From Candidatus Saccharibacteria bacterium CG2_30_41_52 (GTDB taxonomy: Bacteria > Patescibacteriota > Saccharimonadia > Saccharimonadales > Saccharimonadaceae), in assembly GCA_001873625.1 (NCBI GenBank), contig MNZN01000001.1:62001-126000 (forward strand): 64,000 nt of DNA, written 5' to 3'. Shown piece by piece: positions 1 to 64,000 of the stretch; position 1 is the first letter of the stretch, and every line of letters starts with the position of its first letter. Under the pieces are notes generated by a model that was not told where the DNA came from, ran no database searches, and was given only the letters and a program-made list of their open reading frames with translations. The position numbers and the translations under genes are program-made.

Positions 1-1
1 T

Positions 2-871
2 GATAATTATGACTGGTTCAAGGGTATAAATTACCTGGACTTTTTGCGTAATGTTGGTAAACATGTGCCAATGAGCCAAATGTTGGGACGAGATTTTGTC
101 CAGGCTCGATTGGGCAATAATGGTTCCGGTATTTCATACGCTGAATTTAGTTATTCACTTATTCAGGGCTACGATTTTGTTTATTTGTACCGAGAACACG
201 GTGTGACTTTGCAGGTTTGTGGTGCTGACCAATGGGGCAACTCAGTTGCTGGCGTTGATTTGATCCGTCGTATGGAAGGCGCAGAAACTCATGTATATTC
301 AACTCCACTGGTTATTAATAAAGCTACAGGCATTAAATTCGGCAAGTCCGAAGGTGGTGCAATCTGGTTGGATTCAAATAAAACCAGTGTTTTCAAGTTT
401 TACCAATTTTGGCTAAACGTTGATGACGAAGGCGTTATTGATTATATGAAAATTTACACATTGTTATCAAAAGAGCAGTTAGAACAAATCGAACAGCAAA
501 AGTCTGTAGATCCAAGCTTACGCCAAGCTCAAAAGGCCTTGGCACATGAAGTTACAACTATTGTTCATGGTGCCGAACGGACAGCTAGTGTAGAACGTGT
601 AACCGATGTGTTGTTTGGGAATGCTGATTTTAATAGTTTGCAGACTGCCGAACTTGATGTGTTAGCTAGCGAAATTCCTGTTGTAGAATTAGGCAAGTCA
701 CTAATTGAAATACTTGTACAATCCGAACAGTTATCTAGCAACGGTGAAGCTCGTCGATTAATAGCAAGTGGTGCTGTATCAGTCAATGGTATAAAAGTTA
801 CCGAAGATCAAACTATTAACTTAGTCACTCTTGTTAAAAAAGGCAAAAATAGCTTCGTTTTGGTTCGATAA
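2..871 (+). CDS. tyrS: Tyrosyl-tRNA synthetase, C-terminal part (5' end outside window)
   Basis: Frame is open from base 2; motifs GADQWGNSVAG and KFGKSEGGAIWLD, plus C-terminal S4-like domain EARRLIASGAVSVNG. Confidence 0.95.
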   Translation, partial: DNYDWFKGINYLDFLRNVGKHVPMSQMLGRDFVQARLGNNGSGISYAEFSYSLIQGYDFVYLYREHGVTLQVCGADQWGNSVAGVDLIRRMEGAETHVYSTPLVINKATGIKFGKSEGGAIWLDSNKTSVFKFYQFWLNVDDEGVIDYMKIYTLLSKEQLEQIEQQKSVDPSLRQAQKALAHEVTTIVHGAERTASVERVTDVLFGNADFNSLQTAELDVLASEIPVVELGKSLIEILVQSEQLSSNGEARRLIASGAVSVNGIKVTEDQTINLVTLVKKGKNSFVLVR

Positions 872-893
872 TTAATTTGTTATAATAAAGTTT

Positions 894-1652
894 ATGATTA
901 GAAAAGTTATAGTATTTGACCTGGACGACACACTAGCAATTACTAAATCACCAATATCGGATCGCATAGGTGATTTATTGGATGCATTATTAAATAAATA
1001 TGATGTTTGTATTATTTCCGGCGGAAAATTTGAACAGTTTAAAGTCCAAGTTGCCGACAGATTAGTAGCGACACCGCGACAATTATCAAGACTTCATTTA
1101 ATGCCTACTTGCGGCACCAGGTATTACAGATTTGATGAAATTGCCAAAGAATGGCAACAACAATACTCGGAAGATTTGTCAGATGATCAAAAAAAGCGAA
1201 CACTCGCTGCGTTAGAGGCTGGCGCCAAAGAACTTGGACTATGGGAAGCAAAGCCATACGGCGATATTATCGAAGATCGTGGTTCACAAATAACCTTTTC
1301 AGCACTTGGGCAAAAAGCTCCTGCCGAGAAAAAATATGCATGGGATCCAGACGGTAAGAAGAAACATAATTTGCGTGATTATGTAGCACCTATTGTCCCC
1401 GATTTAGAAGTTCGTGTTGGGGGAACTACATCTGTTGACGTTACGTTGATTGGCATTGATAAAGCCTACGGAATGAAAAAGCTGATGGAAACTATGAATC
1501 TCAATAAAGCAGACATATTGTTTATAGGCGACAAACTAGAAGAAGGAGGCAATGATTACCCCGTAAAAGCTATGGGAATCGACACAATTGCAGTTAAGTG
1601 TTGGGAAGACACCGCCTTGGTCCTGGAAGGCATATTGGCTGTTACTCAGTAG
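894..1652 (+). CDS. HAD-superfamily hydrolase (phosphomannomutase-like, HAD-IIB type)
   Basis: N-terminal VIVFDLDDTLA motif, C-terminal ILFIGDKLEEGGNDYPVKAMG. Confidence 0.85.
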   Translation: MIRKVIVFDLDDTLAITKSPISDRIGDLLDALLNKYDVCIISGGKFEQFKVQVADRLVATPRQLSRLHLMPTCGTRYYRFDEIAKEWQQQYSEDLSDDQKKRTLAALEAGAKELGLWEAKPYGDIIEDRGSQITFSALGQKAPAEKKYAWDPDGKKKHNLRDYVAPIVPDLEVRVGGTTSVDVTLIGIDKAYGMKKLMETMNLNKADILFIGDKLEEGGNDYPVKAMGIDTIAVKCWEDTALVLEGILAVTQ

Positions 1653-1671
1653 TTCTTGATACACTATAGGT

Positions 1672-3702
1672 ATGAACCTTGTGTCGTCACTTAAAAAAAT
1701 AAAAGGTGTTGGTTTAAAGACAGCCGAACAGTTTACATTGGCTGGGATACGAACAGTCGGTGATTTAATTGATTTTTTGCCACGTACATACGAGGATTTT
1801 TCACACATCACCACAATTGCCAACATTGCGCCTGGCAAAGCTACCATCTTGGCTCGTTGTGAAAAGATTGCAACTCGTCCGGTTCGGCGCGGTTTGCGTA
1901 TTACAACAGCTACCTTAGTTGATAGCACAGGTAAATTGCAAGCCGTTTGGTTTAATCAACCGTACCGCGAGACTCAACTAAAATCAGGTGAGGAGTTCTA
2001 TTTTTCGGGCGAATTTGAGTTTAATTACAACCGTTATCAATTAACCAACCCAAGTGCTGAATTAGTCAAAGACATGCCGGTTCAAACCGACAGAATTTTA
2101 CCGGTATACCGTTCGATAAAAGGCTTAAAAACGCCACTCGTGCGTAAGATTCTGTCCGAATTGCGACCATTAATTACGATGTTGTCCGAAACTTTACCGT
2201 CAAACATCATTAAAGATGAAAATCTAATGTCACGCAGCCAGGCAGTACTGACGATGCATTTTCCCGAAGATATGGCGGACATTGAAAAAGCGCGTGATCG
2301 TTTGGCATTCGAAGAGTTATTTCAATTATTACTAGCCAGTCAATTAAACCGTCAAGAAAACGCCAAATTGACAGGTTGGCATATCCCCTTTGAACAACCA
2401 GTGGTGGCAAATTTTGTAAAACAATTACCATTTGAATTAACTGGCGCACAGCGCCGCGCTGCTTGGGAAATCATTCAGGATTTAGAACGTAAAACGCCTA
2501 TGAACAGGTTATTACAAGGTGATGTTGGTTCGGGAAAAACTGTTGTTGCAGGCTTAGTTGCTTGCCAAGTGGCACATTTTGGTTTTCAGACGGCAATCAT
2601 GGCTCCGACCGAGATATTGGCCTCACAGCACGCCGAGACGCTAAGTAAACTATTGCAACCACTAGGAGTAACTGTTGGCTTGTTAACTGGCAGTGTCAAA
2701 GGAACCGCACGTAAGACTCTATATGAACAGATAGCTACCGGTTCGGTTCAAGTCGTAGTTGGAACACATGCGCTAATCCAAGATTCGGTGAATTTTTATA
2801 AACTAGGTTTTGTCGTGATTGACGAACAACATCGGTTTGGTGTTAATCAACGACAATTATTATTAGCTAAATCTGAACATATGCCTCACATGCTGGCAAT
2901 GACCGCGACACCGATTCCGCGAAGTCTGGCGCTGACTGTTTATGGTGAATTAGATATTAGTATTTTGAATGAACTGCCCAAAGGCCGTAAACCAATCCAG
3001 ACCAAAATATGGTCACCAAATAGCCGGGCTCAGTTATACGAAAAAATTGATGTCGAATTAGTGGCTGGCCGTCAAGCATATGTAATTTGTAGTTTAATCG
3101 AAGAAAATCTCGAAAACGAGATAAAAAGTGTTCAGGCAGAATATAAAAAACTGCAAAACTCGGTTTTTAAACATCGTCGTATTGGTTTGCTACATGGCAA
3201 GCTAAAATCAGACGAAAAAGATGTAGTCATGGGGCAATTCAGTCGTGGTGAACTGGATATTTTGGTCAGTACTACTGTCGTTGAAGTTGGTGTTGACGTA
3301 CCTAACGCGACAGTTGTTATGATTGAAAACGCAGATAGATTCGGTTTGTCACAACTTCACCAGTTGCGTGGTCGCGTTGGTCGCAGTGTTCATCAAAGCT
3401 ATTGTTATCTGGTTACCAGCACTAGCGCTAAACCGACTGAACGTCTGCGTCATCTGGAAAAGAGTAACGATGGTTTTTATTTGGCTGAAGTAGACTTAAA
3501 ACTTCGTGGTCCTGGCGAAATATATGGTCGGGCTCAACACGGTGCCTTGAATTTGCAAATTGCAACACTAGCCGATACTAAATTAATTGCTCGGGCTCAA
3601 AAACAAGCTAAATCTTTCGTGGCAAGTGGTGTTGACATGTTACAATATAAACAATTAGCTACGCAAGTTCAGTATTACCAGCGTCTAACAACCTTAAATT
3701 AA
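1672..3702 (+). CDS. recG: ATP-dependent DNA helicase RecG
   Basis: GDVGSGKTVVAGL, DEQHRFGVNQR, MTATPIPRSLALT, GRVGRSVHQSYCYLV. Confidence 0.97.
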   Translation: MNLVSSLKKIKGVGLKTAEQFTLAGIRTVGDLIDFLPRTYEDFSHITTIANIAPGKATILARCEKIATRPVRRGLRITTATLVDSTGKLQAVWFNQPYRETQLKSGEEFYFSGEFEFNYNRYQLTNPSAELVKDMPVQTDRILPVYRSIKGLKTPLVRKILSELRPLITMLSETLPSNIIKDENLMSRSQAVLTMHFPEDMADIEKARDRLAFEELFQLLLASQLNRQENAKLTGWHIPFEQPVVANFVKQLPFELTGAQRRAAWEIIQDLERKTPMNRLLQGDVGSGKTVVAGLVACQVAHFGFQTAIMAPTEILASQHAETLSKLLQPLGVTVGLLTGSVKGTARKTLYEQIATGSVQVVVGTHALIQDSVNFYKLGFVVIDEQHRFGVNQRQLLLAKSEHMPHMLAMTATPIPRSLALTVYGELDISILNELPKGRKPIQTKIWSPNSRAQLYEKIDVELVAGRQAYVICSLIEENLENEIKSVQAEYKKLQNSVFKHRRIGLLHGKLKSDEKDVVMGQFSRGELDILVSTTVVEVGVDVPNATVVMIENADRFGLSQLHQLRGRVGRSVHQSYCYLVTSTSAKPTERLRHLEKSNDGFYLAEVDLKLRGPGEIYGRAQHGALNLQIATLADTKLIARAQKQAKSFVASGVDMLQYKQLATQVQYYQRLTTLN

Positions 3703-3754
3703 CTCTATTTTTACTAAATCCATTTCTAATAGCTATTCGCTAAGGGCAAACATT

Positions 3755-4570
3755 ATGTACTCAGGAACAACTCTCCGTAAAGGTTCAGGCAGAATTGTGG
3801 GTGTTCACCAAAGAATTGATCGTATTGCCAGACTGCGTTTATATAAATATATATCCAAGACTTTGGAGTTTCCGTCTATAAGTGACATTCTTAAATTTGA
3901 AGGTAAGAATGGTCCGGATGGGCTAAAACTTAAAAGTCCATCCCGCGATGAACCAAGGCATTTTATTGATCCGACCGATTCAGACGATCATATGTTGCTT
4001 GATATGATCCATAGTCATATTAAAAATTTAGCTGAAGCTTTGAAGGCCGATAATCATGTTCGAGCTTCATTTGAAGCAGCTTGGTTGGCACATGCTGTTG
4101 TTGACGGTTTAACGCCACCGCATCATTATCCGTTGACTGAAAAGACTAGAAAATCATATCTTAAAAAAGGTTATGATTTATTGAAAAGTAAAAAAAATAA
4201 GAAAGAAATTGAAACCGAACTAAGTCGTCGGCAAGCAATATTAAAAAAGTGGGAATTCTGGGGTACTAGAAGTGCGACTTCGCACGTTATGTTTGAATGG
4301 GGTGTTGCTTCGGTTACTACTACCTCTCGTTTCACAACAAGTGGTCCAGCCGATAGTGATATTGAACGACTCAAACAAATTGGTTATGATGCGTTATTTA
4401 TGGAATCAGTACATAAAGTATATGATTTGCAGATGTTTGATGAATTTGAGGAAAATGGCTGGACACATAATCTAGCACTTAAAACTAGAAGAATCCTTGT
4501 CCCAGAAATCATTAAAGCCGTTACACTTGCTTGGTATCAGGCTGCAATAGTATCAAAGGATCTAAAGTAA
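3755..4570 (+). CDS. Conserved protein with His-rich zinc-dependent phospholipase/nuclease-like motifs
   Basis: Motifs RHFIDP, MIHSHIKN, AWLAHAVVDGLTPPHHYP, THNLALKT; weak family-level resemblance only. Confidence 0.5.
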   Translation: MYSGTTLRKGSGRIVGVHQRIDRIARLRLYKYISKTLEFPSISDILKFEGKNGPDGLKLKSPSRDEPRHFIDPTDSDDHMLLDMIHSHIKNLAEALKADNHVRASFEAAWLAHAVVDGLTPPHHYPLTEKTRKSYLKKGYDLLKSKKNKKEIETELSRRQAILKKWEFWGTRSATSHVMFEWGVASVTTTSRFTTSGPADSDIERLKQIGYDALFMESVHKVYDLQMFDEFEENGWTHNLALKTRRILVPEIIKAVTLAWYQAAIVSKDLK

Positions 4571-4571
4571 G

Positions 4572-5114
4572 GTGAATCTGCGAATTATATCTGGTAAATT
4601 TGGTGGCCGAACAATTCAGGCGCCTGATGGCAGTGGGCTAACTCATCCGATGAGTGAACGCGTTCGTGGGTCATTATTCAATATTATAAATAGCAGGCTG
4701 AATGATGCTGATGTGTTGGACGCTTTTGCTGGATCCGGATCACTAGGACTTGAATCGTTAAGTCGCGGTGCCAAATCAGCAACATTTGTTGAACGGGACA
4801 GAATAGCTAGCAAGATTTTGTTAGAAAATATTGATAAGTTGAAAGTTGGTTCTAGTGCAATATCGGTGCAAATCGGTGTTTCGACTTGGGTAGAGCAAAA
4901 CCAAGACAAACAGTTTAATTTTATTTTTGTCGACCCGCCATATAATGACATGCAATTTTCGGTTGTTAAAAAACTGGGGTTATTATTGAAATCTGATGGA
5001 TTGATGATTTTGTCATATCCACGAAAAACAGTTATACCGGATTTTGAGAACATGGTAAAAACCGACGATAGAAATTATGGAACAGCAAATCTAGCCTTTT
5101 ATAAAAAAGAGTAG
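4572..5114 (+). CDS. rsmD: 16S rRNA (guanine966-N2)-methyltransferase RsmD
   Basis: GTG start; RIISGKFGGR, RVRGSLFNII, DAFAGSGSLGLESLSRGA, FVDPPYN. Confidence 0.95.
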   Translation: MNLRIISGKFGGRTIQAPDGSGLTHPMSERVRGSLFNIINSRLNDADVLDAFAGSGSLGLESLSRGAKSATFVERDRIASKILLENIDKLKVGSSAISVQIGVSTWVEQNQDKQFNFIFVDPPYNDMQFSVVKKLGLLLKSDGLMILSYPRKTVIPDFENMVKTDDRNYGTANLAFYKKE

Positions 5115-5118
5115 GGAA

Positions 5119-6843
5119 ATGCTAGAAAAGATAAATAATTTAAAATCTTGGCAAATCGCCGTTATTTTTGTTCTTATTGGTTTTGCAGCTTTTTTTACAG
5201 GTCTAACTAATCCATTTCAAAATGATGACTTTTTACAGATTGTAAACAATACGGCAGTACATTCTATAACGAATCTGCCTGAGTTTTTTGGGTCTAGTAC
5301 GTTTTTTAACGGTGAAAAGTTGACAGGTGTTTATTATCGACCATTAATGACAACTACTTTCTCGTTAATCTATTCGATATTTGGCACAAACACGTTCGCA
5401 TATCACTTTGTTCAACTATCGTTATATATCGCCAGTGCATATATATTGTTTTTGGTATTTAGACATTTCTTCAAAAAACAAACCTTAGCTTTATTTTTAT
5501 CATTATTATTTTTAATTCATCCGCTTAATTCCCAGATAGTGTATTCGATACCAACTATGCAAGACGCCTTGTTCTTTTTCTTCGGAATATTGGCCATTTG
5601 GACTCTAATAAGTCATGAGTCTAATAAAAGCTTATGGGTTGTTGTCGCTTATCTAATGCTGGCGATGTTTTCCAAAGAATCAGGTGTGTTATTTGTGATT
5701 GTGACGTTTTTGTACTTGTTTTGGTTTGATCGTGACCGTATACGCACACTGTTTTATAGGCTTGTGGGTCCAATAATTTTATATCTGATACTGAGATTTA
5801 ATGCGGTCGGTATGGCTGGTTCTAGCCACGCTGCGCCAATTAATAACTTAGATTTAGTCGAGCGGTTATTTACGGCGCCATCGGTATTATTCTTCTATAT
5901 ATCGAAATTAGTATTTCCGCAGCAATTATCTCTGGGGTATTATTGGGTTAATCCAAATTTTAGTGTCGAGAATGTATTATTTCCGTTATTAATTGATATT
6001 GCTGTTGTTGGTCTTTTTATATTCCTTGGCTTTAGAATACGAGCAAAACTGCCTAAAAAGAAATTACGTATATATTTGTTCTTTGCAGCCTGGACAATAA
6101 TTGGTCTGGGGTTGTATATGCAAGTATTGCCAGGGCTGGATTTTACAGCCTGTGAAACGTGGTTCTATTTCACAATGGTGGGGTTGTTGGGCATGATTGG
6201 CATATCAGCTCAAACTGTAAAAATTCGCTTTCAGCCGGAATGGTTGATAATACCTGCTATGTTATTAATTGTTGTATTGGGCGTACGATCAAATCTGAGA
6301 GGTCTGGATTATAGCAGTCAATATAAATTGGCGGTCCACGATTTAGAGGTCTCTAGCGACAATTTTGCAGCAATGACTAATATATCTCAGTATTATATCG
6401 ATCAAGGTAATTTCAATGAGGCAGCCTTGTATGCCAAGCGTTCCATCGATATATATCCTGGATTCTCAAACTACACAAACTTAGGAGTGGCTTTGCAACA
6501 AACTGGTGATTTTAAGGGCGCAATTGATGCGTATGATAAAGCTTTGAAATATGGCAATGTGGGTATTATTTATGGCAATTTAGCGTTAATCCATATAGTT
6601 TATTCAAAACCGTCTGATACTGAGCAGTTTTTCAAGATGGCTTTACAGGAATATCCGCACGACTATAAGTTATGGGTATATTATGCTGTTTTTCAGGGTG
6701 CTGTTGGGTCAAATGATAATGCCAAGACGGCAATTATGAATGCTGCGAAATACGGTAACGTCCCAACGGCTATTTATGAGGGTATTATGAATCACAAATC
6801 GTTTAGTGTGCCGATTTTAGGGAAGACGGTTTTGGTGAGGTAG
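5119..6843 (+). CDS. Multi-pass membrane protein with C-terminal TPR repeats
   Basis: Many hydrophobic segments; C-terminal TPR pattern YTNLGVALQQTGDFKGAIDAYDKALKYG. Confidence 0.75.
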   Translation: MLEKINNLKSWQIAVIFVLIGFAAFFTGLTNPFQNDDFLQIVNNTAVHSITNLPEFFGSSTFFNGEKLTGVYYRPLMTTTFSLIYSIFGTNTFAYHFVQLSLYIASAYILFLVFRHFFKKQTLALFLSLLFLIHPLNSQIVYSIPTMQDALFFFFGILAIWTLISHESNKSLWVVVAYLMLAMFSKESGVLFVIVTFLYLFWFDRDRIRTLFYRLVGPIILYLILRFNAVGMAGSSHAAPINNLDLVERLFTAPSVLFFYISKLVFPQQLSLGYYWVNPNFSVENVLFPLLIDIAVVGLFIFLGFRIRAKLPKKKLRIYLFFAAWTIIGLGLYMQVLPGLDFTACETWFYFTMVGLLGMIGISAQTVKIRFQPEWLIIPAMLLIVVLGVRSNLRGLDYSSQYKLAVHDLEVSSDNFAAMTNISQYYIDQGNFNEAALYAKRSIDIYPGFSNYTNLGVALQQTGDFKGAIDAYDKALKYGNVGIIYGNLALIHIVYSKPSDTEQFFKMALQEYPHDYKLWVYYAVFQGAVGSNDNAKTAIMNAAKYGNVPTAIYEGIMNHKSFSVPILGKTVLVR

Positions 6844-6909
6844 AGGGGGTGAGGGGCAAGATGAATAAACGGCTATGTATGTGATAGTTGATTGTGCTAC
6901 TATTGTTTC

Positions 6910-7293
6910 ATGAAAATGAACTACCCATTGAAGGCTTTTATTATTTTTGCGTCAATACTAAGCCCAATATGGCTTGGATATTTGATAAGTGTGTTAGCGC
7001 ATCCTCTAGTAAGAGAGGACAGGATATTTACATTAGCCTTATACTTCATTATTGGTACTCCAGTTATATGTATAATCGGCATAATATCGAGACCGAAATA
7101 TATTGTTAATGATTTTCTGCAAGTTGCTGGGTACGTAATTCCGGCAGTAGTATTTTTTGTCTATGCTTTATATGTGCTGATTACTTACGATTGGCCAAAG
7201 AATTTTATAAATTATGATATGTCACGCTTATTATTTTTGTGTTTGATTGTTTTTATACCATATTATTTATCAAAACGATCTGGTGATATTTAA
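6910..7293 (+). CDS. Small hydrophobic membrane protein
   Basis: ORF with several TM-like segments; ATG at 6910 preferred over 6892. Confidence 0.5.
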   Translation: MKMNYPLKAFIIFASILSPIWLGYLISVLAHPLVREDRIFTLALYFIIGTPVICIIGIISRPKYIVNDFLQVAGYVIPAVVFFVYALYVLITYDWPKNFINYDMSRLLFLCLIVFIPYYLSKRSGDI

Positions 7294-7322
7294 TTTCGCC
7301 ATTCTGGGCAAAGGAAGGACTT

Positions 7323-7427
7323 GGTCACCTGTAATTTTCTTTGAAAATTCAGTCGACCCCGCCTCAGTCGGTGACGTTCGTCATCCGGCTTCCGGCCTTG
7401 CGAACTGCCATTCTAGGCAGTTCTCAC
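7323..7427 (-). repeat. Copy A of a ~104-nt structured repeat
   Basis: Reverse complement aligns with 9647-9749 and 9964-10066; stems retained by compensatory change. Confidence 0.75.
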
Positions 7428-7602
7428 CTTCACGCCCTCGGGGTGAGGTCAAGTTCTTTCTCGGGCGCTAGCCTGGACTATCTCTCCGATTTGCCATTCT
7501 AGGCAAATCTCCGCTCCTCCGTTCTATCGCGAAAAAATGTAAACACTTTTTCGCTCCATTCACTTCGCGACCCTTCACTTCAAATTTGCTTTCAGCAAAT
7601 TT

Positions 7603-7695
7603 CGTGAAGGTTCGAGTCCGCACGGTACTAAAGAAAATAGAGACCAAACGGTCTCTATTTTCTTTGGTACGCGAGAAAGGACTTGAACCTTCACG
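7603..7695. repeat. Long quasi-palindrome: tRNA-Leu 3' end mirrored across its terminator
   Basis: CGTGAAGGTTCGAGTCCGCACGGTAC..GAGACC-aaac-GGTCTC..GGTACGCGAGAAAGGACTTGAACCTTCACG. Confidence 0.85.
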
Positions 7696-7748
7696 CCCGG
7701 AGGCACCAGCTCCTAAAGCTGGCGTGTCTACCATTCCACCACTCGCGC
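7665..7748 (-). tRNA. tRNA-Leu(TAG)
   Basis: Cloverleaf on minus strand: GCGCGAG..CCAGC TTTAGGA GCTGG..GGTTCAAGTCC..CTCGCGTA-CCA, long variable arm, CCA encoded. Confidence 0.93.
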
Positions 7749-7916
7749 ATACATGTGACTTTTTGGTAACTTGGTTATTATATCAAATTATCTACCTCTT
7801 ACACAAGCTTTAATGTCTTGAGTTTTCTACTATATACCATCTACAACCTACTATCTACCATCCAGCTTGTGCTATCATAAATACAGATAAATGATGGATG
7901 GGGAATATACAGGATA

Positions 7917-9554
7917 ATGAGTAAAATTACACAATATCTCAATGAACATATTTTAGGTGAAGTCACTAGCGCCGAATCTGTACGTCAACGATTTTCTCGT
8001 GACGGCAGTGTGCTAAGCGTCACGCCAGAACTAATTGTTAGCCCTCGGGTTACAAACGACATTCGTAAAGTGGCTAGATTCTCTTGGCAATTAGCTGAAA
8101 AAGGTCACGTTCTACCACTGACGGCTCGTGGTGGTGGTTCAGATAAAACCGGCGCATCCATCGGCAAAGGTATTATTTTAAATACAATTGCTCACCTTAA
8201 TAACATCATCTATATAAACCTCAAAAGTAAAGACCAATTTGTCCATGTTCAACCCGGTGTTAAATTTGGCGCATTAAATGAAACTCTAAAATCACATGGA
8301 ATGATAGTTCCGGCTTATCCGACTTCATCTGCATACAGCACTGTTGGGGGTGCAGTCGCCAATAATGCTAGTGGCCCGCAATCAGGGCTATATGGAACGG
8401 TTGGCGATTGGGTTAAGCGATTAGAAGTAGTGTTGGCAAATGGTGACTTAATTGAAACAAATCGTATCAGCCGACGTGAATTGGACAAGAAAAAAGGTTT
8501 GCAATCATTCGAAGGGGAATTGTATCGTAAAATTGATGGAATTATCGAAGACAACCAATCGTTGATTGCTGACCAAATAGCTAATAATGAACGTGATAAT
8601 GTTGGATATTCTGGCATTGCCAAAGTTAAAAACCGCGATAGTTCGTTCGACCTAACGCCATTAATTATTGGTAGTCAGGGAACGCTGGCTATTATATCTG
8701 AAGTTGTTCTGCGTACGGATTATTACAGTAGTGAAGAATCCATTATTGTTGCAGCATTTAGTGACGCTGAGGCGGCTAGGGACGCAGCTGATGTACTGGT
8801 CACAACTCAACCAACTGCAATTGAATATATTGACGGTGAATTATTTAATATTGCGCATAGTTATGGCAAGAAATATGCTTTTATGACTGAATCTAATCCA
8901 AGTGTCGGTGCAGTTTTATTTATTAGTTATAACGATTTTAGCGATGGGCATCGCAAGCGCAAAATGAAACATGCTCTTAAGAAACTATCGAAATTTAGCG
9001 CCACAATCTTAACTAGCAAAGATCACTCAATCGATGAACTATACGCTATTCGTGAAGTTAGCTCTGTTATATTGCAAACAGAGGCAAGAGATGAATCAAT
9101 GCCATCACTTATAGATGGAGCCTCAATTTCATCAGAGCGACGTGAAGAGTTTATACTAGCACTCACAGAATTGGCTAAAAAACACCACATTAGTTTACCT
9201 GTAAGTATTAACTGGTTGGACGGCGTAGTCCATACACGAACTACTATGCAACTACATAGTGTTAGCGATAAACAAAAGACTTTCAAATTGATTACTGATT
9301 ATGCTGAATTGGTTACAAAATATGGTGGAACTTTCTGTGCCGAATCAGGCGAAGGTCGCCTCAAATCAATGGCAGCCTACGCACAATTAAGTGACGATGT
9401 ATTAGAAATCTATACTCAAATTCGAACAGCATTTGACCCGTTTAATACTTTGAATCCAGGTGTAAAACAAAAATCTGACATAAAAACATTGGTTGCGCAG
9501 CTAAATCCAGACTACGACCTAGCAGATTTTGCAAAATACTCCCCACAGGGATAA
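7917..9554 (+). CDS. FAD-binding (PCMH-type) oxidoreductase, GlcD/lactate dehydrogenase-like
   Basis: LPLTARGGGSDKTGASIGKGIILNT, YSTVGGAVANNASGPQSGLYGTVGDWV, C-terminal FDPFNTLNPGVK. Confidence 0.9.
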   Translation: MSKITQYLNEHILGEVTSAESVRQRFSRDGSVLSVTPELIVSPRVTNDIRKVARFSWQLAEKGHVLPLTARGGGSDKTGASIGKGIILNTIAHLNNIIYINLKSKDQFVHVQPGVKFGALNETLKSHGMIVPAYPTSSAYSTVGGAVANNASGPQSGLYGTVGDWVKRLEVVLANGDLIETNRISRRELDKKKGLQSFEGELYRKIDGIIEDNQSLIADQIANNERDNVGYSGIAKVKNRDSSFDLTPLIIGSQGTLAIISEVVLRTDYYSSEESIIVAAFSDAEAARDAADVLVTTQPTAIEYIDGELFNIAHSYGKKYAFMTESNPSVGAVLFISYNDFSDGHRKRKMKHALKKLSKFSATILTSKDHSIDELYAIREVSSVILQTEARDESMPSLIDGASISSERREEFILALTELAKKHHISLPVSINWLDGVVHTRTTMQLHSVSDKQKTFKLITDYAELVTKYGGTFCAESGEGRLKSMAAYAQLSDDVLEIYTQIRTAFDPFNTLNPGVKQKSDIKTLVAQLNPDYDLADFAKYSPQG

Positions 9555-9610
9555 TTCAATCATTGAAAAACTCTTATCTTAACGTTATGCTTGTTAAGGT
9601 ATAGATATAT

Positions 9611-9649
9611 GCGCGAGTGGTGGAATGGTAGACACGTCTGGTTCAGGTG
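9611..9649 (+). pseudogene. Truncated tRNA-Leu 5' half
   Basis: GCGCGAGTGGTGGAATGGTAGACACG matches the 5' part of the intact tRNA-Leu at 9805; no 3' half follows. Confidence 0.75.
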
Positions 9650-9749
9650 AGCAGTGCAAGTCTGCACTGCGCAAGGCCGGAGCCTGGATTGCGAACGCAA
9701 CCAAGCGAGGCGGGGTCGCAAAAATTTCAGAAAGAAATTTATTGTGACC
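9647..9749 (+). repeat. Copy B of the ~104-nt structured repeat
   Basis: GTGAGCAGTGC..GCACTGCGCAAGGCCGG..GAGGCGGGGTC..AATTTCagaaaGAAATT..GTGACC. Confidence 0.75.
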
Positions 9750-9804
9750 TGGTGCCAGGCCACTAGAACAAAATGCACTTTGCAGAATAATGTTACATAT
9801 ATAT

Positions 9805-9890
9805 GCGCGAGTGGTGGAATGGTAGACACGCTAGATTCAGGTTCTAGTGCCAGCAATGGTATGGAGGTTCAAGTCCTCTCTCGCGTACCA
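9805..9890 (+). tRNA. tRNA-Leu(CAG)
   Basis: GCGCGAG..CTAGA TTCAGGT TCTAG..GGTTCAAGTCC..CTCGCGTA-CCA. Confidence 0.93.
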
Positions 9891-9963
9891 AGAAGATAAG
9901 ACGGTTTTTATGCCGTCTTTTCTTCTTGGTACCCCAAGGACTTGAATCGACATACCTATGGAA

Positions 9964-10066
9964 ATGAGAACCGCAAGTCTGCGGTTCGCAAGGCCGGAAG
10001 CCGGATAACGAACGTCACCGACTGAGGCGGGGTAGCAGAAAACTCAGAATGAGTTTTACTGTGACC
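9964..10066 (+). repeat. Copy C of the ~104-nt structured repeat
   Basis: ATGAGAACCGC..GCGGTTCGCAAGGCCGGAAGCCGG..GAGGCGGGGT..AAACTCagaatGAGTTT..GTGACC. Confidence 0.75.
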
Positions 10067-10080
10067 AAATCCTCTCCCAC

Positions 10081-10125
10081 GTACCAAATAAAATAGAGAC
10101 CAAACGGTCTCTTTTTATTTGGTAC
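10081..10125. terminator. Palindromic terminator flanked by tRNA 3'-end fragments
   Basis: GTACCAAATAAAATAGAGACC-aaac-GGTCTCTTTTTATTTGGTAC. Confidence 0.75.
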
Positions 10126-10365
10126 TGTGAAGGCTCGAAACCTACATAAACAACCTATTAGTCCGTACTCTCTCGACTCCGAAAAGATAAATAATTTCCA
10201 AAACGCCCAAAGTGCAGTTCCTTTCCAAAAAATTGACCAAATTATGGCAACAATTAGGATTAGCCAGTGTTAGCAGTAAATTGTGAAAAATCAACATTGT
10301 TTATATTTTATAACATAAGTATAGCAGTTTTATGATACCTGGCACTCATGGGTTACAATATATCC

Positions 10366-10986
10366 ATGCAAGAACAAATCATTGGCGTCGGCCCACATCC
10401 AAAACCCTGGCCAACAGATTCAAAATATGACGCTACATTGCTGGAAGGCGGTGATAAACGCAACGTACTCGACAAATACCGTTACTGGACGATAGAGGCT
10501 ATAAAAACTGACCTGGACACCTCACGCGTATCTTTACACGTTGCCATCGAAAACTGGCAACACGATTTAAATATTGGCACAATTGTTCGTGCCGCTAATG
10601 CTTTTAACGTTGAAACTGTACATATAATTGGCAAACGGCACTGGAACCGTCGTGGCGCGATGGTAACAGATCGATATATGAATATAATTCAGCATCAAAC
10701 TGCTCAAGAATTCGTTGATTGCATGAAATCAGATGGCCGTCATATTATTGCCGTTGATATAGTTCCTGGTGCAAAACCTATATCCGAAACGCCTTTACCA
10801 GAAAAAACAGTGCTAGTATTTGGCAGTGAGGGCCCAGGTTTAAGTGACGAAATGCAAAAATCAGCCGAACAAATTGTAATGATTGAACAATTCGGATCTA
10901 CTCGTTCGGTCAACGTAGGTGTTGCTGCTGGTATCGCAATGTACGTCTGGATGCAACAGAATATACTGAAACAATTGCAAAAATAA
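10366..10986 (+). CDS. SpoU/TrmH-family RNA 2'-O-methyltransferase
   Basis: NLNIGTIVRAANAF, LVFGSEGPGLSDEM, GSTRSVNVGVAAGIAMY; ATG at 10366 lies 6 nt after a TACAAT -10 box. Confidence 0.9.
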   Translation: MQEQIIGVGPHPKPWPTDSKYDATLLEGGDKRNVLDKYRYWTIEAIKTDLDTSRVSLHVAIENWQHDLNIGTIVRAANAFNVETVHIIGKRHWNRRGAMVTDRYMNIIQHQTAQEFVDCMKSDGRHIIAVDIVPGAKPISETPLPEKTVLVFGSEGPGLSDEMQKSAEQIVMIEQFGSTRSVNVGVAAGIAMYVWMQQNILKQLQK

Positions 10987-11032
10987 TTATTATATTGTAA
11001 AATTAGTGATAGTATTAATTACGGTGGTTGTT

Positions 11033-11065
11033 CATTAAAAAGTCAGATTATTACAGTGCATATCG
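11033..11065 (+). repeat. Unit 1, 5' arm of inverted repeat
   Basis: CATTAAAAAGTCAGATTATTACAGTGCATATCG; complementary to 11408-11437. Confidence 0.85.
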
Positions 11066-11125
11066 CGCTGCTTAATCATTAATTTTTGTATTTTGTAGGC
11101 CCTTGGCCTCGATGCAAGCACAATT

Positions 11126-11350
11126 ATGATGGGACTAAATTACTACCAGTATTCTGGTGGAATGCTAGCACTAAGCCTGCTAGTAGGCATTTGGACGATG
11201 TTTTGGATGGCTGTTGCCTTATGGCGCGCCGCCAACAAGAAGCAAGGATTGTGGTTCTTCTTCTTGCTAATCTTCTCGATGTGGGGCATTCTGCCTCTCA
11301 TCTACATCTTCTTGGTTGAGAAGATGGAGGCCAAAGAATGGTTTAGCTAA
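11126..11350 (+). CDS. Small membrane protein, DUF5652-like (unit 1)
   Basis: WRAANKKQGLWFFFLLIFSMWGILPLIYIFLVEK resembles the short two-TM DUF5652-type pattern; from memory, not searched. Confidence 0.6.
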   Translation: MMGLNYYQYSGGMLALSLLVGIWTMFWMAVALWRAANKKQGLWFFFLLIFSMWGILPLIYIFLVEKMEAKEWFS

Positions 11351-11395
11351 GTAGCATGGCTAGTGGAGTCCGCTCGAAAGAGCGGACTCTAAAGT

Positions 11396-11905
11396 TCAAT
11401 TTAGACCCGATATGCACATTGTAATAATTTGATTTTTGGATTCTAAATACTGCTTTATTGCACTTGCAATGGTTTTTAGTGTAGTGCGATATTTTTCGTC
11501 GTCAACTTCCAATAATGTCATCCTAAAACCTGGCAAGTCCAAATTAAATCCCGATAGTGGTACGACGTAAACACCGGTCGCGGCTAACAGATAATATACA
11601 AATCTTTTATCAAGTGCTATATCTTTAACTAATGGTTCAATATACTCTTTGACGGCTTGGTTCTCTATCTGTAAAGTTTGGTGTGATTTTAATTCGTTTG
11701 GTTTAAATACGACCGTTGCATACAATGCGCCATTGGGTTACCGCGCAGGTAATACCAGTAATAGGCGATAGAGTGCTGTAAAACAACTCGGCTCGGCGGT
11801 TATATCGTTTATTATTCCAGCCTAAATAGGCGTGATATTTGCTGTCAGATTCAATAGCCGACAATGCCATTTGTGGCAAAGTAGTGGCACAAATATCCGT
11901 CATCT
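11396..11905 (-). pseudogene. Remnant of a class I/II aminotransferase (frameshifted, truncated)
   Basis: Two overlapping minus frames: TTLPQMALSAIESDSKYHAYLGWNNKRYNRRAELFYSTL then YATVVFKPNE..LAATGVYVVPLSGFNLDLPGFRMTLLEVDDEKY. Confidence 0.75.
11408..11437 (+). repeat. Unit 1, 3' arm of inverted repeat
   Basis: CGATATGCACATTGTAATAATTTGATTTTT. Confidence 0.85.
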
Positions 11906-12024
11906 ATTAACAATAACTTAAACCCCTGGTTTAATGCGTAAAAGATTGCATAGTATTGACAATTATTCATGTTTATGGTAAACTACGGTCAATGGTTGCT
12001 TTGGGAGACAAAACAACTATCGCT

Positions 12025-12060
12025 CATTACAAAATCAAATCATTAAAGTGCGCGTCTGAG
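12025..12060 (+). repeat. Unit 2, 5' arm
   Basis: AAAATCAAATCATTAAAGTGCGCGTCTGAG; ATTAAA variant matched by its own 3' arm. Confidence 0.87.
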
Positions 12061-12155
12061 AAGATGTGTGCTTTACAAAACGGGTGAATTAATTAATTAA
12101 TTCAACTCTACTTTTGCACTAGCATCGCCTAGGGCAAAAAAGAGAAAACAACATT

Positions 12156-12401
12156 ATGTTTTCAAGAATCTTGAATTCATCTATGTATGTTAGCGTTATC
12201 GTGTCTATGGTAGGACTTTTGTTCTACAAACAGACAACCATCCTTGCAGAGGCAATTGTAATCATCGTAGCATTCTTGCTACCGCTTGCAATTATCTATG
12301 CAAACACCAAGTTGGAGCAGATCAAAAAGATCTGTTACGTGCTCGGTCTTATCGAGGCTGGATTGGTATTCGCTCTCATTGTTGGTAATCGCCTTTGGTA
12401 A
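12156..12401 (+). CDS. Small membrane protein (unit 2)
   Basis: 81-aa ORF, strongly hydrophobic, positioned inside the unit. Confidence 0.6.
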   Translation: MFSRILNSSMYVSVIVSMVGLLFYKQTTILAEAIVIIVAFLLPLAIIYANTKLEQIKKICYVLGLIEAGLVFALIVGNRLW

Positions 12402-12485
12402 TACCATTGGCTTGCCGCACCCTCCAGGGAACCTATTTTATGCATCGCATATTTATAGGTTCCCTGTGAGTCAATTTTTTTGACT

Positions 12486-12519
12486 CGACTCGCACATTTT
12501 AATGATTTGATTTTTTGAG
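12486..12519 (+). repeat. Unit 2, 3' arm
   Basis: GACTCGCACATTTTAATGATTTGATTTTTTGAG. Confidence 0.87.
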
Positions 12520-12574
12520 TAGATACTAAATTTATAAATTATGATTAGGATTTTAAAGAATCTAGAACTTTGTT

Positions 12575-13246
12575 ATGGCCAAAAATTGTAATACGCACAG
12601 ATATAACGAAACGTTCGCCAATAAAAGCGAATCAATCAGAAGCGAAAAAGCTTCTGTATTAGGTGTCGCAATGGCAAATATCGCCCTAACGTCTGCGATC
12701 CTGGGTTCAATGTATTTCGTGTCTGAATATCAGAAGAATCATAACATTGCTATGGCAAGTACAGGTGAAGTAGTAGCTGAAAGTACGATCGCTCCAGACG
12801 CGTTGGCGGTTCGTGCTGTAAAGCGCGTAAAAGCTTTAACTGAAACTCGTACAATAACTATTAAAAATGAAGCTCCAATGGACGTTATTCTGCCCGAAGG
12901 TGTCACGCCAGAGGCGGAAACTATCAAGATTGAAGTTGAAGTACCAGCTGAAACATCTGAGTTACCACCAATTAAAACTAGTGAAGCAGAAGCCAAAGCT
13001 TATATCTTCCGTCGCGAGAGTAGTAATAGACCAGAAGCCGAGAATCAATTCGGCTGTAAAGGTCTAGGACAGGATTGTAATGGCCGTCTGGTTGTTGAAT
13101 GTCCAAATTGGAAAACAGATCGCAAATGCCAAGAAGTATTCTTTGGTAAATATGTTGCAGGACGTTATGGTAGCTGGCAAGCAGCTAAAACATTTTGGGA
13201 TGCGCGTGTACCGATAAACAGCCGTGACGTCGGTAACTGGTACTAA
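12575..13246 (+). CDS. TM-anchored protein with lysozyme/transglycosylase-like C-terminal domain (aggregation-promoting-factor-like)
   Basis: AKAYIFRRESSNRPEAENQFGCKGLGQ..YVAGRYGSWQAAKTFWDAR..WY. Confidence 0.75.
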   Translation: MAKNCNTHRYNETFANKSESIRSEKASVLGVAMANIALTSAILGSMYFVSEYQKNHNIAMASTGEVVAESTIAPDALAVRAVKRVKALTETRTITIKNEAPMDVILPEGVTPEAETIKIEVEVPAETSELPPIKTSEAEAKAYIFRRESSNRPEAENQFGCKGLGQDCNGRLVVECPNWKTDRKCQEVFFGKYVAGRYGSWQAAKTFWDARVPINSRDVGNWY

Positions 13247-13333
13247 CACTGGTACGTATTGACAAAACATAGCGTTTATGCTACTATGTAGAGTGTTAGT
13301 TTTTCCGGTATTAATCCGCGAGAAACTCAAGGT

Positions 13334-13366
13334 CATTAATAAGTCAGATCATTACAGTGCAAGTAA
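13334..13366 (+). repeat. Unit 3, 5' arm
   Basis: CATTAATAAGTCAGATCATTACAGTGC. Confidence 0.85.
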
Positions 13367-13442
13367 TTGCGCTTAGGGTGAATTAAATTAATTATATATT
13401 TTTGTTGACTGGTTTAACCAGGCTGTCAAAAGTACATTAAGT

Positions 13443-13694
13443 ATGAAGAACAAGACAGACGAGGTAAAGTTACCAGGCTTTGTGAAAACAATAGCTACGG
13501 TGTTAGTGACAATTGCCGGAATAGCTTTCATCGTGTGGTTTTCAATAATCACTACGTCAATAGTTATTTATCTAGCAGCGGTCGCTTTTATCATCTTTTT
13601 AATGTTTTTAGCTGTTGATTTAATATCGTGGATTCCAGGTAAAGCTTTGGCTATAATTTTTATTTTAGCCGTTGCGTATCTGCTTTTCCGATAA
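13443..13694 (+). CDS. Small membrane protein (unit 3)
   Basis: 83-aa hydrophobic ORF inside the unit. Confidence 0.6.
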   Translation: MKNKTDEVKLPGFVKTIATVLVTIAGIAFIVWFSIITTSIVIYLAAVAFIIFLMFLAVDLISWIPGKALAIIFILAVAYLLFR

Positions 13695-13762
13695 ACACCC
13701 GACAATTTCAAGAAACCTGCTCTCGCTTCGGCGGTCGAGTAGGTTTCTTGAAAAATCGCTTT

Positions 13763-13795
13763 GATGCATACGCACATTGTAATGATCTGGTTTAT
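13763..13795 (+). repeat. Unit 3, 3' arm
   Basis: GCATACGCACATTGTAATGATCTGGTTTAT. Confidence 0.85.
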
Positions 13796-13812
13796 AGTAA
13801 TGGCGTAAGAAC

Positions 13813-13847
13813 CTTAACAAATCATATCATTTCGACGCATGTTTGAG
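13813..13847 (+). repeat. Unit 4, 5' arm
   Basis: CTTAACAAATCATATCATTTCGACGCATGTTTG; ATTTCGA variant matched by its own 3' arm. Confidence 0.88.
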
Positions 13848-13901
13848 TGGCCGCTTAACCGGTGTCGTTCATTATTCGTTTAAAATTAATACAAAAGAAG
13901 T

Positions 13902-14192
13902 ATGGAAAAAGCATCAAAAGTTTGCTACGCATACAGCCGAATTGAAATTGTAGTCGCCGAACGAGGTTTAGACCAAAAAGTCCAAAAAGCGCTCAAGGGA
14001 TTAGCAGTAATTCCATGTTACGTGGACTATGACGAAAAGATAGAGGCTCAAGCTTATAGTCGTTTTGTAAAAAAATACGATGAAGTTAAAGCTAGAGCTT
14101 ATGCGCATTTTTGCGCTATGGTCTTGGGATACACTCTTTACGACGGCAACAACCTTCGATGGGCGATGCAAGAAGCTGAAGCAAGAATTTAG
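13902..14192 (+). CDS. Small unrecognised protein (unit 4)
   Basis: 96-aa ORF within the inverted repeat, A-rich run upstream of ATG. Confidence 0.6.
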   Translation: MEKASKVCYAYSRIEIVVAERGLDQKVQKALKGLAVIPCYVDYDEKIEAQAYSRFVKKYDEVKARAYAHFCAMVLGYTLYDGNNLRWAMQEAEARI

Positions 14193-14300
14193 GTTCAATT
14201 CTGGCAGAAGTTATTAACTTCACACTCCGCAGATCTACTCTATTTAGCGCGTAAGTGCTATCGGCCTAGAGTAGATCTTCGTGAACTGTTTTACATAGTT

Positions 14301-14333
14301 CAACATGCGTCTCGAAATGATGTGATTTGTGGT
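14301..14333 (+). repeat. Unit 4, 3' arm
   Basis: CAACATGCGTCTCGAAATGATGTGATTTGTGGT. Confidence 0.88.
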
Positions 14334-14343
14334 AATTGATAGA

Positions 14344-14373
14344 AAATAACTGGCTAATGTCAGTTATTTTTTA
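14344..14373 (+). terminator. Rho-independent-like terminator after unit 4
   Basis: AAAATAACTGgctaatgtCAGTTATTTTTT. Confidence 0.75.
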
Positions 14374-14384
14374 AACTGTTATCA

Positions 14385-14417
14385 TTGTTGACGCATTTAG
14401 TTGTTTATGATACTATA
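14385..14417 (+). promoter_or_regulatory. Sigma70-like promoter for unit 5
   Basis: TTGACG and downstream TACTATATT (-10-like). Confidence 0.6.
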
Positions 14418-14460
14418 TTCTAATCAGCTGTTTACGGCTCTGTGCTGTAGCTACAAGCGA

Positions 14461-14495
14461 TCATTAACAAATCGGATTATTACAGTGCATGTCTG
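14461..14495 (+). repeat. Unit 5, 5' arm
   Basis: TCATTAACAAATCGGATTATTACAGTGCATGTCTG. Confidence 0.87.
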
Positions 14496-14661
14496 AAGAG
14501 ATTATGTACTTTTAATTTATTAATTTCTTTTTCGGACTGAATTTATTTCAGGTCGTTAAAAGAGCTAAAAACAAATGACTAACAAAAAATCTCAAGTAGT
14601 TTAATTCAACTAGCTATTTTCTACATTGGCAATTTGCTAATTTAGAGGATAAGAAAATAAG

Positions 14662-14934
14662 ATGAAAACGAAAAAGAAAAGACAAGACGGACTTAGCTCA
14701 GATGATGTCGCGGTACTTTACAAGATAATTAGGGTAATGCCTCATTCGGATATCGATAAGCCATCAAGCCGTTTTGTGCGTGCCAGAGAAGGATATTTGA
14801 AGACTATGTTAAGTGGCTGTTCGAACCGAAGATGCGCGTTTCAATATGCGTGCTTTGTGGCTTCGAATGGAGATATGCATGATTGCTATGCGGCGATTAA
14901 TGCTGTCTGGTTTATGCCCGAGTTTTGGGCGTAA
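14662..14934 (+). CDS. Small unrecognised protein (unit 5, first ORF)
   Basis: 90-aa ORF with GAGGATAAG upstream. Confidence 0.6.
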   Translation: MKTKKKRQDGLSSDDVAVLYKIIRVMPHSDIDKPSSRFVRAREGYLKTMLSGCSNRRCAFQYACFVASNGDMHDCYAAINAVWFMPEFWA

Positions 14935-15008
14935 ACAGGTACTAGTCTATTATTCTAGAACGAAATTTTTGTCAAGTTCATAGTTAGCAATTAATAAATA
15001 CCAAAAAT

Positions 15009-15326
15009 ATGAAAAAACAATCAATCAACAAGTTTAAGGGTAACAGAGCATTGAAACAGAACTTCAGGAATCAAACATCTCAGGAGTTGGCTGCCAGATT
15101 TAGACACGCAATGTCGATAATTGGTTATATCAACAAGAAAGAGAGTCGAAAGCGTAATTCACGGATTATTCAATCAGTGATGAAAAGGTTCGACACTATC
15201 TATTCAGAGACAAGCCTGTTTAGAGATTCGTTCCGTAAGGTAGTGTTAGAAATTGCTGAAGAAAATGGCAAGAACGAAAGATGTGCTGCGTATGCGGCTA
15301 ACACTGCTCTGGAACTAAAGTTCTAG
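15009..15326 (+). CDS. Small basic helical protein (unit 5, second ORF), paralogous to 15832-16152
   Basis: RFDTIYSETSLFRDSFRKVVLEIAEENG..NTALEL aligns with RFDSIREEGCGYKKSFYLTVKWTAEDNG..NCALAL. Confidence 0.65.
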   Translation: MKKQSINKFKGNRALKQNFRNQTSQELAARFRHAMSIIGYINKKESRKRNSRIIQSVMKRFDTIYSETSLFRDSFRKVVLEIAEENGKNERCAAYAANTALELKF

Positions 15327-15432
15327 ACAACTGTTGAATTGATGCAATTTTTCCGGATTGAACTGTCGTAGGGCACCCTAAACTGGTGCCTTACGACAAG
15401 TAAAGACCTGTGATTCGCTAAACAAGCGAATC

Positions 15433-15464
15433 GACGTGCACATTGTAATAATCTGATTTGTTAG
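15433..15464 (+). repeat. Unit 5, 3' arm
   Basis: GACGTGCACATTGTAATAATCTGATTTGTTAG. Confidence 0.87.
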
Positions 15465-15531
15465 TTCACAAATAGGCCTTAGTGGTCTATTTTTATTTAA
15501 TAAATTACAATGGTCAACGTTGATTTATCGA

Positions 15532-15566
15532 ATTGACAATACAACGCATTAGTGATATATTATTCA
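15532..15566 (+). promoter_or_regulatory. Sigma70-like promoter for unit 6
   Basis: TTGACAATACAACGCATTAGTGATATATTATTC (-35 TTGACA, -10 TATATT). Confidence 0.7.
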
Positions 15567-15608
15567 AATTAGTTGTCTGTGGCGTGGTAGCCTAAGGCGG
15601 CGGAGGAT

Positions 15609-15644
15609 CATTAATAAATCAGATCATTACAGTGCATGTCTGAA
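15609..15644 (+). repeat. Unit 6, 5' arm
   Basis: CATTAATAAATCAGATCATTACAGTGCATGTCTGAA. Confidence 0.87.
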
Positions 15645-15831
15645 CGACATGTCACTATGTTAATTTAATAAAATTTTCTTTTAACGTACTGAGCTAAATA
15701 TTCAGGACGATAAACGAACAAAAACAAATGATTCAAAACGTTAGGTTGGTCATAATTATTAATAGTTAGATTAATTGTTTATAACAGTGGTTTTAGTTAT
15801 TAAGCTATTTAATTAAATTAACAAAAAAGCT

Positions 15832-16152
15832 ATGAAAAACCAATTAAGCAAAAAGCTAATTTTAAAAAGAAGAGCTCTTGGTGATAAGATAAGGCGCGCA
15901 AAGCGTAAGATTTTAGTATGTCGATTACGAGGTGCTATGTATATGCTTTGCCTTGTCGCTAAAAACGAAACAAAAAGTACAAAAGTCGCAATGAAAAAAA
16001 GCCTATTAAATAGGTTTGATTCCATTAGGGAAGAAGGTTGTGGTTATAAAAAATCATTTTATTTGACGGTCAAATGGACTGCCGAAGATAATGGTATTTA
16101 TGATGAGGATTTAGTAAGAACGCTGGTTAATTGTGCGCTTGCTCTGCGATAA
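15832..16152 (+). CDS. Small basic helical protein (unit 6)
   Basis: 106-aa ORF similar to the 15009 product. Confidence 0.65.
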   Translation: MKNQLSKKLILKRRALGDKIRRAKRKILVCRLRGAMYMLCLVAKNETKSTKVAMKKSLLNRFDSIREEGCGYKKSFYLTVKWTAEDNGIYDEDLVRTLVNCALALR

Positions 16153-16214
16153 ACTTATAGTTTTATTCCAGGGGCCTGCGAAAGCAGGCTCCTGTGAGTC
16201 ATTTTTGATGGCTC

Positions 16215-16245
16215 GACGTGCACATTTGTAATGATCTGGTCTATT
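16215..16245 (+). repeat. Unit 6, 3' arm
   Basis: GACGTGCACATTTGTAATGATCTGGTCTATT. Confidence 0.86.
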
Positions 16246-16259
16246 TTGATTTGAGCGTT

Positions 16260-16293
16260 CATTAACAAGTCAAATCATTATGGTGCGTGTTTG
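16260..16293 (+). repeat. Unit 7, 5' arm
   Basis: CATTAACAAGTCAAATCATTATGGTGCGTGTTTG; ATTATG variant matched by CATAAT in its own 3' arm. Confidence 0.87.
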
Positions 16294-16369
16294 AAAAGAC
16301 GCAACCTGTTTTAATTAATATTTTTTCTTTATATAAGGCGTAATGCCGGATAAAAAAGAAAACAAAATT

Positions 16370-16849
16370 ATGAGAACAAAAGAACAAGATGATGACACAG
16401 TGAGTTATTTGCGAATAAGGTATGGTGTACGTATATTCGGGGTTGAAATGAATAAGGATATTCATTCAAACTCTGCAGCGGGCATATTTCTTTGGACTCG
16501 TGACAAGCGTAGACAGTTCAATAGGGAGTTTGCTGAATATTCGTATAATCACAATTCCGACGAGACCGTAGAATATATGGTTAATTGGGTAGCTGATTGT
16601 TTGTGCGTTAATGACAAAATAAGGGACACAGCGGTTGAATTAGCATTAGAGTATGACCCAACCTATCGGTTGAAGTTTGCTCAGCTGGTCAATAAACTTG
16701 ATGAAAAAGCCACAGTGACAAAAGTGTTTATAGTCGCCATTATAATTTTTGCAACTATAATGTGGGGCCTAGTCGGTTTCATTGCATCCTTTGTTTTTTT
16801 ATCACTTGTTATGGTTACGCATGTAATTATGACAGACAAAGTTAGATAA
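16370..16849 (+). CDS. Small protein with C-terminal two-TM segment (unit 7)
   Basis: Start at 16370 preferred over 16343, since the 16343 ATG lies in the leader hairpin GGCGTAATGCC. Confidence 0.6.
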   Translation: MRTKEQDDDTVSYLRIRYGVRIFGVEMNKDIHSNSAAGIFLWTRDKRRQFNREFAEYSYNHNSDETVEYMVNWVADCLCVNDKIRDTAVELALEYDPTYRLKFAQLVNKLDEKATVTKVFIVAIIIFATIMWGLVGFIASFVFLSLVMVTHVIMTDKVR

Positions 16850-16941
16850 TGGTTTATAAATAGTTTCTAGAAAATCTACTAGCGCAGTCGCGCTGGTAGA
16901 TTTTCTATGAATTGCAGGTCGCTATATAGCGAAAGCGATTC

Positions 16942-16973
16942 GACGCGCACTATTCATAATGATTTGATTTGTT
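16942..16973 (+). repeat. Unit 7, 3' arm
   Basis: GACGCGCACTATTCATAATGATTTGATTTGTT. Confidence 0.87.
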
Positions 16974-16989
16974 GATTGACGGATTGTAT

Positions 16990-17022
16990 CTTAACAAGTC
17001 GGATCATTACAGTGCATGTCTG
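16990..17022 (+). repeat. Unit 8, 5' arm
   Basis: CTTAACAAGTCGGATCATTACAGTGCATGTCTG. Confidence 0.87.
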
Positions 17023-17104
17023 AAAAGACTGTACCGTTAATTTATAAATTTCTTCTTCATTTTCCGTGCAATTAAGTACGGAGTGTTAGAAAAGTAAAAC
17101 AAAT

Positions 17105-17419
17105 ATGAAAAAGCCAAGTATCAAGGAAATCCTTAAAGCGGGCGTTTCGGCCATTAAAGCTGATCCAAGAGGTAAAGATACATTTGAAAGCCGTGTTGTA
17201 CGAGCCGAAAAAAATTATTCTGCTAAAAAGAATAAAGGTGCAACGGTAGTTTCCAAGTTAAGGGAAGCTATGTGGGCCGCAGCTAATCTTGATGAGTTTG
17301 ACAATAACATTCATGATTATTCTGACGCGATGTGTGTTGTGAATAAGCTGTTGATGAAGCGAGAATTGGTCGCCAAGTCGATTGGAATTAAAAAAAAGCG
17401 CAAACTGGCAAAAGTTTAG
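17105..17419 (+). CDS. Small basic protein (unit 8)
   Basis: 104-aa ORF; SKLREAMWAAANLDEFD resembles RFRHAMSIIGYINKKE and RLRGAMYMLCLVAKNE of other units. Confidence 0.6.
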   Translation: MKKPSIKEILKAGVSAIKADPRGKDTFESRVVRAEKNYSAKKNKGATVVSKLREAMWAAANLDEFDNNIHDYSDAMCVVNKLLMKRELVAKSIGIKKKRKLAKV

Positions 17420-17498
17420 AATATTTAAAAATTAAGGTACAAATTCTGCGGAGTCTATCAGCAATGGTAGACTCCATGTGAGTCATTTTTTTGACTCG

Positions 17499-17530
17499 AC
17501 GTGCACGTTGTAATGATCTGATTTGTGAGA
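17499..17530 (+). repeat. Unit 8, 3' arm
   Basis: GACGTGCACGTTGTAATGATCTGATTTGTGAG. Confidence 0.87.
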
Positions 17531-17570
17531 AGTATTGACAATACACCTAATTAGTGGTAATGTATAGTGT
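17531..17570 (+). promoter_or_regulatory. Sigma70-like promoter for unit 9
   Basis: TTGACAATACACCTAATTAGTGGTAATGTATAGT. Confidence 0.65.
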
Positions 17571-17600
17571 GTTGTTGTCGAGGTGGAAACAGATAACGAA

Positions 17601-17633
17601 CTTTAACAAATCATATTATTACAGTGCACGTCT
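17601..17633 (+). repeat. Unit 9, 5' arm
   Basis: CTTTAACAAATCATATTATTACAGTGCACGTCT. Confidence 0.85.
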
Positions 17634-17843
17634 TTTCGTACGTGACAAATAATTTCTAATTATCTTCTTATACAAGGCCTACGTCGTGTAAACAGAAATA
17701 TCAATACAATACAAAATGGTGAAAATTGAATGAACGGTAGCAAAGTACTATTTAGCGCTTATGCAAACATCGTCAAAACATCAATTTAAAATTGGTGAGA
17801 GTTAGTAATTTATTATTTTTCTTGAGCGTTTGAGTATCAAAAA

Positions 17844-18413
17844 ATGCTTGCGTATCAAGAAGCAAACAACCGTATGGAAAAAAAGAATTTCAACCAGGAA
17901 GTTGAAGAGATCAAAAAAGGTGTCGATGATTTAGCTCACAAAATGGAACGAAGTAAGTTTTTACTGGAAAGTGAAACTGAATTAGCAGTACGTTTTAGTG
18001 AAGCAAAAAGATTGTTGGGGGACAGACCTTACAATCATCAGATATCCACGATGATTGCCGAGTTCAAGGAATATCAGTCTGCTGGTTATGCCTATGATGA
18101 AGCATTGATTGCTACCGTATGGTCGTCAGTCAAATGGGATTCTACTGCAACCAAAGAAAAGGTTGGAAAAGCAATAAATAAATTGCTGGCATACAACCCA
18201 GATCGCAGAGTTGCTTACATTCGCTTCAAGAATAGCCATAGAATTTTGGTTATTGTGGCTTATGTATTGTGGTGTGCAATGATATTTGTAGGTACCCAGT
18301 TTTGGATTACCCAAGTCACTCACGACACCTTCACTCGATATTTCGTACCATCAATGGTAACCCTGTATTATGCCGCATTCTCTCATGGGTTTCTGCGTAA
18401 GAAACTTTACTAG
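17844..18413 (+). CDS. Helical protein with C-terminal TM segments (unit 9)
   Basis: 189-aa ORF; soluble helical part then ILVIVAYVLWCAMIFVGTQFWI. Confidence 0.65.
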   Translation: MLAYQEANNRMEKKNFNQEVEEIKKGVDDLAHKMERSKFLLESETELAVRFSEAKRLLGDRPYNHQISTMIAEFKEYQSAGYAYDEALIATVWSSVKWDSTATKEKVGKAINKLLAYNPDRRVAYIRFKNSHRILVIVAYVLWCAMIFVGTQFWITQVTHDTFTRYFVPSMVTLYYAAFSHGFLRKKLY

Positions 18414-18512
18414 AGATGGTTTTGATACCTGGTTTGCTGGTTACGATTGAATAGAGCCTACTCTCGCGAGAACGCCATAATGGCGTTCTCGCGGTTGAGC
18501 TGGACTAAAAAA

Positions 18513-18545
18513 GACGTGCACATTTGTAATAATTTGATTTGTAAG
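18513..18545 (+). repeat. Unit 9, 3' arm
   Basis: GACGTGCACATTTGTAATAATTTGATTTGTAAG. Confidence 0.86.
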
Positions 18546-18578
18546 AAAGCCTAGGACACTAATCCTGGGCTTTTTTAT
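18546..18578 (+). terminator. Rho-independent terminator ending the array
   Basis: AGCCTAGGACACTAATCCTGGGCTTTTTTATTT. Confidence 0.8.
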
Positions 18579-18624
18579 TTGCTCGACTTGCATTAAACAG
18601 ATAAAAATGTAAAAATTATAGAAC

Positions 18625-19917
18625 ATGAGTACACTATCATCACAACCATACAAAGGAACGCGCGACTATTATCCTGAGGATAAACGAATTCAGAATTATA
18701 TCTTTTCTGTATGGCATAAAGTTTCTCGATTGTACGGTTATGAAGAATACGGTGCGCCAACACTTGAACCGTTGGAAGCTTATATGGCCAAAAGTGGCCA
18801 AGAACTAGCCGGGGAACAAACTTATACGTTTACAGATCGTGGCGGTCGTATTGTTGCGATTCGTCCTGAAATGACACCTACAATCAGCCGTATGGTTGCT
18901 GCGCGTCGACAAGAATTATCATATCCTGCACGTTTATATTCAATCGCTAACTTTATGCGTTATGAACGCCCACAGCGCGGTCGTGAACGTGAATTCTGGC
19001 AATTGAACGTTGATATTTTTGGTGCTGATGGCGTAGCCGCAGAGGCTGAGATTTTAACACTTGCCGATAATATTATGAAAGAATTTGGCGCGCAACCGAC
19101 AGATTATGTCATAAGGATTAACAACCGAAAACTAATTAACTTTATGATGGCGCAGTATTTTGGTTTGGATGGTGTTCAGGGCCAAGCGATGATGAAATTG
19201 TTTGATCGTAAGAATAAAATCAGTGAACAAGATTTTATTATTCAAGCAACAGAAATATTCGGCGATCAGGCGGATGATGGAATAAAAAAAGTTCATGCGC
19301 TACTAGCTGCAACAAGTATGGCGGATTTGCCAGCTGAAATTCGCGATAGCGCTGCTGTAACTGAAATTCAAGAACTATTCACATTACTAGAACGTGCTGG
19401 TGTTAAAAGTTTAGTATTTGATATTACATTGATGCGCGGGTTAGATTATTACACTGGAATGGTGTTTGAAGTGTTTGATACTCACCCTGATAACAATCGC
19501 GCACTGTTTGGTGGCGGACGATACGATGGTTTGGTCGGATTATTTGGTGCAGAATCTATATCAGCCGTCGGTATGGCGCCAGGCGGTACTATGATGGAGA
19601 ATTTCATTTCAGTTCACAATTTGATGCCAAAACAACGCTCAACAACTGATGTATATATCGCAGTTTTGGGTGATACTGTCCGTGAAGCCGGTAAATTGGC
19701 ACGCGATCTGCGCGATAGTGGAATTAGAGTTGAATTGGATATTGTTGGCCATAAATTGGATAAACAAATCAAAACAGTGGTAAAAAAGGCAATTCCTTAC
19801 ATATTATTTATAGGTGAGGAAGAAGTTAAGAGTGAAATATATACAATAAAAGACATCGCGCAGTCCAAAGAATACAAATTGAACTTTGCCGGTATTGTTG
19901 AATTAATTAAGGAGTAA
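18625..19917 (+). CDS. hisS: Histidyl-tRNA synthetase
   Basis: GTRDYYPEDKR, RPEMTPTISRMVA, RGLDYYTGMVFEV, GGGRYDGLVGLFG. Confidence 0.97.
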   Translation: MSTLSSQPYKGTRDYYPEDKRIQNYIFSVWHKVSRLYGYEEYGAPTLEPLEAYMAKSGQELAGEQTYTFTDRGGRIVAIRPEMTPTISRMVAARRQELSYPARLYSIANFMRYERPQRGREREFWQLNVDIFGADGVAAEAEILTLADNIMKEFGAQPTDYVIRINNRKLINFMMAQYFGLDGVQGQAMMKLFDRKNKISEQDFIIQATEIFGDQADDGIKKVHALLAATSMADLPAEIRDSAAVTEIQELFTLLERAGVKSLVFDITLMRGLDYYTGMVFEVFDTHPDNNRALFGGGRYDGLVGLFGAESISAVGMAPGGTMMENFISVHNLMPKQRSTTDVYIAVLGDTVREAGKLARDLRDSGIRVELDIVGHKLDKQIKTVVKKAIPYILFIGEEEVKSEIYTIKDIAQSKEYKLNFAGIVELIKE

Positions 19918-19919
19918 TA

Positions 19920-21206
19920 ATGAAAACATCTGTAAAAAATATATCCGACACCAAGGTCGTGCTAACTATCACAGTTGATGCTGCTGAATTGGCCGTTGCT
20001 GAACAAGTCGCGCTAACTAAGCTTGCACGAGATGTTAAAGTCCCAGGTTTTCGTAAAGGAAAAACACCAATCAGTGTTGCTGCTAAAAATGTAGACCCAG
20101 GTACTTTGCAAGAAAACGCATTGAATAATGCAATCAGTAAGGCAGTTGCCGAAGCTTTCGTTAATAGTGAAATTCAAGCGCTGGATCGTCCAGCTGTCGA
20201 AGTTAAAAAGTTTGTTCCAGGTGAAATGTTGGAGTTTACTGCTGAGGCTGAAATTTTGCCAAAGATCAAACTAGGTAATTACAAAAAGCTAAAAGCCAAA
20301 GCCGCAAAAGTTGTCGTTGAAAAATCTGAAATTGATGAAATTGTTGAACGAATGCGCAAAGGCTTTGCTGAGAAAAAAGCAGTAAAACGTGCTGCTATTG
20401 ATGGCGACGAAACCATTATTGATTTTGTTGGTAAAAAGGGTGGTGTTGCGTTTGATGGTGGTACAGGAACTGACTATGCATTAACACTTGGATCAAATCA
20501 ATTTGTCCCAGGTTTTGAATCTGGCGTTGTTGGACACAAAGCCGGCGAGACATTTGATATTGAACTTACTTTTCCTGCAGATTACGGTTCAGCTGACCTA
20601 AAAGGCGCTAAAGTTACGTTTACTACTACAATCAAGACTGTCAAAGAAGTCGTATTGCCTGAAATAACCGATGCTTTTGCTAAAAAAGCTGGTCCATTCA
20701 ATACTGTTGCTGAACTGTTAGCTGATATTAAACGAGAACTTACAACTCAAAAAGAAAAAGAAGCAGGCGAGAAGTTGAAAGATGCTTTAGTCACTGAACT
20801 TGTGGCTGCTAGCCACGTACCAGTACCAGACATTCTAGTTGAAGATCAAGCAAAATCAATCGAACAAGATTTTTCAAATAATTTGATGTATCAAGGTGTA
20901 ACAATTGAACAATACTTGGAAAACAAAGGTTTTGAATCCAAAGAAAAATGGTTAGAAACTGAAGTTCACGATGTTGCCGTAAAACGCGTTCAAGCTGGTC
21001 TGGCACTAGCCGAACTAAGCAAGATTGAAAAGATTGAAGCGACTAGTGCGGAACTAGAAGCCCACGTCGATACTTACCGACAACAATATGCCAAAAATCC
21101 AGAAGCGTTGAAGCAATTCGACCAACCCGAAGTCCGTCGTGATATTGCAAACCGCCTAATCACCGAAAAAACCGTTGATCGTTTAGTTGAACTCAACAAA
21201 AAGTAG
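19920..21206 (+). CDS. tig: Trigger factor
   Basis: VPGFRKGKTPISV and central FKBP-type PPIase domain. Confidence 0.95.
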   Translation: MKTSVKNISDTKVVLTITVDAAELAVAEQVALTKLARDVKVPGFRKGKTPISVAAKNVDPGTLQENALNNAISKAVAEAFVNSEIQALDRPAVEVKKFVPGEMLEFTAEAEILPKIKLGNYKKLKAKAAKVVVEKSEIDEIVERMRKGFAEKKAVKRAAIDGDETIIDFVGKKGGVAFDGGTGTDYALTLGSNQFVPGFESGVVGHKAGETFDIELTFPADYGSADLKGAKVTFTTTIKTVKEVVLPEITDAFAKKAGPFNTVAELLADIKRELTTQKEKEAGEKLKDALVTELVAASHVPVPDILVEDQAKSIEQDFSNNLMYQGVTIEQYLENKGFESKEKWLETEVHDVAVKRVQAGLALAELSKIEKIEATSAELEAHVDTYRQQYAKNPEALKQFDQPEVRRDIANRLITEKTVDRLVELNKK

Positions 21207-21227
21207 AACACGACACGATAAGCATAA

Positions 21228-21254
21228 CTAGCACTCATTTGAATGGAGTGCTAG
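21228..21254. promoter_or_regulatory. CIRCE-like operator (HrcA-type)
   Basis: CTAGCACTC-N9-GAGTGCTAG, perfect arms, 7 nt upstream of TATAAT. Confidence 0.8.
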
Positions 21255-21275
21255 TTTTGTGTATAATTAGTGTAT

Positions 21276-21872
21276 ATGAATAAGCCATCAAATTATCTAG
21301 TGCCAACTGTTATTGAAAAGACTTTTGATGGCGAGCGGGCTTTTGATATTTATTCCAGATTACTTAATGAACGTATTATCTTTTTGGGTGAGCAGGTGAA
21401 TGAACATACTGCGAATATCGTTGTTGCGCAGTTGTTGCATTTGGCGTATGCTGATCCCAAAAAAGACATAAAACTATATATCAACAGTCCTGGTGGCAGT
21501 ATCTATGATGGTTTAGCGATTTATGACACGATGCAATATATTGCGCCTGACGTGCAAACTATTGGTATTGGGTTGCAGGCAAGTATGGGAGCGTTTTTGT
21601 TGTCCAGCGGCGCTAAAGGTAAACGATTTGTTTTGCCTCACAGCAAGATTATGATTCACCAACCCAGCCACAGCACAAAAGGCAAGGTGACGGACATGGA
21701 AATTGATTTGAAAGAGACATTAGCCGTCAAGGAAATGTTAGCAGGAATGTTAGCAAAAAATACTGGTCAAAAATTGTCTAAAGTTAAATCAGACATCGAA
21801 CGCGATTATTGGATGACAGCCGAAGAGGCCAAAGCTTACGGTATAGTTGACGAAGTAATTGCTAAAGCGTAG
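21276..21872 (+). CDS. clpP: ATP-dependent Clp protease proteolytic subunit
   Basis: [33 protein letters not shown] at 21276. Confidence 0.96.
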
Positions 21873-21884
21873 CCATAAAAATTT

Positions 21885-22526
21885 ATGGATAAGCCAGAGT
21901 TTTACATAAATCATATCTACCCTTCGGTTGAAAACGCCAAAGAAGTTATTGATTTACGGTACCGCGATATGCGACGAGCAGATTTGTCTGCGGAAAAGGC
22001 AGCAAAATTAGCTGGTGTAGATGATAAAAGGAAATTGGAAGAGCAGCGCCAGTCATTAGAGGATTATCTTGCTAGATCTGCTAGATACTTGGGGTTGGTT
22101 GCTTTAAAAAGCGACAAGTTAATTGGTTTTAGTTATACCAGCGAATGGACTGCTGAAGACATGCTACCATATTGCAATACCATGGAAAGATTTGCGATGA
22201 AAGCAATGATAAAATGCATAGGAAATCGATTTATTGGTAACTCTGTTGGTTTGCATGAATTAGTTGTCGACAGTACGCAGGTAGTTGAATGCATAGAGGT
22301 TAGCGAAAAAATACTCGATAGTGCTATGATTCATGCTGATTCGAACCAGATTTTTGTTGCTACATATCAAAATAAAGTTTCTGAAAGTGCTTTGACTGAT
22401 AGGCAATTTCATTTATTTTCCAAAAATCCATTTTCATCGAAAGAAATTAAAGATTTGTATGTGCGCTCGTTGCCTGTCGCTGAGCATAATTTTTATCAGG
22501 AATATAGTTTTGAAAAAACATTTTAA
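21885..22526 (+). CDS. GNAT-like acetyltransferase/uncharacterised protein
   Basis: Weak GNAT-like pattern only. Confidence 0.4.
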   Translation: MDKPEFYINHIYPSVENAKEVIDLRYRDMRRADLSAEKAAKLAGVDDKRKLEEQRQSLEDYLARSARYLGLVALKSDKLIGFSYTSEWTAEDMLPYCNTMERFAMKAMIKCIGNRFIGNSVGLHELVVDSTQVVECIEVSEKILDSAMIHADSNQIFVATYQNKVSESALTDRQFHLFSKNPFSSKEIKDLYVRSLPVAEHNFYQEYSFEKTF

Positions 22527-22741
22527 AAGTCCTTGACTATTGTGCCGATTTAATACACAATAGACGTAAGAAGTAGTGTAGCTGTGGTTATTTAGTGTCT
22601 TTTTGCATGAGTGGCATCGTACAGATTGCAACCACTGGTAAGGGAATCTTCGGCGCCAAGAGAACCCTTCGTTTTCGCTGTAAAGCGATTTGCGAATAAC
22701 TAAACTAATACAATTTAAACTCTGAAGGAGTAGCATAACTT

Positions 22742-25700
22742 ATGGCAAAAGCTAAGCCTACCAGCGCGAAACGCGTCTTTTTTACAAAAGATGATACAGC
22801 GTTGGCTCTACCAAATTTAATTTCTCACCAAAAGGACAGCTGGCGTGATTTCGTCGAAACTGGTCTAAGTGAGATTTTTTCGGAATTAAACCCAATTGAC
22901 GACTATACGGGTCAAAAATTGTCATTACGTTTTAACGACTATCGTTTTCAAGAACCAAAAGTCACTGAAGCCGATGCTAAAGAGAACAATTTAACATTTG
23001 ACGCTCCACTACATGCCAATGTTGAATTAACAAACAAAGTAACAGGCGAAGTAAAAGAACAAGAAATCTATTTGGGTGATTACCCATGGATGACTGACCG
23101 TGGTACGTTTATCGTCAACGGTACAGAACGTGTTGTTGTTTCTCAGTTGATCCGTAGCGCCGGCGTATTCTTTACGGCTGATGCAGCTGCAACTCGAAAT
23201 TTTTACGGTGCTAAATTAATCCCAGGTCGTGGTGCATGGTTAGAAATTGAAACCGCATCAAACGGTGTTATCTATGTCAAAATCGATCGCCGTCGTAAAT
23301 TGCCGATTACGACATTGTTGCGTGCCCTTGGTCACAGCAAATCATCTGAAATCAAAAGTTTGTTTGAGGATATTGATACCGGTGAAGTCAAATACATTGA
23401 TGCCACTTTAGACAAAGATCCCGCGCGCGGTTCAAATGAAGCCTTAATTGAAGTTTACCGACGTCTACGTCCAGGTGACCTGGCAACAGTTGACAACGCT
23501 CGCAGTATGATTGAACGAATGTTCTTTGATTTCAAACGATTCGACTACAGCCGAGTAGGACGATACAAATTGAATCAACGACTTGGTTTGACAGTTCCAA
23601 ATACAACTGAAAACCGTGTATTTCAACTAAGCGACCTTATTGCTATTATACGTGAAGTTATTCGCTTAAATAATACTCAGGATAAACCTGACGATATCGA
23701 TTCACTATCGAACCGTCGCGTTAAATTGGTTGGTGAACTTGTGGCTCGTCAGTTCCGCGTTGGTATGTTGCGTATGCAACGTAACGCAATGGACCGCATG
23801 AGCATGACTGATATCGAAAACGTAACTCCTGGTCAGTTAATAAATGCTCGTCCAGTTGTTGCTGCTGTTCGTGAATTCTTTGCAAGTTCACAGCTGTCAC
23901 AGTTGATGGACGAAACAAACCCACTAGCAGAACTCTCCCACAAACGTCGCCTAAGTTCGATGGGGCCTGGTGGTTTATCACGCGAACGTGCTGGATTTGA
24001 TGTTCGTGATGCTCACCCTACTCACTACGGACGTTTGTGCGTAGTTGAGACTCCAGAAGGTGCAAACATTGGTTTGGTGCTAAACCTAGCATCATATGCC
24101 CGTGTTAATGAGTACGGATTTATCGAAACTCCTTATCTAAAAGTTGTTAAAGGCAAAGTAACCGACCAAGTTGTTTACCTAGATGCTGCCCAAGAAGTAA
24201 CGGAAGTTATTGCTGATGCCAGTGTTAAATTAAACGATGACGGATCATTCGTTGACAACCGCGTTAGTGCACGTAACGGAGTTTTACCAGAGCAAGTTGA
24301 CGCGACTGAAGTTACTTATGTCGATGCCGCTCACAAACAAATTTTAGGATCATCAGCCGCTTTGATTCCATTTATCGAGAAAAACCGTGTTGACCGTTCG
24401 TTAACTGGTTCTGCTATGCAGAAACAAGCTGTGCCACTGTTAATACCTTCATCTCCAGTTGTTGGAACGGGCATCGAAGGTGAAATTGCTAAAAACACTA
24501 GCCAGTTAATCACTGCAAGTGGTGATGGTGAAGTTGTACGTGCTGACGGTGATCAAATTCATGTTAAATACAAAGAAGGTGTCAAAGTTTATGAACTAGT
24601 TCACTTTGCTAAAAGTAACGATGACCGTTCTATTAACCAAAAAGTTTGCGTTGTTCGTGGACAAAAGGTTAAAAAAGGCGACATCCTAATCGAAGGTGCT
24701 TCAATTGCTGATGGTGAATTGGCACTTGGACGCGATCTTTTGGTGGCATTTATGCCATGGGGTGGCTATAACATGGATGATGCTATAGTTTTGTCTAGCC
24801 GCGTTGTTAGTGATGATGCCCTTACAAGTATTAACATCAAAGATTACACAATTGAAGTTCGTGAAACTAAACTTGGTAACGAAATTGTTACCCGTGATAT
24901 TCCAAACGTTAGCGAAGATTCACTACGTCATTTGGACGAAAGTGGAATTGTTCAAGTTGGTTCAGAGGTTAAATCAGGCGACGTATTAGTCGGTAAGATT
25001 ACACCAAAGGGCGAACAAGAACTTTCAAGCGAAGAACGACTATTGCGTGCTATCTTTGGTGAAAAAGCCAAAGACGTTCGCGATACATCACTACGCATGA
25101 ATAATGCTGGCGGTGGAAAAGTTGTCGGCGTCAAGATATTTAGTCGCGAAAATGGTAATGAACTTAAAGCCGGTGTATTAATGCAGATTCAAATCTTTGT
25201 TGCTCAACTACGCAAAATTAGCGTAGGTGACAAGTTGGCAGGACGCCACGGAAACAAAGGTGTTATTGCTAAAATCCTACCAATTGAGGATATGCCATTC
25301 ATGGAAGACGGAACACCTGTTGATGTGGTCTTGAACCCACTTGGCGTGCCTTCACGTATGAACATTGGTCAGTTGTTTGAAACTCATCTTGGTATGGCTG
25401 CGACGGCACTTGGCTACAAAGTTGCAACACCTCCATTTAATGGTGTTCCAAACGAAGTTATCAAAGACGAACTTGAAAAAGCCGGTTTTGCACGTGACGG
25501 TAAGTTCCAATTGTTCGATGGACGCGACGGAAATGCATTCGAAGAGCGCACAACCGTAGGTGTCATGCATATGATCAAGCTACACCACATGGTTAGCGAC
25601 AAGATCCACGCTCGTTCAACTGGCCCATACACAATGGTCACACAACAACCTTTGGGCGGTAAAGCTCAAAACGGTGGTCAGCGCTTCGGAGAAATGGAAG

Positions 25701-25993
25701 TCTGGGCACTTGAAGCTTATGGCGCAGCTGCTACATTGCAAGAAATGATTACGATCAAATCTGACGATGTTTACGGACGTGCAAAAGCTTACGAGTCTAT
25801 CATTAAAAACGAACCAATTGTTGGTCCAAAACTACCTGAATCATTTAACGTTTTGGTTAAAGAATTACAAGGTCTTGGACTACGTGTCGACCTGTTAGAC
25901 GAAACTGTTGATGCAATTGTTGATGCCGAACAAATCATTACAGGAAAAGTTGCGGACATTGAAGAAACAGAACAAATAAAGGAGGAGGCGTAA
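22742..25993 (+). CDS. rpoB: RNA polymerase subunit beta
   Basis: RDAHPTHYGRLCVVETPEGANIGLV, GRHGNKGVIAKILPIEDMPFM. Confidence 0.99.
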   Translation: MAKAKPTSAKRVFFTKDDTALALPNLISHQKDSWRDFVETGLSEIFSELNPIDDYTGQKLSLRFNDYRFQEPKVTEADAKENNLTFDAPLHANVELTNKVTGEVKEQEIYLGDYPWMTDRGTFIVNGTERVVVSQLIRSAGVFFTADAAATRNFYGAKLIPGRGAWLEIETASNGVIYVKIDRRRKLPITTLLRALGHSKSSEIKSLFEDIDTGEVKYIDATLDKDPARGSNEALIEVYRRLRPGDLATVDNARSMIERMFFDFKRFDYSRVGRYKLNQRLGLTVPNTTENRVFQLSDLIAIIREVIRLNNTQDKPDDIDSLSNRRVKLVGELVARQFRVGMLRMQRNAMDRMSMTDIENVTPGQLINARPVVAAVREFFASSQLSQLMDETNPLAELSHKRRLSSMGPGGLSRERAGFDVRDAHPTHYGRLCVVETPEGANIGLVLNLASYARVNEYGFIETPYLKVVKGKVTDQVVYLDAAQEVTEVIADASVKLNDDGSFVDNRVSARNGVLPEQVDATEVTYVDAAHKQILGSSAALIPFIEKNRVDRSLTGSAMQKQAVPLLIPSSPVVGTGIEGEIAKNTSQLITASGDGEVVRADGDQIHVKYKEGVKVYELVHFAKSNDDRSINQKVCVVRGQKVKKGDILIEGASIADGELALGRDLLVAFMPWGGYNMDDAIVLSSRVVSDDALTSINIKDYTIEVRETKLGNEIVTRDIPNVSEDSLRHLDESGIVQVGSEVKSGDVLVGKITPKGEQELSSEERLLRAIFGEKAKDVRDTSLRMNNAGGGKVVGVKIFSRENGNELKAGVLMQIQIFVAQLRKISVGDKLAGRHGNKGVIAKILPIEDMPFMEDGTPVDVVLNPLGVPSRMNIGQLFETHLGMAATALGYKVATPPFNGVPNEVIKDELEKAGFARDGKFQLFDGRDGNAFEERTTVGVMHMIKLHHMVSDKIHARSTGPYTMVTQQPLGGKAQNGGQRFGEMEVWALEAYGAAATLQEMITIKSDDVYGRAKAYESIIKNEPIVGPKLPESFNVLVKELQGLGLRVDLLDETVDAIVDAEQIITGKVADIEETEQIKEEA

Positions 25994-25994
25994 T

Positions 25995-28900
25995 ATGCCA
26001 CGAGTAATTGCAAATAACGGGATTACCGACTTTAACGCAATCCGCCTGACCGTTGCTAGCCCAGAAGATATTCTAAAGTGGAGCAATGGTGAGGTTACTA
26101 AACCAGAAACAATCAACTATCGAACTCAGAAACCTGAGCGCGATGGTTTGTTCTGTGAACGTATCTTTGGACCAGTAAAAGATGTAAATCCACATGACAA
26201 TAAACTAAAAGGTGTTCGTTCACGCGAAGCTGCAGTCGACAAGAATGGTGAATTAATTACCAAATCTATCGTCCGCCGCGAACGCATGGCTCACATCGCC
26301 CTAGCTACTCCAGTTGCACACATCTGGTTTATGCGTGGTACGCCAAGCGCAATGAGCTTACTTTTGGGCATTACTGTCCGAAACCTAGAACGCATTGCTT
26401 ACTTTTCAACCTACGTTATTCTAAAATCAGATGACAAAAAACGTGAACAGTATTTAGCAGACCTAGAAGCTGAAACTGAAGCTGGAAAAGTCGCTATCAA
26501 AATTCGATTCGAACGCGAAGCTGGTGTTGAAAACGCCGATGTTAAAGCATTAGCAACAGCTCAATCTGCTGAACTTGCAGAACTAGACGAATCATACTTG
26601 GCTAAAAAATCTCAACTAGAGATGCTAGTTAAGGGTGCTTTGATTTCAGAAGTAGACTTTAGAAACCTACCAGAAGAATACGAAGAATTAGTCGAAGTCG
26701 GTATGGGTGGTGCGGCATTAAAGACATTGCTAGACGAAATCGATCTTGCAGCCTTGATTGCTAAACTTACTACTGAAGTATTAGAAGCAAAAGGTCAACG
26801 TGAGAAGAAACTTCTAAAGCGTCTAAAGATGCTAGAAGGTATGGCCGTTGCTGGTATTAAACCGAACAGTCTTGCGCTAACAATCCTACCAGTTATTCCA
26901 CCAGATTTACGTCCGATGGTTCAATTGACTGGTGGTCGTTTCGCCACATCAGACCTAAACGATCTTTATCGACGCGTCATTAACCGTAATAACCGTCTTA
27001 AAAAGCTTATCGGTCTAAATGCGCCTGAAGTTATTCGCCGCAACGAGATGCGTATGCTTCAAGAAGCAGTTGATGCGTTAATTGACAACAGTGCAGCCAA
27101 GGGAAACCGTGCAGTTAATGCAACCGGTGGACGTCGACGTCTAAAATCAATTAGCGACATGCTAAAGGGTAAACAAGGTCGTTTCCGTCAGAACCTTTTG
27201 GGCAAACGCGTTGACTATTCGGGACGTTCAGTAATTGTTGTTGGTCCAAAACTTCACATTCACGAATGTGGTTTGCCAAAACAAATGGCATTGGAGCTAT
27301 TTAAGCCTTTTATTATCAGCTGGTTAATCCGCAACGAACACGCTTACAATATTCGCTCAGCATCACGCTTGATTGAATCTGGTGACGCGTTAGTTTGGGA
27401 CGCATTAGACGCTGTTATCGAAGGTAAATACGTTCTTTTGAACCGTGCTCCATCACTTCACCGATTGTCTATTCAAGCTTTCCAACCTAAATTGGTTGAA
27501 GGCAAAGCTATTCAACTACATCCACTTGTAGCAAATGGCTTTAACGCTGACTACGATGGTGACCAGATGGCAGTTCATTTGCCTTTATCAGATAACGCGC
27601 AGCGTGAAGCTCGCGAATTGATGAGTGCAACAAACAACTTGCTAAAACCTGCTGATGGCGTTCCAGTATTGAACATTGGTCAGGACGTTGTTTTAGGTAA
27701 TTATTACCTAACATACGAAAAACCAAGTGCTCAGACTAAAGAAGTTAAAGCTTACAGTTCAGTTTATGAAGCTGAAATGGCATACGATGACAAGAAATTG
27801 CAATTGCAAAGCCCAATTCGTGTTTACACCAAGGGTGAAATTCGCAATACAACACTAGGTCGCGTATTCTTTAACGAGATTTTACCTGTTGATTTTCCAT
27901 ATGATAACTCAATTCAAGCTAAAAAACAGTTGAAAAAAGTTTTGGCTAAAATCTTTAATGATTACGGTCCAGAAACAACTGCTTATACTGCAGACCGCAT
28001 GAAAGGCTTGGCTTTCCGCTTTGCTACTATCGCGGCTGTATCAACTGGCCAAGAAGACTACATCCAATTTAGCGAAATAAGTGAATTCGTTGTCGAAGGT
28101 GACGCCAAGACTGCACTAATTGCTGAGCAATTTGACCAAGGTTTGATTACAGAGGAAGAGCGCTACAGCCTAACTATCGCCGCATGGCGAGCAGTTGACC
28201 GTAAGATTGCTGACTTTTTGCGAATAAAGATGCGCGATATGGACACAAGTATTTCTGTCATGGTTAACTCTGGTGCTCGTGGCGATATTTCAAACGTCAA
28301 ATGGGCATCAGCAATGATCGGTATCGTTGTGGATTCAAATAACCGCGAAATCGAGCTTCCAATTCGTTCGAACTACAAAGATGGTCTAAGTTCACTAGAG
28401 CAATTCGTGGCAACACGCGGTGCACGTAAGGGGCTTATCGATACAGCTTTAAAGACAGCCGATGCTGGTTACCTAACACGACGACTTGTCGACGTGTCAC
28501 AAGATGTGTTTACTGTAGAAGATTCAGAAGTTAGCGACGATGATGGCTTTGCAATTTTGCGAAGTGAATCAGAATTAACAATGATTAACTTTGGTAACCG
28601 TCTAGTTGGACGATATACTGCCGAAGCAATTCCTGGTATTGTTGAAAACGATACAATCATTACTCGCGATATTGCAAACGCAATCGAATCTGATGAAACA
28701 ATTGCAAGTGTCAAGATTCAATCTGTTCTAACTACCAAAAACCTACGTGGAATCCCACGCAAGAGTTACGGTATCGATATGTCAACAGGCCGAATCGTTG
28801 ACGCTGCACAACCTGTCGGTGTTATTGCCGCTCAATCTGTTGGTGAGCCTGGTACACAGTTGACATTGAAGACTTTCCACAAAGGTGGAGAGGCTGGTGG

Positions 28901-29840
28901 AGACATCACCCAAGGTCTACCTCGTGTTGAAGAGTTATTTGAAGCTCGTAGTCCAAAAGGTCAAGCATATATCACTGAAGTTACCGGTCTTGTCGATATG
29001 TGGGAAGATGGCAAAAAGTACATTGTTCAAGTTACACCAGAAGCTGGTCACGTTGAGCGAATTGCGCTTGATGGCCGCACAGTAGTCGTTAAATCTGGCA
29101 GCAACATCAAAGTTGGTGACGTATTGGCTACCGGTGAAAGTGAAACACGACCACTAACTGCACCATTTGATGGCGTACTAGAAATCGCTGAAGATACTTT
29201 GATCCTAGCTGCAAACGCATCTTCACCAGTTCGCTACGAAATCCCAGGCACAGCACAAGTTGTTGTTGCTGCTGGTGATGTTGTCGAAGCAGGTGACCGC
29301 CTAACATCTGGTTCATTGAATCTACATGATTTGATGCGTCTAAAGGGTACCGAAGCTACACAACGCTATATCATTAACGAAGTCTTGCGTATTTACGCAG
29401 CACAGGGTCAAGACGTTGCTGACAAGCACCTCGAGATCATCGTTCGTCAGATGTTTAGCCGCGTCCAAGTTGAAGACCCAGGTGATGGTATCTTTGTCAC
29501 AGGTGACATCGTATCTAAGGCACTTGTTGTTGAAGCTAACGCTGAACTAGCAGCCGCTGGTAAATCGTTAATCGGTTACACCCAGTTGCTACTTGGTATT
29601 ACTAAAGTCTCAATCTGGTCAGACAGCTTCCTATCGGCTGCATCGTTCCAAGACACAACTCGTGTTCTTATCAACGCTGCAATTAGCGGACGCATCGACC
29701 GACTACATGGTTTGAAAGAAAACGTCATCATTGGCCGCAAGATTCCAGTTGGAACCGGCGCCCTTGACTACGTCAATCCTTCTGAACCTGACAGCGATGT
29801 TGTCGAAGAAATCGCTGCAAATATCGAATTAGCCATTTAA
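25995..29840 (+). CDS. rpoC: RNA polymerase subunit beta'
   Basis: NADYDGDQMAVHLPLS, RVDYSGRSVIVVGP, GEPGTQLTLKTFH. Confidence 0.99.
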   Translation: MPRVIANNGITDFNAIRLTVASPEDILKWSNGEVTKPETINYRTQKPERDGLFCERIFGPVKDVNPHDNKLKGVRSREAAVDKNGELITKSIVRRERMAHIALATPVAHIWFMRGTPSAMSLLLGITVRNLERIAYFSTYVILKSDDKKREQYLADLEAETEAGKVAIKIRFEREAGVENADVKALATAQSAELAELDESYLAKKSQLEMLVKGALISEVDFRNLPEEYEELVEVGMGGAALKTLLDEIDLAALIAKLTTEVLEAKGQREKKLLKRLKMLEGMAVAGIKPNSLALTILPVIPPDLRPMVQLTGGRFATSDLNDLYRRVINRNNRLKKLIGLNAPEVIRRNEMRMLQEAVDALIDNSAAKGNRAVNATGGRRRLKSISDMLKGKQGRFRQNLLGKRVDYSGRSVIVVGPKLHIHECGLPKQMALELFKPFIISWLIRNEHAYNIRSASRLIESGDALVWDALDAVIEGKYVLLNRAPSLHRLSIQAFQPKLVEGKAIQLHPLVANGFNADYDGDQMAVHLPLSDNAQREARELMSATNNLLKPADGVPVLNIGQDVVLGNYYLTYEKPSAQTKEVKAYSSVYEAEMAYDDKKLQLQSPIRVYTKGEIRNTTLGRVFFNEILPVDFPYDNSIQAKKQLKKVLAKIFNDYGPETTAYTADRMKGLAFRFATIAAVSTGQEDYIQFSEISEFVVEGDAKTALIAEQFDQGLITEEERYSLTIAAWRAVDRKIADFLRIKMRDMDTSISVMVNSGARGDISNVKWASAMIGIVVDSNNREIELPIRSNYKDGLSSLEQFVATRGARKGLIDTALKTADAGYLTRRLVDVSQDVFTVEDSEVSDDDGFAILRSESELTMINFGNRLVGRYTAEAIPGIVENDTIITRDIANAIESDETIASVKIQSVLTTKNLRGIPRKSYGIDMSTGRIVDAAQPVGVIAAQSVGEPGTQLTLKTFHKGGEAGGDITQGLPRVEELFEARSPKGQAYITEVTGLVDMWEDGKKYIVQVTPEAGHVERIALDGRTVVVKSGSNIKVGDVLATGESETRPLTAPFDGVLEIAEDTLILAANASSPVRYEIPGTAQVVVAAGDVVEAGDRLTSGSLNLHDLMRLKGTEATQRYIINEVLRIYAAQGQDVADKHLEIIVRQMFSRVQVEDPGDGIFVTGDIVSKALVVEANAELAAAGKSLIGYTQLLLGITKVSIWSDSFLSAASFQDTTRVLINAAISGRIDRLHGLKENVIIGRKIPVGTGALDYVNPSEPDSDVVEEIAANIELAI

Positions 29841-29883
29841 CTAGTAGATGGTAGGTAGCATATAGTAGGTGTTAGAAAATAGA

Positions 29884-29914
29884 ATAGGCTCCGGAAATAC
29901 CGGAGCTTATTTTA
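29884..29914 (+). terminator. Terminator after rpoC
   Basis: AATAGGCTCCGGaaataCCGGAGCTTATTTT. Confidence 0.75.
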
Positions 29915-30154
29915 TTATTGAGTCTTAGCTCTACTATATACCGTCTACTACCTACCAAATGTTGCTTTTATACAACATTTTTGCTATAATCAACCACGAG
30001 TTTACTCTTATTGGGCTAACGAATTATTGAATGTGTACAGATTCGATAGTGCCGATAAGTATGACACAGAGAGAGCATGCTGAGCTTAATCTGTAAAAGT
30101 GGACGAATCTCGTCCTATAATAGTGTCAATAAATAATTACTTTTAGGAGTATTA

Positions 30155-30568
30155 ATGCCAACAATCAATCAATTAGTGCGCAAGCCACGCAAGATTGCGA
30201 TTAAAAAATCGAAATCTCCTGCGCTTGGCAAGATTCACAATGCACTCAAGACTCGTTATTTCGAGCAAAACAGCCCACTAAAACGCGGTGTTTGTATTCG
30301 CGTAACAACTAAAACACCTAAAAAACCAAACTCAGCTTTACGTAAAGTTGCACGTGTTCGTTTAACAAATCAACAAGAAGTTTGGGCATACATTGGCGGC
30401 GAAGGTCACAACCTACAAGAACACGCCGTTGTGCTAGTTCGTGGCGGTCGTGTGCCAGATCTTCCAGGTGTACGTTACCACCTTGTTCGCGGTGCATTAG
30501 ATCTTCAAGGTGTTGCAAAGCGCAAAAAAGGCCGTTCTAAGTACGGTGCTAAAAAGGAGACCAAGTAA
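30155..30568 (+). CDS. rpsL: 30S ribosomal protein S12
   Basis: [36 protein letters not shown]. Confidence 0.98.
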
Positions 30569-31047
30569 TGCCTCGTAAAACAACAGCATCCCTACAACGT
30601 GAACTAAATCCAGATCGCAAGTACCAAAGCGTAATGGTTCAACGTTTGATTAACAAATCTATGCTAAATGGCAAAAAGCTAGTTGCAGAACGTGCTGTTT
30701 ACGGCGCAATCGAAACAGCTGCTAAAAAGCTAAAAAGCGAAGAACCAATGGAAGTATTTGAAAAAGCGTTGAAAAACATTTCACCAAATTTCGAGATCAA
30801 ATCTCGCCGTGTTGGTGGTGCAAACTATCAAATTCCATTTCCAGTCGCTGGTCACCGCCAAATGCACTATGCTTTTTCATGGCTAGTACAAGCTGCACGC
30901 TCACGCCATGGTATGTCATATTCAGATTGCCTAGCGCAAGAGATTGTTGACGCTTGTGGTGAAACTGGTGGTGCTTTCAAGAAAAAGGAAGATACACACC
31001 GAATGGCAGAAGCAAACCGTGCATTTGCTCATTTTGCCCGTTCATAA
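30568..31047 (+). CDS. rpsG: 30S ribosomal protein S7
   Basis: S7 sequence; overlaps rpsL stop. Confidence 0.97.
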   Translation: MPRKTTASLQRELNPDRKYQSVMVQRLINKSMLNGKKLVAERAVYGAIETAAKKLKSEEPMEVFEKALKNISPNFEIKSRRVGGANYQIPFPVAGHRQMHYAFSWLVQAARSRHGMSYSDCLAQEIVDACGETGGAFKKKEDTHRMAEANRAFAHFARS

Positions 31048-31066
31048 TTAGCATTCAACTATATAT

Positions 31067-31891
31067 ATGAAACAAAATATCCGCGGATATGTGGGAACAT
31101 CAATCATCGTCGTTTGGAACACCTTCAAACGGTTGATGATTGGTGTTATTTTGTTAATTATAGGTTGGATTACGTACACTGTTGTTATTAACAATCTACT
31201 GCATGGTGAAACTAGACTGGATCAAATATTAGCGTTTTTAGCGCTTTGGTTTGTTGTTGCATATATATTCATACCTAGAATTCATCGAGTTTTGACTAAA
31301 CTATATATACCAGATTATTTTATTGGACGTATTCGTACGGCTGATGGTCTGCTAAGCGATCCAGTTAATTTGGCATTTATAGGTAGTGAAGAACATTTGC
31401 ATCATGCAATGAAACAGGCCGGATGGGTTTTAGCCGACGAACTAACGTTAACTAGTAGTTTCAAGATGGTAATGGCGACTTTACTGAGCCGAAGTTACGT
31501 ACACGCGCCGGTCAGTCCAGGATATTTATTTGGTAACGTCCAATCGTTTACATATCAACAAGGGGTAAATAATAAAACGTCGGCGCGTCATCATGTTCGT
31601 TTTTGGAAGACCCCAGACGGATGGTTAATGCCCGGTGGACATCGGGTTGATTGGGTTGCGGCTGGAACGTACGATCGAGCTGTTGGCTTTTCATACTTTA
31701 CATTACAAATAACTCACAAAATTGAATCTGATACCGATATCGAACGAGACTACATTGTCGATACGTTAGAATCAATAGTTAAATTAAAACGGGTAAATAT
31801 AATCAAAAACTATTTTAGTGCGTATCACCATCGAAGTGGCGGAGGCGATAATATTACGACAGACGGCGCTTTGCCTATTATTGAGCTATAA
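31067..31891 (+). CDS. Membrane protein with LssY C-terminal-like domain
   Basis: DPVNLAFIGSEEHLHHAMKQAGWVLADELTL, APVSPGYLFG, SARHHVRFWKT, QITHKIESDTDIERDYIV. Confidence 0.75.
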   Translation: MKQNIRGYVGTSIIVVWNTFKRLMIGVILLIIGWITYTVVINNLLHGETRLDQILAFLALWFVVAYIFIPRIHRVLTKLYIPDYFIGRIRTADGLLSDPVNLAFIGSEEHLHHAMKQAGWVLADELTLTSSFKMVMATLLSRSYVHAPVSPGYLFGNVQSFTYQQGVNNKTSARHHVRFWKTPDGWLMPGGHRVDWVAAGTYDRAVGFSYFTLQITHKIESDTDIERDYIVDTLESIVKLKRVNIIKNYFSAYHHRSGGGDNITTDGALPIIEL

Positions 31892-31998
31892 CAAAGCCTG
31901 CTCTGTATCTAGTAATAAGTATAAATATCTGATAGAATTGATGCTAAGAGCTATTTTTAATGGCAAAAATTAATTGAAAAGGAATATAAGACAACACC

Positions 31999-34086
31999 AT
32001 GGCAGAAAGACACGTCCCCCTAGAGGACCTTCGCAATATCGGTATTATCGCCCATATTGACGCTGGTAAAACAACTACAACCGAGGCAATTTTGTATCGT
32101 ACTGGTCTTTCACACAAGATTGGTCTAGTTCACGAAGGTGGAACAACGACTGACTGGATGGAACAAGAGCGTGAACGTGGTATCACGATTACTTCTGCTG
32201 CTGTTACTGCTTTTTGGAAGGGTAAAAAAATTAACCTTATCGATACACCAGGCCACATTGACTTTACGGCCGAAGTAGAACGCTCACTACGCGTTTTGGA
32301 CGGTGCTGTGACTGTCTTTGACGGTAAAATGGGTGTTGAGGCTCAGTCTGAAACCGTTTGGCGCCAAGCTAACAAATATCACGTTCCACGTATATGTTTT
32401 ATCAACAAGATTAACCAAACTGGTGGCGATTTTTACAAATCTTTGGATTCTATCCATCACCGTTTGACAAAAAACGCGCTTCCAATTCACTTGCCAATTG
32501 GTTTTGAAAAAGAAATCAATGGTCTTGTTGATCTTATCGATATGAAATCTTACACCTACAGCGATTACGCAGACCACGAATTAGTTGTTGGCGAAATTCC
32601 AGCTAATATGATTGAAAAGTGTAAAAATTCTCGATCACTATTGGTTGAAGCAGCTGTCGAAGCTGACGATGCGTTGTTTGAGCGTTTCTTGGACAAAGGC
32701 GAAGATTCAATCACAATCCCGGAACTTAAAGCTGCTTTGCGCAAACGAGTTTTGGCTGGTGATTTCTACCTAGTAACAGGCGGCGATGGCCGTGGAGTTA
32801 TCGTCGAAAAAGTTTTGGACCTTGTTGTTGATTATTTACCATCACCATTAGATGTTAGTGGCATTTGGGGTCATGATCCAAAAACTGGTGACGAAATTGA
32901 ACGTAAGCCAGACGTCAAGGAACCTTTGTCATCTCTAGCTTTTAAAATTGCAACTGACCCATTCGTTGGTAAGTTAATTTTTGTTCGTGTCTACAGCGGT
33001 CAAATGACAGCTGGTTCATATGTCCTCAACACCGTTACTGGCGAAAAAGAGCGCATTGGCCGAATTGTTCGTATGCATGCTGACAAACGTGAAGATATTG
33101 ATTCGATTGATGCAGGTGACATCGCCGCAGTTGTAGGTCTGAAGGGTACATTTACTGGTCACACACTATCTGCTGTCGATAAACCAATTACACTAGAATC
33201 TATTACATTCCCAGATCCTCCAGTATCGATCGCGGTCGAACCAAAGACCAAGGCTGACCAGGAAAAAATGGGTATAGCATTGCAACGTTTGGCCGAAGAA
33301 GACCCAACTTTCCGCATTCACACTGATGATGAAACAGGTCAAACGATTATGTCAGGAATGGGTGAACTGCACCTTGATATTTTGATCGATCGTATGCGAC
33401 GCGAATTTAATGTTGAAGCTAACATCGGTGAACCACAAGTTGCTTTTCGTGAATCTATCAAAGGCACGTCTGATGTTCAAGGCAAACATATCAAGCAATC
33501 TGGTGGACGTGGTCAATATGGTGACGTATGGGTCAAATTTGAACCAAATGAAATGGGCAAAGGCTTCGAATTTATCGATGCCATCAAGGGTGGTTCAGTC
33601 CCTCAAGAGTATCGTAAACCAGTTGAAGCTGGGATCAAAGAAACGCTTAACGGCGGTGTTATTGCTGGTTACCCAGTAGTTGATGTCAAAGCAACTCTTT
33701 ATGATGGTAGTTATCACGATGTCGACTCAAGTGAACTTGCTTTTAAATTGGCTGGTAGCTTAGCTGCACGTGAGGGTATCAAACAAGCTAAACCAATCCT
33801 ACTTGAACCTATTATGCACGTTGAAGTAACTACTCCTGAGGATTTCATGGGTGATGTCATTGGCGACTTAAACAGTCGCCGTGGCCGTATCGAAGCTATG
33901 GAGGACCTTAGTGCCGGTGCTAAATTGATCAAAGCTTTTGTGCCACTTGCAAACATGTTTGGTTATACAACCGACCTGCGCTCAATGAGCCAGGGGCGTG
34001 CTGCAAGCTCGATGGAACTTGCTCAGTACGAGGAAGTACCGCCAAATGTGGCCCAAGAGATAGTAGAGAAGCGTTCAAGCAAATAG
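31999..34086 (+). CDS. fusA: Elongation factor G
   Basis: GIIAHIDAGKTTTTEAILYRTG, DTPGHIDF. Confidence 0.99.
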   Translation: MAERHVPLEDLRNIGIIAHIDAGKTTTTEAILYRTGLSHKIGLVHEGGTTTDWMEQERERGITITSAAVTAFWKGKKINLIDTPGHIDFTAEVERSLRVLDGAVTVFDGKMGVEAQSETVWRQANKYHVPRICFINKINQTGGDFYKSLDSIHHRLTKNALPIHLPIGFEKEINGLVDLIDMKSYTYSDYADHELVVGEIPANMIEKCKNSRSLLVEAAVEADDALFERFLDKGEDSITIPELKAALRKRVLAGDFYLVTGGDGRGVIVEKVLDLVVDYLPSPLDVSGIWGHDPKTGDEIERKPDVKEPLSSLAFKIATDPFVGKLIFVRVYSGQMTAGSYVLNTVTGEKERIGRIVRMHADKREDIDSIDAGDIAAVVGLKGTFTGHTLSAVDKPITLESITFPDPPVSIAVEPKTKADQEKMGIALQRLAEEDPTFRIHTDDETGQTIMSGMGELHLDILIDRMRREFNVEANIGEPQVAFRESIKGTSDVQGKHIKQSGGRGQYGDVWVKFEPNEMGKGFEFIDAIKGGSVPQEYRKPVEAGIKETLNGGVIAGYPVVDVKATLYDGSYHDVDSSELAFKLAGSLAAREGIKQAKPILLEPIMHVEVTTPEDFMGDVIGDLNSRRGRIEAMEDLSAGAKLIKAFVPLANMFGYTTDLRSMSQGRAASSMELAQYEEVPPNVAQEIVEKRSSK

Positions 34087-34195
34087 GTTAAATACCTCTT
34101 TACGAAGTGGCGTAGACTCTGTATAATGACAGATATACGTCGTTGAGTAAGTATTTGCTCTCGTCTAAAAAATAATTAATAGGAGAAATAATTCA

Positions 34196-35377
34196 ATGGC
34201 AGATTTCGACCGAACCAAACCTCACGTTAACGTTGGCACAATGGGCCATGTTGACCACGGTAAAACAACATTAACCTCAGCAATTACTAACGTACTTGCT
34301 AAAAGATTGCCTAGTGCTGTTAATAAACCTGTTACTTATGCGCAGATTGATAACGCACCAGAAGAGCGCGCACGTGGTATTACTATTGCTTCATCTCACC
34401 AAGAGTATGAATCAGAAAAGCGTCACTATGCTCACGTTGACATGCCAGGTCACGCTGACTACATCAAAAATATGATCACAGGTGCTGCCCAAATTGATGG
34501 TGCTATCCTTGTGGTTGCTGCAAACGATGGTCCGTTGCCTCAAACTCGTGAACACGTTTTGTTGGCTCACCAAGTTGGTGTTCCAAAAATCCTTGTTTAC
34601 CTAAACAAGATGGACCTTGCTGACCCTGAACTAGTTGAATTAGTTGAGATGGATATTCGTGAACTTCTTGCTAAAAACGGATTTGACGAAAACGCTCCAA
34701 TTATCAAAGGTTCTGCAACCAAAGCCCTAGAAGGCGACAAAGAAGCCGAAGATTCTATTATGGAACTAGTTGCAGCTTTGGATAGCTATATACCAGAGCC
34801 AGTTCGTGAATTAGACAAACCATTCTTGATGCCAATCGAAGACGTCTTTTCAATCAAAGGCCGTGGTACAGTTGCTACCGGTCGTATTGAACAAGGTATC
34901 ATCAAATTGAACGATCCAGTTGAAATCGTTGGTATCCGTGCAACTCAAACATCAGTTGTTACTGGTATTGAGGCTTTTAAAAAGAACCTAAACCAAGGTC
35001 AAGCTGGCGACAACGCTGGTATCTTGCTACGCGGTATTGAACGCGAACAAATTGAACGCGGTCAAGTTATCGTCAAACCAGGTAGCTTAACACCACACAC
35101 TGAATTTGAAGCTGAAGTTTACATCTTGAAAAAAGAAGAAGGTGGACGACATACTCCATTTAGCAAAGGTTACAAACCACAGTTCTACTTCCGTACAACT
35201 GACGTAACCGGTGAAGTTGAACTTCCAGCCGACAAAGAACTAGTTATCCCTGGCGATACACTAACTTTCAAGGTTAAACTTCTTGCTCCAGTAGCAATGG
35301 AAAAAGGTCTAACATTTGCTATCCGCGAAGGTGGTAAAACTGTTGGTGCTGGCGTTGTAACTAACATCGTTAAATAA
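34196..35377 (+). CDS. tuf: Elongation factor Tu
   Basis: [51 protein letters not shown]. Confidence 0.99.
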
Positions 35378-35392
35378 TCTATTCTAGATTTA

Positions 35393-35424
35393 CAAAATAC
35401 CCCCGAGCAATCGGGGGTATTTTT
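35393..35424 (+). terminator. Terminator after tuf
   Basis: CAAAATACCCCCGAGCAATCGGGGGTATTTTT. Confidence 0.85.
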
Positions 35425-35468
35425 GATACACTAGGTATGCGAACCGCAAGAAGTGATACAATAAACAT

Positions 35469-35717
35469 ATGAGCGAAGATCAATTCACGAAATTATTCAA
35501 TTACATGGAAAAGCGTTTTAACGCCATTGATAAAAGATTTGAACTTACAGCATCCCAAGAAAGCCTTGATAGGCTAACCAACACTATCGATAATTTTGTC
35601 AAAAGACTTGATGACGCTGAAATCGAACAGGTCTCACGTGACGAACAATTCAAACGTCTGTTAAATTGGGCACGTAAAGTTTCTAAGAAAACTGGGATTC
35701 CATTAACAGATTTGTAA
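35469..35717 (+). CDS. Small coiled-coil-like hypothetical protein
   Basis: 82-aa ORF with TACAAT -10 box 6 nt before ATG and a terminator after. Confidence 0.55.
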   Translation: MSEDQFTKLFNYMEKRFNAIDKRFELTASQESLDRLTNTIDNFVKRLDDAEIEQVSRDEQFKRLLNWARKVSKKTGIPLTDL

Positions 35718-35719
35718 AA

Positions 35720-35749
35720 CAAAATACCCCGAGCAATCGGGGGTATTTT
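35720..35749 (+). terminator. Near-identical second copy of the tuf terminator
   Basis: CAAAATACCCCGAGCAATCGGGGGTATTTTG. Confidence 0.85.
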
Positions 35750-35860
35750 GTTTTCATCTATTATTAGTTGTCAGAACAGATTCAAAATGTTATAATCCAT
35801 GAGTATTATTAATGATATCGAGAACTCGGTGGTGGCAGAACATTCGCCGTACAGCGAACT

Positions 35861-35912
35861 GGTCCATAACAGAGGTTACGATATAACCGTCGTTTATGCG
35901 ACAAGAAGGACC
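35861..35912 (+). promoter_or_regulatory. Structured rpsJ leader (three-way junction) partly covering the Shine-Dalgarno
   Basis: GGTCC(35861)/GGACC(35908), GGTTA/TAACC and GTCG/CGAC stems. Confidence 0.6.
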
Positions 35913-35917
35913 ATTAT

Positions 35918-36244
35918 ATGGCAGCAGACAAGCAAGAACAGGCCCTAAGAATTCGTATCCGCCTAAAAGCGTACGATCACAAGGTTATAGACCAATCAGC
36001 AAAACAAATTATTGACACTGCAATCCGTACTGGCGCATCAGTTGCCGGTCCAGTGCCACTTCCAACTCGCCGTAGCGTGTTTACCGTGGTTAAATCACCA
36101 CACGTCTACAAAAAAGGTGGAGAAGCATTCGAAATGCGCGTTCACAAACGACTAATCGACATTACCGACGCAACTCCAAAGACTATTGATAGTCTACAAA
36201 ACCTCAGCTTGCCTGCAGGTGTTGATGCTGAAATTCGCATGTAA
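35918..36244 (+). CDS. rpsJ: 30S ribosomal protein S10
   Basis: [47 protein letters not shown]. Confidence 0.98.
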
Positions 36245-36259
36245 TTTAAATGCAATTTA

Positions 36260-36289
36260 ATAACCCCGCTAATTGCGGGGTTATTTTTT
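36260..36289 (+). terminator. Terminator after rpsJ
   Basis: AACCCCGCTAATTGCGGGGTTATTTTTT. Confidence 0.85.
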
Positions 36290-36302
36290 GTCTAAAAACT
36301 AA

Positions 36303-36581
36303 CTAAAGAGCGTTGATCTTGTCGATAATACGCAAGGTATCCAACTGAATGTTCAAAATCCACAAAGATAGAATCATAATATATATAAATAAGATTGCCC
36401 AATAAATTGTTTGTTGGGAAACCTGGTATGTCATAAATGGAGTCTTTTCTTTGACAAGTTGGAATGATTTAAAAGCTACAGCTTTGGCTTTGCGTGGGGT
36501 AGCCTTTACAACCTTAATGGTTTTTTTAGCTACTACCTTTTTTGCGACTTTCTTTACAGTTTTTTTAGTTTTAGTTGCCAT
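36303..36581 (-). CDS. Small protein: Lys/Ala-rich basic N-terminus (histone H1-like composition) plus C-terminal TM helix
   Basis: MATKTKKTVKKVAKKVVAKKTIKVVKATPRKAKAV..YWAILFIYIMILSLWIL. Confidence 0.65.
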   Translation of the reverse strand: MATKTKKTVKKVAKKVVAKKTIKVVKATPRKAKAVAFKSFQLVKEKTPFMTYQVSQQTIYWAILFIYIMILSLWILNIQLDTLRIIDKINAL

Positions 36582-36699
36582 AACATTACCACTCCTATGT
36601 TATTTAATGATACTTATGGTTACAGTATGCAACACGGTGGCAATTAGCACAAGTGGTATTATGACCAACACTTAAGGTTATTTGGTATACTTTAGTTAG

Positions 36700-37920
36700 A
36701 TGAAAGCATTAAAACCCAAAAATCATCGAATCTTGACGCTAGTTATTGCGGTTGTCTTAGTAATAGCAGCAGGTGTTGGTATCTGGTGGTATGTAAACAT
36801 CAATAATCAATCTAAATCAGTTGAGGATACGAATAAATCAGCTGAGTCTAAAAAAGAAACTGAACCAGCCGAAACCAAACCTATAATACCGGTCATCCAT
36901 ATGGCTGCTATGGGCGACATGTTGGCGCACGATACGATTATTGCCAACGCCAAAGTAGGGGATAGTTATGATTTTGGTAAGTTCTTTGCTAATATCTTGC
37001 CTATTTATAAAAATGACAAAGTGGTGTTTTGTAACCAAGAAGGCCTAAGTTCGGGCGAACAGTATGGAATTAGCGGCTATCCTTCATTTAACGCGCCAAC
37101 AAAGCTTGCAGCTGATCTGCAATCTGGCGCAAAGTGTAACATTATAAATCTAGCCAATAATCATATGGGCGATAAGGGTGTTGCGGCTACGAACGCAACT
37201 TTGGACGTTTGGGCTGCATTAAAACCACTTGCTATCAGTGGCGCGAATAAGAGTTTTGCCGACCAAAACAAGGTTAGTTTTGGCGAAATGAATGGTATCA
37301 AGATTGGTTTTGTGGCATTTGCTGATTTTAATAACAATAACTCGACCCCTGGATATAGCGTTAATAACTATCACGACGAGACATTAGTTCATAATCTGGT
37401 TACTGCTGCGCGTGCTAGCGCCGATGTCGTTATAGTATCGATGCACTGGGGGGTAGAGGATTCAACTGTAGTCAGCGCTAATCAGCTATCCGAAGCCACT
37501 TTACTGAGTTCTTTAGGTGTTGATGTAATAATCGGTACTGGGCCTCATGTACTGCAAAAAGCCGAAATAATCAATCGAGCAGATAGTGGCAAGACACTTG
37601 TCTGGTATTCGCTAGGCAATATGTTGTCTTCACAATTGAACCTCAAAGAGTTAATCGGAGGTATCGCACGATTTGATATTACCAAGACCGCTGATAAAAA
37701 GGTCACGATTACCAATCCGACCTTTACGCCTACATATATGCATTATGAATGGACAGCCAGCGAAGCCGCCAATGGTAATCTGTTAGCACGCAAAAACGCT
37801 ATGATATATCCGTTAGCCGATGCAGCAGTTCCGCTATCTAAATCACTGTTAAATACAACCGTAGCCGATCAGAAACAATACATAATCGACACACTAGGCC
37901 CTAAGGTTACAGTAAAGTAA
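36700..37920 (+). CDS. CapA-family (poly-gamma-glutamate biosynthesis-like) protein
   Basis: MAAMGDMLAHDTI, NLANNHMGDKG, VIVSMHWGVE, IIGTGPHVLQKAE. Confidence 0.85.
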   Translation: MKALKPKNHRILTLVIAVVLVIAAGVGIWWYVNINNQSKSVEDTNKSAESKKETEPAETKPIIPVIHMAAMGDMLAHDTIIANAKVGDSYDFGKFFANILPIYKNDKVVFCNQEGLSSGEQYGISGYPSFNAPTKLAADLQSGAKCNIINLANNHMGDKGVAATNATLDVWAALKPLAISGANKSFADQNKVSFGEMNGIKIGFVAFADFNNNNSTPGYSVNNYHDETLVHNLVTAARASADVVIVSMHWGVEDSTVVSANQLSEATLLSSLGVDVIIGTGPHVLQKAEIINRADSGKTLVWYSLGNMLSSQLNLKELIGGIARFDITKTADKKVTITNPTFTPTYMHYEWTASEAANGNLLARKNAMIYPLADAAVPLSKSLLNTTVADQKQYIIDTLGPKVTVK

Positions 37921-38070
37921 GTGCTATTGGAAGGTAGCTATTGGAGTATGGCAAAGTTTTAGCTAATGGCTATTGGAATATGGAATATGACAAGTTGAAT
38001 TAGTGTCATTAGCCAACTTCTAGTAGCTAATAGCCAGCACTGTCAAATTCCAATAGCTATATTCCAATAG

Positions 38071-38946
38071 CTAAATAGCGCCATTCTGTCGTAAAGTTGC
38101 ATCAGCCTTGACTAGATACGTCCAGGCATCATCAAGGGTTAAGCCACTGTCATGCAATGCGGTTGCTAAATCAACGCCTACATAGCGGAAGTGCCATGAT
38201 TCATACTGATAACCGGTAATTAATTCTTTGCCACTGGGATAACGAAGGGTAAATCCGTATTTATACGCGTTATTAACTAACCACATCCCATCACCAGTTT
38301 GGGCGAAGCAATTGTCTAGATAACAGTTGCGTGCAATTGTACTAAGGTCAACAGCAAGCCCTGTCTGGTGCTCGCTTTGTCCAGGCCTTGCAATGGCTTG
38401 GTTAGCAGCAGGATCGCCCACAGAGGCTGCTAGGCTGTCAAAATAGACCTTTTGTAGCACAGCTGACCTGTATCCACTACCAATCATCAACTGATAGCCG
38501 GCGTTTGAAGCAGCGCTAAACAGATTTATCAAGGGTTTTTCGATAATTGATCTAACGGATCGTTCGGCATCGCTTTTGTCGGTTCTGGTCGCAACATCTG
38601 GAATTTTTAGGTCTGACGGGGCGTAATCGACTGAAATGGCGTGAGTTTTGCTGACTAGTGCCCACGTACTGTTGTCTGTCGAATAATCTTCGACGATTGC
38701 TCGAATAGTCTTTGCGCCTGGAAGGGTAATATAGACCGGCTCTTTACGTTTAGCTTCGCGGGCTGATTCGGCTGATTTGACGGCGATTTGACGAGAAATT
38801 GTTGCAATTTGATCGTTATAATTTGAATCTTGATCAGATATATACAAATAACCTGCATACGAAACGACGCCAATTACTAAAAAAGCTACAAAAATTGTTG
38901 TAATTTTTGGGAATAGCCCGTTTTGATGGGATTTAGCTGTTTGCAT
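38071..38946 (-). CDS. VanY-like D-alanyl-D-alanine carboxypeptidase
   Basis: SGYRSAVLQKVYF, RPGQSEHQTGLAVDLST, YESWHFRYVG. Confidence 0.9.
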   Translation of the reverse strand: MQTAKSHQNGLFPKITTIFVAFLVIGVVSYAGYLYISDQDSNYNDQIATISRQIAVKSAESAREAKRKEPVYITLPGAKTIRAIVEDYSTDNSTWALVSKTHAISVDYAPSDLKIPDVATRTDKSDAERSVRSIIEKPLINLFSAASNAGYQLMIGSGYRSAVLQKVYFDSLAASVGDPAANQAIARPGQSEHQTGLAVDLSTIARNCYLDNCFAQTGDGMWLVNNAYKYGFTLRYPSGKELITGYQYESWHFRYVGVDLATALHDSGLTLDDAWTYLVKADATLRQNGAI

Positions 38947-39044
38947 TACTATCCTTATACTACCATATTCGTTTGATGTATATTATTGACGTATAACAGA
39001 TAGTGTGCTAGAGTTAGATGGTAACTTATAAGAAAATAATAAAC

Positions 39045-39111
39045 AATTCTTGGTGAATTGGTAGGTCTATATCTTTAGAAACCACCTCCCACCAAGAATT
39101 TTAAGTGGGAG
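39045..39111 (+). promoter_or_regulatory. Bistable rplC leader
   Basis: AATTCTTGGTG/CACCAAGAATT overlaps alternative CTCCCAC/GTGGGAG. Confidence 0.6.
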
Positions 39112-39122
39112 CATGAAGGCAA

Positions 39123-39737
39123 ATGAAAGCACTTCTCGGTACCAAAATTGGTATGACCCAAATCATTAGCGAAGATGGCGTTGCAGTTCCTGTAACGTTA
39201 ATTCAAGCTGGCCCCGTGACTGTGACTCAGGTTAAGACTGTCGAAACCGACGGTTACACTGCAGTACAGGTGGCATATGGTGAGGGTAAGAACCTGAGCA
39301 AGGCCGTGGCTGGACACACAAAAACAGCCGGAAGTAACCCGAAACATATTCGGGAAATTCGTGTAAGCAAACTACCAGAAGGCCTCTCGGTAGGTAGCAC
39401 GATTGACGTAACAACCTTTTCACTTGGTGACATCGTAGATGCCACAGGCACAAGTAAGGGTAAAGGTTTTGCCGGTACGGTAAAACGTCACAACTTTAAC
39501 ACCAGTAAACACACCCACGGCGGCAAAGGCGATATTCGCAAGCCGGGCTCAATTGGATCAATGTATCCACAAAAAGTATTCAAGGGTAAGCGAATGTCAG
39601 GACGCATGGGTCATGATCGTGTAACGGTCAAGAACCTTGTTGTAGCCTACATCGACCAAGAGAACAATTTGATTGGTCTACGTGGCGCTGTACCAGGCCC
39701 TAAAAAAGGTCTGATTATCATCGGAGGAAAAGCGTAA
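39123..39737 (+). CDS. rplC: 50S ribosomal protein L3
   Basis: MKALLGTKIGMTQI, THGGKGDIRKPGSIGSMYPQKVFKGKRMSGRMG. Confidence 0.98.
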   Translation: MKALLGTKIGMTQIISEDGVAVPVTLIQAGPVTVTQVKTVETDGYTAVQVAYGEGKNLSKAVAGHTKTAGSNPKHIREIRVSKLPEGLSVGSTIDVTTFSLGDIVDATGTSKGKGFAGTVKRHNFNTSKHTHGGKGDIRKPGSIGSMYPQKVFKGKRMSGRMGHDRVTVKNLVVAYIDQENNLIGLRGAVPGPKKGLIIIGGKA

Positions 39738-40354
39738 TGTCTGAAATTACTAAAACAGCTACAAAGACAGCTTTACCTAAAGAGATATTTGCAGTTGAAG
39801 TTAAAAATCACGAGCTTTTGAAATTAGCTTATGATAGCTATCTTGCAAACTCACGCACTGCTAGTGCAACCACTCTCCAACGCGGCGAAGTTCGCGGTGG
39901 TGGTAAAAAACCTTGGAAACAAAAAGGAACTGGACGTGCTCGTTTCGGTTCATCTCGTAACCCAATTTGGCGCGGTGGCGGTGTCGTATTCGGTCCACGT
40001 GGTAATGAAAATTACACAAAGACTATTACTACTACCAGCAAACGCGTAGCTTTGCGACAAGCTTTGTCGTTAGCAAACAAGGCTGGTAAGATCGTTGTTC
40101 TTGATTTCAAGACAACAGGTAAAACTGCTGAAACCGTTAAGCTCTTGGCTGATAACAAACTAGACCGTAAGGTTCTATTAGTCGTCGATGAGAAAACACC
40201 TGAAATTTTGCGCTCAACTAACAACGTCCAACGATTATTGTTAACTCGTGCTAATTACCTAAGTGTCTATCACATCCTAAATGCTGATAAAATTGTTATT
40301 ACGCCTGCTGCGCTTGCTGTTGTAACAAGCTGGTTAACAAAGGAGGATAAATAA
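39737..40354 (+). CDS. rplD: 50S ribosomal protein L4
   Basis: GGGKKPWKQKGTGRARFGSSRNPIWRGGGVVFGP. Confidence 0.98.
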   Translation: MSEITKTATKTALPKEIFAVEVKNHELLKLAYDSYLANSRTASATTLQRGEVRGGGKKPWKQKGTGRARFGSSRNPIWRGGGVVFGPRGNENYTKTITTTSKRVALRQALSLANKAGKIVVLDFKTTGKTAETVKLLADNKLDRKVLLVVDEKTPEILRSTNNVQRLLLTRANYLSVYHILNADKIVITPAALAVVTSWLTKEDK

Positions 40355-40355
40355 T

Positions 40356-40700
40356 ATGACAATTCATATTAGCGTATTCCCACGTACGACTGAAAAAGCC
40401 TACGGCCAGTCAAAAAATAACGTTTATGTATTTGACGCTCCGGTAACTGCAAATAAACAAGAGATTGTTGCAGCTATCGAAGCCCAATACGGCGTAAAGA
40501 CTACAGGTATTAAAACTTTAGTCCAAACCGGAAAAGCTATTCGTTTTTCAAAAGGTAAACGAGCTCAACCTGGTATAACCAACCACAAAGATTCTAAAAA
40601 AGCATACGTAACTCTAGCTGAGGGCAACAAAATCAATGTATTTGATGAAGTAGCCGCAGCAGAGACAAATGCTAAAGCCGAAAAGAAGGAGAAGAAGTAA
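40356..40700 (+). CDS. rplW: 50S ribosomal protein L23
   Basis: TEKAYGQSKNNVYVFDAPVTANKQEI; position in S10/spc cluster. Confidence 0.96.
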   Translation: MTIHISVFPRTTEKAYGQSKNNVYVFDAPVTANKQEIVAAIEAQYGVKTTGIKTLVQTGKAIRFSKGKRAQPGITNHKDSKKAYVTLAEGNKINVFDEVAAAETNAKAEKKEKK

Positions 40701-41539
40701 TGCCAATTAAGCTTTACAACCCAACTACTCCAGCCCGACGTGGTATGACTACTCAAGACCTTAGTGAGATTACAACTCGTAAACCACTAAAAAGTCTTGT
40801 TAAAAGCAAGAAACAAAATGCTGGTCGTAACAATACTGGACGTATCACCGTACGACACCGTGGTGGTGGCGTTAAACGTCATTACCGTCTAGTTGACCAC
40901 AAACTAGCTGCAGGTTTAACTGTAACTATTCAAGAAATCGAATATGATCCAAACCGTAGCGCCCGAGTTGCTCGTGTATTAGACCAAAATGGCCTATATC
41001 ACTACATCTTGGCTGATACGTCTATGGAAAAGGGCAAAGTTATTGTAAGTGGTGCTGACGCTCCAGTCGAGTCAAGCAACCGTTTGCCACTAGCTAACAT
41101 CCCAGTTGGTACCCAAATTTATGCAATCGAAATCCATCCAGGTAAAGGCGCCCAATTGGTTCGCTCAGCTGGCGTAACTGCTCAGTTGATGGCTAAAGAA
41201 GGTGAATACGCTCAGGTACGTTTACCGTCAGGTGAAGTTCGCCGTTTCCGCATGGAAGCAACCGCAGCGATTGGTATGGTCGGCAACGTCCAACACCAAA
41301 ACGTCAAGATTGGTTCTGCCGGACGCAACCGCCGCAAATCTATTCGTCCAGGTGTTCGTGGTATTGCTATGAACGCTTGTGATCACCCACACGGTGGTGG
41401 TGACGGTGGACGACACGGTATTGGTGGATCACCACGTACTCCATGGGGTCAATTGACTCTTGGATATCGTACTCGTCGCCGTAAGGATGTCAGTAAGATG
41501 ATCATTAAGAGTCGCCATGACGCGAAGAGGAAGAAATAA
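40700..41539 (+). CDS. rplB: 50S ribosomal protein L2
   Basis: [35 protein letters not shown]. Confidence 0.99.
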
Positions 41540-41541
41540 CT

Positions 41542-41808
41542 ATGAGTCGCTCACTTAAAAAAGGACCATTCGTTGATTTCAAGCTTGCCAAGAAAGTGGC
41601 GGCGCTTGGACCAGACGATCGTACTATTATCAAGACATGGGCACGCGCTAGTACTATAAGTCCAGAAATGGTCGGCCGTACTATCGCTGTTCATAATGGA
41701 AAAATGCACATCCCTGTATTACTAACGGAAAATATGGTTGGACACAAACTCGGTGAGTTTAGCCCAACACGTAAGTTCCGTAAGCATGGTGGAAAGGATA
41801 ATAAATAA
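41542..41808 (+). CDS. rpsS: 30S ribosomal protein S19
   Basis: [19 protein letters not shown]. Confidence 0.98.
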
Positions 41809-42206
41809 TGTCTGATTCATTAATTGTCCGTGCATATATCAAAGGTGTTGATCAAGCACCTCGCAAGGTTGCGCTTGTAGCAAGCCTAATCCGTGCCCGC
41901 AGCGTTGCTGATGCATTGGTTATCTTGACGCACGTTCCAAAGCGAGCAGCTAAACCCGTAATCGATGCAATCGAGAGCGCCAAAGCAAATGCTATCAACA
42001 ATCACGGCTTAGATGGTAAAACACTATTAATTTCTACTATTTCTGTCACAACTGGTGTCCGAATCAAACGATTCAAGCCAGCTAGCCGCGGTCGCGCATT
42101 ACCATTCGAGAAGAAAACCTCAAATATCCTAGTTGAATTAACTGGTGATGTTAAGCCAAAGAAGAAACCAGTGGCTAAAACCGCTGAGACAAAGGAGAGC
42201 AAGTAA
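41808..42206 (+). CDS. rplV: 50S ribosomal protein L22
   Basis: Sequence and position. Confidence 0.96.
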   Translation: MSDSLIVRAYIKGVDQAPRKVALVASLIRARSVADALVILTHVPKRAAKPVIDAIESAKANAINNHGLDGKTLLISTISVTTGVRIKRFKPASRGRALPFEKKTSNILVELTGDVKPKKKPVAKTAETKESK

Positions 42207-42835
42207 TGGGACAAAAAGTAAACCCAATTAGCTTCCGTCTTCAAGTTCACAAGAACTGGGATTCACGATGGTTTGCAAACAAACGAGATTTTGCAAAATG
42301 GCTAGCCGAAGATATTCACATTCGCGAAATCATCGAAAAGCGATTTGAAAGTCGTCCAACAATCAATCGTATCGAGATTGAACGTTCAGCAAACCTAATT
42401 ACTATTACTATTCATACTGCCAAAGCTGGTGTTGTGATTGGTCGTGGAGGTGCTGGTGTAACTGAACTGAAAGCTATGATTGAAAAAGTCGCAAGTCTAC
42501 CAACTCGATTAAACATCGAAGAAGTAAAACGACCAGAACTAGCAGCTAAATTAGTTGCTGAAAACATCGCAAGACAGCTAGAAAGACGTGTAAACTTCCG
42601 CCGAGCTATCAAAATGACAGCACAAAACACAATGGCCGCTGGAGCAAAGGGTGTTCGTATCCAAGTTGCAGGACGATTGAATAATGCTGAAATGGCTCGA
42701 CGCGAAAAAGTAATCGAAGGATCAGTACCATTACATACATTACGTGCTGACATTGATTACTACGGAGCTCGTGCTATGACCCCCGCTGGCGTTATCGGCG
42801 TAAAAGTATGGATTTACAAAGGCGAAAGGGCATAG
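42206..42835 (+). CDS. rpsC: 30S ribosomal protein S3
   Basis: MGQKVNPISFRL, VIGRGGAGVTELK. Confidence 0.98.
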   Translation: MGQKVNPISFRLQVHKNWDSRWFANKRDFAKWLAEDIHIREIIEKRFESRPTINRIEIERSANLITITIHTAKAGVVIGRGGAGVTELKAMIEKVASLPTRLNIEEVKRPELAAKLVAENIARQLERRVNFRRAIKMTAQNTMAAGAKGVRIQVAGRLNNAEMARREKVIEGSVPLHTLRADIDYYGARAMTPAGVIGVKVWIYKGERA

Positions 42836-42838
42836 ATT

Positions 42839-43252
42839 ATGTTATTACCAAAGAAAACTAAATACCGAAAAGTTCGCAAAGGCAAAAACAACGGAATTGC
42901 ATCACGCGGTCAGTACGTTGCTTTTGGTGACTACGGTCTACAATCACAAGAAAACGAACGAATTACCGGTCGTCAGATCGAGGCGGCTCGCCAAGCAATG
43001 ACTCACCATATCGACCGTACTGGAAAAATCTGGATCCGCATCTTCCCACACATTCCTGTTACGCGTAAGCCATTGGATGTTAAAATGGGCAGCGGCAAAG
43101 GAAACCCAGAATTTTTTGTCGCAAAAGTAAAAGCAGGAACAATTTTGTTTGAAATGAAGGGTGTTAATGAATCTGTTGCACGCGAAGCAATGCGTCTAGC
43201 AGGTCATAAACTCCCCGTCATGACTAAATTTGTTATAAGGGAGCAGATCTAA
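42839..43252 (+). CDS. rplP: 50S ribosomal protein L16
   Basis: [19 protein letters not shown]. Confidence 0.98.
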
Positions 43253-43488
43253 TGGCTACTATGAAAAAAACAACTAAGGTCGCTAAAGTAGCAACCGAAG
43301 TTATGTCAGCAGATCAGCTTAGTACGAACCTTACAACAAAGGTATCTGAATATATTGCAGCAAAACGCGGACACAAGCTTGGTGAATTAACCAATCCTCG
43401 TGTTATCAGAAATATACGTAAAGAAATAGCTCGCCTTCACACTGCCATCCGAGCAGCTGAGATTGCAAGCGCAAAGGAGAGTAAATAA
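43252..43488 (+). CDS. rpmC: 50S ribosomal protein L29
   Basis: RVIRNIRKEIARLHT; position. Confidence 0.9.
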   Translation: MATMKKTTKVAKVATEVMSADQLSTNLTTKVSEYIAAKRGHKLGELTNPRVIRNIRKEIARLHTAIRAAEIASAKESK

Positions 43489-43489
43489 T

Positions 43490-43774
43490 ATGGCCAAGAC
43501 ATTGACCGGTATCGTTACGTCGGACGTAGCGGATAAAACTATCACCGTCACTGTTACTAGTCGTGAAACGCATCCTATTTATGGTAAGCAGTACACTGTA
43601 AACCGCAAGTACGCCGCACACGATGAAGCTAACATGGCAAAAATTGGTGACAAAGTTACCATTTCAGAATGCCGACCCATTTCAAAACGCAAAACCTTCA
43701 CACTTGACGCAATTGTCGAGAAGTCACGCGGCTCAATCGAGCTTAAAGATGAAGTGTTGGCGGTAGAGGCTTAA
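43490..43774 (+). CDS. rpsQ: 30S ribosomal protein S17
   Basis: [19 protein letters not shown] at 43490. Confidence 0.95.
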
Positions 43775-43776
43775 TT

Positions 43777-44145
43777 ATGATACAACAAGAATCCCGTCTA
43801 AAAGTCTGCGATAACTCTGGAGCCAAAGAAATTCTTTGTATCCGAGTTCTTGGTGGTACTAAAAAACGTTACGCACGCGTTGGTGATATGATTGTCGCTA
43901 CTGTTAAAGTTGCTTCAACAACTGGTGTTGTCAAACGCAAATCAGTTGTTAAAGCTATTGTTGTACGTACTCGTGACCAAATCCAACGCAAAGATGGCTC
44001 AACTATTGTCTTTGATGACAATGCTGCAGTTATCGTTGCTGATGACAAAACCCTAAAAGGTACACGCGTCTTTGGACCCGTACCTCGCGAACTACGTGAC
44101 CTTGGTTTTGCCAAGATCATCAGCTTAGCACCGGAGGTACTATAA
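43777..44145 (+). CDS. rplN: 50S ribosomal protein L14
   Basis: [27 protein letters not shown]. Confidence 0.98.
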
Positions 44146-44146
44146 T

Positions 44147-44476
44147 ATGGCAACTATCAAACGAATTATCAAAGGTGACACTGTAAAGATTATCAGCGGT
44201 GCAAATAAAGGCGTAACTGGTAAAGTTCTACAAGTGTTAGCAAAGAAAAAAGCGATTCTAGTTGAAGGTGTTGGCAGCATTCACCGCCATCTCAAACCAT
44301 CTCAGCAAAACCCACGTGGTGGCAGTAAAGACATTCATGTCGCTACCAGCCTACACAAGGTTGCGCTAGTAGTTGACGAAAAATCAGCTAAAACTAGTCG
44401 AGTTGGTCTAATTAAAAATGCTGACGGTGGAACTACACGAGTTGCCCGACAGATTAAAAATAAGGAGATAAAGTAA
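44147..44476 (+). CDS. rplX: 50S ribosomal protein L24
   Basis: IKGDTVKIISGANKGVTGKVL. Confidence 0.95.
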   Translation: MATIKRIIKGDTVKIISGANKGVTGKVLQVLAKKKAILVEGVGSIHRHLKPSQQNPRGGSKDIHVATSLHKVALVVDEKSAKTSRVGLIKNADGGTTRVARQIKNKEIK

Positions 44477-45066
44477 TGGTTAAAACTGCTTCAACGCTAA
44501 CACCCGCTACTCCTCGCCTGAAAGCCTTGTACCAAAGTACAATCGTCAAGGAACTACAAGCCGAATTGAACTTGAAAAACGTTCATCAAGTACCAAAGTT
44601 TGAAAAAATTGTAGTAAGCGTAGGAATTGGCAAAAACAAAGACGACAAACGTTATTACGAAACTGTCAAAAACACACTTGTTAAGATTACAGGTCAAGCA
44701 CCAGTCGATCGTATGGCTAAAAAATCAATTGCAACCTTTAAAATTCGTGCAGGTTTGAACCGAATTGGTATCAACGTTACACTACGCGGTGCCAGAATGT
44801 ATGAATTTTTGGATCGCCTTGTCAACGTATCACTACCACGTGTTCGTGACTTTCACGGTGTAAATCCAAAGGCTTTTGACAAACAAGGTAACTACAATAT
44901 GGGTATTGTTGAACAATCTATCTTTCCAGAACTAACATTCGAAGAAACACAGATTTTACACGGACTACAAGTTACTTTCGTAATATCAGGCGGCAATTCA
45001 ACATATAGCCGTGCTTTACTTGAAAAATTTGGTATACCTTTCGAAAAAACTGGAGGCAAACGATAA
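44476..45066 (+). CDS. rplE: 50S ribosomal protein L5
   Basis: Sequence and position. Confidence 0.97.
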
Positions 45067-45335
45067 TGGCTAAGAAATCTTCAATAGCTCGCGATGAAAA
45101 ACGCAAGAAAATGATTGTTAAATATGCCGCAAAACGTGCCGAACTAAAGGAATTAGGTGATCAAGAGGGATTGGCAATGTTGCCACTTAACAGTTCTCCA
45201 ACTCGTTGGAAGAACCGCGATGTCCTTCATGGCCGTCCACGTGCCTTTATGCGCCGTTTTGGTCTAAACCGTATTAACTTCCGCGAAAAAGCCTCAAAAG
45301 GCGAAATTCCCGGCGTAACAAAGAGTAGTTGGTAG
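45066..45335 (+). CDS. rpsN: 30S ribosomal protein S14 (cysteine-free form)
   Basis: [29 protein letters not shown]. Confidence 0.97.
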
Positions 45336-45347
45336 GAAAGGAAATAT

Positions 45348-45749
45348 ATGTCTTTACAATCTACAGATCCAATCGCTGACCTACTAACTCGCATCCGTAA
45401 CGCAGTTATGGTTGGCAAAACTGAAATCCGCGTTCCTGCAAGTAAATTAAAACTTACTGTTGCTAAGGAACTTAAAAAAGCTAGCTACTTGGCTGATGTC
45501 AAAGTAGAAAGTGGCAAACCACGCGACACTATGGTTATCACAATCAACAAACCAGGCGAAAACGCAACAATTACCGAGATCATCCGACTATCTAAACCAG
45601 GACGACGCGTGTACGTAGGTGCAGCTGAAATCCCACGTGTTAAAAATGGTCGTGGAATGGTACTTGTTAGCACAAGTAAAGGTGTAATTTCAGGCCAAGC
45701 CGCTGTTAAAGCGCGACTAGGTGGTGAATTACTGCTTAAGGTCTATTAA
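45348..45749 (+). CDS. rpsH: 30S ribosomal protein S8
   Basis: DPIADLLTRIRNAVMVGK. Confidence 0.97.
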   Translation: MSLQSTDPIADLLTRIRNAVMVGKTEIRVPASKLKLTVAKELKKASYLADVKVESGKPRDTMVITINKPGENATITEIIRLSKPGRRVYVGAAEIPRVKNGRGMVLVSTSKGVISGQAAVKARLGGELLLKVY

Positions 45750-45764
45750 TAAAGGAGAATAATT

Positions 45765-46298
45765 ATGAGTCGAATCGGAAAACTACCAATTGACGTACCC
45801 GCAGGCGTGACAATCACGGTTGACTCAGATGTTGTTACCGTCAAAGGGCCAAAAGGCCAATTGACCGTACCTCACCTGAGCGATGTGACTGTTGCCCTAG
45901 AAGGCACACAAGCTATCGTTACTCGTAAGGACGATGAATTTATTGCAAAAGCACAACATGGTTTGCAACGAGCATTACTAAATAACGCTGTTATCGGTGT
46001 TACAAAAGGCTATGAAAAGAAGCTAGAAGTAAACGGTGTCGGTTATCGTGTAAACGGTGGCGGTCAAAAAATTGAAATGCTACTAGGATTTTCACACCCA
46101 GTTAATTATGAAGCACAAGCAGGCGTATCACTTGCTGTCGACAAGATGACCATTACGGTATCTGGTATCGACAAACAAGCTGTAGGTCAAACTGCTGCTG
46201 AAATTCGTTCAATCAAGAAACCTGAACCTTACAAAGGTAAGGGTATTAAATATGCTGACGAAGTATTACGCCACAAGGCTGGAAAGGCTGGTAAATAA
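45765..46298 (+). CDS. rplF: 50S ribosomal protein L6
   Basis: MSRIGKLPIDVPAGV. Confidence 0.97.
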   Translation: MSRIGKLPIDVPAGVTITVDSDVVTVKGPKGQLTVPHLSDVTVALEGTQAIVTRKDDEFIAKAQHGLQRALLNNAVIGVTKGYEKKLEVNGVGYRVNGGGQKIEMLLGFSHPVNYEAQAGVSLAVDKMTITVSGIDKQAVGQTAAEIRSIKKPEPYKGKGIKYADEVLRHKAGKAGK

Positions 46299-46299
46299 T

Positions 46300-46653
46300 A
46301 TGTCTAACCTTACTCAAAAACTAGTAAACCTTAAACTACGTAAAAATCGTATCCGTTCTAAGGTTTCTGGAACAGCTGAACGACCACGCTTAAGCGTATC
46401 AATCAGCAATAAACATGTTAGTGCTCAGATCATTGACGATGTAAAGCAAGTAACGCTAGCAGCTTCAACTACTGTTGGAACAAAGCAAACTGGTTCAATT
46501 ACTGAACAAGCTATTTTTATCGGTACAGATATTGCTAAAAAAGCTAAAAAAGCAAAAATTAACTCAGTAGTATTCGACCGCAATGGCCGACTATATGCTG
46601 GACGATTGAGTGCATTTGCAGAAGCTGCACGCAAGGAAGGTTTAGGATTCTAA
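46300..46653 (+). CDS. rplR: 50S ribosomal protein L18
   Basis: RPRLSVSISNKHVSAQIIDD; ATG at 46300. Confidence 0.95.
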   Translation: MSNLTQKLVNLKLRKNRIRSKVSGTAERPRLSVSISNKHVSAQIIDDVKQVTLAASTTVGTKQTGSITEQAIFIGTDIAKKAKKAKINSVVFDRNGRLYAGRLSAFAEAARKEGLGF

Positions 46654-46655
46654 TC

Positions 46656-47234
46656 ATGGCAGAAGCTATTACAAAGACTACAACTGACTCACGCGCACCA
46701 CGTCAAAATGGTAGTCGCCGCGAGCAAATGCCAGCCGAACCAAAACAATACGAAGAAGTAGTTATCAATATCGATCGCGTTTCTCGCGTCGTAAAAGGTG
46801 GTCGCCGCTTCCGCTTTAAAGCTTTAGTTGTTGTTGGTGATGGTAAGAACAAAGTTGGTATCGGTGTCGCTAAAGGTGCCGATGTTCAAGCAGCTATTGC
46901 AAAAGCAACAGAAGTAGCTAAAAAGCACATCGTTGTTATTGCAATCGACAAAACAACAATCCCTCACGATACAGAAGTCCGATTCACTGGTGCTCAAGTT
47001 ATGTTGAAGCCAGCAGCTCCGGGTACTGGTATTATTGCTGGTGGTGTAGTTCGATCTGTTATCGCTGTAACTGGTATTAAAAACCTATTGTCAAAATCAC
47101 TAGGATCAACAAACAAAGTAAACATTGCTTATGCAACTGTTGAAGCTTTGAAGAGCTTAGTTCCAAAAGACGAATGGTTGAATGCTTCAAAGAAAACTGC
47201 TAAAAAAGTAGTTGCAACTGAGGAGACAAAATAA
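46656..47234 (+). CDS. rpsE: 30S ribosomal protein S5
   Basis: VVKGGRRFRFKALVVVGDGKNKVG. Confidence 0.97.
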   Translation: MAEAITKTTTDSRAPRQNGSRREQMPAEPKQYEEVVINIDRVSRVVKGGRRFRFKALVVVGDGKNKVGIGVAKGADVQAAIAKATEVAKKHIVVIAIDKTTIPHDTEVRFTGAQVMLKPAAPGTGIIAGGVVRSVIAVTGIKNLLSKSLGSTNKVNIAYATVEALKSLVPKDEWLNASKKTAKKVVATEETK

Positions 47235-47713
47235 TGAAATATCATGAACTACAAGTTACGGCCAACAAATGCATCAAACGCGTTGGTCGTGGTATCGCAT
47301 CTGGTCAAGGTAAAACTGCCGGACGTGGTACAAAAGGTCAAAAAGCTCGTACAGGTAAGAAATTACGTCCAATGTTTGCTGGTGGATCAGGTTCATTAGC
47401 TCGACGTACGCCAAAGGTAAAGGGCTTTAAATCCCTACGAACACCTGCTCAGGTTGTGTATCTTGATCACCTAAACGTGTTCAAGGGCAAAACTGCTGAC
47501 AATTTCACACTATTTAGTGCTGGCCTAATTTCTACACCTTATCAGGCTGTAAAAGTTATCCTACGCGGTGAATTAACCGAGAGCGTCAAGTTGCATGTTT
47601 CAAGCGCAAGCAAAAGCGTAAAAGCAGCTGTAACAAAAGCTGGTGGAACTTTTGTCAAAACTGCGGTACCATTGAACAAGAGTACAAAGACAACCGAAAC
47701 TACTGAAAAGTAA
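47234..47713 (+). CDS. rplO: 50S ribosomal protein L15
   Basis: RVGRGIASGQGKTAGRGTKGQKAR. Confidence 0.96.
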   Translation: MKYHELQVTANKCIKRVGRGIASGQGKTAGRGTKGQKARTGKKLRPMFAGGSGSLARRTPKVKGFKSLRTPAQVVYLDHLNVFKGKTADNFTLFSAGLISTPYQAVKVILRGELTESVKLHVSSASKSVKAAVTKAGGTFVKTAVPLNKSTKTTETTEK

Positions 47714-47822
47714 ATATTGTTGCACTTTCCATGGCATCATTCGATACCATTCGGGTCAATCGATGCCATGTGGAGTAGCAATAAGCACCTGATAGACAAG
47801 GGTAAGAGAGGGTAAACGATCA

Positions 47823-49235
47823 ATGAATTGGAAAACAATTTTTAAATCATTAAAGAATCGCGATATGTTAAAGCGAATTCTTATTTTGCTAGGCATTATT
47901 GTCGCTTATCGATTTTTGGCACACGTTCCTGTGCCGTTGGCAGCCCCAACTCAGTTAAAAGAGGTTATTAGTAGTGTTATTAATGGATCAGATTTTGGTG
48001 GATTTTTAAACCTGCTATCTGGTGGCGCATTGACTAGCTTTTCTATCGTGCTAGTTGGCATGAGCCCGTTCATTACGTCGTCTATTATTACTCAGTTGTT
48101 GACCAAAGCTATTCCAAAACTTGAAGAACTACACAAGGACGGCGAATCAGGTCGCCGCAAGATTAATCAGTGGACTCGTATGATTAGCGTGCCACTTGCT
48201 ATCATCCAATCTGTTGCGTTTATCTATATTCTTCGTCAGACAGTTTTATCTGGCAATACGACAGTTCTATCTAACGCAACACCTATCGAGTGGGTTGTAG
48301 CTGTTGTCGCCATGAGCGCCGGTTCAATACTATTGATGTGGCTAGGTGAGTTAATGACTGAACAAGGTGTTGGTAATGGTATTTCGTTAATAATCTTTGC
48401 TGGTATCGTCAGCCAATTACCAACAACATTAGCTACAATCGGTACATCATTATTTGATACATCAACTGGATCATTGAGCGTATTCGGTTGGTTTACATTA
48501 CCAGTCAATCCGTTATCATTTTGGGTTGCTGTTGCACTCGCAACCGTTTCATTACTAGTGTTATATTTGTTGGTTAAAGTCAACGAAGCCCAAAGGGTTA
48601 TTACAATTAATTATGCAAAACGCGTTCAAGGTAATACAAATTACGGTGGCGTCAAAAGCATTCTGCCTGTTAAATTAATCGCTGCAAACGTTATTCCAAT
48701 CATCTTTGCAGTCGCATTCTTGTCACTACCTGCCTTTATAGGACAATTACTAAAGGCTACTGGCAACGCCGGTTATCTGGATATTGCTAATAATCTAATA
48801 CTTTGGTTCCAATCACCAAGCCCAGGAGCATTCACTGGATCAACTATACAGGCATTTATTTATCCTGCTGCGTACTTTATCCTTGTAATTGCGTTTACGT
48901 ATTTTTACACTGGTATCATATTTAACTCAAATGAAATTGCTGAAAACCTACAAAAACAAGGTGGTTTTATTGAAGGCATTCGTCCGGGCATTCAAACCGA
49001 GAAATATCTAACTCGAACTGTAAACCGTTTAACGTTGTTTGGATCATTGACACTTGGTATTATTGCAGTCTTACCTTTCATAGGTGAATATCTGATGTAC
49101 GCTGTAGCTGGCGTTACGGGCAGCAAGCTATCAATCGGCGGTACTGGACTTTTGATCGTGGTATCAGTCGCACTTGAATCGCTACGCCAAATCAACTCAC
49201 GTGCTTTGATGATTACTTACGACGACTACAAGTAG
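47823..49235 (+). CDS. secY: Preprotein translocase subunit SecY
   Basis: 10-TM pattern; GMSPFITSSIITQLL, QGVGNGISLIIFAGI. Confidence 0.97.
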   Translation: MNWKTIFKSLKNRDMLKRILILLGIIVAYRFLAHVPVPLAAPTQLKEVISSVINGSDFGGFLNLLSGGALTSFSIVLVGMSPFITSSIITQLLTKAIPKLEELHKDGESGRRKINQWTRMISVPLAIIQSVAFIYILRQTVLSGNTTVLSNATPIEWVVAVVAMSAGSILLMWLGELMTEQGVGNGISLIIFAGIVSQLPTTLATIGTSLFDTSTGSLSVFGWFTLPVNPLSFWVAVALATVSLLVLYLLVKVNEAQRVITINYAKRVQGNTNYGGVKSILPVKLIAANVIPIIFAVAFLSLPAFIGQLLKATGNAGYLDIANNLILWFQSPSPGAFTGSTIQAFIYPAAYFILVIAFTYFYTGIIFNSNEIAENLQKQGGFIEGIRPGIQTEKYLTRTVNRLTLFGSLTLGIIAVLPFIGEYLMYAVAGVTGSKLSIGGTGLLIVVSVALESLRQINSRALMITYDDYK

Positions 49236-49457
49236 TAGTTAGTAGGTTATATATAGTAGTAAAGCCAATTGCGGCTCCCTTTAATTTTTTCTACTAAATA
49301 CCATCTACTACCTACTATCTACTAATTTGACATTCGTTAAATAATTGCGATATAATGAAGACATCAAACAACGCTGGTATCGAAATCTAGCGTTAATTCC
49401 ATGTATTTTACCCTTTACGCCACCACCTCTATGGTGTATAATCGTATATTGTAACCT

Positions 49458-49682
49458 ATGACTAGTCAAAAAGAAGTAATTAAATTGCAGGGGAAGGTGG
49501 TGGAATCACTACCTAATACTCAATTTAAGGTAGAACTTGAGAATGGCCATAGTATAATCGCCCACATTTCAGGTAAAATGCGCAAGCACTATATCCGACT
49601 TGTACCAGGCGATAAGGTGGAAGTTGAGTTGACCCCTTACGATCTAAGTAAGGGAAGAATCACCTTCCGTTTAAAGGATTAA
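49458..49682 (+). CDS. infA: Translation initiation factor IF-1
   Basis: [44 protein letters not shown]. Confidence 0.97.
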
Positions 49683-49708
49683 CGTAATAACAGGAGTTTT
49701 GAACGCTT

Positions 49709-49825
49709 ATGAAGGTTCGCGCAAGTGTCAAAAAAATTAGTCCTGATGATCAGCTAGTTCGCCGAAAAGGTGTCCTGCGAATCATCAACAAGAAAAAACC
49801 TAAAAATAAGCAAAGGCAGGGTTAA
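49709..49825 (+). CDS. rpmJ: 50S ribosomal protein L36 (cysteine-free); missed by the ORF track
   Basis: [38 protein letters not shown], 38 aa. Confidence 0.93.
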
Positions 49826-49827
49826 GC

Positions 49828-50214
49828 ATGGCTCGAATTTCTGGGGTAACAATCCCATCAGAAAAGCAAGTTCAGATCGCTTTGACGTATATATACGGCA
49901 TCGGTCCAAAATTTGCGTCGGACATCCTTGCGGCGGCTAAAGTTGAGCCGACCACTCGGGTGAAGGATCTCACCGAGGCTGAAGAACAACGTCTACGTGA
50001 TGTAATCGATACCGAATACACCGTAGAAGGCGACTTACAGCGTCAAGTAACAAATAATATTAAACGCTTGAAAGATGTGGCTTCTTACCGTGGTCTACGT
50101 CATAAAGCGGGCCTTCCAGTACGTGGTCAACGAACTCGCACAAATGCCAAAACTCGCAAGGGTAAAGGTGTAGCAGTTGGTGGAACACAAAAGAAGGCAG
50201 CAACTAAGACTTAG
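49828..50214 (+). CDS. rpsM: 30S ribosomal protein S13
   Basis: [26 protein letters not shown]. Confidence 0.98.
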
Positions 50215-50228
50215 AAAGGAATTAGATT

Positions 50229-50636
50229 ATGGCAGAGGCAATTACAACAACCGTCAAAGCGACAGCAAAGAAAAAGCAACGCCGATCAGTTCCAGCTGGT
50301 CAGTTGCACGTTCAAGCTACATTCAATAATACAATCGTTTCATTTACCGACAAAAAAGGTAATGTTCTAACTACATCAAGCGCCGGTGCAACTGGATTCC
50401 GTGGCAGCAAAAAGGGTACAGCATACGCCTCCCAAGTTGCAGCCGAAAAAGTTGCCGAAATAGCTAAAAGCCAATTCGGTGTTCAATCAGTTGATGTATT
50501 CATCAAAGGCGTAGGCCTTGGACGTGATGCAGCAATCCGAGCTATGGGTAGCTTTAATATTACTGTTGATAGCATTCAGGATGTAACAGGAATACCACAC
50601 GGTGGTGTTCGTCCACGCAAAGCGAGAAGGGCTTAA
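50229..50636 (+). CDS. rpsK: 30S ribosomal protein S11
   Basis: HVQATFNNTIVSFTDKKGNVL. Confidence 0.98.
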   Translation: MAEAITTTVKATAKKKQRRSVPAGQLHVQATFNNTIVSFTDKKGNVLTTSSAGATGFRGSKKGTAYASQVAAEKVAEIAKSQFGVQSVDVFIKGVGLGRDAAIRAMGSFNITVDSIQDVTGIPHGGVRPRKARRA

Positions 50637-50639
50637 CAA

Positions 50640-51266
50640 ATGGCACGAGATATTTCTCCTATCGTTAAACAAAGCCGACGTGAGGGCTACGCTCTTCACC
50701 CTAAGGCTCATAAAGTTATGGCCAAAAAGACTGGTATCCCAGGTCAACATGCAAATGGCCGACCCGGTAAACCAAGTCTATATTTGACACAACTTCGTGA
50801 AAAACAAAAAGTACGCCGTACTTACGGACTACTTGAAAAACAATTCTCAAGATTGATTGACGAAGCTACTAGAACAGCCGGACAAGGTGAACTTCCAGGT
50901 GAAGTTTTGCTACAGTTCCTAGAACGCCGCATTGATAACGCAGTTTACCGTGCTGGTTTTGCAACTAGCCGACGTGCTGCTCGTCAACTTGTTGGACATG
51001 GACACTTTATGCTAAACGGCCGACGCGTCGACATTCCTTCAATTCGTTTGAAGGCTGGTGACGAATTGGTAGTTCGACCAAAAAGCGTTAAGTCTGGTTA
51101 CTTTAGTCAAATCGACGAAGTAGTCAAGAATTCTATTCAAGAACCTCTAAGCTGGCTAAGAAGCGACGACAAAAAGCTAACCATTTCTATAACTGGTTTG
51201 CCAACTCGCGCCGAAGCCGAAGCAGATATCAAAGAACAGCTAATCGTTGAGTATTACTCACGTTAA
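50640..51266 (+). CDS. rpsD: 30S ribosomal protein S4
   Basis: RRIDNAVYRAGFATSRRAARQLVGHGHFMLNGRRVDIPS. Confidence 0.98.
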   Translation: MARDISPIVKQSRREGYALHPKAHKVMAKKTGIPGQHANGRPGKPSLYLTQLREKQKVRRTYGLLEKQFSRLIDEATRTAGQGELPGEVLLQFLERRIDNAVYRAGFATSRRAARQLVGHGHFMLNGRRVDIPSIRLKAGDELVVRPKSVKSGYFSQIDEVVKNSIQEPLSWLRSDDKKLTISITGLPTRAEAEADIKEQLIVEYYSR

Positions 51267-51284
51267 AGGGTAAGGAGCCTAACT

Positions 51285-52211
51285 ATGATGACAAAAGTTA
51301 TTCACAATCCAGCACTCGCAAATATCGAAGAAGTAAGTTCGAATATTGCAACGTTTACGATTGAACCACTACACGCTGGCTACGGTAACACACTTGGTAA
51401 TAGTTTGCGACGTGTGTTGCTATCAAGCATCGAAGGTGCTGCAGTAGTTGCTTTCCGTATCGAAGGTGCTAGCCACGAGTTTACAACCGTTGCCGGTATC
51501 AAAGAAGATGTTGTTGATATCATGCTAAACATCAAAAATATCCGCCTAAAAGCTTTCAGCAATGAACCAATCGAGCTACGTCTTGAGAAAAAAGGTTCAG
51601 GCCCTGTAACTGCTGGCGATATTAAGACTACAGCTGACATCGAAGTAATCAACCCTAATCAGATTATTTGTAACATTGACGACCCAAAGAAGTCAGTTGT
51701 TATTGATTTAGTCGTTGAAACAGGTCGTGGTTACCAAACTATCGAAGATTCAAGCACACAACGAATTCACAGCGACATGATTGCAGTTGATGCAATCTTT
51801 AGCCCAATTCTACGTGTCCGCTACAAAGTCGAAGGTACACGCGTTGGACAAGAAACCAACCTAGACAAGCTTTTGATTACCGTCGAGACCGATGGTTCAC
51901 TATCACCTCGCGAAGCGTTCGAAGAAGCATCTGCAATCTTGGTCAATCAATACACCGCACTTGCTGGTTCAACAGTTGTTGATTCCGCACCTGCCCTTGG
52001 TCAAAGCAAAGACGGCGAACGAAACGAACTAAACACTCCAATCGAAGAGCTAAGTCTAACTGCCCGCACAGCAAATGCTTTGATTAACAATGAAATCCGA
52101 ACTGTTCATGATTTAGTAACATTGTCTGAACAGGATCTACGCGAACTTAAAGGCTTCGGTACCAAAGCGCTAGACGAAGTAAAAGAAAAATTGGCGGAGT
52201 TGGAACTTTAA
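51285..52211 (+). CDS. rpoA: RNA polymerase subunit alpha
   Basis: GYGNTLGNSLRRVLLSSIEGAAV; C-terminal ELKGFGTKALDEVKEKL. Confidence 0.98.
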   Translation: MMTKVIHNPALANIEEVSSNIATFTIEPLHAGYGNTLGNSLRRVLLSSIEGAAVVAFRIEGASHEFTTVAGIKEDVVDIMLNIKNIRLKAFSNEPIELRLEKKGSGPVTAGDIKTTADIEVINPNQIICNIDDPKKSVVIDLVVETGRGYQTIEDSSTQRIHSDMIAVDAIFSPILRVRYKVEGTRVGQETNLDKLLITVETDGSLSPREAFEEASAILVNQYTALAGSTVVDSAPALGQSKDGERNELNTPIEELSLTARTANALINNEIRTVHDLVTLSEQDLRELKGFGTKALDEVKEKLAELEL

Positions 52212-52213
52212 TT

Positions 52214-52615
52214 ATGCACAGACATGGATATGTAGGCCGTAAATTTAGCCGCGAAACCGACCAACGCCACGCCCTAATGATGGGTTTGGCTACAAGTTTG
52301 GTTATACACGGCAAAATTGAAACGACTTTGCCAAAAGCTAAAGAATTAGTACGTTATATTGAAAAACTCATCACAAAAGCTAAAAAAGGTGATCTTGCTA
52401 ACCGCCGCCTAGTTATTGCAGCGCTTGCAACCGAAGAGGCAGCTTACAAGCTATTCGACGTTATTGCGCCACAATTGACTGCACGTAACAGCGGACATGT
52501 TCGAGTAGAACGTACTGCTTTGCGAACAGGCGACGGCACACAGATGGCAACAATTGCATTTGTTGATGAGATTAAATCTACAGTCGTAGAAACGAAAGAG
52601 GAGGTGAAAGCGTAA
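52214..52615 (+). CDS. rplQ: 50S ribosomal protein L17
   Basis: Sequence and position. Confidence 0.96.
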   Translation: MHRHGYVGRKFSRETDQRHALMMGLATSLVIHGKIETTLPKAKELVRYIEKLITKAKKGDLANRRLVIAALATEEAAYKLFDVIAPQLTARNSGHVRVERTALRTGDGTQMATIAFVDEIKSTVVETKEEVKA

Positions 52616-53055
52616 TGGTTAATGCTAAGACGTATTCACAAAAACCAACTGAAGTTACTCGCCGTTGGATTATAATTGATGCTTCAACCGCGCCTTTGGG
52701 CCGTGTTGCAACAGCTATTGCTAAATACATTATCGGTAAATACAAACCTACGTACACTCCACACATTGATGCAGGTGATTACGTTATCGTTATTAACGCC
52801 GCTAAAGTAGTAGTAACTGGCGAAAAAGAAACTGCAAAAAAGTATTACCGTCACTCTGGTTTCCCGGGTGGTATATCTGAGAAGAACCTAGGTGAAATGC
52901 GTGTAAAATACCCTGAACGAATTATTGAACTCGCCGTAAAAGGTATGATTCCTGTCAACAAATTAACTGCAGAACGCATGAAGCGTCTACGTGTCTTTGC
53001 TGGTAATACTCATACTCATACGGCACAGACTCCAGAGAAAGTTGAGGTTATGTAA
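52615..53055 (+). CDS. rplM: 50S ribosomal protein L13
   Basis: TRRWIIIDASTAPLGRVATAIAKYIIGK. Confidence 0.97.
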   Translation: MVNAKTYSQKPTEVTRRWIIIDASTAPLGRVATAIAKYIIGKYKPTYTPHIDAGDYVIVINAAKVVVTGEKETAKKYYRHSGFPGGISEKNLGEMRVKYPERIIELAVKGMIPVNKLTAERMKRLRVFAGNTHTHTAQTPEKVEVM

Positions 53056-53057
53056 TC

Positions 53058-53456
53058 ATGGCTGAAGTTAAATATCTTTACGGCCTAGGACGACGCAAAA
53101 GTGCAACTGCATCTGTACGTTTGACACCAGGCAAAGGTAGAATCACAATCAACGATCAACCTGCATCTGAATACCTAAGTGGTAATAAAACTGTTGTTGC
53201 AAAAATTACTGATCCACTAGCATTAGTAAGCAAGCAAAAAGATTTTGATATTACTGTTGTCGTAAAAGGCGGCGGTGTAACTGGTCAAGTTGATGCAATC
53301 CGATTAGCTATCGCTAAAGCTTTAGTAGTTGGATTTAGCGACTTACGTACGATCTTGAAAAAAGCTGAGTTCCTAAAACGCGATTCTCGCGAAAAAGAAC
53401 GCAAAAAATACGGTTTGCGATCAGCTCGTAAGCGCGAACAATTCTCGAAACGTTAG
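53058..53456 (+). CDS. rpsI: 30S ribosomal protein S9
   Basis: GLGRRKSATASVRLTPGKG, RKKYGLRSARKREQFSKR. Confidence 0.98.
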   Translation: MAEVKYLYGLGRRKSATASVRLTPGKGRITINDQPASEYLSGNKTVVAKITDPLALVSKQKDFDITVVVKGGGVTGQVDAIRLAIAKALVVGFSDLRTILKKAEFLKRDSREKERKKYGLRSARKREQFSKR

Positions 53457-53473
53457 TCGTTTTGCAAGATATG

Positions 53474-53509
53474 CATATTAACTTCTCTGTTATAAGAGGA
53501 GTTAATATG
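53474..53509. promoter_or_regulatory. 15-bp inverted repeat abutting a TATAAT promoter upstream of trpS
   Basis: CATATTAACTTCTCT gttata AGAGGAGTTAATATG then TTATAAT. Confidence 0.65.
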
Positions 53510-53523
53510 TTATAATATACTCA

Positions 53524-53568
53524 ATGCGTAAATTAAACACAAACAAGCAATCATTCTGGCATATCTAG
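53524..53568 (+). CDS. Possible 14-aa leader peptide MRKLNTNKQSFWHI with one Trp codon
   Basis: ATG 7 nt after TATAAT; TGG near the 3' end; ends 45 nt before trpS. Confidence 0.35.
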   Translation: MRKLNTNKQSFWHI

Positions 53569-53613
53569 TCTCTTTGTAACTAAACAAACTTAACTGCTAT
53601 AATAAGGATTAAT

Positions 53614-54813
53614 ATGACAAAACCTGTAATTTTAACTGGAATTCGCGCAAACGAAGAGCCAACTATTGGTAACTATTTAGGTGCGATTGCGCCACTTGTA
53701 CAGATGCAAAAACTAAATGCTGGTGATTTTCAAATCAACATGTTCGTGCCTGACTTGCACAGTTTTACAACGCCAGTCAATCACAAAACTTTATACCAAA
53801 ATACATTGAATAATCTAAAGTATTTTATCGCATCAGGACTTGATATAAACAATCCTGATACATATATTTATCGCCAAAGTTACATATCAGCCCACAGCGA
53901 ATTAACCTGGATCTTGGACTGCTTTACATACTTTGGAGAAATGAGCCGCATGACTCAATTTAAAGAAAAATCAAGCGAACACTGTGAAAGCGTTACCGTT
54001 GGTTTGTTTAATTACCCAGTTTTAATGGCAGCCGATATTCTGCTTTACGGTGCTAAATACGTACCAGTTGGTGAAGACCAGTTCCAACACCTTGAAATCG
54101 CGCGTGACATTGCGACCCGATTTAATAATAAATTTGGCGAAATCTTTGTCGTACCCGAGGCAACTAAAACGCAAACTCAATTTATTCAACGTGATCACGG
54201 ACTACGTATTCGCAGTCTAACCGACCCTACTAAAAAGATGTCAAAAAGTTCTGATGACAAAAAATCTAAAATTTTGTTAATCGATAACCCCGATGAAGCC
54301 GCTAAAAAGATTATGAGCGCCACAACCGACAGCGTCGGTAGCGTCCACTTTGACTGGGAAAACCAACCCGGTATCACCAGTCTATTACAAATTCTGGCAC
54401 TACTCACTGGTCGCAAACAACATGAAGTAATTCAGGAATGGGAAGGCTGTACAAGCTATGGCGAATTTAAAACAGCCGTCGCTGATGCGGTTAAAAACTT
54501 CTTGACTGATTTTCAAGAAAAATATAACAGCATCTCTGACGAACAATTATTGGCTAAATTGGAACAATCTGAACGCGACCTAACCCCAGTCGCCAATGCA
54601 ATGCTTCTAAAGGCCCAACAAGCTGTCGGTCTAAGGCCAAAGAGACAGACTGTCTCGCACATAATTCACCCAGCAGGTGGGTTAAATAACAGTAATTCAG
54701 AATCAAATTTTTCTGACGGAGGCATATCTGACGATACGTCGACAACAGAAAATTTGATTATGGATACTGATAATAAGCCAGATGCGGGTGATATTATGTG
54801 CGAGACAGTCTAA
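53614..54813 (+). CDS. trpS: Tryptophanyl-tRNA synthetase
   Basis: LTGIRANEEPTIGNYLGAI, KKMSKSSDDKK. Confidence 0.96.
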   Translation: MTKPVILTGIRANEEPTIGNYLGAIAPLVQMQKLNAGDFQINMFVPDLHSFTTPVNHKTLYQNTLNNLKYFIASGLDINNPDTYIYRQSYISAHSELTWILDCFTYFGEMSRMTQFKEKSSEHCESVTVGLFNYPVLMAADILLYGAKYVPVGEDQFQHLEIARDIATRFNNKFGEIFVVPEATKTQTQFIQRDHGLRIRSLTDPTKKMSKSSDDKKSKILLIDNPDEAAKKIMSATTDSVGSVHFDWENQPGITSLLQILALLTGRKQHEVIQEWEGCTSYGEFKTAVADAVKNFLTDFQEKYNSISDEQLLAKLEQSERDLTPVANAMLLKAQQAVGLRPKRQTVSHIIHPAGGLNNSNSESNFSDGGISDDTSTTENLIMDTDNKPDAGDIMCETV

Positions 54814-55979
54814 TGGCTAAACTATCAAGTCGTGATATTCTGGACATCCTGCGACGCTTTGAACTAGCTGGCGATGAAAACGTACCTCGTCACATTGAAT
54901 CAGTCAAAACTTCGAACCCTAACCCAATAAACACGCTGGTGTCGTTTAACTTTAACCGAAACCAATTCTTTATATTGCTCGATGATACGGCAGATGATGA
55001 TATTGAATACATCATGAAACAAATACGAACTAAAAAAAGTACCATTACAGGTAAGTTATTAGAGAACCCATCTGATAGCGAAACAACATACGGACTACCT
55101 TTCAAGGGTAAAAGCTGTTATTTATATCAAGTTATTTCAGATAGAAAACGACTAGACGGTGAACTGGCTAGACGTTATCCTGAAACTTCACGCAGTACTT
55201 GGCAAAAATACATAAAAGCTGGCCATGTTAGCATCAATGGGGTTGTTATAACCTCGACTAAACACGAAGTAACTGATATTGATGCAATTTCAATCAATAC
55301 TCCTGATGCCCCAGATTTTAGTGACCAAGATTTACCGATTTTATATATTGATGACAATGTAATCGTCATTAACAAGCCAATTGGTGTCTTGTCTCATGCC
55401 AAAGGTGTAATGAGTGAAGAATTTACAGTGGCCGAGTTTTTCCGTCGGTATAGTTCATACAATGCCGATACTAATCGTCCTGGTATTATTCACCGACTTG
55501 ACCGCGATACCAGTGGTGTTATGATTGGCGCTCGAAATGAAGAGACGGCTACGATGTTGCAAAAACAATTTGCGGATCGCAAGACTAAAAAGACATACTT
55601 TGCAGTATTAAACGGCGTGCCAAAACTAGATAAAGCTAACATTGATTTGCCAATTGCTCGTAACCCAACCGCACCTAGTACATTCCGTGTTGATGGCAAG
55701 GGTAAATCAGCTTTAACGCGCTACGAAGTTATCGCACGTGATGATAAACACGCTTTAGTTAAATTACAGCCTAAAACGGGCCGTACGCATCAATTACGTG
55801 TACACATGGTCTATATCAATACGCCAATCTTGGGCGACAAGTTATATGGCAAGCCTGCCGCTAGATTATACCTACACGCTTTTAGCCTTGAAATAACTAT
55901 TCCAAGCGGAAACCGCACTACATTTACTGCACCTCTGCCACCAGAATTATTAACCTTCTTTCCAGACATACAAATATGA
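54813..55979 (+). CDS. RluD-family pseudouridine synthase with long N-terminal extension
   Basis: GIIHRLDRDTSGVMIGARN, S4-like GHVSINGVVI; starts inside trpS stop (TAATG). Confidence 0.9.
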   Translation: MAKLSSRDILDILRRFELAGDENVPRHIESVKTSNPNPINTLVSFNFNRNQFFILLDDTADDDIEYIMKQIRTKKSTITGKLLENPSDSETTYGLPFKGKSCYLYQVISDRKRLDGELARRYPETSRSTWQKYIKAGHVSINGVVITSTKHEVTDIDAISINTPDAPDFSDQDLPILYIDDNVIVINKPIGVLSHAKGVMSEEFTVAEFFRRYSSYNADTNRPGIIHRLDRDTSGVMIGARNEETATMLQKQFADRKTKKTYFAVLNGVPKLDKANIDLPIARNPTAPSTFRVDGKGKSALTRYEVIARDDKHALVKLQPKTGRTHQLRVHMVYINTPILGDKLYGKPAARLYLHAFSLEITIPSGNRTTFTAPLPPELLTFFPDIQI

Positions 55980-56806
55980 TAAAACTAATCATAAATCAAT
56001 CTAGCGAAAAATTACTAGTCGCTATTACTAATAGACTGCCACAGTCATTGTTAATAACCGGCCAAAGTGGAGTAGGACTAACCACGATTAGCCTATACAT
56101 AGCCGAATTATTAAAAACGAATCCAGTGATTATTTTGCCCGAAAAAGATGAAAAGATTGATATCGAAAGGGGGATTATCAGCGTTGATATAATGAGACGC
56201 CTGTATAACGAAACCAGTACTAAAACAGATTCGATGCGAATCATTATCATCGATTGCGCTGAACGGATGACTCACCAAGCGCAAAATGCGTTTTTAAAGT
56301 TGCTTGAAGAGCCAGGGAAAAACATTCACTTTATACTAGTATCTAATTCAGCTTCAAAATTATTACCAACAATAGTATCTAGAACAGAGAATTTGAATAT
56401 AAAACCAATCAGTACTGAACAATCTGAACAATTAATTAGCGGGTTAGGTGTTACTGACGTCACAAAACAATCCCAGCTATTATTTATGGCTGATGGATTG
56501 CCAGCAGAACTAACTCGACTAGTCACTAATAATAATTACTTCGATAAACGCAGCTCCACCGTACGTAATGCCAGAGAATTGCTTCGCGGAACTGTTTATC
56601 AGAAACTATTGATTGCTAATAGCTACAAAGACGATCGTGCATCTGCCCTAAATTTACTACTGGACGCTGCAAAAATATTAAATAAAAGTATTACCGCTAA
56701 TCCCCAAATCGAAACGATAGGCAAAATTGACGGCATATTAAACGCTTATCAACAAATTGAAGCTAATGGTAATATTCGCCTCTGTTTGGCGCGAATAGTG
56801 TTATAA
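55976..56806 (+). CDS. DNA polymerase III delta'-like clamp-loader subunit
   Basis: GQSGVGLTTISLYIAE, MTHQAQNAFLKLLEEPGKNIHFILVSN. Confidence 0.8.
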   Translation: MIKLIINQSSEKLLVAITNRLPQSLLITGQSGVGLTTISLYIAELLKTNPVIILPEKDEKIDIERGIISVDIMRRLYNETSTKTDSMRIIIIDCAERMTHQAQNAFLKLLEEPGKNIHFILVSNSASKLLPTIVSRTENLNIKPISTEQSEQLISGLGVTDVTKQSQLLFMADGLPAELTRLVTNNNYFDKRSSTVRNARELLRGTVYQKLLIANSYKDDRASALNLLLDAAKILNKSITANPQIETIGKIDGILNAYQQIEANGNIRLCLARIVL

Positions 56807-56817
56807 TCTAATTAGAT

Positions 56818-57468
56818 ATGTTAAGTCTGTTATTGATAATAATTTTAGGCGTCTGGGTTATTTACCAGCCCCAAACAATCGCTGAAGTTACCGCCGATTT
56901 ACCCATAAAATTATCTGATAAATTGAATCAGTTATGGTCTATCGCGCAGGATTCTTTGCAAAATAATAAATATTTGCGTGCTGAAAAAGCGTTACTAACT
57001 ATTTTGCGTGTTGATGAGCGCAATGCTAGTGCATATAACCGCCTAGGTATTTTATACGCCAAACAACGATCACTTAAAGACGCTATTGAATGTTTTGAGA
57101 TTGCAGAGTCATTAGAACCAAGTGCCAGCAGCCTTCACAACGTCGGATTAATTTATTTCGAGACAAAGAACTATGATAAAGCCGCTTTAGCGTTCGAACA
57201 AGCATTAGCAATTGATGGGGAATTAGCATCACGACATATTGCATATGCCAAGGTACAAGAAAAACTAGGTAATGATAAAAAGATGATTGAATCATTAGAA
57301 AAAGCCGTTGAATTAGACCCAATCCCACAAACTCTCAATATTTTGGCTGACGCATACGATCGAACTGGACAGACAAATTTAGCACTTTCTTTGCGTGAAA
57401 AATCAGCAAAAATGATTATTCCTCAGGTACAGCAACGACGCATTCGACAACCTCGAAGAGTAATGTAA
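56818..57468 (+). CDS. TPR-repeat protein with N-terminal TM
   Basis: AYNRLGILYAKQRSLKDAIECFEIAESLEP. Confidence 0.8.
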   Translation: MLSLLLIIILGVWVIYQPQTIAEVTADLPIKLSDKLNQLWSIAQDSLQNNKYLRAEKALLTILRVDERNASAYNRLGILYAKQRSLKDAIECFEIAESLEPSASSLHNVGLIYFETKNYDKAALAFEQALAIDGELASRHIAYAKVQEKLGNDKKMIESLEKAVELDPIPQTLNILADAYDRTGQTNLALSLREKSAKMIIPQVQQRRIRQPRRVM

Positions 57469-57659
57469 GTCAACCGAATAAGTACATCACCTCGCTTTGC
57501 TCGTCTCCTCTGTTTGCTTATTAAAATATGTAAACACATTTTAATTTTACTGCACTTCGCCGAACTCTTCGGCTTTTTGCTTTGCAAAAAGTTCCGAAGG
57601 CTCGGGTCTTATCGTCAGATCAAATAAAAATATCCATCACAAGGATGGGTATTTTTATT

Positions 57660-57744
57660 TGGTGCTGAGAGAAGGACTCGAACCTTCGGAGCCGAAAGGC
57701 GGGAGATTTACAGTCTCCTGTGATTGCCACTACACGATCTCAGC
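57660..57744 (-). tRNA. tRNA-Tyr(GTA)
   Basis: GCTGAGA..GGAGA CTGTAAA TCTCC..GGTTCGAGTCC..TCTCAGCA-CCA. Confidence 0.94.
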
Positions 57745-57749
57745 GAACT

Positions 57750-57824
57750 TGGAGCCGACTTTCGGGATTGAACCGAAGACCTGATGCTTACAAAGCAACT
57801 GCTCTACCACTGAGCTAAGTCGGC
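57750..57824 (-). tRNA. tRNA-Thr(TGT)
   Basis: GCCGACT..TTTGTAA anticodon loop..GGTTCAATCC..AGTCGGCT-CCA. Confidence 0.92.
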
Positions 57825-57975
57825 GCTTACTCTATTTTAACATATTTTTCTCTACGCCAAAAACTTCCATTGTCTTTAATTACAATATTAGCAATTTATC
57901 ACATACTTATCATGCTATGAATAATGCCTCTTGAGTATTTGGTATTAAGGATAAATTTGCTACAATAGTCTCTAT

Positions 57976-58051
57976 GCCGCGATAGCTCAGTTGGTAGAGC
58001 GCATCCATGGTAAGGATGAGGTCTCGGGTTCAACTCCCGATCGTGGCTCCA
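57976..58051 (+). tRNA. tRNA-Thr(GGT)
   Basis: GCCGCGA..CATCC ATGGTAA GGATG..GGTTCAACTCC..TCGTGGCT-CCA. Confidence 0.93.
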
Positions 58052-58100
58052 TATTGCATCTAACTACCCCAGTGGTAGTTATTTTTGTTATAATGGACAT

Positions 58101-58595
58101 ATGGCAACATTTAGTTTTGACACAATATCCGAATATAACAAAGCAGAAATGAATAACGTACTAGCGATGACTGAAAAAGAAATTAGCAATCGCTATGATT
58201 TTAAAGGCACACCAGCCGAAATTGATTGGATGGAAGATAAAGGTGGATTCAAGATAATTGGCGCCAACGAATGGCAAATCGACAGTATTATCGACATTGT
58301 CCGCAAAAAACTAGCATCTCGCGAACAAAGTAGCAAAGTCATCGACCTTAGCAAAGAAGTTGTGATCAGCAACCTAAAAGCAACCAAGCAAGTTCCGTTT
58401 ATCGCCGGCCTTGATCAAGACAAAGCTAAACAAATTACTAAACTATTACGTGAACAATTACCAAACGTAAAAGCTCAAATTCAAGGTGAAACCGTACGCG
58501 TAGTCAGTAGCAGCAAAGACGAATTGCAAACAGCTATGCAACTAATCAAAAACGCTGATTTTGAATTTCCAATTGGTTTCAACAATTACAGGTAA
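58101..58595 (+). CDS. YajQ-family nucleotide-binding protein
   Basis: MATFSFDTISEYNKAEMNNVLAMTEKEISNRYDFKG. Confidence 0.93.
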   Translation: MATFSFDTISEYNKAEMNNVLAMTEKEISNRYDFKGTPAEIDWMEDKGGFKIIGANEWQIDSIIDIVRKKLASREQSSKVIDLSKEVVISNLKATKQVPFIAGLDQDKAKQITKLLREQLPNVKAQIQGETVRVVSSSKDELQTAMQLIKNADFEFPIGFNNYR

Positions 58596-58682
58596 GCGAC
58601 TTGCGGTAACAATCTGTTTTTGGTATAATCTACCTCAATAGTCTATACAAATCCGCCGGACAGCGGAATAAGGAAGTTTTAA

Positions 58683-58889
58683 ATGGCAAAAAAGAATACG
58701 AAGCGTAAATTAATTGGTATGATTAGCAGTATTAGCGGCCACCGCAGCTATTACACTACTAAAAATACCCAAAACACTACTGATAAACTAGTTCTTAATA
58801 AATACGACCCAATTGCACGTAAACACGCAACTTACACTGAAACCAAGGGTAACCTAGGCCGCAACGAAGTTAAAGAACGCAAGGGATAG
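58683..58889 (+). CDS. rpmG: 50S ribosomal protein L33 (cysteine-free)
   Basis: GHRSYYTTKNTQNTTDKLVLNKYDPIARKHATYTETK. Confidence 0.88.
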   Translation: MAKKNTKRKLIGMISSISGHRSYYTTKNTQNTTDKLVLNKYDPIARKHATYTETKGNLGRNEVKERKG

Positions 58890-58941
58890 TTAGTACATGA
58901 TAGATTGTAAGTGTTAGAAATCACCTAACACAATCCAATCC

Positions 58942-58978
58942 AATAAAAACTCCGGATTATTCTGGAGTTTTTATTTTG
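58942..58978 (+). terminator. Terminator after rpmG
   Basis: AATAAAAACTCCGGATTATTCTGGAGTTTTTATTTT. Confidence 0.85.
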
Positions 58979-59011
58979 TAATTCATTCTACTATCTACTA
59001 CCTACAAACTA

Positions 59012-60973
59012 CTAACCCTGTACTATCATGTCCAACAAAGTGGCAACATACTCAGCATGCGTCCATGTGAGTGGAGCAGGGGATACGACTTGATTTGTGA
59101 CTGGGTCTAACTGTTCGCCCATAACACCAGTACTGAGGGCGTGGCTTTTAGCCCAATCTAATATTTGTAAAGCTTTTTCTTCCTTACCTGAATCGATATA
59201 ATATTGCGCTAACCAAAATGATACGATAAACCATTGATTGCCAGTTATTCCAGGGCTAACTCTACGATAATCATCATTTTCATAGCGAGGTAAACCTAGT
59301 TGGCCATCATTAATACCGAACATCTGTTCAATCGTTGCGATTGAAGATAATATTTCGGGGCTGTTATGATCAAATAATCCGAATATATAAGCACCAAATA
59401 CGCTTGAGCAATCGACAACATCATCAGGCACAATTAGGCTTTTTTTGATATTTACGCCGCGGTAAAAGACCTTCTTTTCTTCGTTATATAACAATTTATG
59501 AGCTGCAGTTTGAATGTCTGTTGCAGCCAAGCGCCATTTAACGGCGTTATTATGATCATTAGCAGCAGTCGCCAAATCAGATGCCGCCATAAGGGCTGCA
59601 AATGTGACAGCAGTTGTATATGTGCTTGTCAAAAAAGTCTGTTCCCATAGATCGTAACTAGACTTTGGTAGCTTAGTTAATTCATCGACATAATTCGTCA
59701 TAAAATCAGCCATAGGTTTAATCATGTCTTTATAAAACTCGGTCAATAAACTAGTATCTGGATGTATCTTGTAATATTGAGCAAACATAAACAGTGGCAG
59801 TGCAGTTTCATCTTCCTGTATTGGTGGTGCGACAATGTCATCATGAACATACGAATGCCAACTACTACCTAGCGCACCATCAGCGCGATATTTGTGCATC
59901 ATGTATCCATCAGCATGCAGTCCGCGCAAAGTAAATTGAAAGAACTGATAGGCTTCCTTTTTGTATCCCATTCGGATCAACGGCCATATAGCATAGGCAC
60001 CATCCCTAGGCCAACAATAGGCATAGGCGTCGCGCGAATAATTCAACATCGACGTATCTGTACTGGCGATAATTGCACCGTTGTCATCGATTTGAGATTT
60101 AATTATCATCACGCTTTGGATAAACGTCATACGATGTTTTTTAGGTAATTTATCTACCACAGAATATGCTGGTTCTAACCATTTATTCCACCAGTTAGCT
60201 GTCTGTTTCAAATACGACAAAGCACCGTCTTTTTGTATCTGTTTATGAATATTTAATGCGGTTTCGATAGTTTTACCAACAGCTATCCAGTAATGAACGC
60301 GCTGCGAGCTGTGTGCACCAATATTAACTGTGAACCTGATAGTAGAGTCGACTCGGCCGTGTTCAACGTTATTCATACCTAGCTGCCCATCTTCGGCATC
60401 ACGGAAAGTACCTTCTTTGCCCTCGATACCAAATAATCCAACAGTGTGTTGATCGAATGATTTTCCGTTACATTCGCCTGATACTACAAACGCTCGATGT
60501 CCGCGATAATGTAATATCGCATGACTGTCAGGAATATATTGTGCTGTATCGGTATTACTGCGAGAATCGCCAATTGCAAACGGCTGATGCATAAATAAAC
60601 GAATTTCACGGTCTTGGTCTCGCAAATTAACTATATGTATATTACGAATAAATATATTTACGTCAGCGCCAACATAATCATCAAACTCTAAAAGAATACC
60701 CAATCGGTCATTTTTAGCAATTGTATGGCCAATTAATGCGCTATGCGGATAATGGAACGAAAATGACCATTCACTAAACCCATTACTGTCGTTTGGATTA
60801 TCAGTCCAGCTAAGCTCGTTATCGACCCAAACACCGACACGATGTCTTAGACTGGCTCCTGCGCAGTGGTTCTCGAATCCAACATATGGGAAGTAGAAAT
60901 CATGTACTGTCCCAAAGTTATTCAATCCAACGTGCAGCTGGCCATTACTAAGTACTATTGGTCGTTTAGCCAT
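59012..60973 (-). CDS. Glycoside hydrolase family 15-like (glucoamylase/trehalase-type)
   Basis: NYSRDAYAYCWPRDGAYAIWPLIRMG, C-terminal PLTWTHAEYVATLLDM. Confidence 0.9.
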   Translation of the reverse strand: MAKRPIVLSNGQLHVGLNNFGTVHDFYFPYVGFENHCAGASLRHRVGVWVDNELSWTDNPNDSNGFSEWSFSFHYPHSALIGHTIAKNDRLGILLEFDDYVGADVNIFIRNIHIVNLRDQDREIRLFMHQPFAIGDSRSNTDTAQYIPDSHAILHYRGHRAFVVSGECNGKSFDQHTVGLFGIEGKEGTFRDAEDGQLGMNNVEHGRVDSTIRFTVNIGAHSSQRVHYWIAVGKTIETALNIHKQIQKDGALSYLKQTANWWNKWLEPAYSVVDKLPKKHRMTFIQSVMIIKSQIDDNGAIIASTDTSMLNYSRDAYAYCWPRDGAYAIWPLIRMGYKKEAYQFFQFTLRGLHADGYMMHKYRADGALGSSWHSYVHDDIVAPPIQEDETALPLFMFAQYYKIHPDTSLLTEFYKDMIKPMADFMTNYVDELTKLPKSSYDLWEQTFLTSTYTTAVTFAALMAASDLATAANDHNNAVKWRLAATDIQTAAHKLLYNEEKKVFYRGVNIKKSLIVPDDVVDCSSVFGAYIFGLFDHNSPEILSSIATIEQMFGINDGQLGLPRYENDDYRRVSPGITGNQWFIVSFWLAQYYIDSGKEEKALQILDWAKSHALSTGVMGEQLDPVTNQVVSPAPLTWTHAEYVATLLDMIVQG

Positions 60974-62198
60974 TCATGCCTCCTGTATGGTGGTCATTAT
61001 GCAAACGCCAGCGCAGATCGCGAACAGCGTTGATATAGTACAAAAAGGCATCGTAAGGTGATTTGTATGGGCTAAAGTAGGCGTGAACGTCGCCATCGCT
61101 AAACCATTTGGTACACATGTAATATACGTGGTCAGACGTCTGTAGTTTGCGCCAATCACTGATTAGGTCGACATCGCCGGTCATTATGACGTCGTTTTCC
61201 ATTGAATAGATATATTTCAATGCCTCTTGTTGCATAGTATTACCCATCCAGGCTGTCAAATCGCGTTCAGTATCAGCCCATGTGACAGTATTTGGCATAC
61301 TAATCTCGCCAACGGGTTCAAACTCGGCGATTGCTTCGGACACTGTATAGAATGTGTTAATTGGGTTCTGCAACCATTTGCCGATAAAGGCTTCAAAAAA
61401 GTCAAAAATTCCAGTATCTTTCCATTGATGTTCGCCAAAGGTTTCATAATCCATGAACAAGTTAATAAGCGGCTGATTATCAATTGATGCGTTAGCCCAA
61501 TCGTTATAGGTGTCAGCCGAGAGTGGCCATGCAGACCAGTTTTGGTTGCTAAAACGAAAGGCGATGTCATCACTGAGGCGATAGTTTTTAAGTAGTAATG
61601 AAATGTTTTTTGTACCAGTTGGTCGATAAACATAGTTAGGAGAGCGCCATTCCAAAATCGGGTCCCAGCCTTCAGCCAAAATACCTTTGAACCCATAATC
61701 ATCAGCCCATTTTGCCAATGAATCGTTGTATGCTAATTCGGTATTACGGAAGACTGATGTTTCAACACCAAATAACTGGCGGACTTTGGCCTTGTGAGCT
61801 TCGACCTGGCGTACAAACTCAGTTCGGCTATAGAAAAAGGCAAGTGAGTGATAATACGTTTCAGCAACGATTTCAACGCGACCAGTTGCAACTAATCTCT
61901 GGAAGCTGGCAATTACATCTGGCGCCCACATTTCAGCTTGCTCCATGAATGTACCAGTAATACTCATTGATACTTTAAATTCATGATGAATCGCAAGTAA
62001 TTTTTCCAACACAGCATTCATCGGACGATATGATTTTTCGGCAACTTTTTTAAAGACCTGCTCGTTATTGCGTTCAGTATTATAATCAGGCTCATTAAAA
62101 TAATCATGTTTAGTAGCCGTATCAAATACGCTGTACTGACGCACGCGGAATGGTTGGTGTACGTGCAGATAAAGTACTATACCGCGTTTGCTAGTCAT
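60966..62198 (-). CDS. Glycoside hydrolase family 57 (alpha-amylase-type)
   Basis: LYLHVHQPFRVRQYS, NTELAYND, MDYETFGEHQW. Confidence 0.9.
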   Translation of the reverse strand: MTSKRGIVLYLHVHQPFRVRQYSVFDTATKHDYFNEPDYNTERNNEQVFKKVAEKSYRPMNAVLEKLLAIHHEFKVSMSITGTFMEQAEMWAPDVIASFQRLVATGRVEIVAETYYHSLAFFYSRTEFVRQVEAHKAKVRQLFGVETSVFRNTELAYNDSLAKWADDYGFKGILAEGWDPILEWRSPNYVYRPTGTKNISLLLKNYRLSDDIAFRFSNQNWSAWPLSADTYNDWANASIDNQPLINLFMDYETFGEHQWKDTGIFDFFEAFIGKWLQNPINTFYTVSEAIAEFEPVGEISMPNTVTWADTERDLTAWMGNTMQQEALKYIYSMENDVIMTGDVDLISDWRKLQTSDHVYYMCTKWFSDGDVHAYFSPYKSPYDAFLYYINAVRDLRWRLHNDHHTGGMNG

Positions 62199-62199
62199 A

Positions 62200-63417
62200 T
62201 TATGAATTTCCCTTTAGTTTTTCGTATACTTTTAAACATTTGTCTGCGACGTCGTCCCATGATATTTTGTCGTATTCCATTTTGACGTTATCTTGGAGTG
62301 ATTTTTTCAAACTTTCGGACGTTGCAATTGCGATTAAATGATCGGCTAGCATATCTTCATCCCAGAAATCATAGCGGAAAATATTGTTCAAAACCTCACC
62401 AACACCTGATTGTTTAGAGATGATAAGTGCATTGCCGTGATGTGCAGCCTCTAGTGCCGTCAAGCCGAATGGTTCTGATACTGAACTCATAACGAATACG
62501 TCACCGACACTGTATGCATCACGCCACTGTTTACCGCGCACAAAACCAGTAAAAAATAGTTTGTCGGATATTCCCAGTTCAGATCCTAATTTAATCAACT
62601 CTTCACGCTGTTCACCGTCACCAGCCAACAAAAAGACTAATTTATCATATTTTTGGCAAGCTTTGGCAGCTGCGCGTACAAAGTTAGCCAAGCCTTTTTG
62701 AATTGTAAATCGAGTGACTGTGACGATTATTGTATAACCTTCGCTTTTCAAAGCCTCCAAATATTTGTATGTCCTGAAATCGTATTCGTAGCCGTCGTCA
62801 AAACTCAACACGTCGATTGCGTTATGAACTACTTCAATCTTGTCCTCGGGAATACCATATTTTTGCATGATAATTCCTTTGGTAATGCCACTAACTGCCA
62901 AGATTCGATCAGCCATCATTAACCCCTGGTATTCGATTTCGTGAATCAGGGGATTACCAGCGTTGCTACCAGACCTGTCAAATTCGGTAGCGTGAACGTG
63001 GACGATAAGTGGGGCGCCTGTAATTTCTTTGGCGCGCATGCCGGCTTCCATAGTCAACCAGTCGTGGGCATGAATCACATCTGGTTTATTAGTAATGCAA
63101 AGTCTTTCAACGTATTGGACATAGCGTTTTTGAACGCCGCGCATGTCTTTGAGGTCATTAATATCGGCTTTGGATAATTGTTTTTCGATAACTTTTTTGC
63201 TGTCATATGCGCCTAAACCGTATCTTTCCAGTGGGGAAAGGCCAGTTGCAGCGTGAATTGTCATAAAATCTATACCAGGATGAACAGCGTCATAGGGGAC
63301 GACAAAATCAATAGTCGCACCTTTTAATGCAAGAGCTTTTGACATGTGGTAACAAGCGACCCCTAAACCACCGCTGTTATGCGGAGGAAGTTCCCACCCT
63401 AGCATTAATATATTCAT
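62200..63417 (-). CDS. GT4/GT5-like glycosyltransferase (glycogen synthase-type)
   Basis: MLGWELPPHNSGGLGVACYHMSKAL, HAHDWLTMEAG, SEPFGLTALEAAHHGNALIISKQSGVGE. Confidence 0.9.
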   Translation of the reverse strand: MNILMLGWELPPHNSGGLGVACYHMSKALALKGATIDFVVPYDAVHPGIDFMTIHAATGLSPLERYGLGAYDSKKVIEKQLSKADINDLKDMRGVQKRYVQYVERLCITNKPDVIHAHDWLTMEAGMRAKEITGAPLIVHVHATEFDRSGSNAGNPLIHEIEYQGLMMADRILAVSGITKGIIMQKYGIPEDKIEVVHNAIDVLSFDDGYEYDFRTYKYLEALKSEGYTIIVTVTRFTIQKGLANFVRAAAKACQKYDKLVFLLAGDGEQREELIKLGSELGISDKLFFTGFVRGKQWRDAYSVGDVFVMSSVSEPFGLTALEAAHHGNALIISKQSGVGEVLNNIFRYDFWDEDMLADHLIAIATSESLKKSLQDNVKMEYDKISWDDVADKCLKVYEKLKGNS

Positions 63418-63615
63418 GTGCCTTTACAAGCAGCCAAGTTTGACTAACTACCACTCCTATTTAGTTTTAACAGGCGTTCTTGCCATAATTATAGGACGAC
63501 GCTAATGCTTTTGCAACACTATAAATTCATTAAATAATCTGTTATTATATTTTACGTAGTTATCCACAAAACATATTGTCAATAATTTGATATTATAATT
63601 TATGCAACTACATTT

Positions 63616-63690
63616 AGGGGTATAGTACAACGGTTAGTATATGGGTTTCCAAAACCTAGGATCATGGTTCGATTCCGTGTACCCCTGCCA
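63616..63690 (+). tRNA. tRNA-Trp(CCA)
   Basis: AGGGGTA..TGGGT TTCCAAA ACCTA..CATGG TTCGATT CCGTG..TACCCCTG-CCA. Confidence 0.9.
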
Positions 63691-64000
63691 AATAGGACAA
63701 AGAAGGGAAATTTGATAGTTTTCCACATTATGACCTCTGTAAATGAGGTCTTTTTTGTTGGTTCGGTTAAACATATTTTCCTCCATTAATTTTTGCTTAC
63801 TTTCTTCGACTTTTTTAGCTATCATATCAACAAATTTGGTATATTTAACAGATAAGGAATTGTCTTTTAATGTGACCGATTCAAGCAGTTCGGTTAAAAT
63901 CACACGTTTTGCATCATTGGCTAGATTTTCGTTTAAATACTCGTCTTTAGCCTGCTGGGTAAGTCTGACTAAATTAACGGTCTGCTTATGTTGTTCTAGG
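63634..64000 (-). CDS. C-terminal part of a probable large serine recombinase/integrase (continues beyond window)
   Basis: Minus frame open to window end: KDEYLNENLANDAKRVILTELLESVTLKDNSLSVKYTKFVDMIAKK; pattern resembles serine recombinase C-termini. Confidence 0.5.
   Translation of the reverse strand, partial: LEQHKQTVNLVRLTQQAKDEYLNENLANDAKRVILTELLESVTLKDNSLSVKYTKFVDMIAKKVEESKQKLMEENMFNRTNKKDLIYRGHNVENYQISLLCPIWQGYTESNHDPRFWKPIY

Follow-up and report, generated by a model that had tools for sequence, protein, structure and literature searches.

Organization of the units

The window, a 64,000-nt stretch of contig MNZN01000001.1 of Candidatus Saccharibacteria bacterium CG2_30_41_52, contains nine units in which a 5' arm is followed by one or two small ORFs, a strong hairpin and a 3' arm (Table 1). 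Saccharibacteria are very small and live on the cells of other bacteria. The initial annotation had described nine arm pairs with this layout. All nine are present on the plus strand within a few bases of the positions it gave, and the layout is seen in each of them. The units are not strictly consecutive: a decayed stretch (~11440-12020) separates units 1 and 2, and a gene without the frame (12575-13246) separates units 2 and 3. Outside the window, the same genome contains at least six further units.

In every window unit, a long hairpin lies between the stop codon and the 3' arm. A second small hairpin usually comes next and abuts the 3' arm. Promoter-like sequences precede several units or groups of units, and the total from the promoter scan barely exceeds that from shuffled sequences.

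Table 1. Units and associated promoter-like and terminator-like elements. Coordinates are positions within the window.
Feature	Position	Strand	boxA-like element	5' arm	3' arm	ORF(s)	Hairpin(s)	Remarks
Unit 1	11030-11438	+	11030-11041	11033-11066	11408-11438	11126-11350	~11367-11392	ORF is DUF5652; GC hairpin
Unit 2	12022-12514	+	12022-12033	12025-12058	12486-12514	12156-12401	~12425-12466; second, ~12467-12484	boxA-like element weak (GCTCATTACAAA)
Unit 3	13331-13803	+	13331-13342	13334-13366	~13757-13803	13443-13694	~13713-13749
Unit 4	13809-14334	+	13809-13820	13813-13842	14301-14331	13902-14192	~14219-14270
Unit 5	14459-15466	+	14459-14470	14461-14494	15432-15466	14662-14934; 15009-15326	~15364-15399	boxA-like element perfect
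Unit 6	15606-16249	+	15606-15617	15609-15642	16214-16249	15832-16152	~16166-16195	ORF is a paralogue of 15009-15326 in unit 5
Unit 7	16257-16982	+	16257-16268	16260-16293	16941-16982	16343-16849	~16868-16907	boxA-like element perfect
Unit 8	16986-17530	+	16986-16997	16990-17022	17497-17530	17105-17419	~17452-17475; second, ~17478-17495	boxA-like element GTATCTTAACAA
Unit 9	17598-18550	+	17598-17609	17601-17635	18510-18550	17844-18413	~18460-18496	boxA-like element GAACTTTAACAA
Promoter-like	11956-11984	+						TTGACA-17-TAAACT; upstream of unit 2; consensus match only
Promoter-like	13259-13287	+						TTGACA-17-TACTAT; upstream of units 3-4; consensus match
Promoter-like	14388-14416	+						TTGACG-17-TACTAT; upstream of unit 5; consensus match
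Promoter-like	15533-15561	+						TTGACA-17-TATATT (11/12); upstream of units 6-8; consensus match
Promoter-like	17535-17563	+						TTGACA...TAATGT; upstream of unit 9; read from sequence
Terminator-like	14343-14374	+					hairpin and T run	after unit 4 (AAAATAACTGGCTAATGTCAGTTATTTTTTAA); read from sequence
Terminator-like	15470-15492	+					hairpin	after unit 5
Terminator-like	18546-18577	+					hairpin and T run	after unit 9; read from sequence

Encoded ORFs

The units contain one long ORF each, except for one unit that contains two, and the ORFs range from 74 to 189 aa. They are longer than expected by chance in every window unit, with 0-12 of 300 dinucleotide shuffles reaching the observed length. 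Most had been described as belonging to no recognised family, and nine of the ten indeed have no Pfam match at the family cut-off. The exception is the first ORF, in unit 1 (DUF5652, E 1.8e-14). Scans of the window ORFs with NCBIfam, PHROGs and PADLOC returned nothing relevant. The only PADLOC match to anti-phage defence was at chance level (E 0.006), and a defence island was dropped as a reading. A phage origin was also dropped, as the arm core has no exact match in the viral contigs searched and the ORFs have no PHROG match. In fold searches against the PDB, neither one of the paralogous small proteins (pLDDT 81 and pTM 0.71 for its model) nor the conserved surface protein described below gave a significant match. 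The model of the latter has a well-predicted core, and its remainder is disordered.

Pairing and covariation of the arms

The two arms of each unit form a duplex with a predicted energy of -35.9 to -48.8 kcal/mol in the nine window units. Cognate arms pair at 24.2 of 26 positions, compared with 22.7 when arms are swapped, and 0 of 5000 swaps are as good. Within the window, four of 362,880 possible reassignments of the arms pair as well as the cognate set. As in a transcript of the pre-rRNA type, the complementary flanks form a predicted helix of >17 bp that encloses the body of the transcript.

Among 71 aligned arm pairs, two-sided changes occur at 12 of 17 base pairs, and compensatory changes are present in unit 4 (TTTCGACG/CGTCTCGAAA). 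There are 111 cells with two-sided changes, compared with 29 in shuffles (0 of 500 shuffles reach this value) and 1-12 in controls with a slid register. G-U mismatches outnumber A-C mismatches (58 vs 26, p 0.0006). The bulge is located on the 3' arm and is mostly 2-4 nt long (range 0-18). The G-U excess and the placement of the bulge indicate that the stem acts as RNA. The stem is thus a well-supported, conserved and covarying RNA element, and the earlier proposal that a long-range stem folds each mRNA from end to end is supported as a predicted fold, also by the recurrence of the units in other genomes.

Inverted repeats that flank unrelated ORFs would also be found if the arms were terminal repeats of mobile or invertible cassettes. 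The arrays differ between genomes, and in one relative (L054) the spoU-hisS junction contains no units, both of which fit such cassettes. This explanation at the DNA level is nevertheless highly improbable. The covariation, the G-U excess and the one-sided bulge all argue against it, as does the placement of the promoter-like, leader and terminator-like elements outside the arms. All nine units have a single orientation, and the window units contain no transposase or recombinase. No transposase was found in Pfam, NCBIfam and PHROGs scans of the ORFs or in a Pfam scan of the flanking genes. Target-site duplications do not flank the units, as no shared repeat of >6 nt lies outside the arms of the nine window units. 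A terminal inverted repeat, transposon or MITE was rejected on the basis of orientation and the missing duplications and transposase.

Distribution of the units in Saccharibacteria

The units are found again throughout one genus, and dozens of Saccharibacteria carry them; genome-wide counts are lower bounds. The carriers include the cultured TM7i (CP075337), which grows on a host. A related unit of 1.3-3.4 kb, mostly present as a single copy, spans the order, and the stem spans reach 3.4 kb in other families. In nearly all loci, a surface-protein gene carrying DUF11 and an LPXTG anchor lies downstream of this conserved unit. Among the sampled genomes, the arrays of small-ORF units appear to be an expansion of the frame in one genus. 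Searches of the open-access journal literature found no account of mRNAs of this type from Saccharibacteria or Patescibacteria. Conserved throughout the order, the frame is, as far as could be found, undescribed.

Conserved ends, strong internal hairpins and a mostly single-copy member across an order are also features of a large structured non-coding RNA or ribozyme, which might hold ORFs by chance. There is very little probability that the units are such an RNA, given that their ORFs exceed shuffled lengths throughout the window and that the conserved unit itself encodes related surface proteins in 25 loci. In addition, when the arms and units were compared with Rfam, as had been suggested for the arms, no family matched; permissive E-values brought up only tRNAs and chance matches. 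No rRNA is present inside the units searched, and ORFs occupy its place.

The boxA-like element and rRNA leaders

Each 5' arm opens with G..CRTTAACAA, an element that overlaps the stem at its foot and, judged by its sequence and position, is boxA-like. In the logo of the units, G(-5) is conserved at 73-100% and C(-2) at 63-88%, although both are mostly unpaired. These positions are fixed in the rrn boxA consensus used for comparison, GYTCTTTAANA. The G, the C and the TTAACA positions agree with this consensus, while positions -4 and -3 are variable. Against a boxA identity, most units have R at position -1, where the gamma-proteobacterial boxA and the rRNA of the genus itself have T, and TTAACAA is an AT-rich motif in an AT-rich genome.

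A similar arrangement is present in the rRNA operons of the organism. In its 16S leader (GAACTTTGACAATTTAGTTGTGC...), pairing to the trailer begins inside a boxA-like site, and its 23S leader carries AATTTTAACAATTTGG. The rRNA leaders of relatives are similar, including GA[AT]C[GT]TTAAAAATT in other families. Outside boxA, the unit arms are unlike the rRNA arms, which indicates that the frame was not copied from an rRNA leader. After the conserved unit, a second TTAACAA occurs in 36 of 48 loci, compared with a background of 1.9% per 70-nt window. The genes nusB and rnc (RNase III) are present. The initial annotation had missed the boxA-like element, the parallel to rRNA leader-trailer pairing and the order-wide unit beside a surface-protein gene.

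Proposed maturation of the units

The units are probably mRNAs in a frame resembling that of pre-rRNA, in which the 5' arm would be retained by Nus factors and the closing helix would protect or process the message. In the literature model for rRNA, boxA and NusB retain the 5' strand until the trailer has been transcribed (PMC10250234), and boxA also works outside rrn operons (PMC5725501). Transcription of a unit would start 30-50 nt upstream of the boxA-like element, at a candidate promoter. NusB-NusE (S10) may then bind the element and keep the 5' arm attached to RNA polymerase as it moves along; meanwhile the message, with its one or two ORFs followed by the strong hairpin, would loop out. 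The emerging 3' arm would pair with the tethered 5' arm, and the resulting helix of ~25-30 bp would enclose an mRNA stretch of 0.4-3.4 kb. So strong a stem is expected to be a substrate for RNase III. Its putative cleavage, together with trimming, could split back-to-back units and strip the leader and trailer, and the products would be end-protected, long-lived mRNAs. Antitermination would also aid transcription past the internal hairpins. The conserved unit upstream of the DUF11/LPXTG gene is presumed to be ancestral; a second boxA-like site separates the two, as in the 16S-boxA-23S order of rrn operons.

An mRNA loop closed without Nus factors is the less favoured, rather unlikely reading. 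The helix alone would then block 5'- and 3'-dependent decay, or would recruit another RNA-binding protein, and TTAACAA would be part of the site of that protein or a single-strand processing site. Consistent with this, the helix is the strongest and best covarying feature, and the hairpins ahead of the 3' arm would protect the message too. Across the order the 5' strand is nearly invariant even beyond boxA, which suggests a specific binder. A Nus-free loop leaves three observations unexplained: the match of the mostly unpaired G(-5) and C(-2) to boxA, the rRNA helices that start in the same element, and the second TTAACAA, which lies outside and after the stem.

Pairing of the ends could instead control translation or decay, as a regulatory switch with no role in maturation. 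In S. aureus icaR, the paired 5' and 3' UTRs prevent translation and are cleaved by RNase III (PMC3868564), and Nus factors bound at boxA act as translational repressors of suhB (PMC5725501). A switch of this kind is doubtful for the units. Their arms are ~60-200 nt away from the start codons, so the stem leaves the ribosome-binding sites uncovered. The same frame is also carried by unrelated ORFs, which suggests a general role in maturation or stability.

Maturation in a pre-rRNA-like frame may extend to an order-wide class of mRNAs. More tentatively, this would be a new class of bacterial mRNA that matures via an rRNA-type assembly line of Nus tethering, helix formation and release by RNase III, giving stable, end-sealed messages. 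It would serve a surface-protein operon and would have expanded in one genus into fast-evolving orphan small proteins. If so, boxA and the leader-trailer helix are a portable frame for coding messages and are not reserved for rRNA. The units would offer a natural system in which the proposed RNA-looping model for Nus factors could be tested independently of ribosome assembly, and would mark a regulon in episymbiotic bacteria, which are difficult subjects for genetics. The orphan proteins would thereby be linked to a cell-surface protein operon via a common control element, and the RNA signature would make otherwise invisible small genes findable.

Comparison with known systems

Integron cassette arrays share with the units the orphan ORFs, single orientation and inverted-repeat elements. 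In an integron, each cassette boundary has a single compact attC, whereas the unit arms flank the ORF and covary across it. An attC reading was dropped because the arms pair across each ORF and not within a boundary site. In phage T7, polycistronic early RNA is cut by RNase III at double-stranded sites into stable single messages. The T7 sites are local hairpins between genes, while the unit helices span each gene.

Pairing between its two ends makes the S. aureus icaR mRNA a substrate of RNase III (PMC3868564). However, icaR is one gene with a 7-nt motif over the Shine-Dalgarno site, whereas the units have arms of ~30 nt that lie far from the start codon and are common to dozens of unrelated mRNAs. 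A boxA-like site upstream of coding genes is shared with suhB, nusE, ribH-nusB and a ParE-like toxin gene (PMC5725501). At suhB, the effect of boxA is to repress translation and to promote termination by Rho. An enclosing long-range helix, as in the units, is not described for these boxA-regulated genes.

The units resemble the leader-trailer helices of bacterial pre-rRNA with boxA/boxC in rrn operons (PMC10250234). In both, the 5' strand hardly varies and has a boxA or boxA-like element at its foot or overlapping it, and a second such element precedes the following gene. Both also have a helix of 25-40 bp enclosing 1.5-3 kb, with RNase III as the candidate processing enzyme. Unlike pre-rRNA, the units carry protein-coding mRNA with no ribosome assembled, are often 0.4-1 kb long and in tandem arrays, and have arms that differ in sequence from the rRNA arms of the same organism.

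Organization of the units

The genome (825 kb in 12 contigs, including the window) has its nearest relatives in the public collection among the Saccharibacteria (TM7), a complete TM7i genome among them. The nine units of single orientation described in the initial annotation were all recovered on the plus strand, in the interval from the gene for a SpoU-family methylase to hisS. Each opens with a boxA-like element and the 5' arm; some 60-200 nt further on come one or two ORFs, then a long hairpin, in most cases a second small one, and finally the 3' arm. Promoter-like sites lie 5' of units 2, 3, 5, 6, and 9, and terminator-like hairpins lie 3' of units 4, 5, and 9. The promoter scan overall barely exceeds its shuffles, so the putative promoters in the window rest on position and mutual similarity. 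Units 4, 7, and 8 appear to be co-transcribed, as they start 10-50 nt from the preceding unit's 3' arm.

In many units, a common U-rich stretch, small hairpin, and A-rich stretch follow the 5' arm and precede the start codon, possibly a further conserved 5'-UTR element. Two other features lie between units (see table). Pfam gave no match for the longest piece of the coding remnant or for the orphan protein, which by eye has a hydrophobic segment close to its N-terminus.

Features in the window, elsewhere in the genome and in other genomes
Feature	Location	Position	Strand
Unit	Same genome, contig C7	9946	
Units	Same genome, contig C4	near 149.9 and 150.8 kb	
Units	Same genome, contig C10	near 175.9, 220.6 and 228.2 kb	
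U-rich/hairpin/A-rich stretch (examples)	Window	12082-12155, 14505-14600, 17030-17104 and similar	
Coding remnant broken by stops, between units 1 and 2	Window	11436-11903	-
223-aa orphan protein without framing arms, between units 2 and 3	Window	12575-13246	+
Second surface-type protein copy, immediately 5' of the conserved unit's promoter	Locus L006	2910-3818	
23S rRNA gene	Genome G000, contig C4 (locus L180)	42806-46167	

Two kinds of unit

The first kind, the conserved unit, is mostly single-copy, spans 1.3-3.4 kb, and encodes a membrane-anchored protein whose tail is proline-rich, along with a small accessory protein. Twenty-five of its proteins are related by BLAST, in part via low complexity; that the units are instead non-coding RNA is unlikely. 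The conserved unit has an operon context, with a surface-protein gene directly 3' of it in nearly all of 48 loci (signature WGPSRPTYTI...FNSITDNP...GDERNFV; DUF11 and an LPXTG anchor in the window's genome). One locus also has a second surface-type copy (see table). The second kind comprises small units of 0.4-1 kb with orphan ORFs, among which kinship was almost never found. Both the window's genome and G007, a related genome, have arrays 5' of hisS; a second (G002) has them 5' of spoU. In a third (G009), the spoU-hisS gap is only 58 nt and contains no unit.

Pairing of the arms

Arm duplex energies in the window are -36 to -49 kcal/mol. Among 76 candidate units pooled from the window and related genomes, nearly every 5' arm has a cognate 3' arm 0.3-2.6 kb 3' of it, and second-best pairings, arrays excepted, mostly fall between -17 and -28 kcal/mol. 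The match is closer for cognate arms than for swapped ones (24.2/26 versus 22.7/26; 0/5000 permutations); when partners are reassigned within the window, only 4 of the 362,880 arrangements equal the cognate pairing. In a set of 71 distinct arm pairs, base pairing holds in 94% of cells, and two-sided changes occur at 12 of 17 stem positions (111 cells, versus 29 +/- 8 in shuffles; 0/500 shuffles). When the partner is slid by 1-3 columns, 1-12 two-sided cells remain, a safer control because shuffles ignore relatedness. G-T mismatches outnumber A-C mismatches (58 versus 26; p 0.0006, which is optimistic because many arm pairs are related). Most pairs have a bulge on the 3' arm, usually of 2-4 nt and up to 18. 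By this comparative evidence, the arms form a conserved, covarying RNA helix. Cognate pairing, covariation, and the G-T excess thus support the end-to-end stem of each mRNA that had been predicted from the window; a DNA-level element is an unlikely reading.

Distribution

The initial annotation had looked to recurrence in related genomes, and the arm core does recur. An exact search of 85,462 species genomes found it in 38 stretches, the informatively named ones being Saccharibacteria or Patescibacteria except for one contig labelled Herbinix sp. (L114, JAQUYQ010000148.1). This contig, whose spoU gene shares 74% identity with that of the window and which has two or three units, is probably a mis-binned Saccharibacterial contig. 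Exact search of viral contigs gave no match. Of 393 genomes in the order, 73 match a 5'-arm sequence model; they belong to the window's own family and several others, and the arms of distant members also pair, across 1.4-3.4 kb. A single genome from a different class of the phylum also matches the model, with no partner arm visible on the short contig (L204, G732:C197; GGGGTACGTTAACAAGTTGGATCATTACAGTACAT on a 1.3-kb fragment), which may reflect either contamination or wider distribution. The window's genome contains at least 15 units, nine of them in the window; tallies of genomes and units are lower bounds.

The boxA-like element and comparison with known systems

Nearly all 5' arms open with G..C[AG]TTAACAA or a close variant. 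G(-5) is conserved in 73-100% and C(-2) in 63-88%, despite being mostly outside the stem; both are fixed positions in the boxA consensus GYTCTTTAANA (PMC5725501). The boxA-like element sits at the foot of the predicted helix. A second TTAACAA lies 30-100 nt 3' of the conserved unit's 3' arm in 36 of 48 loci (versus 1.9% of random 70-nt windows), often in the context TTTAACAATTYGG, like that of the 23S leader.

In the window's genome, the 16S leader-trailer helix begins within GAACTTTGACAATTT and the 23S leader contains AATTTTAACAATTTGG. The same place in rRNA of related genomes has GACCTTTAACAATTT and GATCTTTGACAATTT; GA[AT]C[GT]TTAAAAATT-like sites occupy it in other families. As read from sequence, the geometry of the unit frame is rRNA-like. 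One 23S rRNA gene (L180) seems to contain an insert, as it is 3362 nt long versus a 2925-position model; the 16S gene is about 4.9 kb away.

In the E. coli model, NusB on boxA holds the 5' strand close to the RNA exit channel to pair with the emerging trailer (PMC10250234). The NusB and RNase III genes are both present in the window's genome, close together. In the units, Nus factors would bind the boxA-like element, the 5' arm would be tethered, the helix would be cleaved by RNase III, and the enclosed message would be stabilised. The main rival is a closed loop that forms independently of Nus factors; another is that end-pairing is a regulatory switch.

In the open-access papers searched, these parts are not described as a combined, reusable frame for many unrelated messages, conserved order-wide. 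The parts are already known, namely boxA, leader-trailer helices, and 5'-3' UTR pairing as in icaR. The units would work like a pre-rRNA frame, yet they are not members of that family because they enclose no rRNA.
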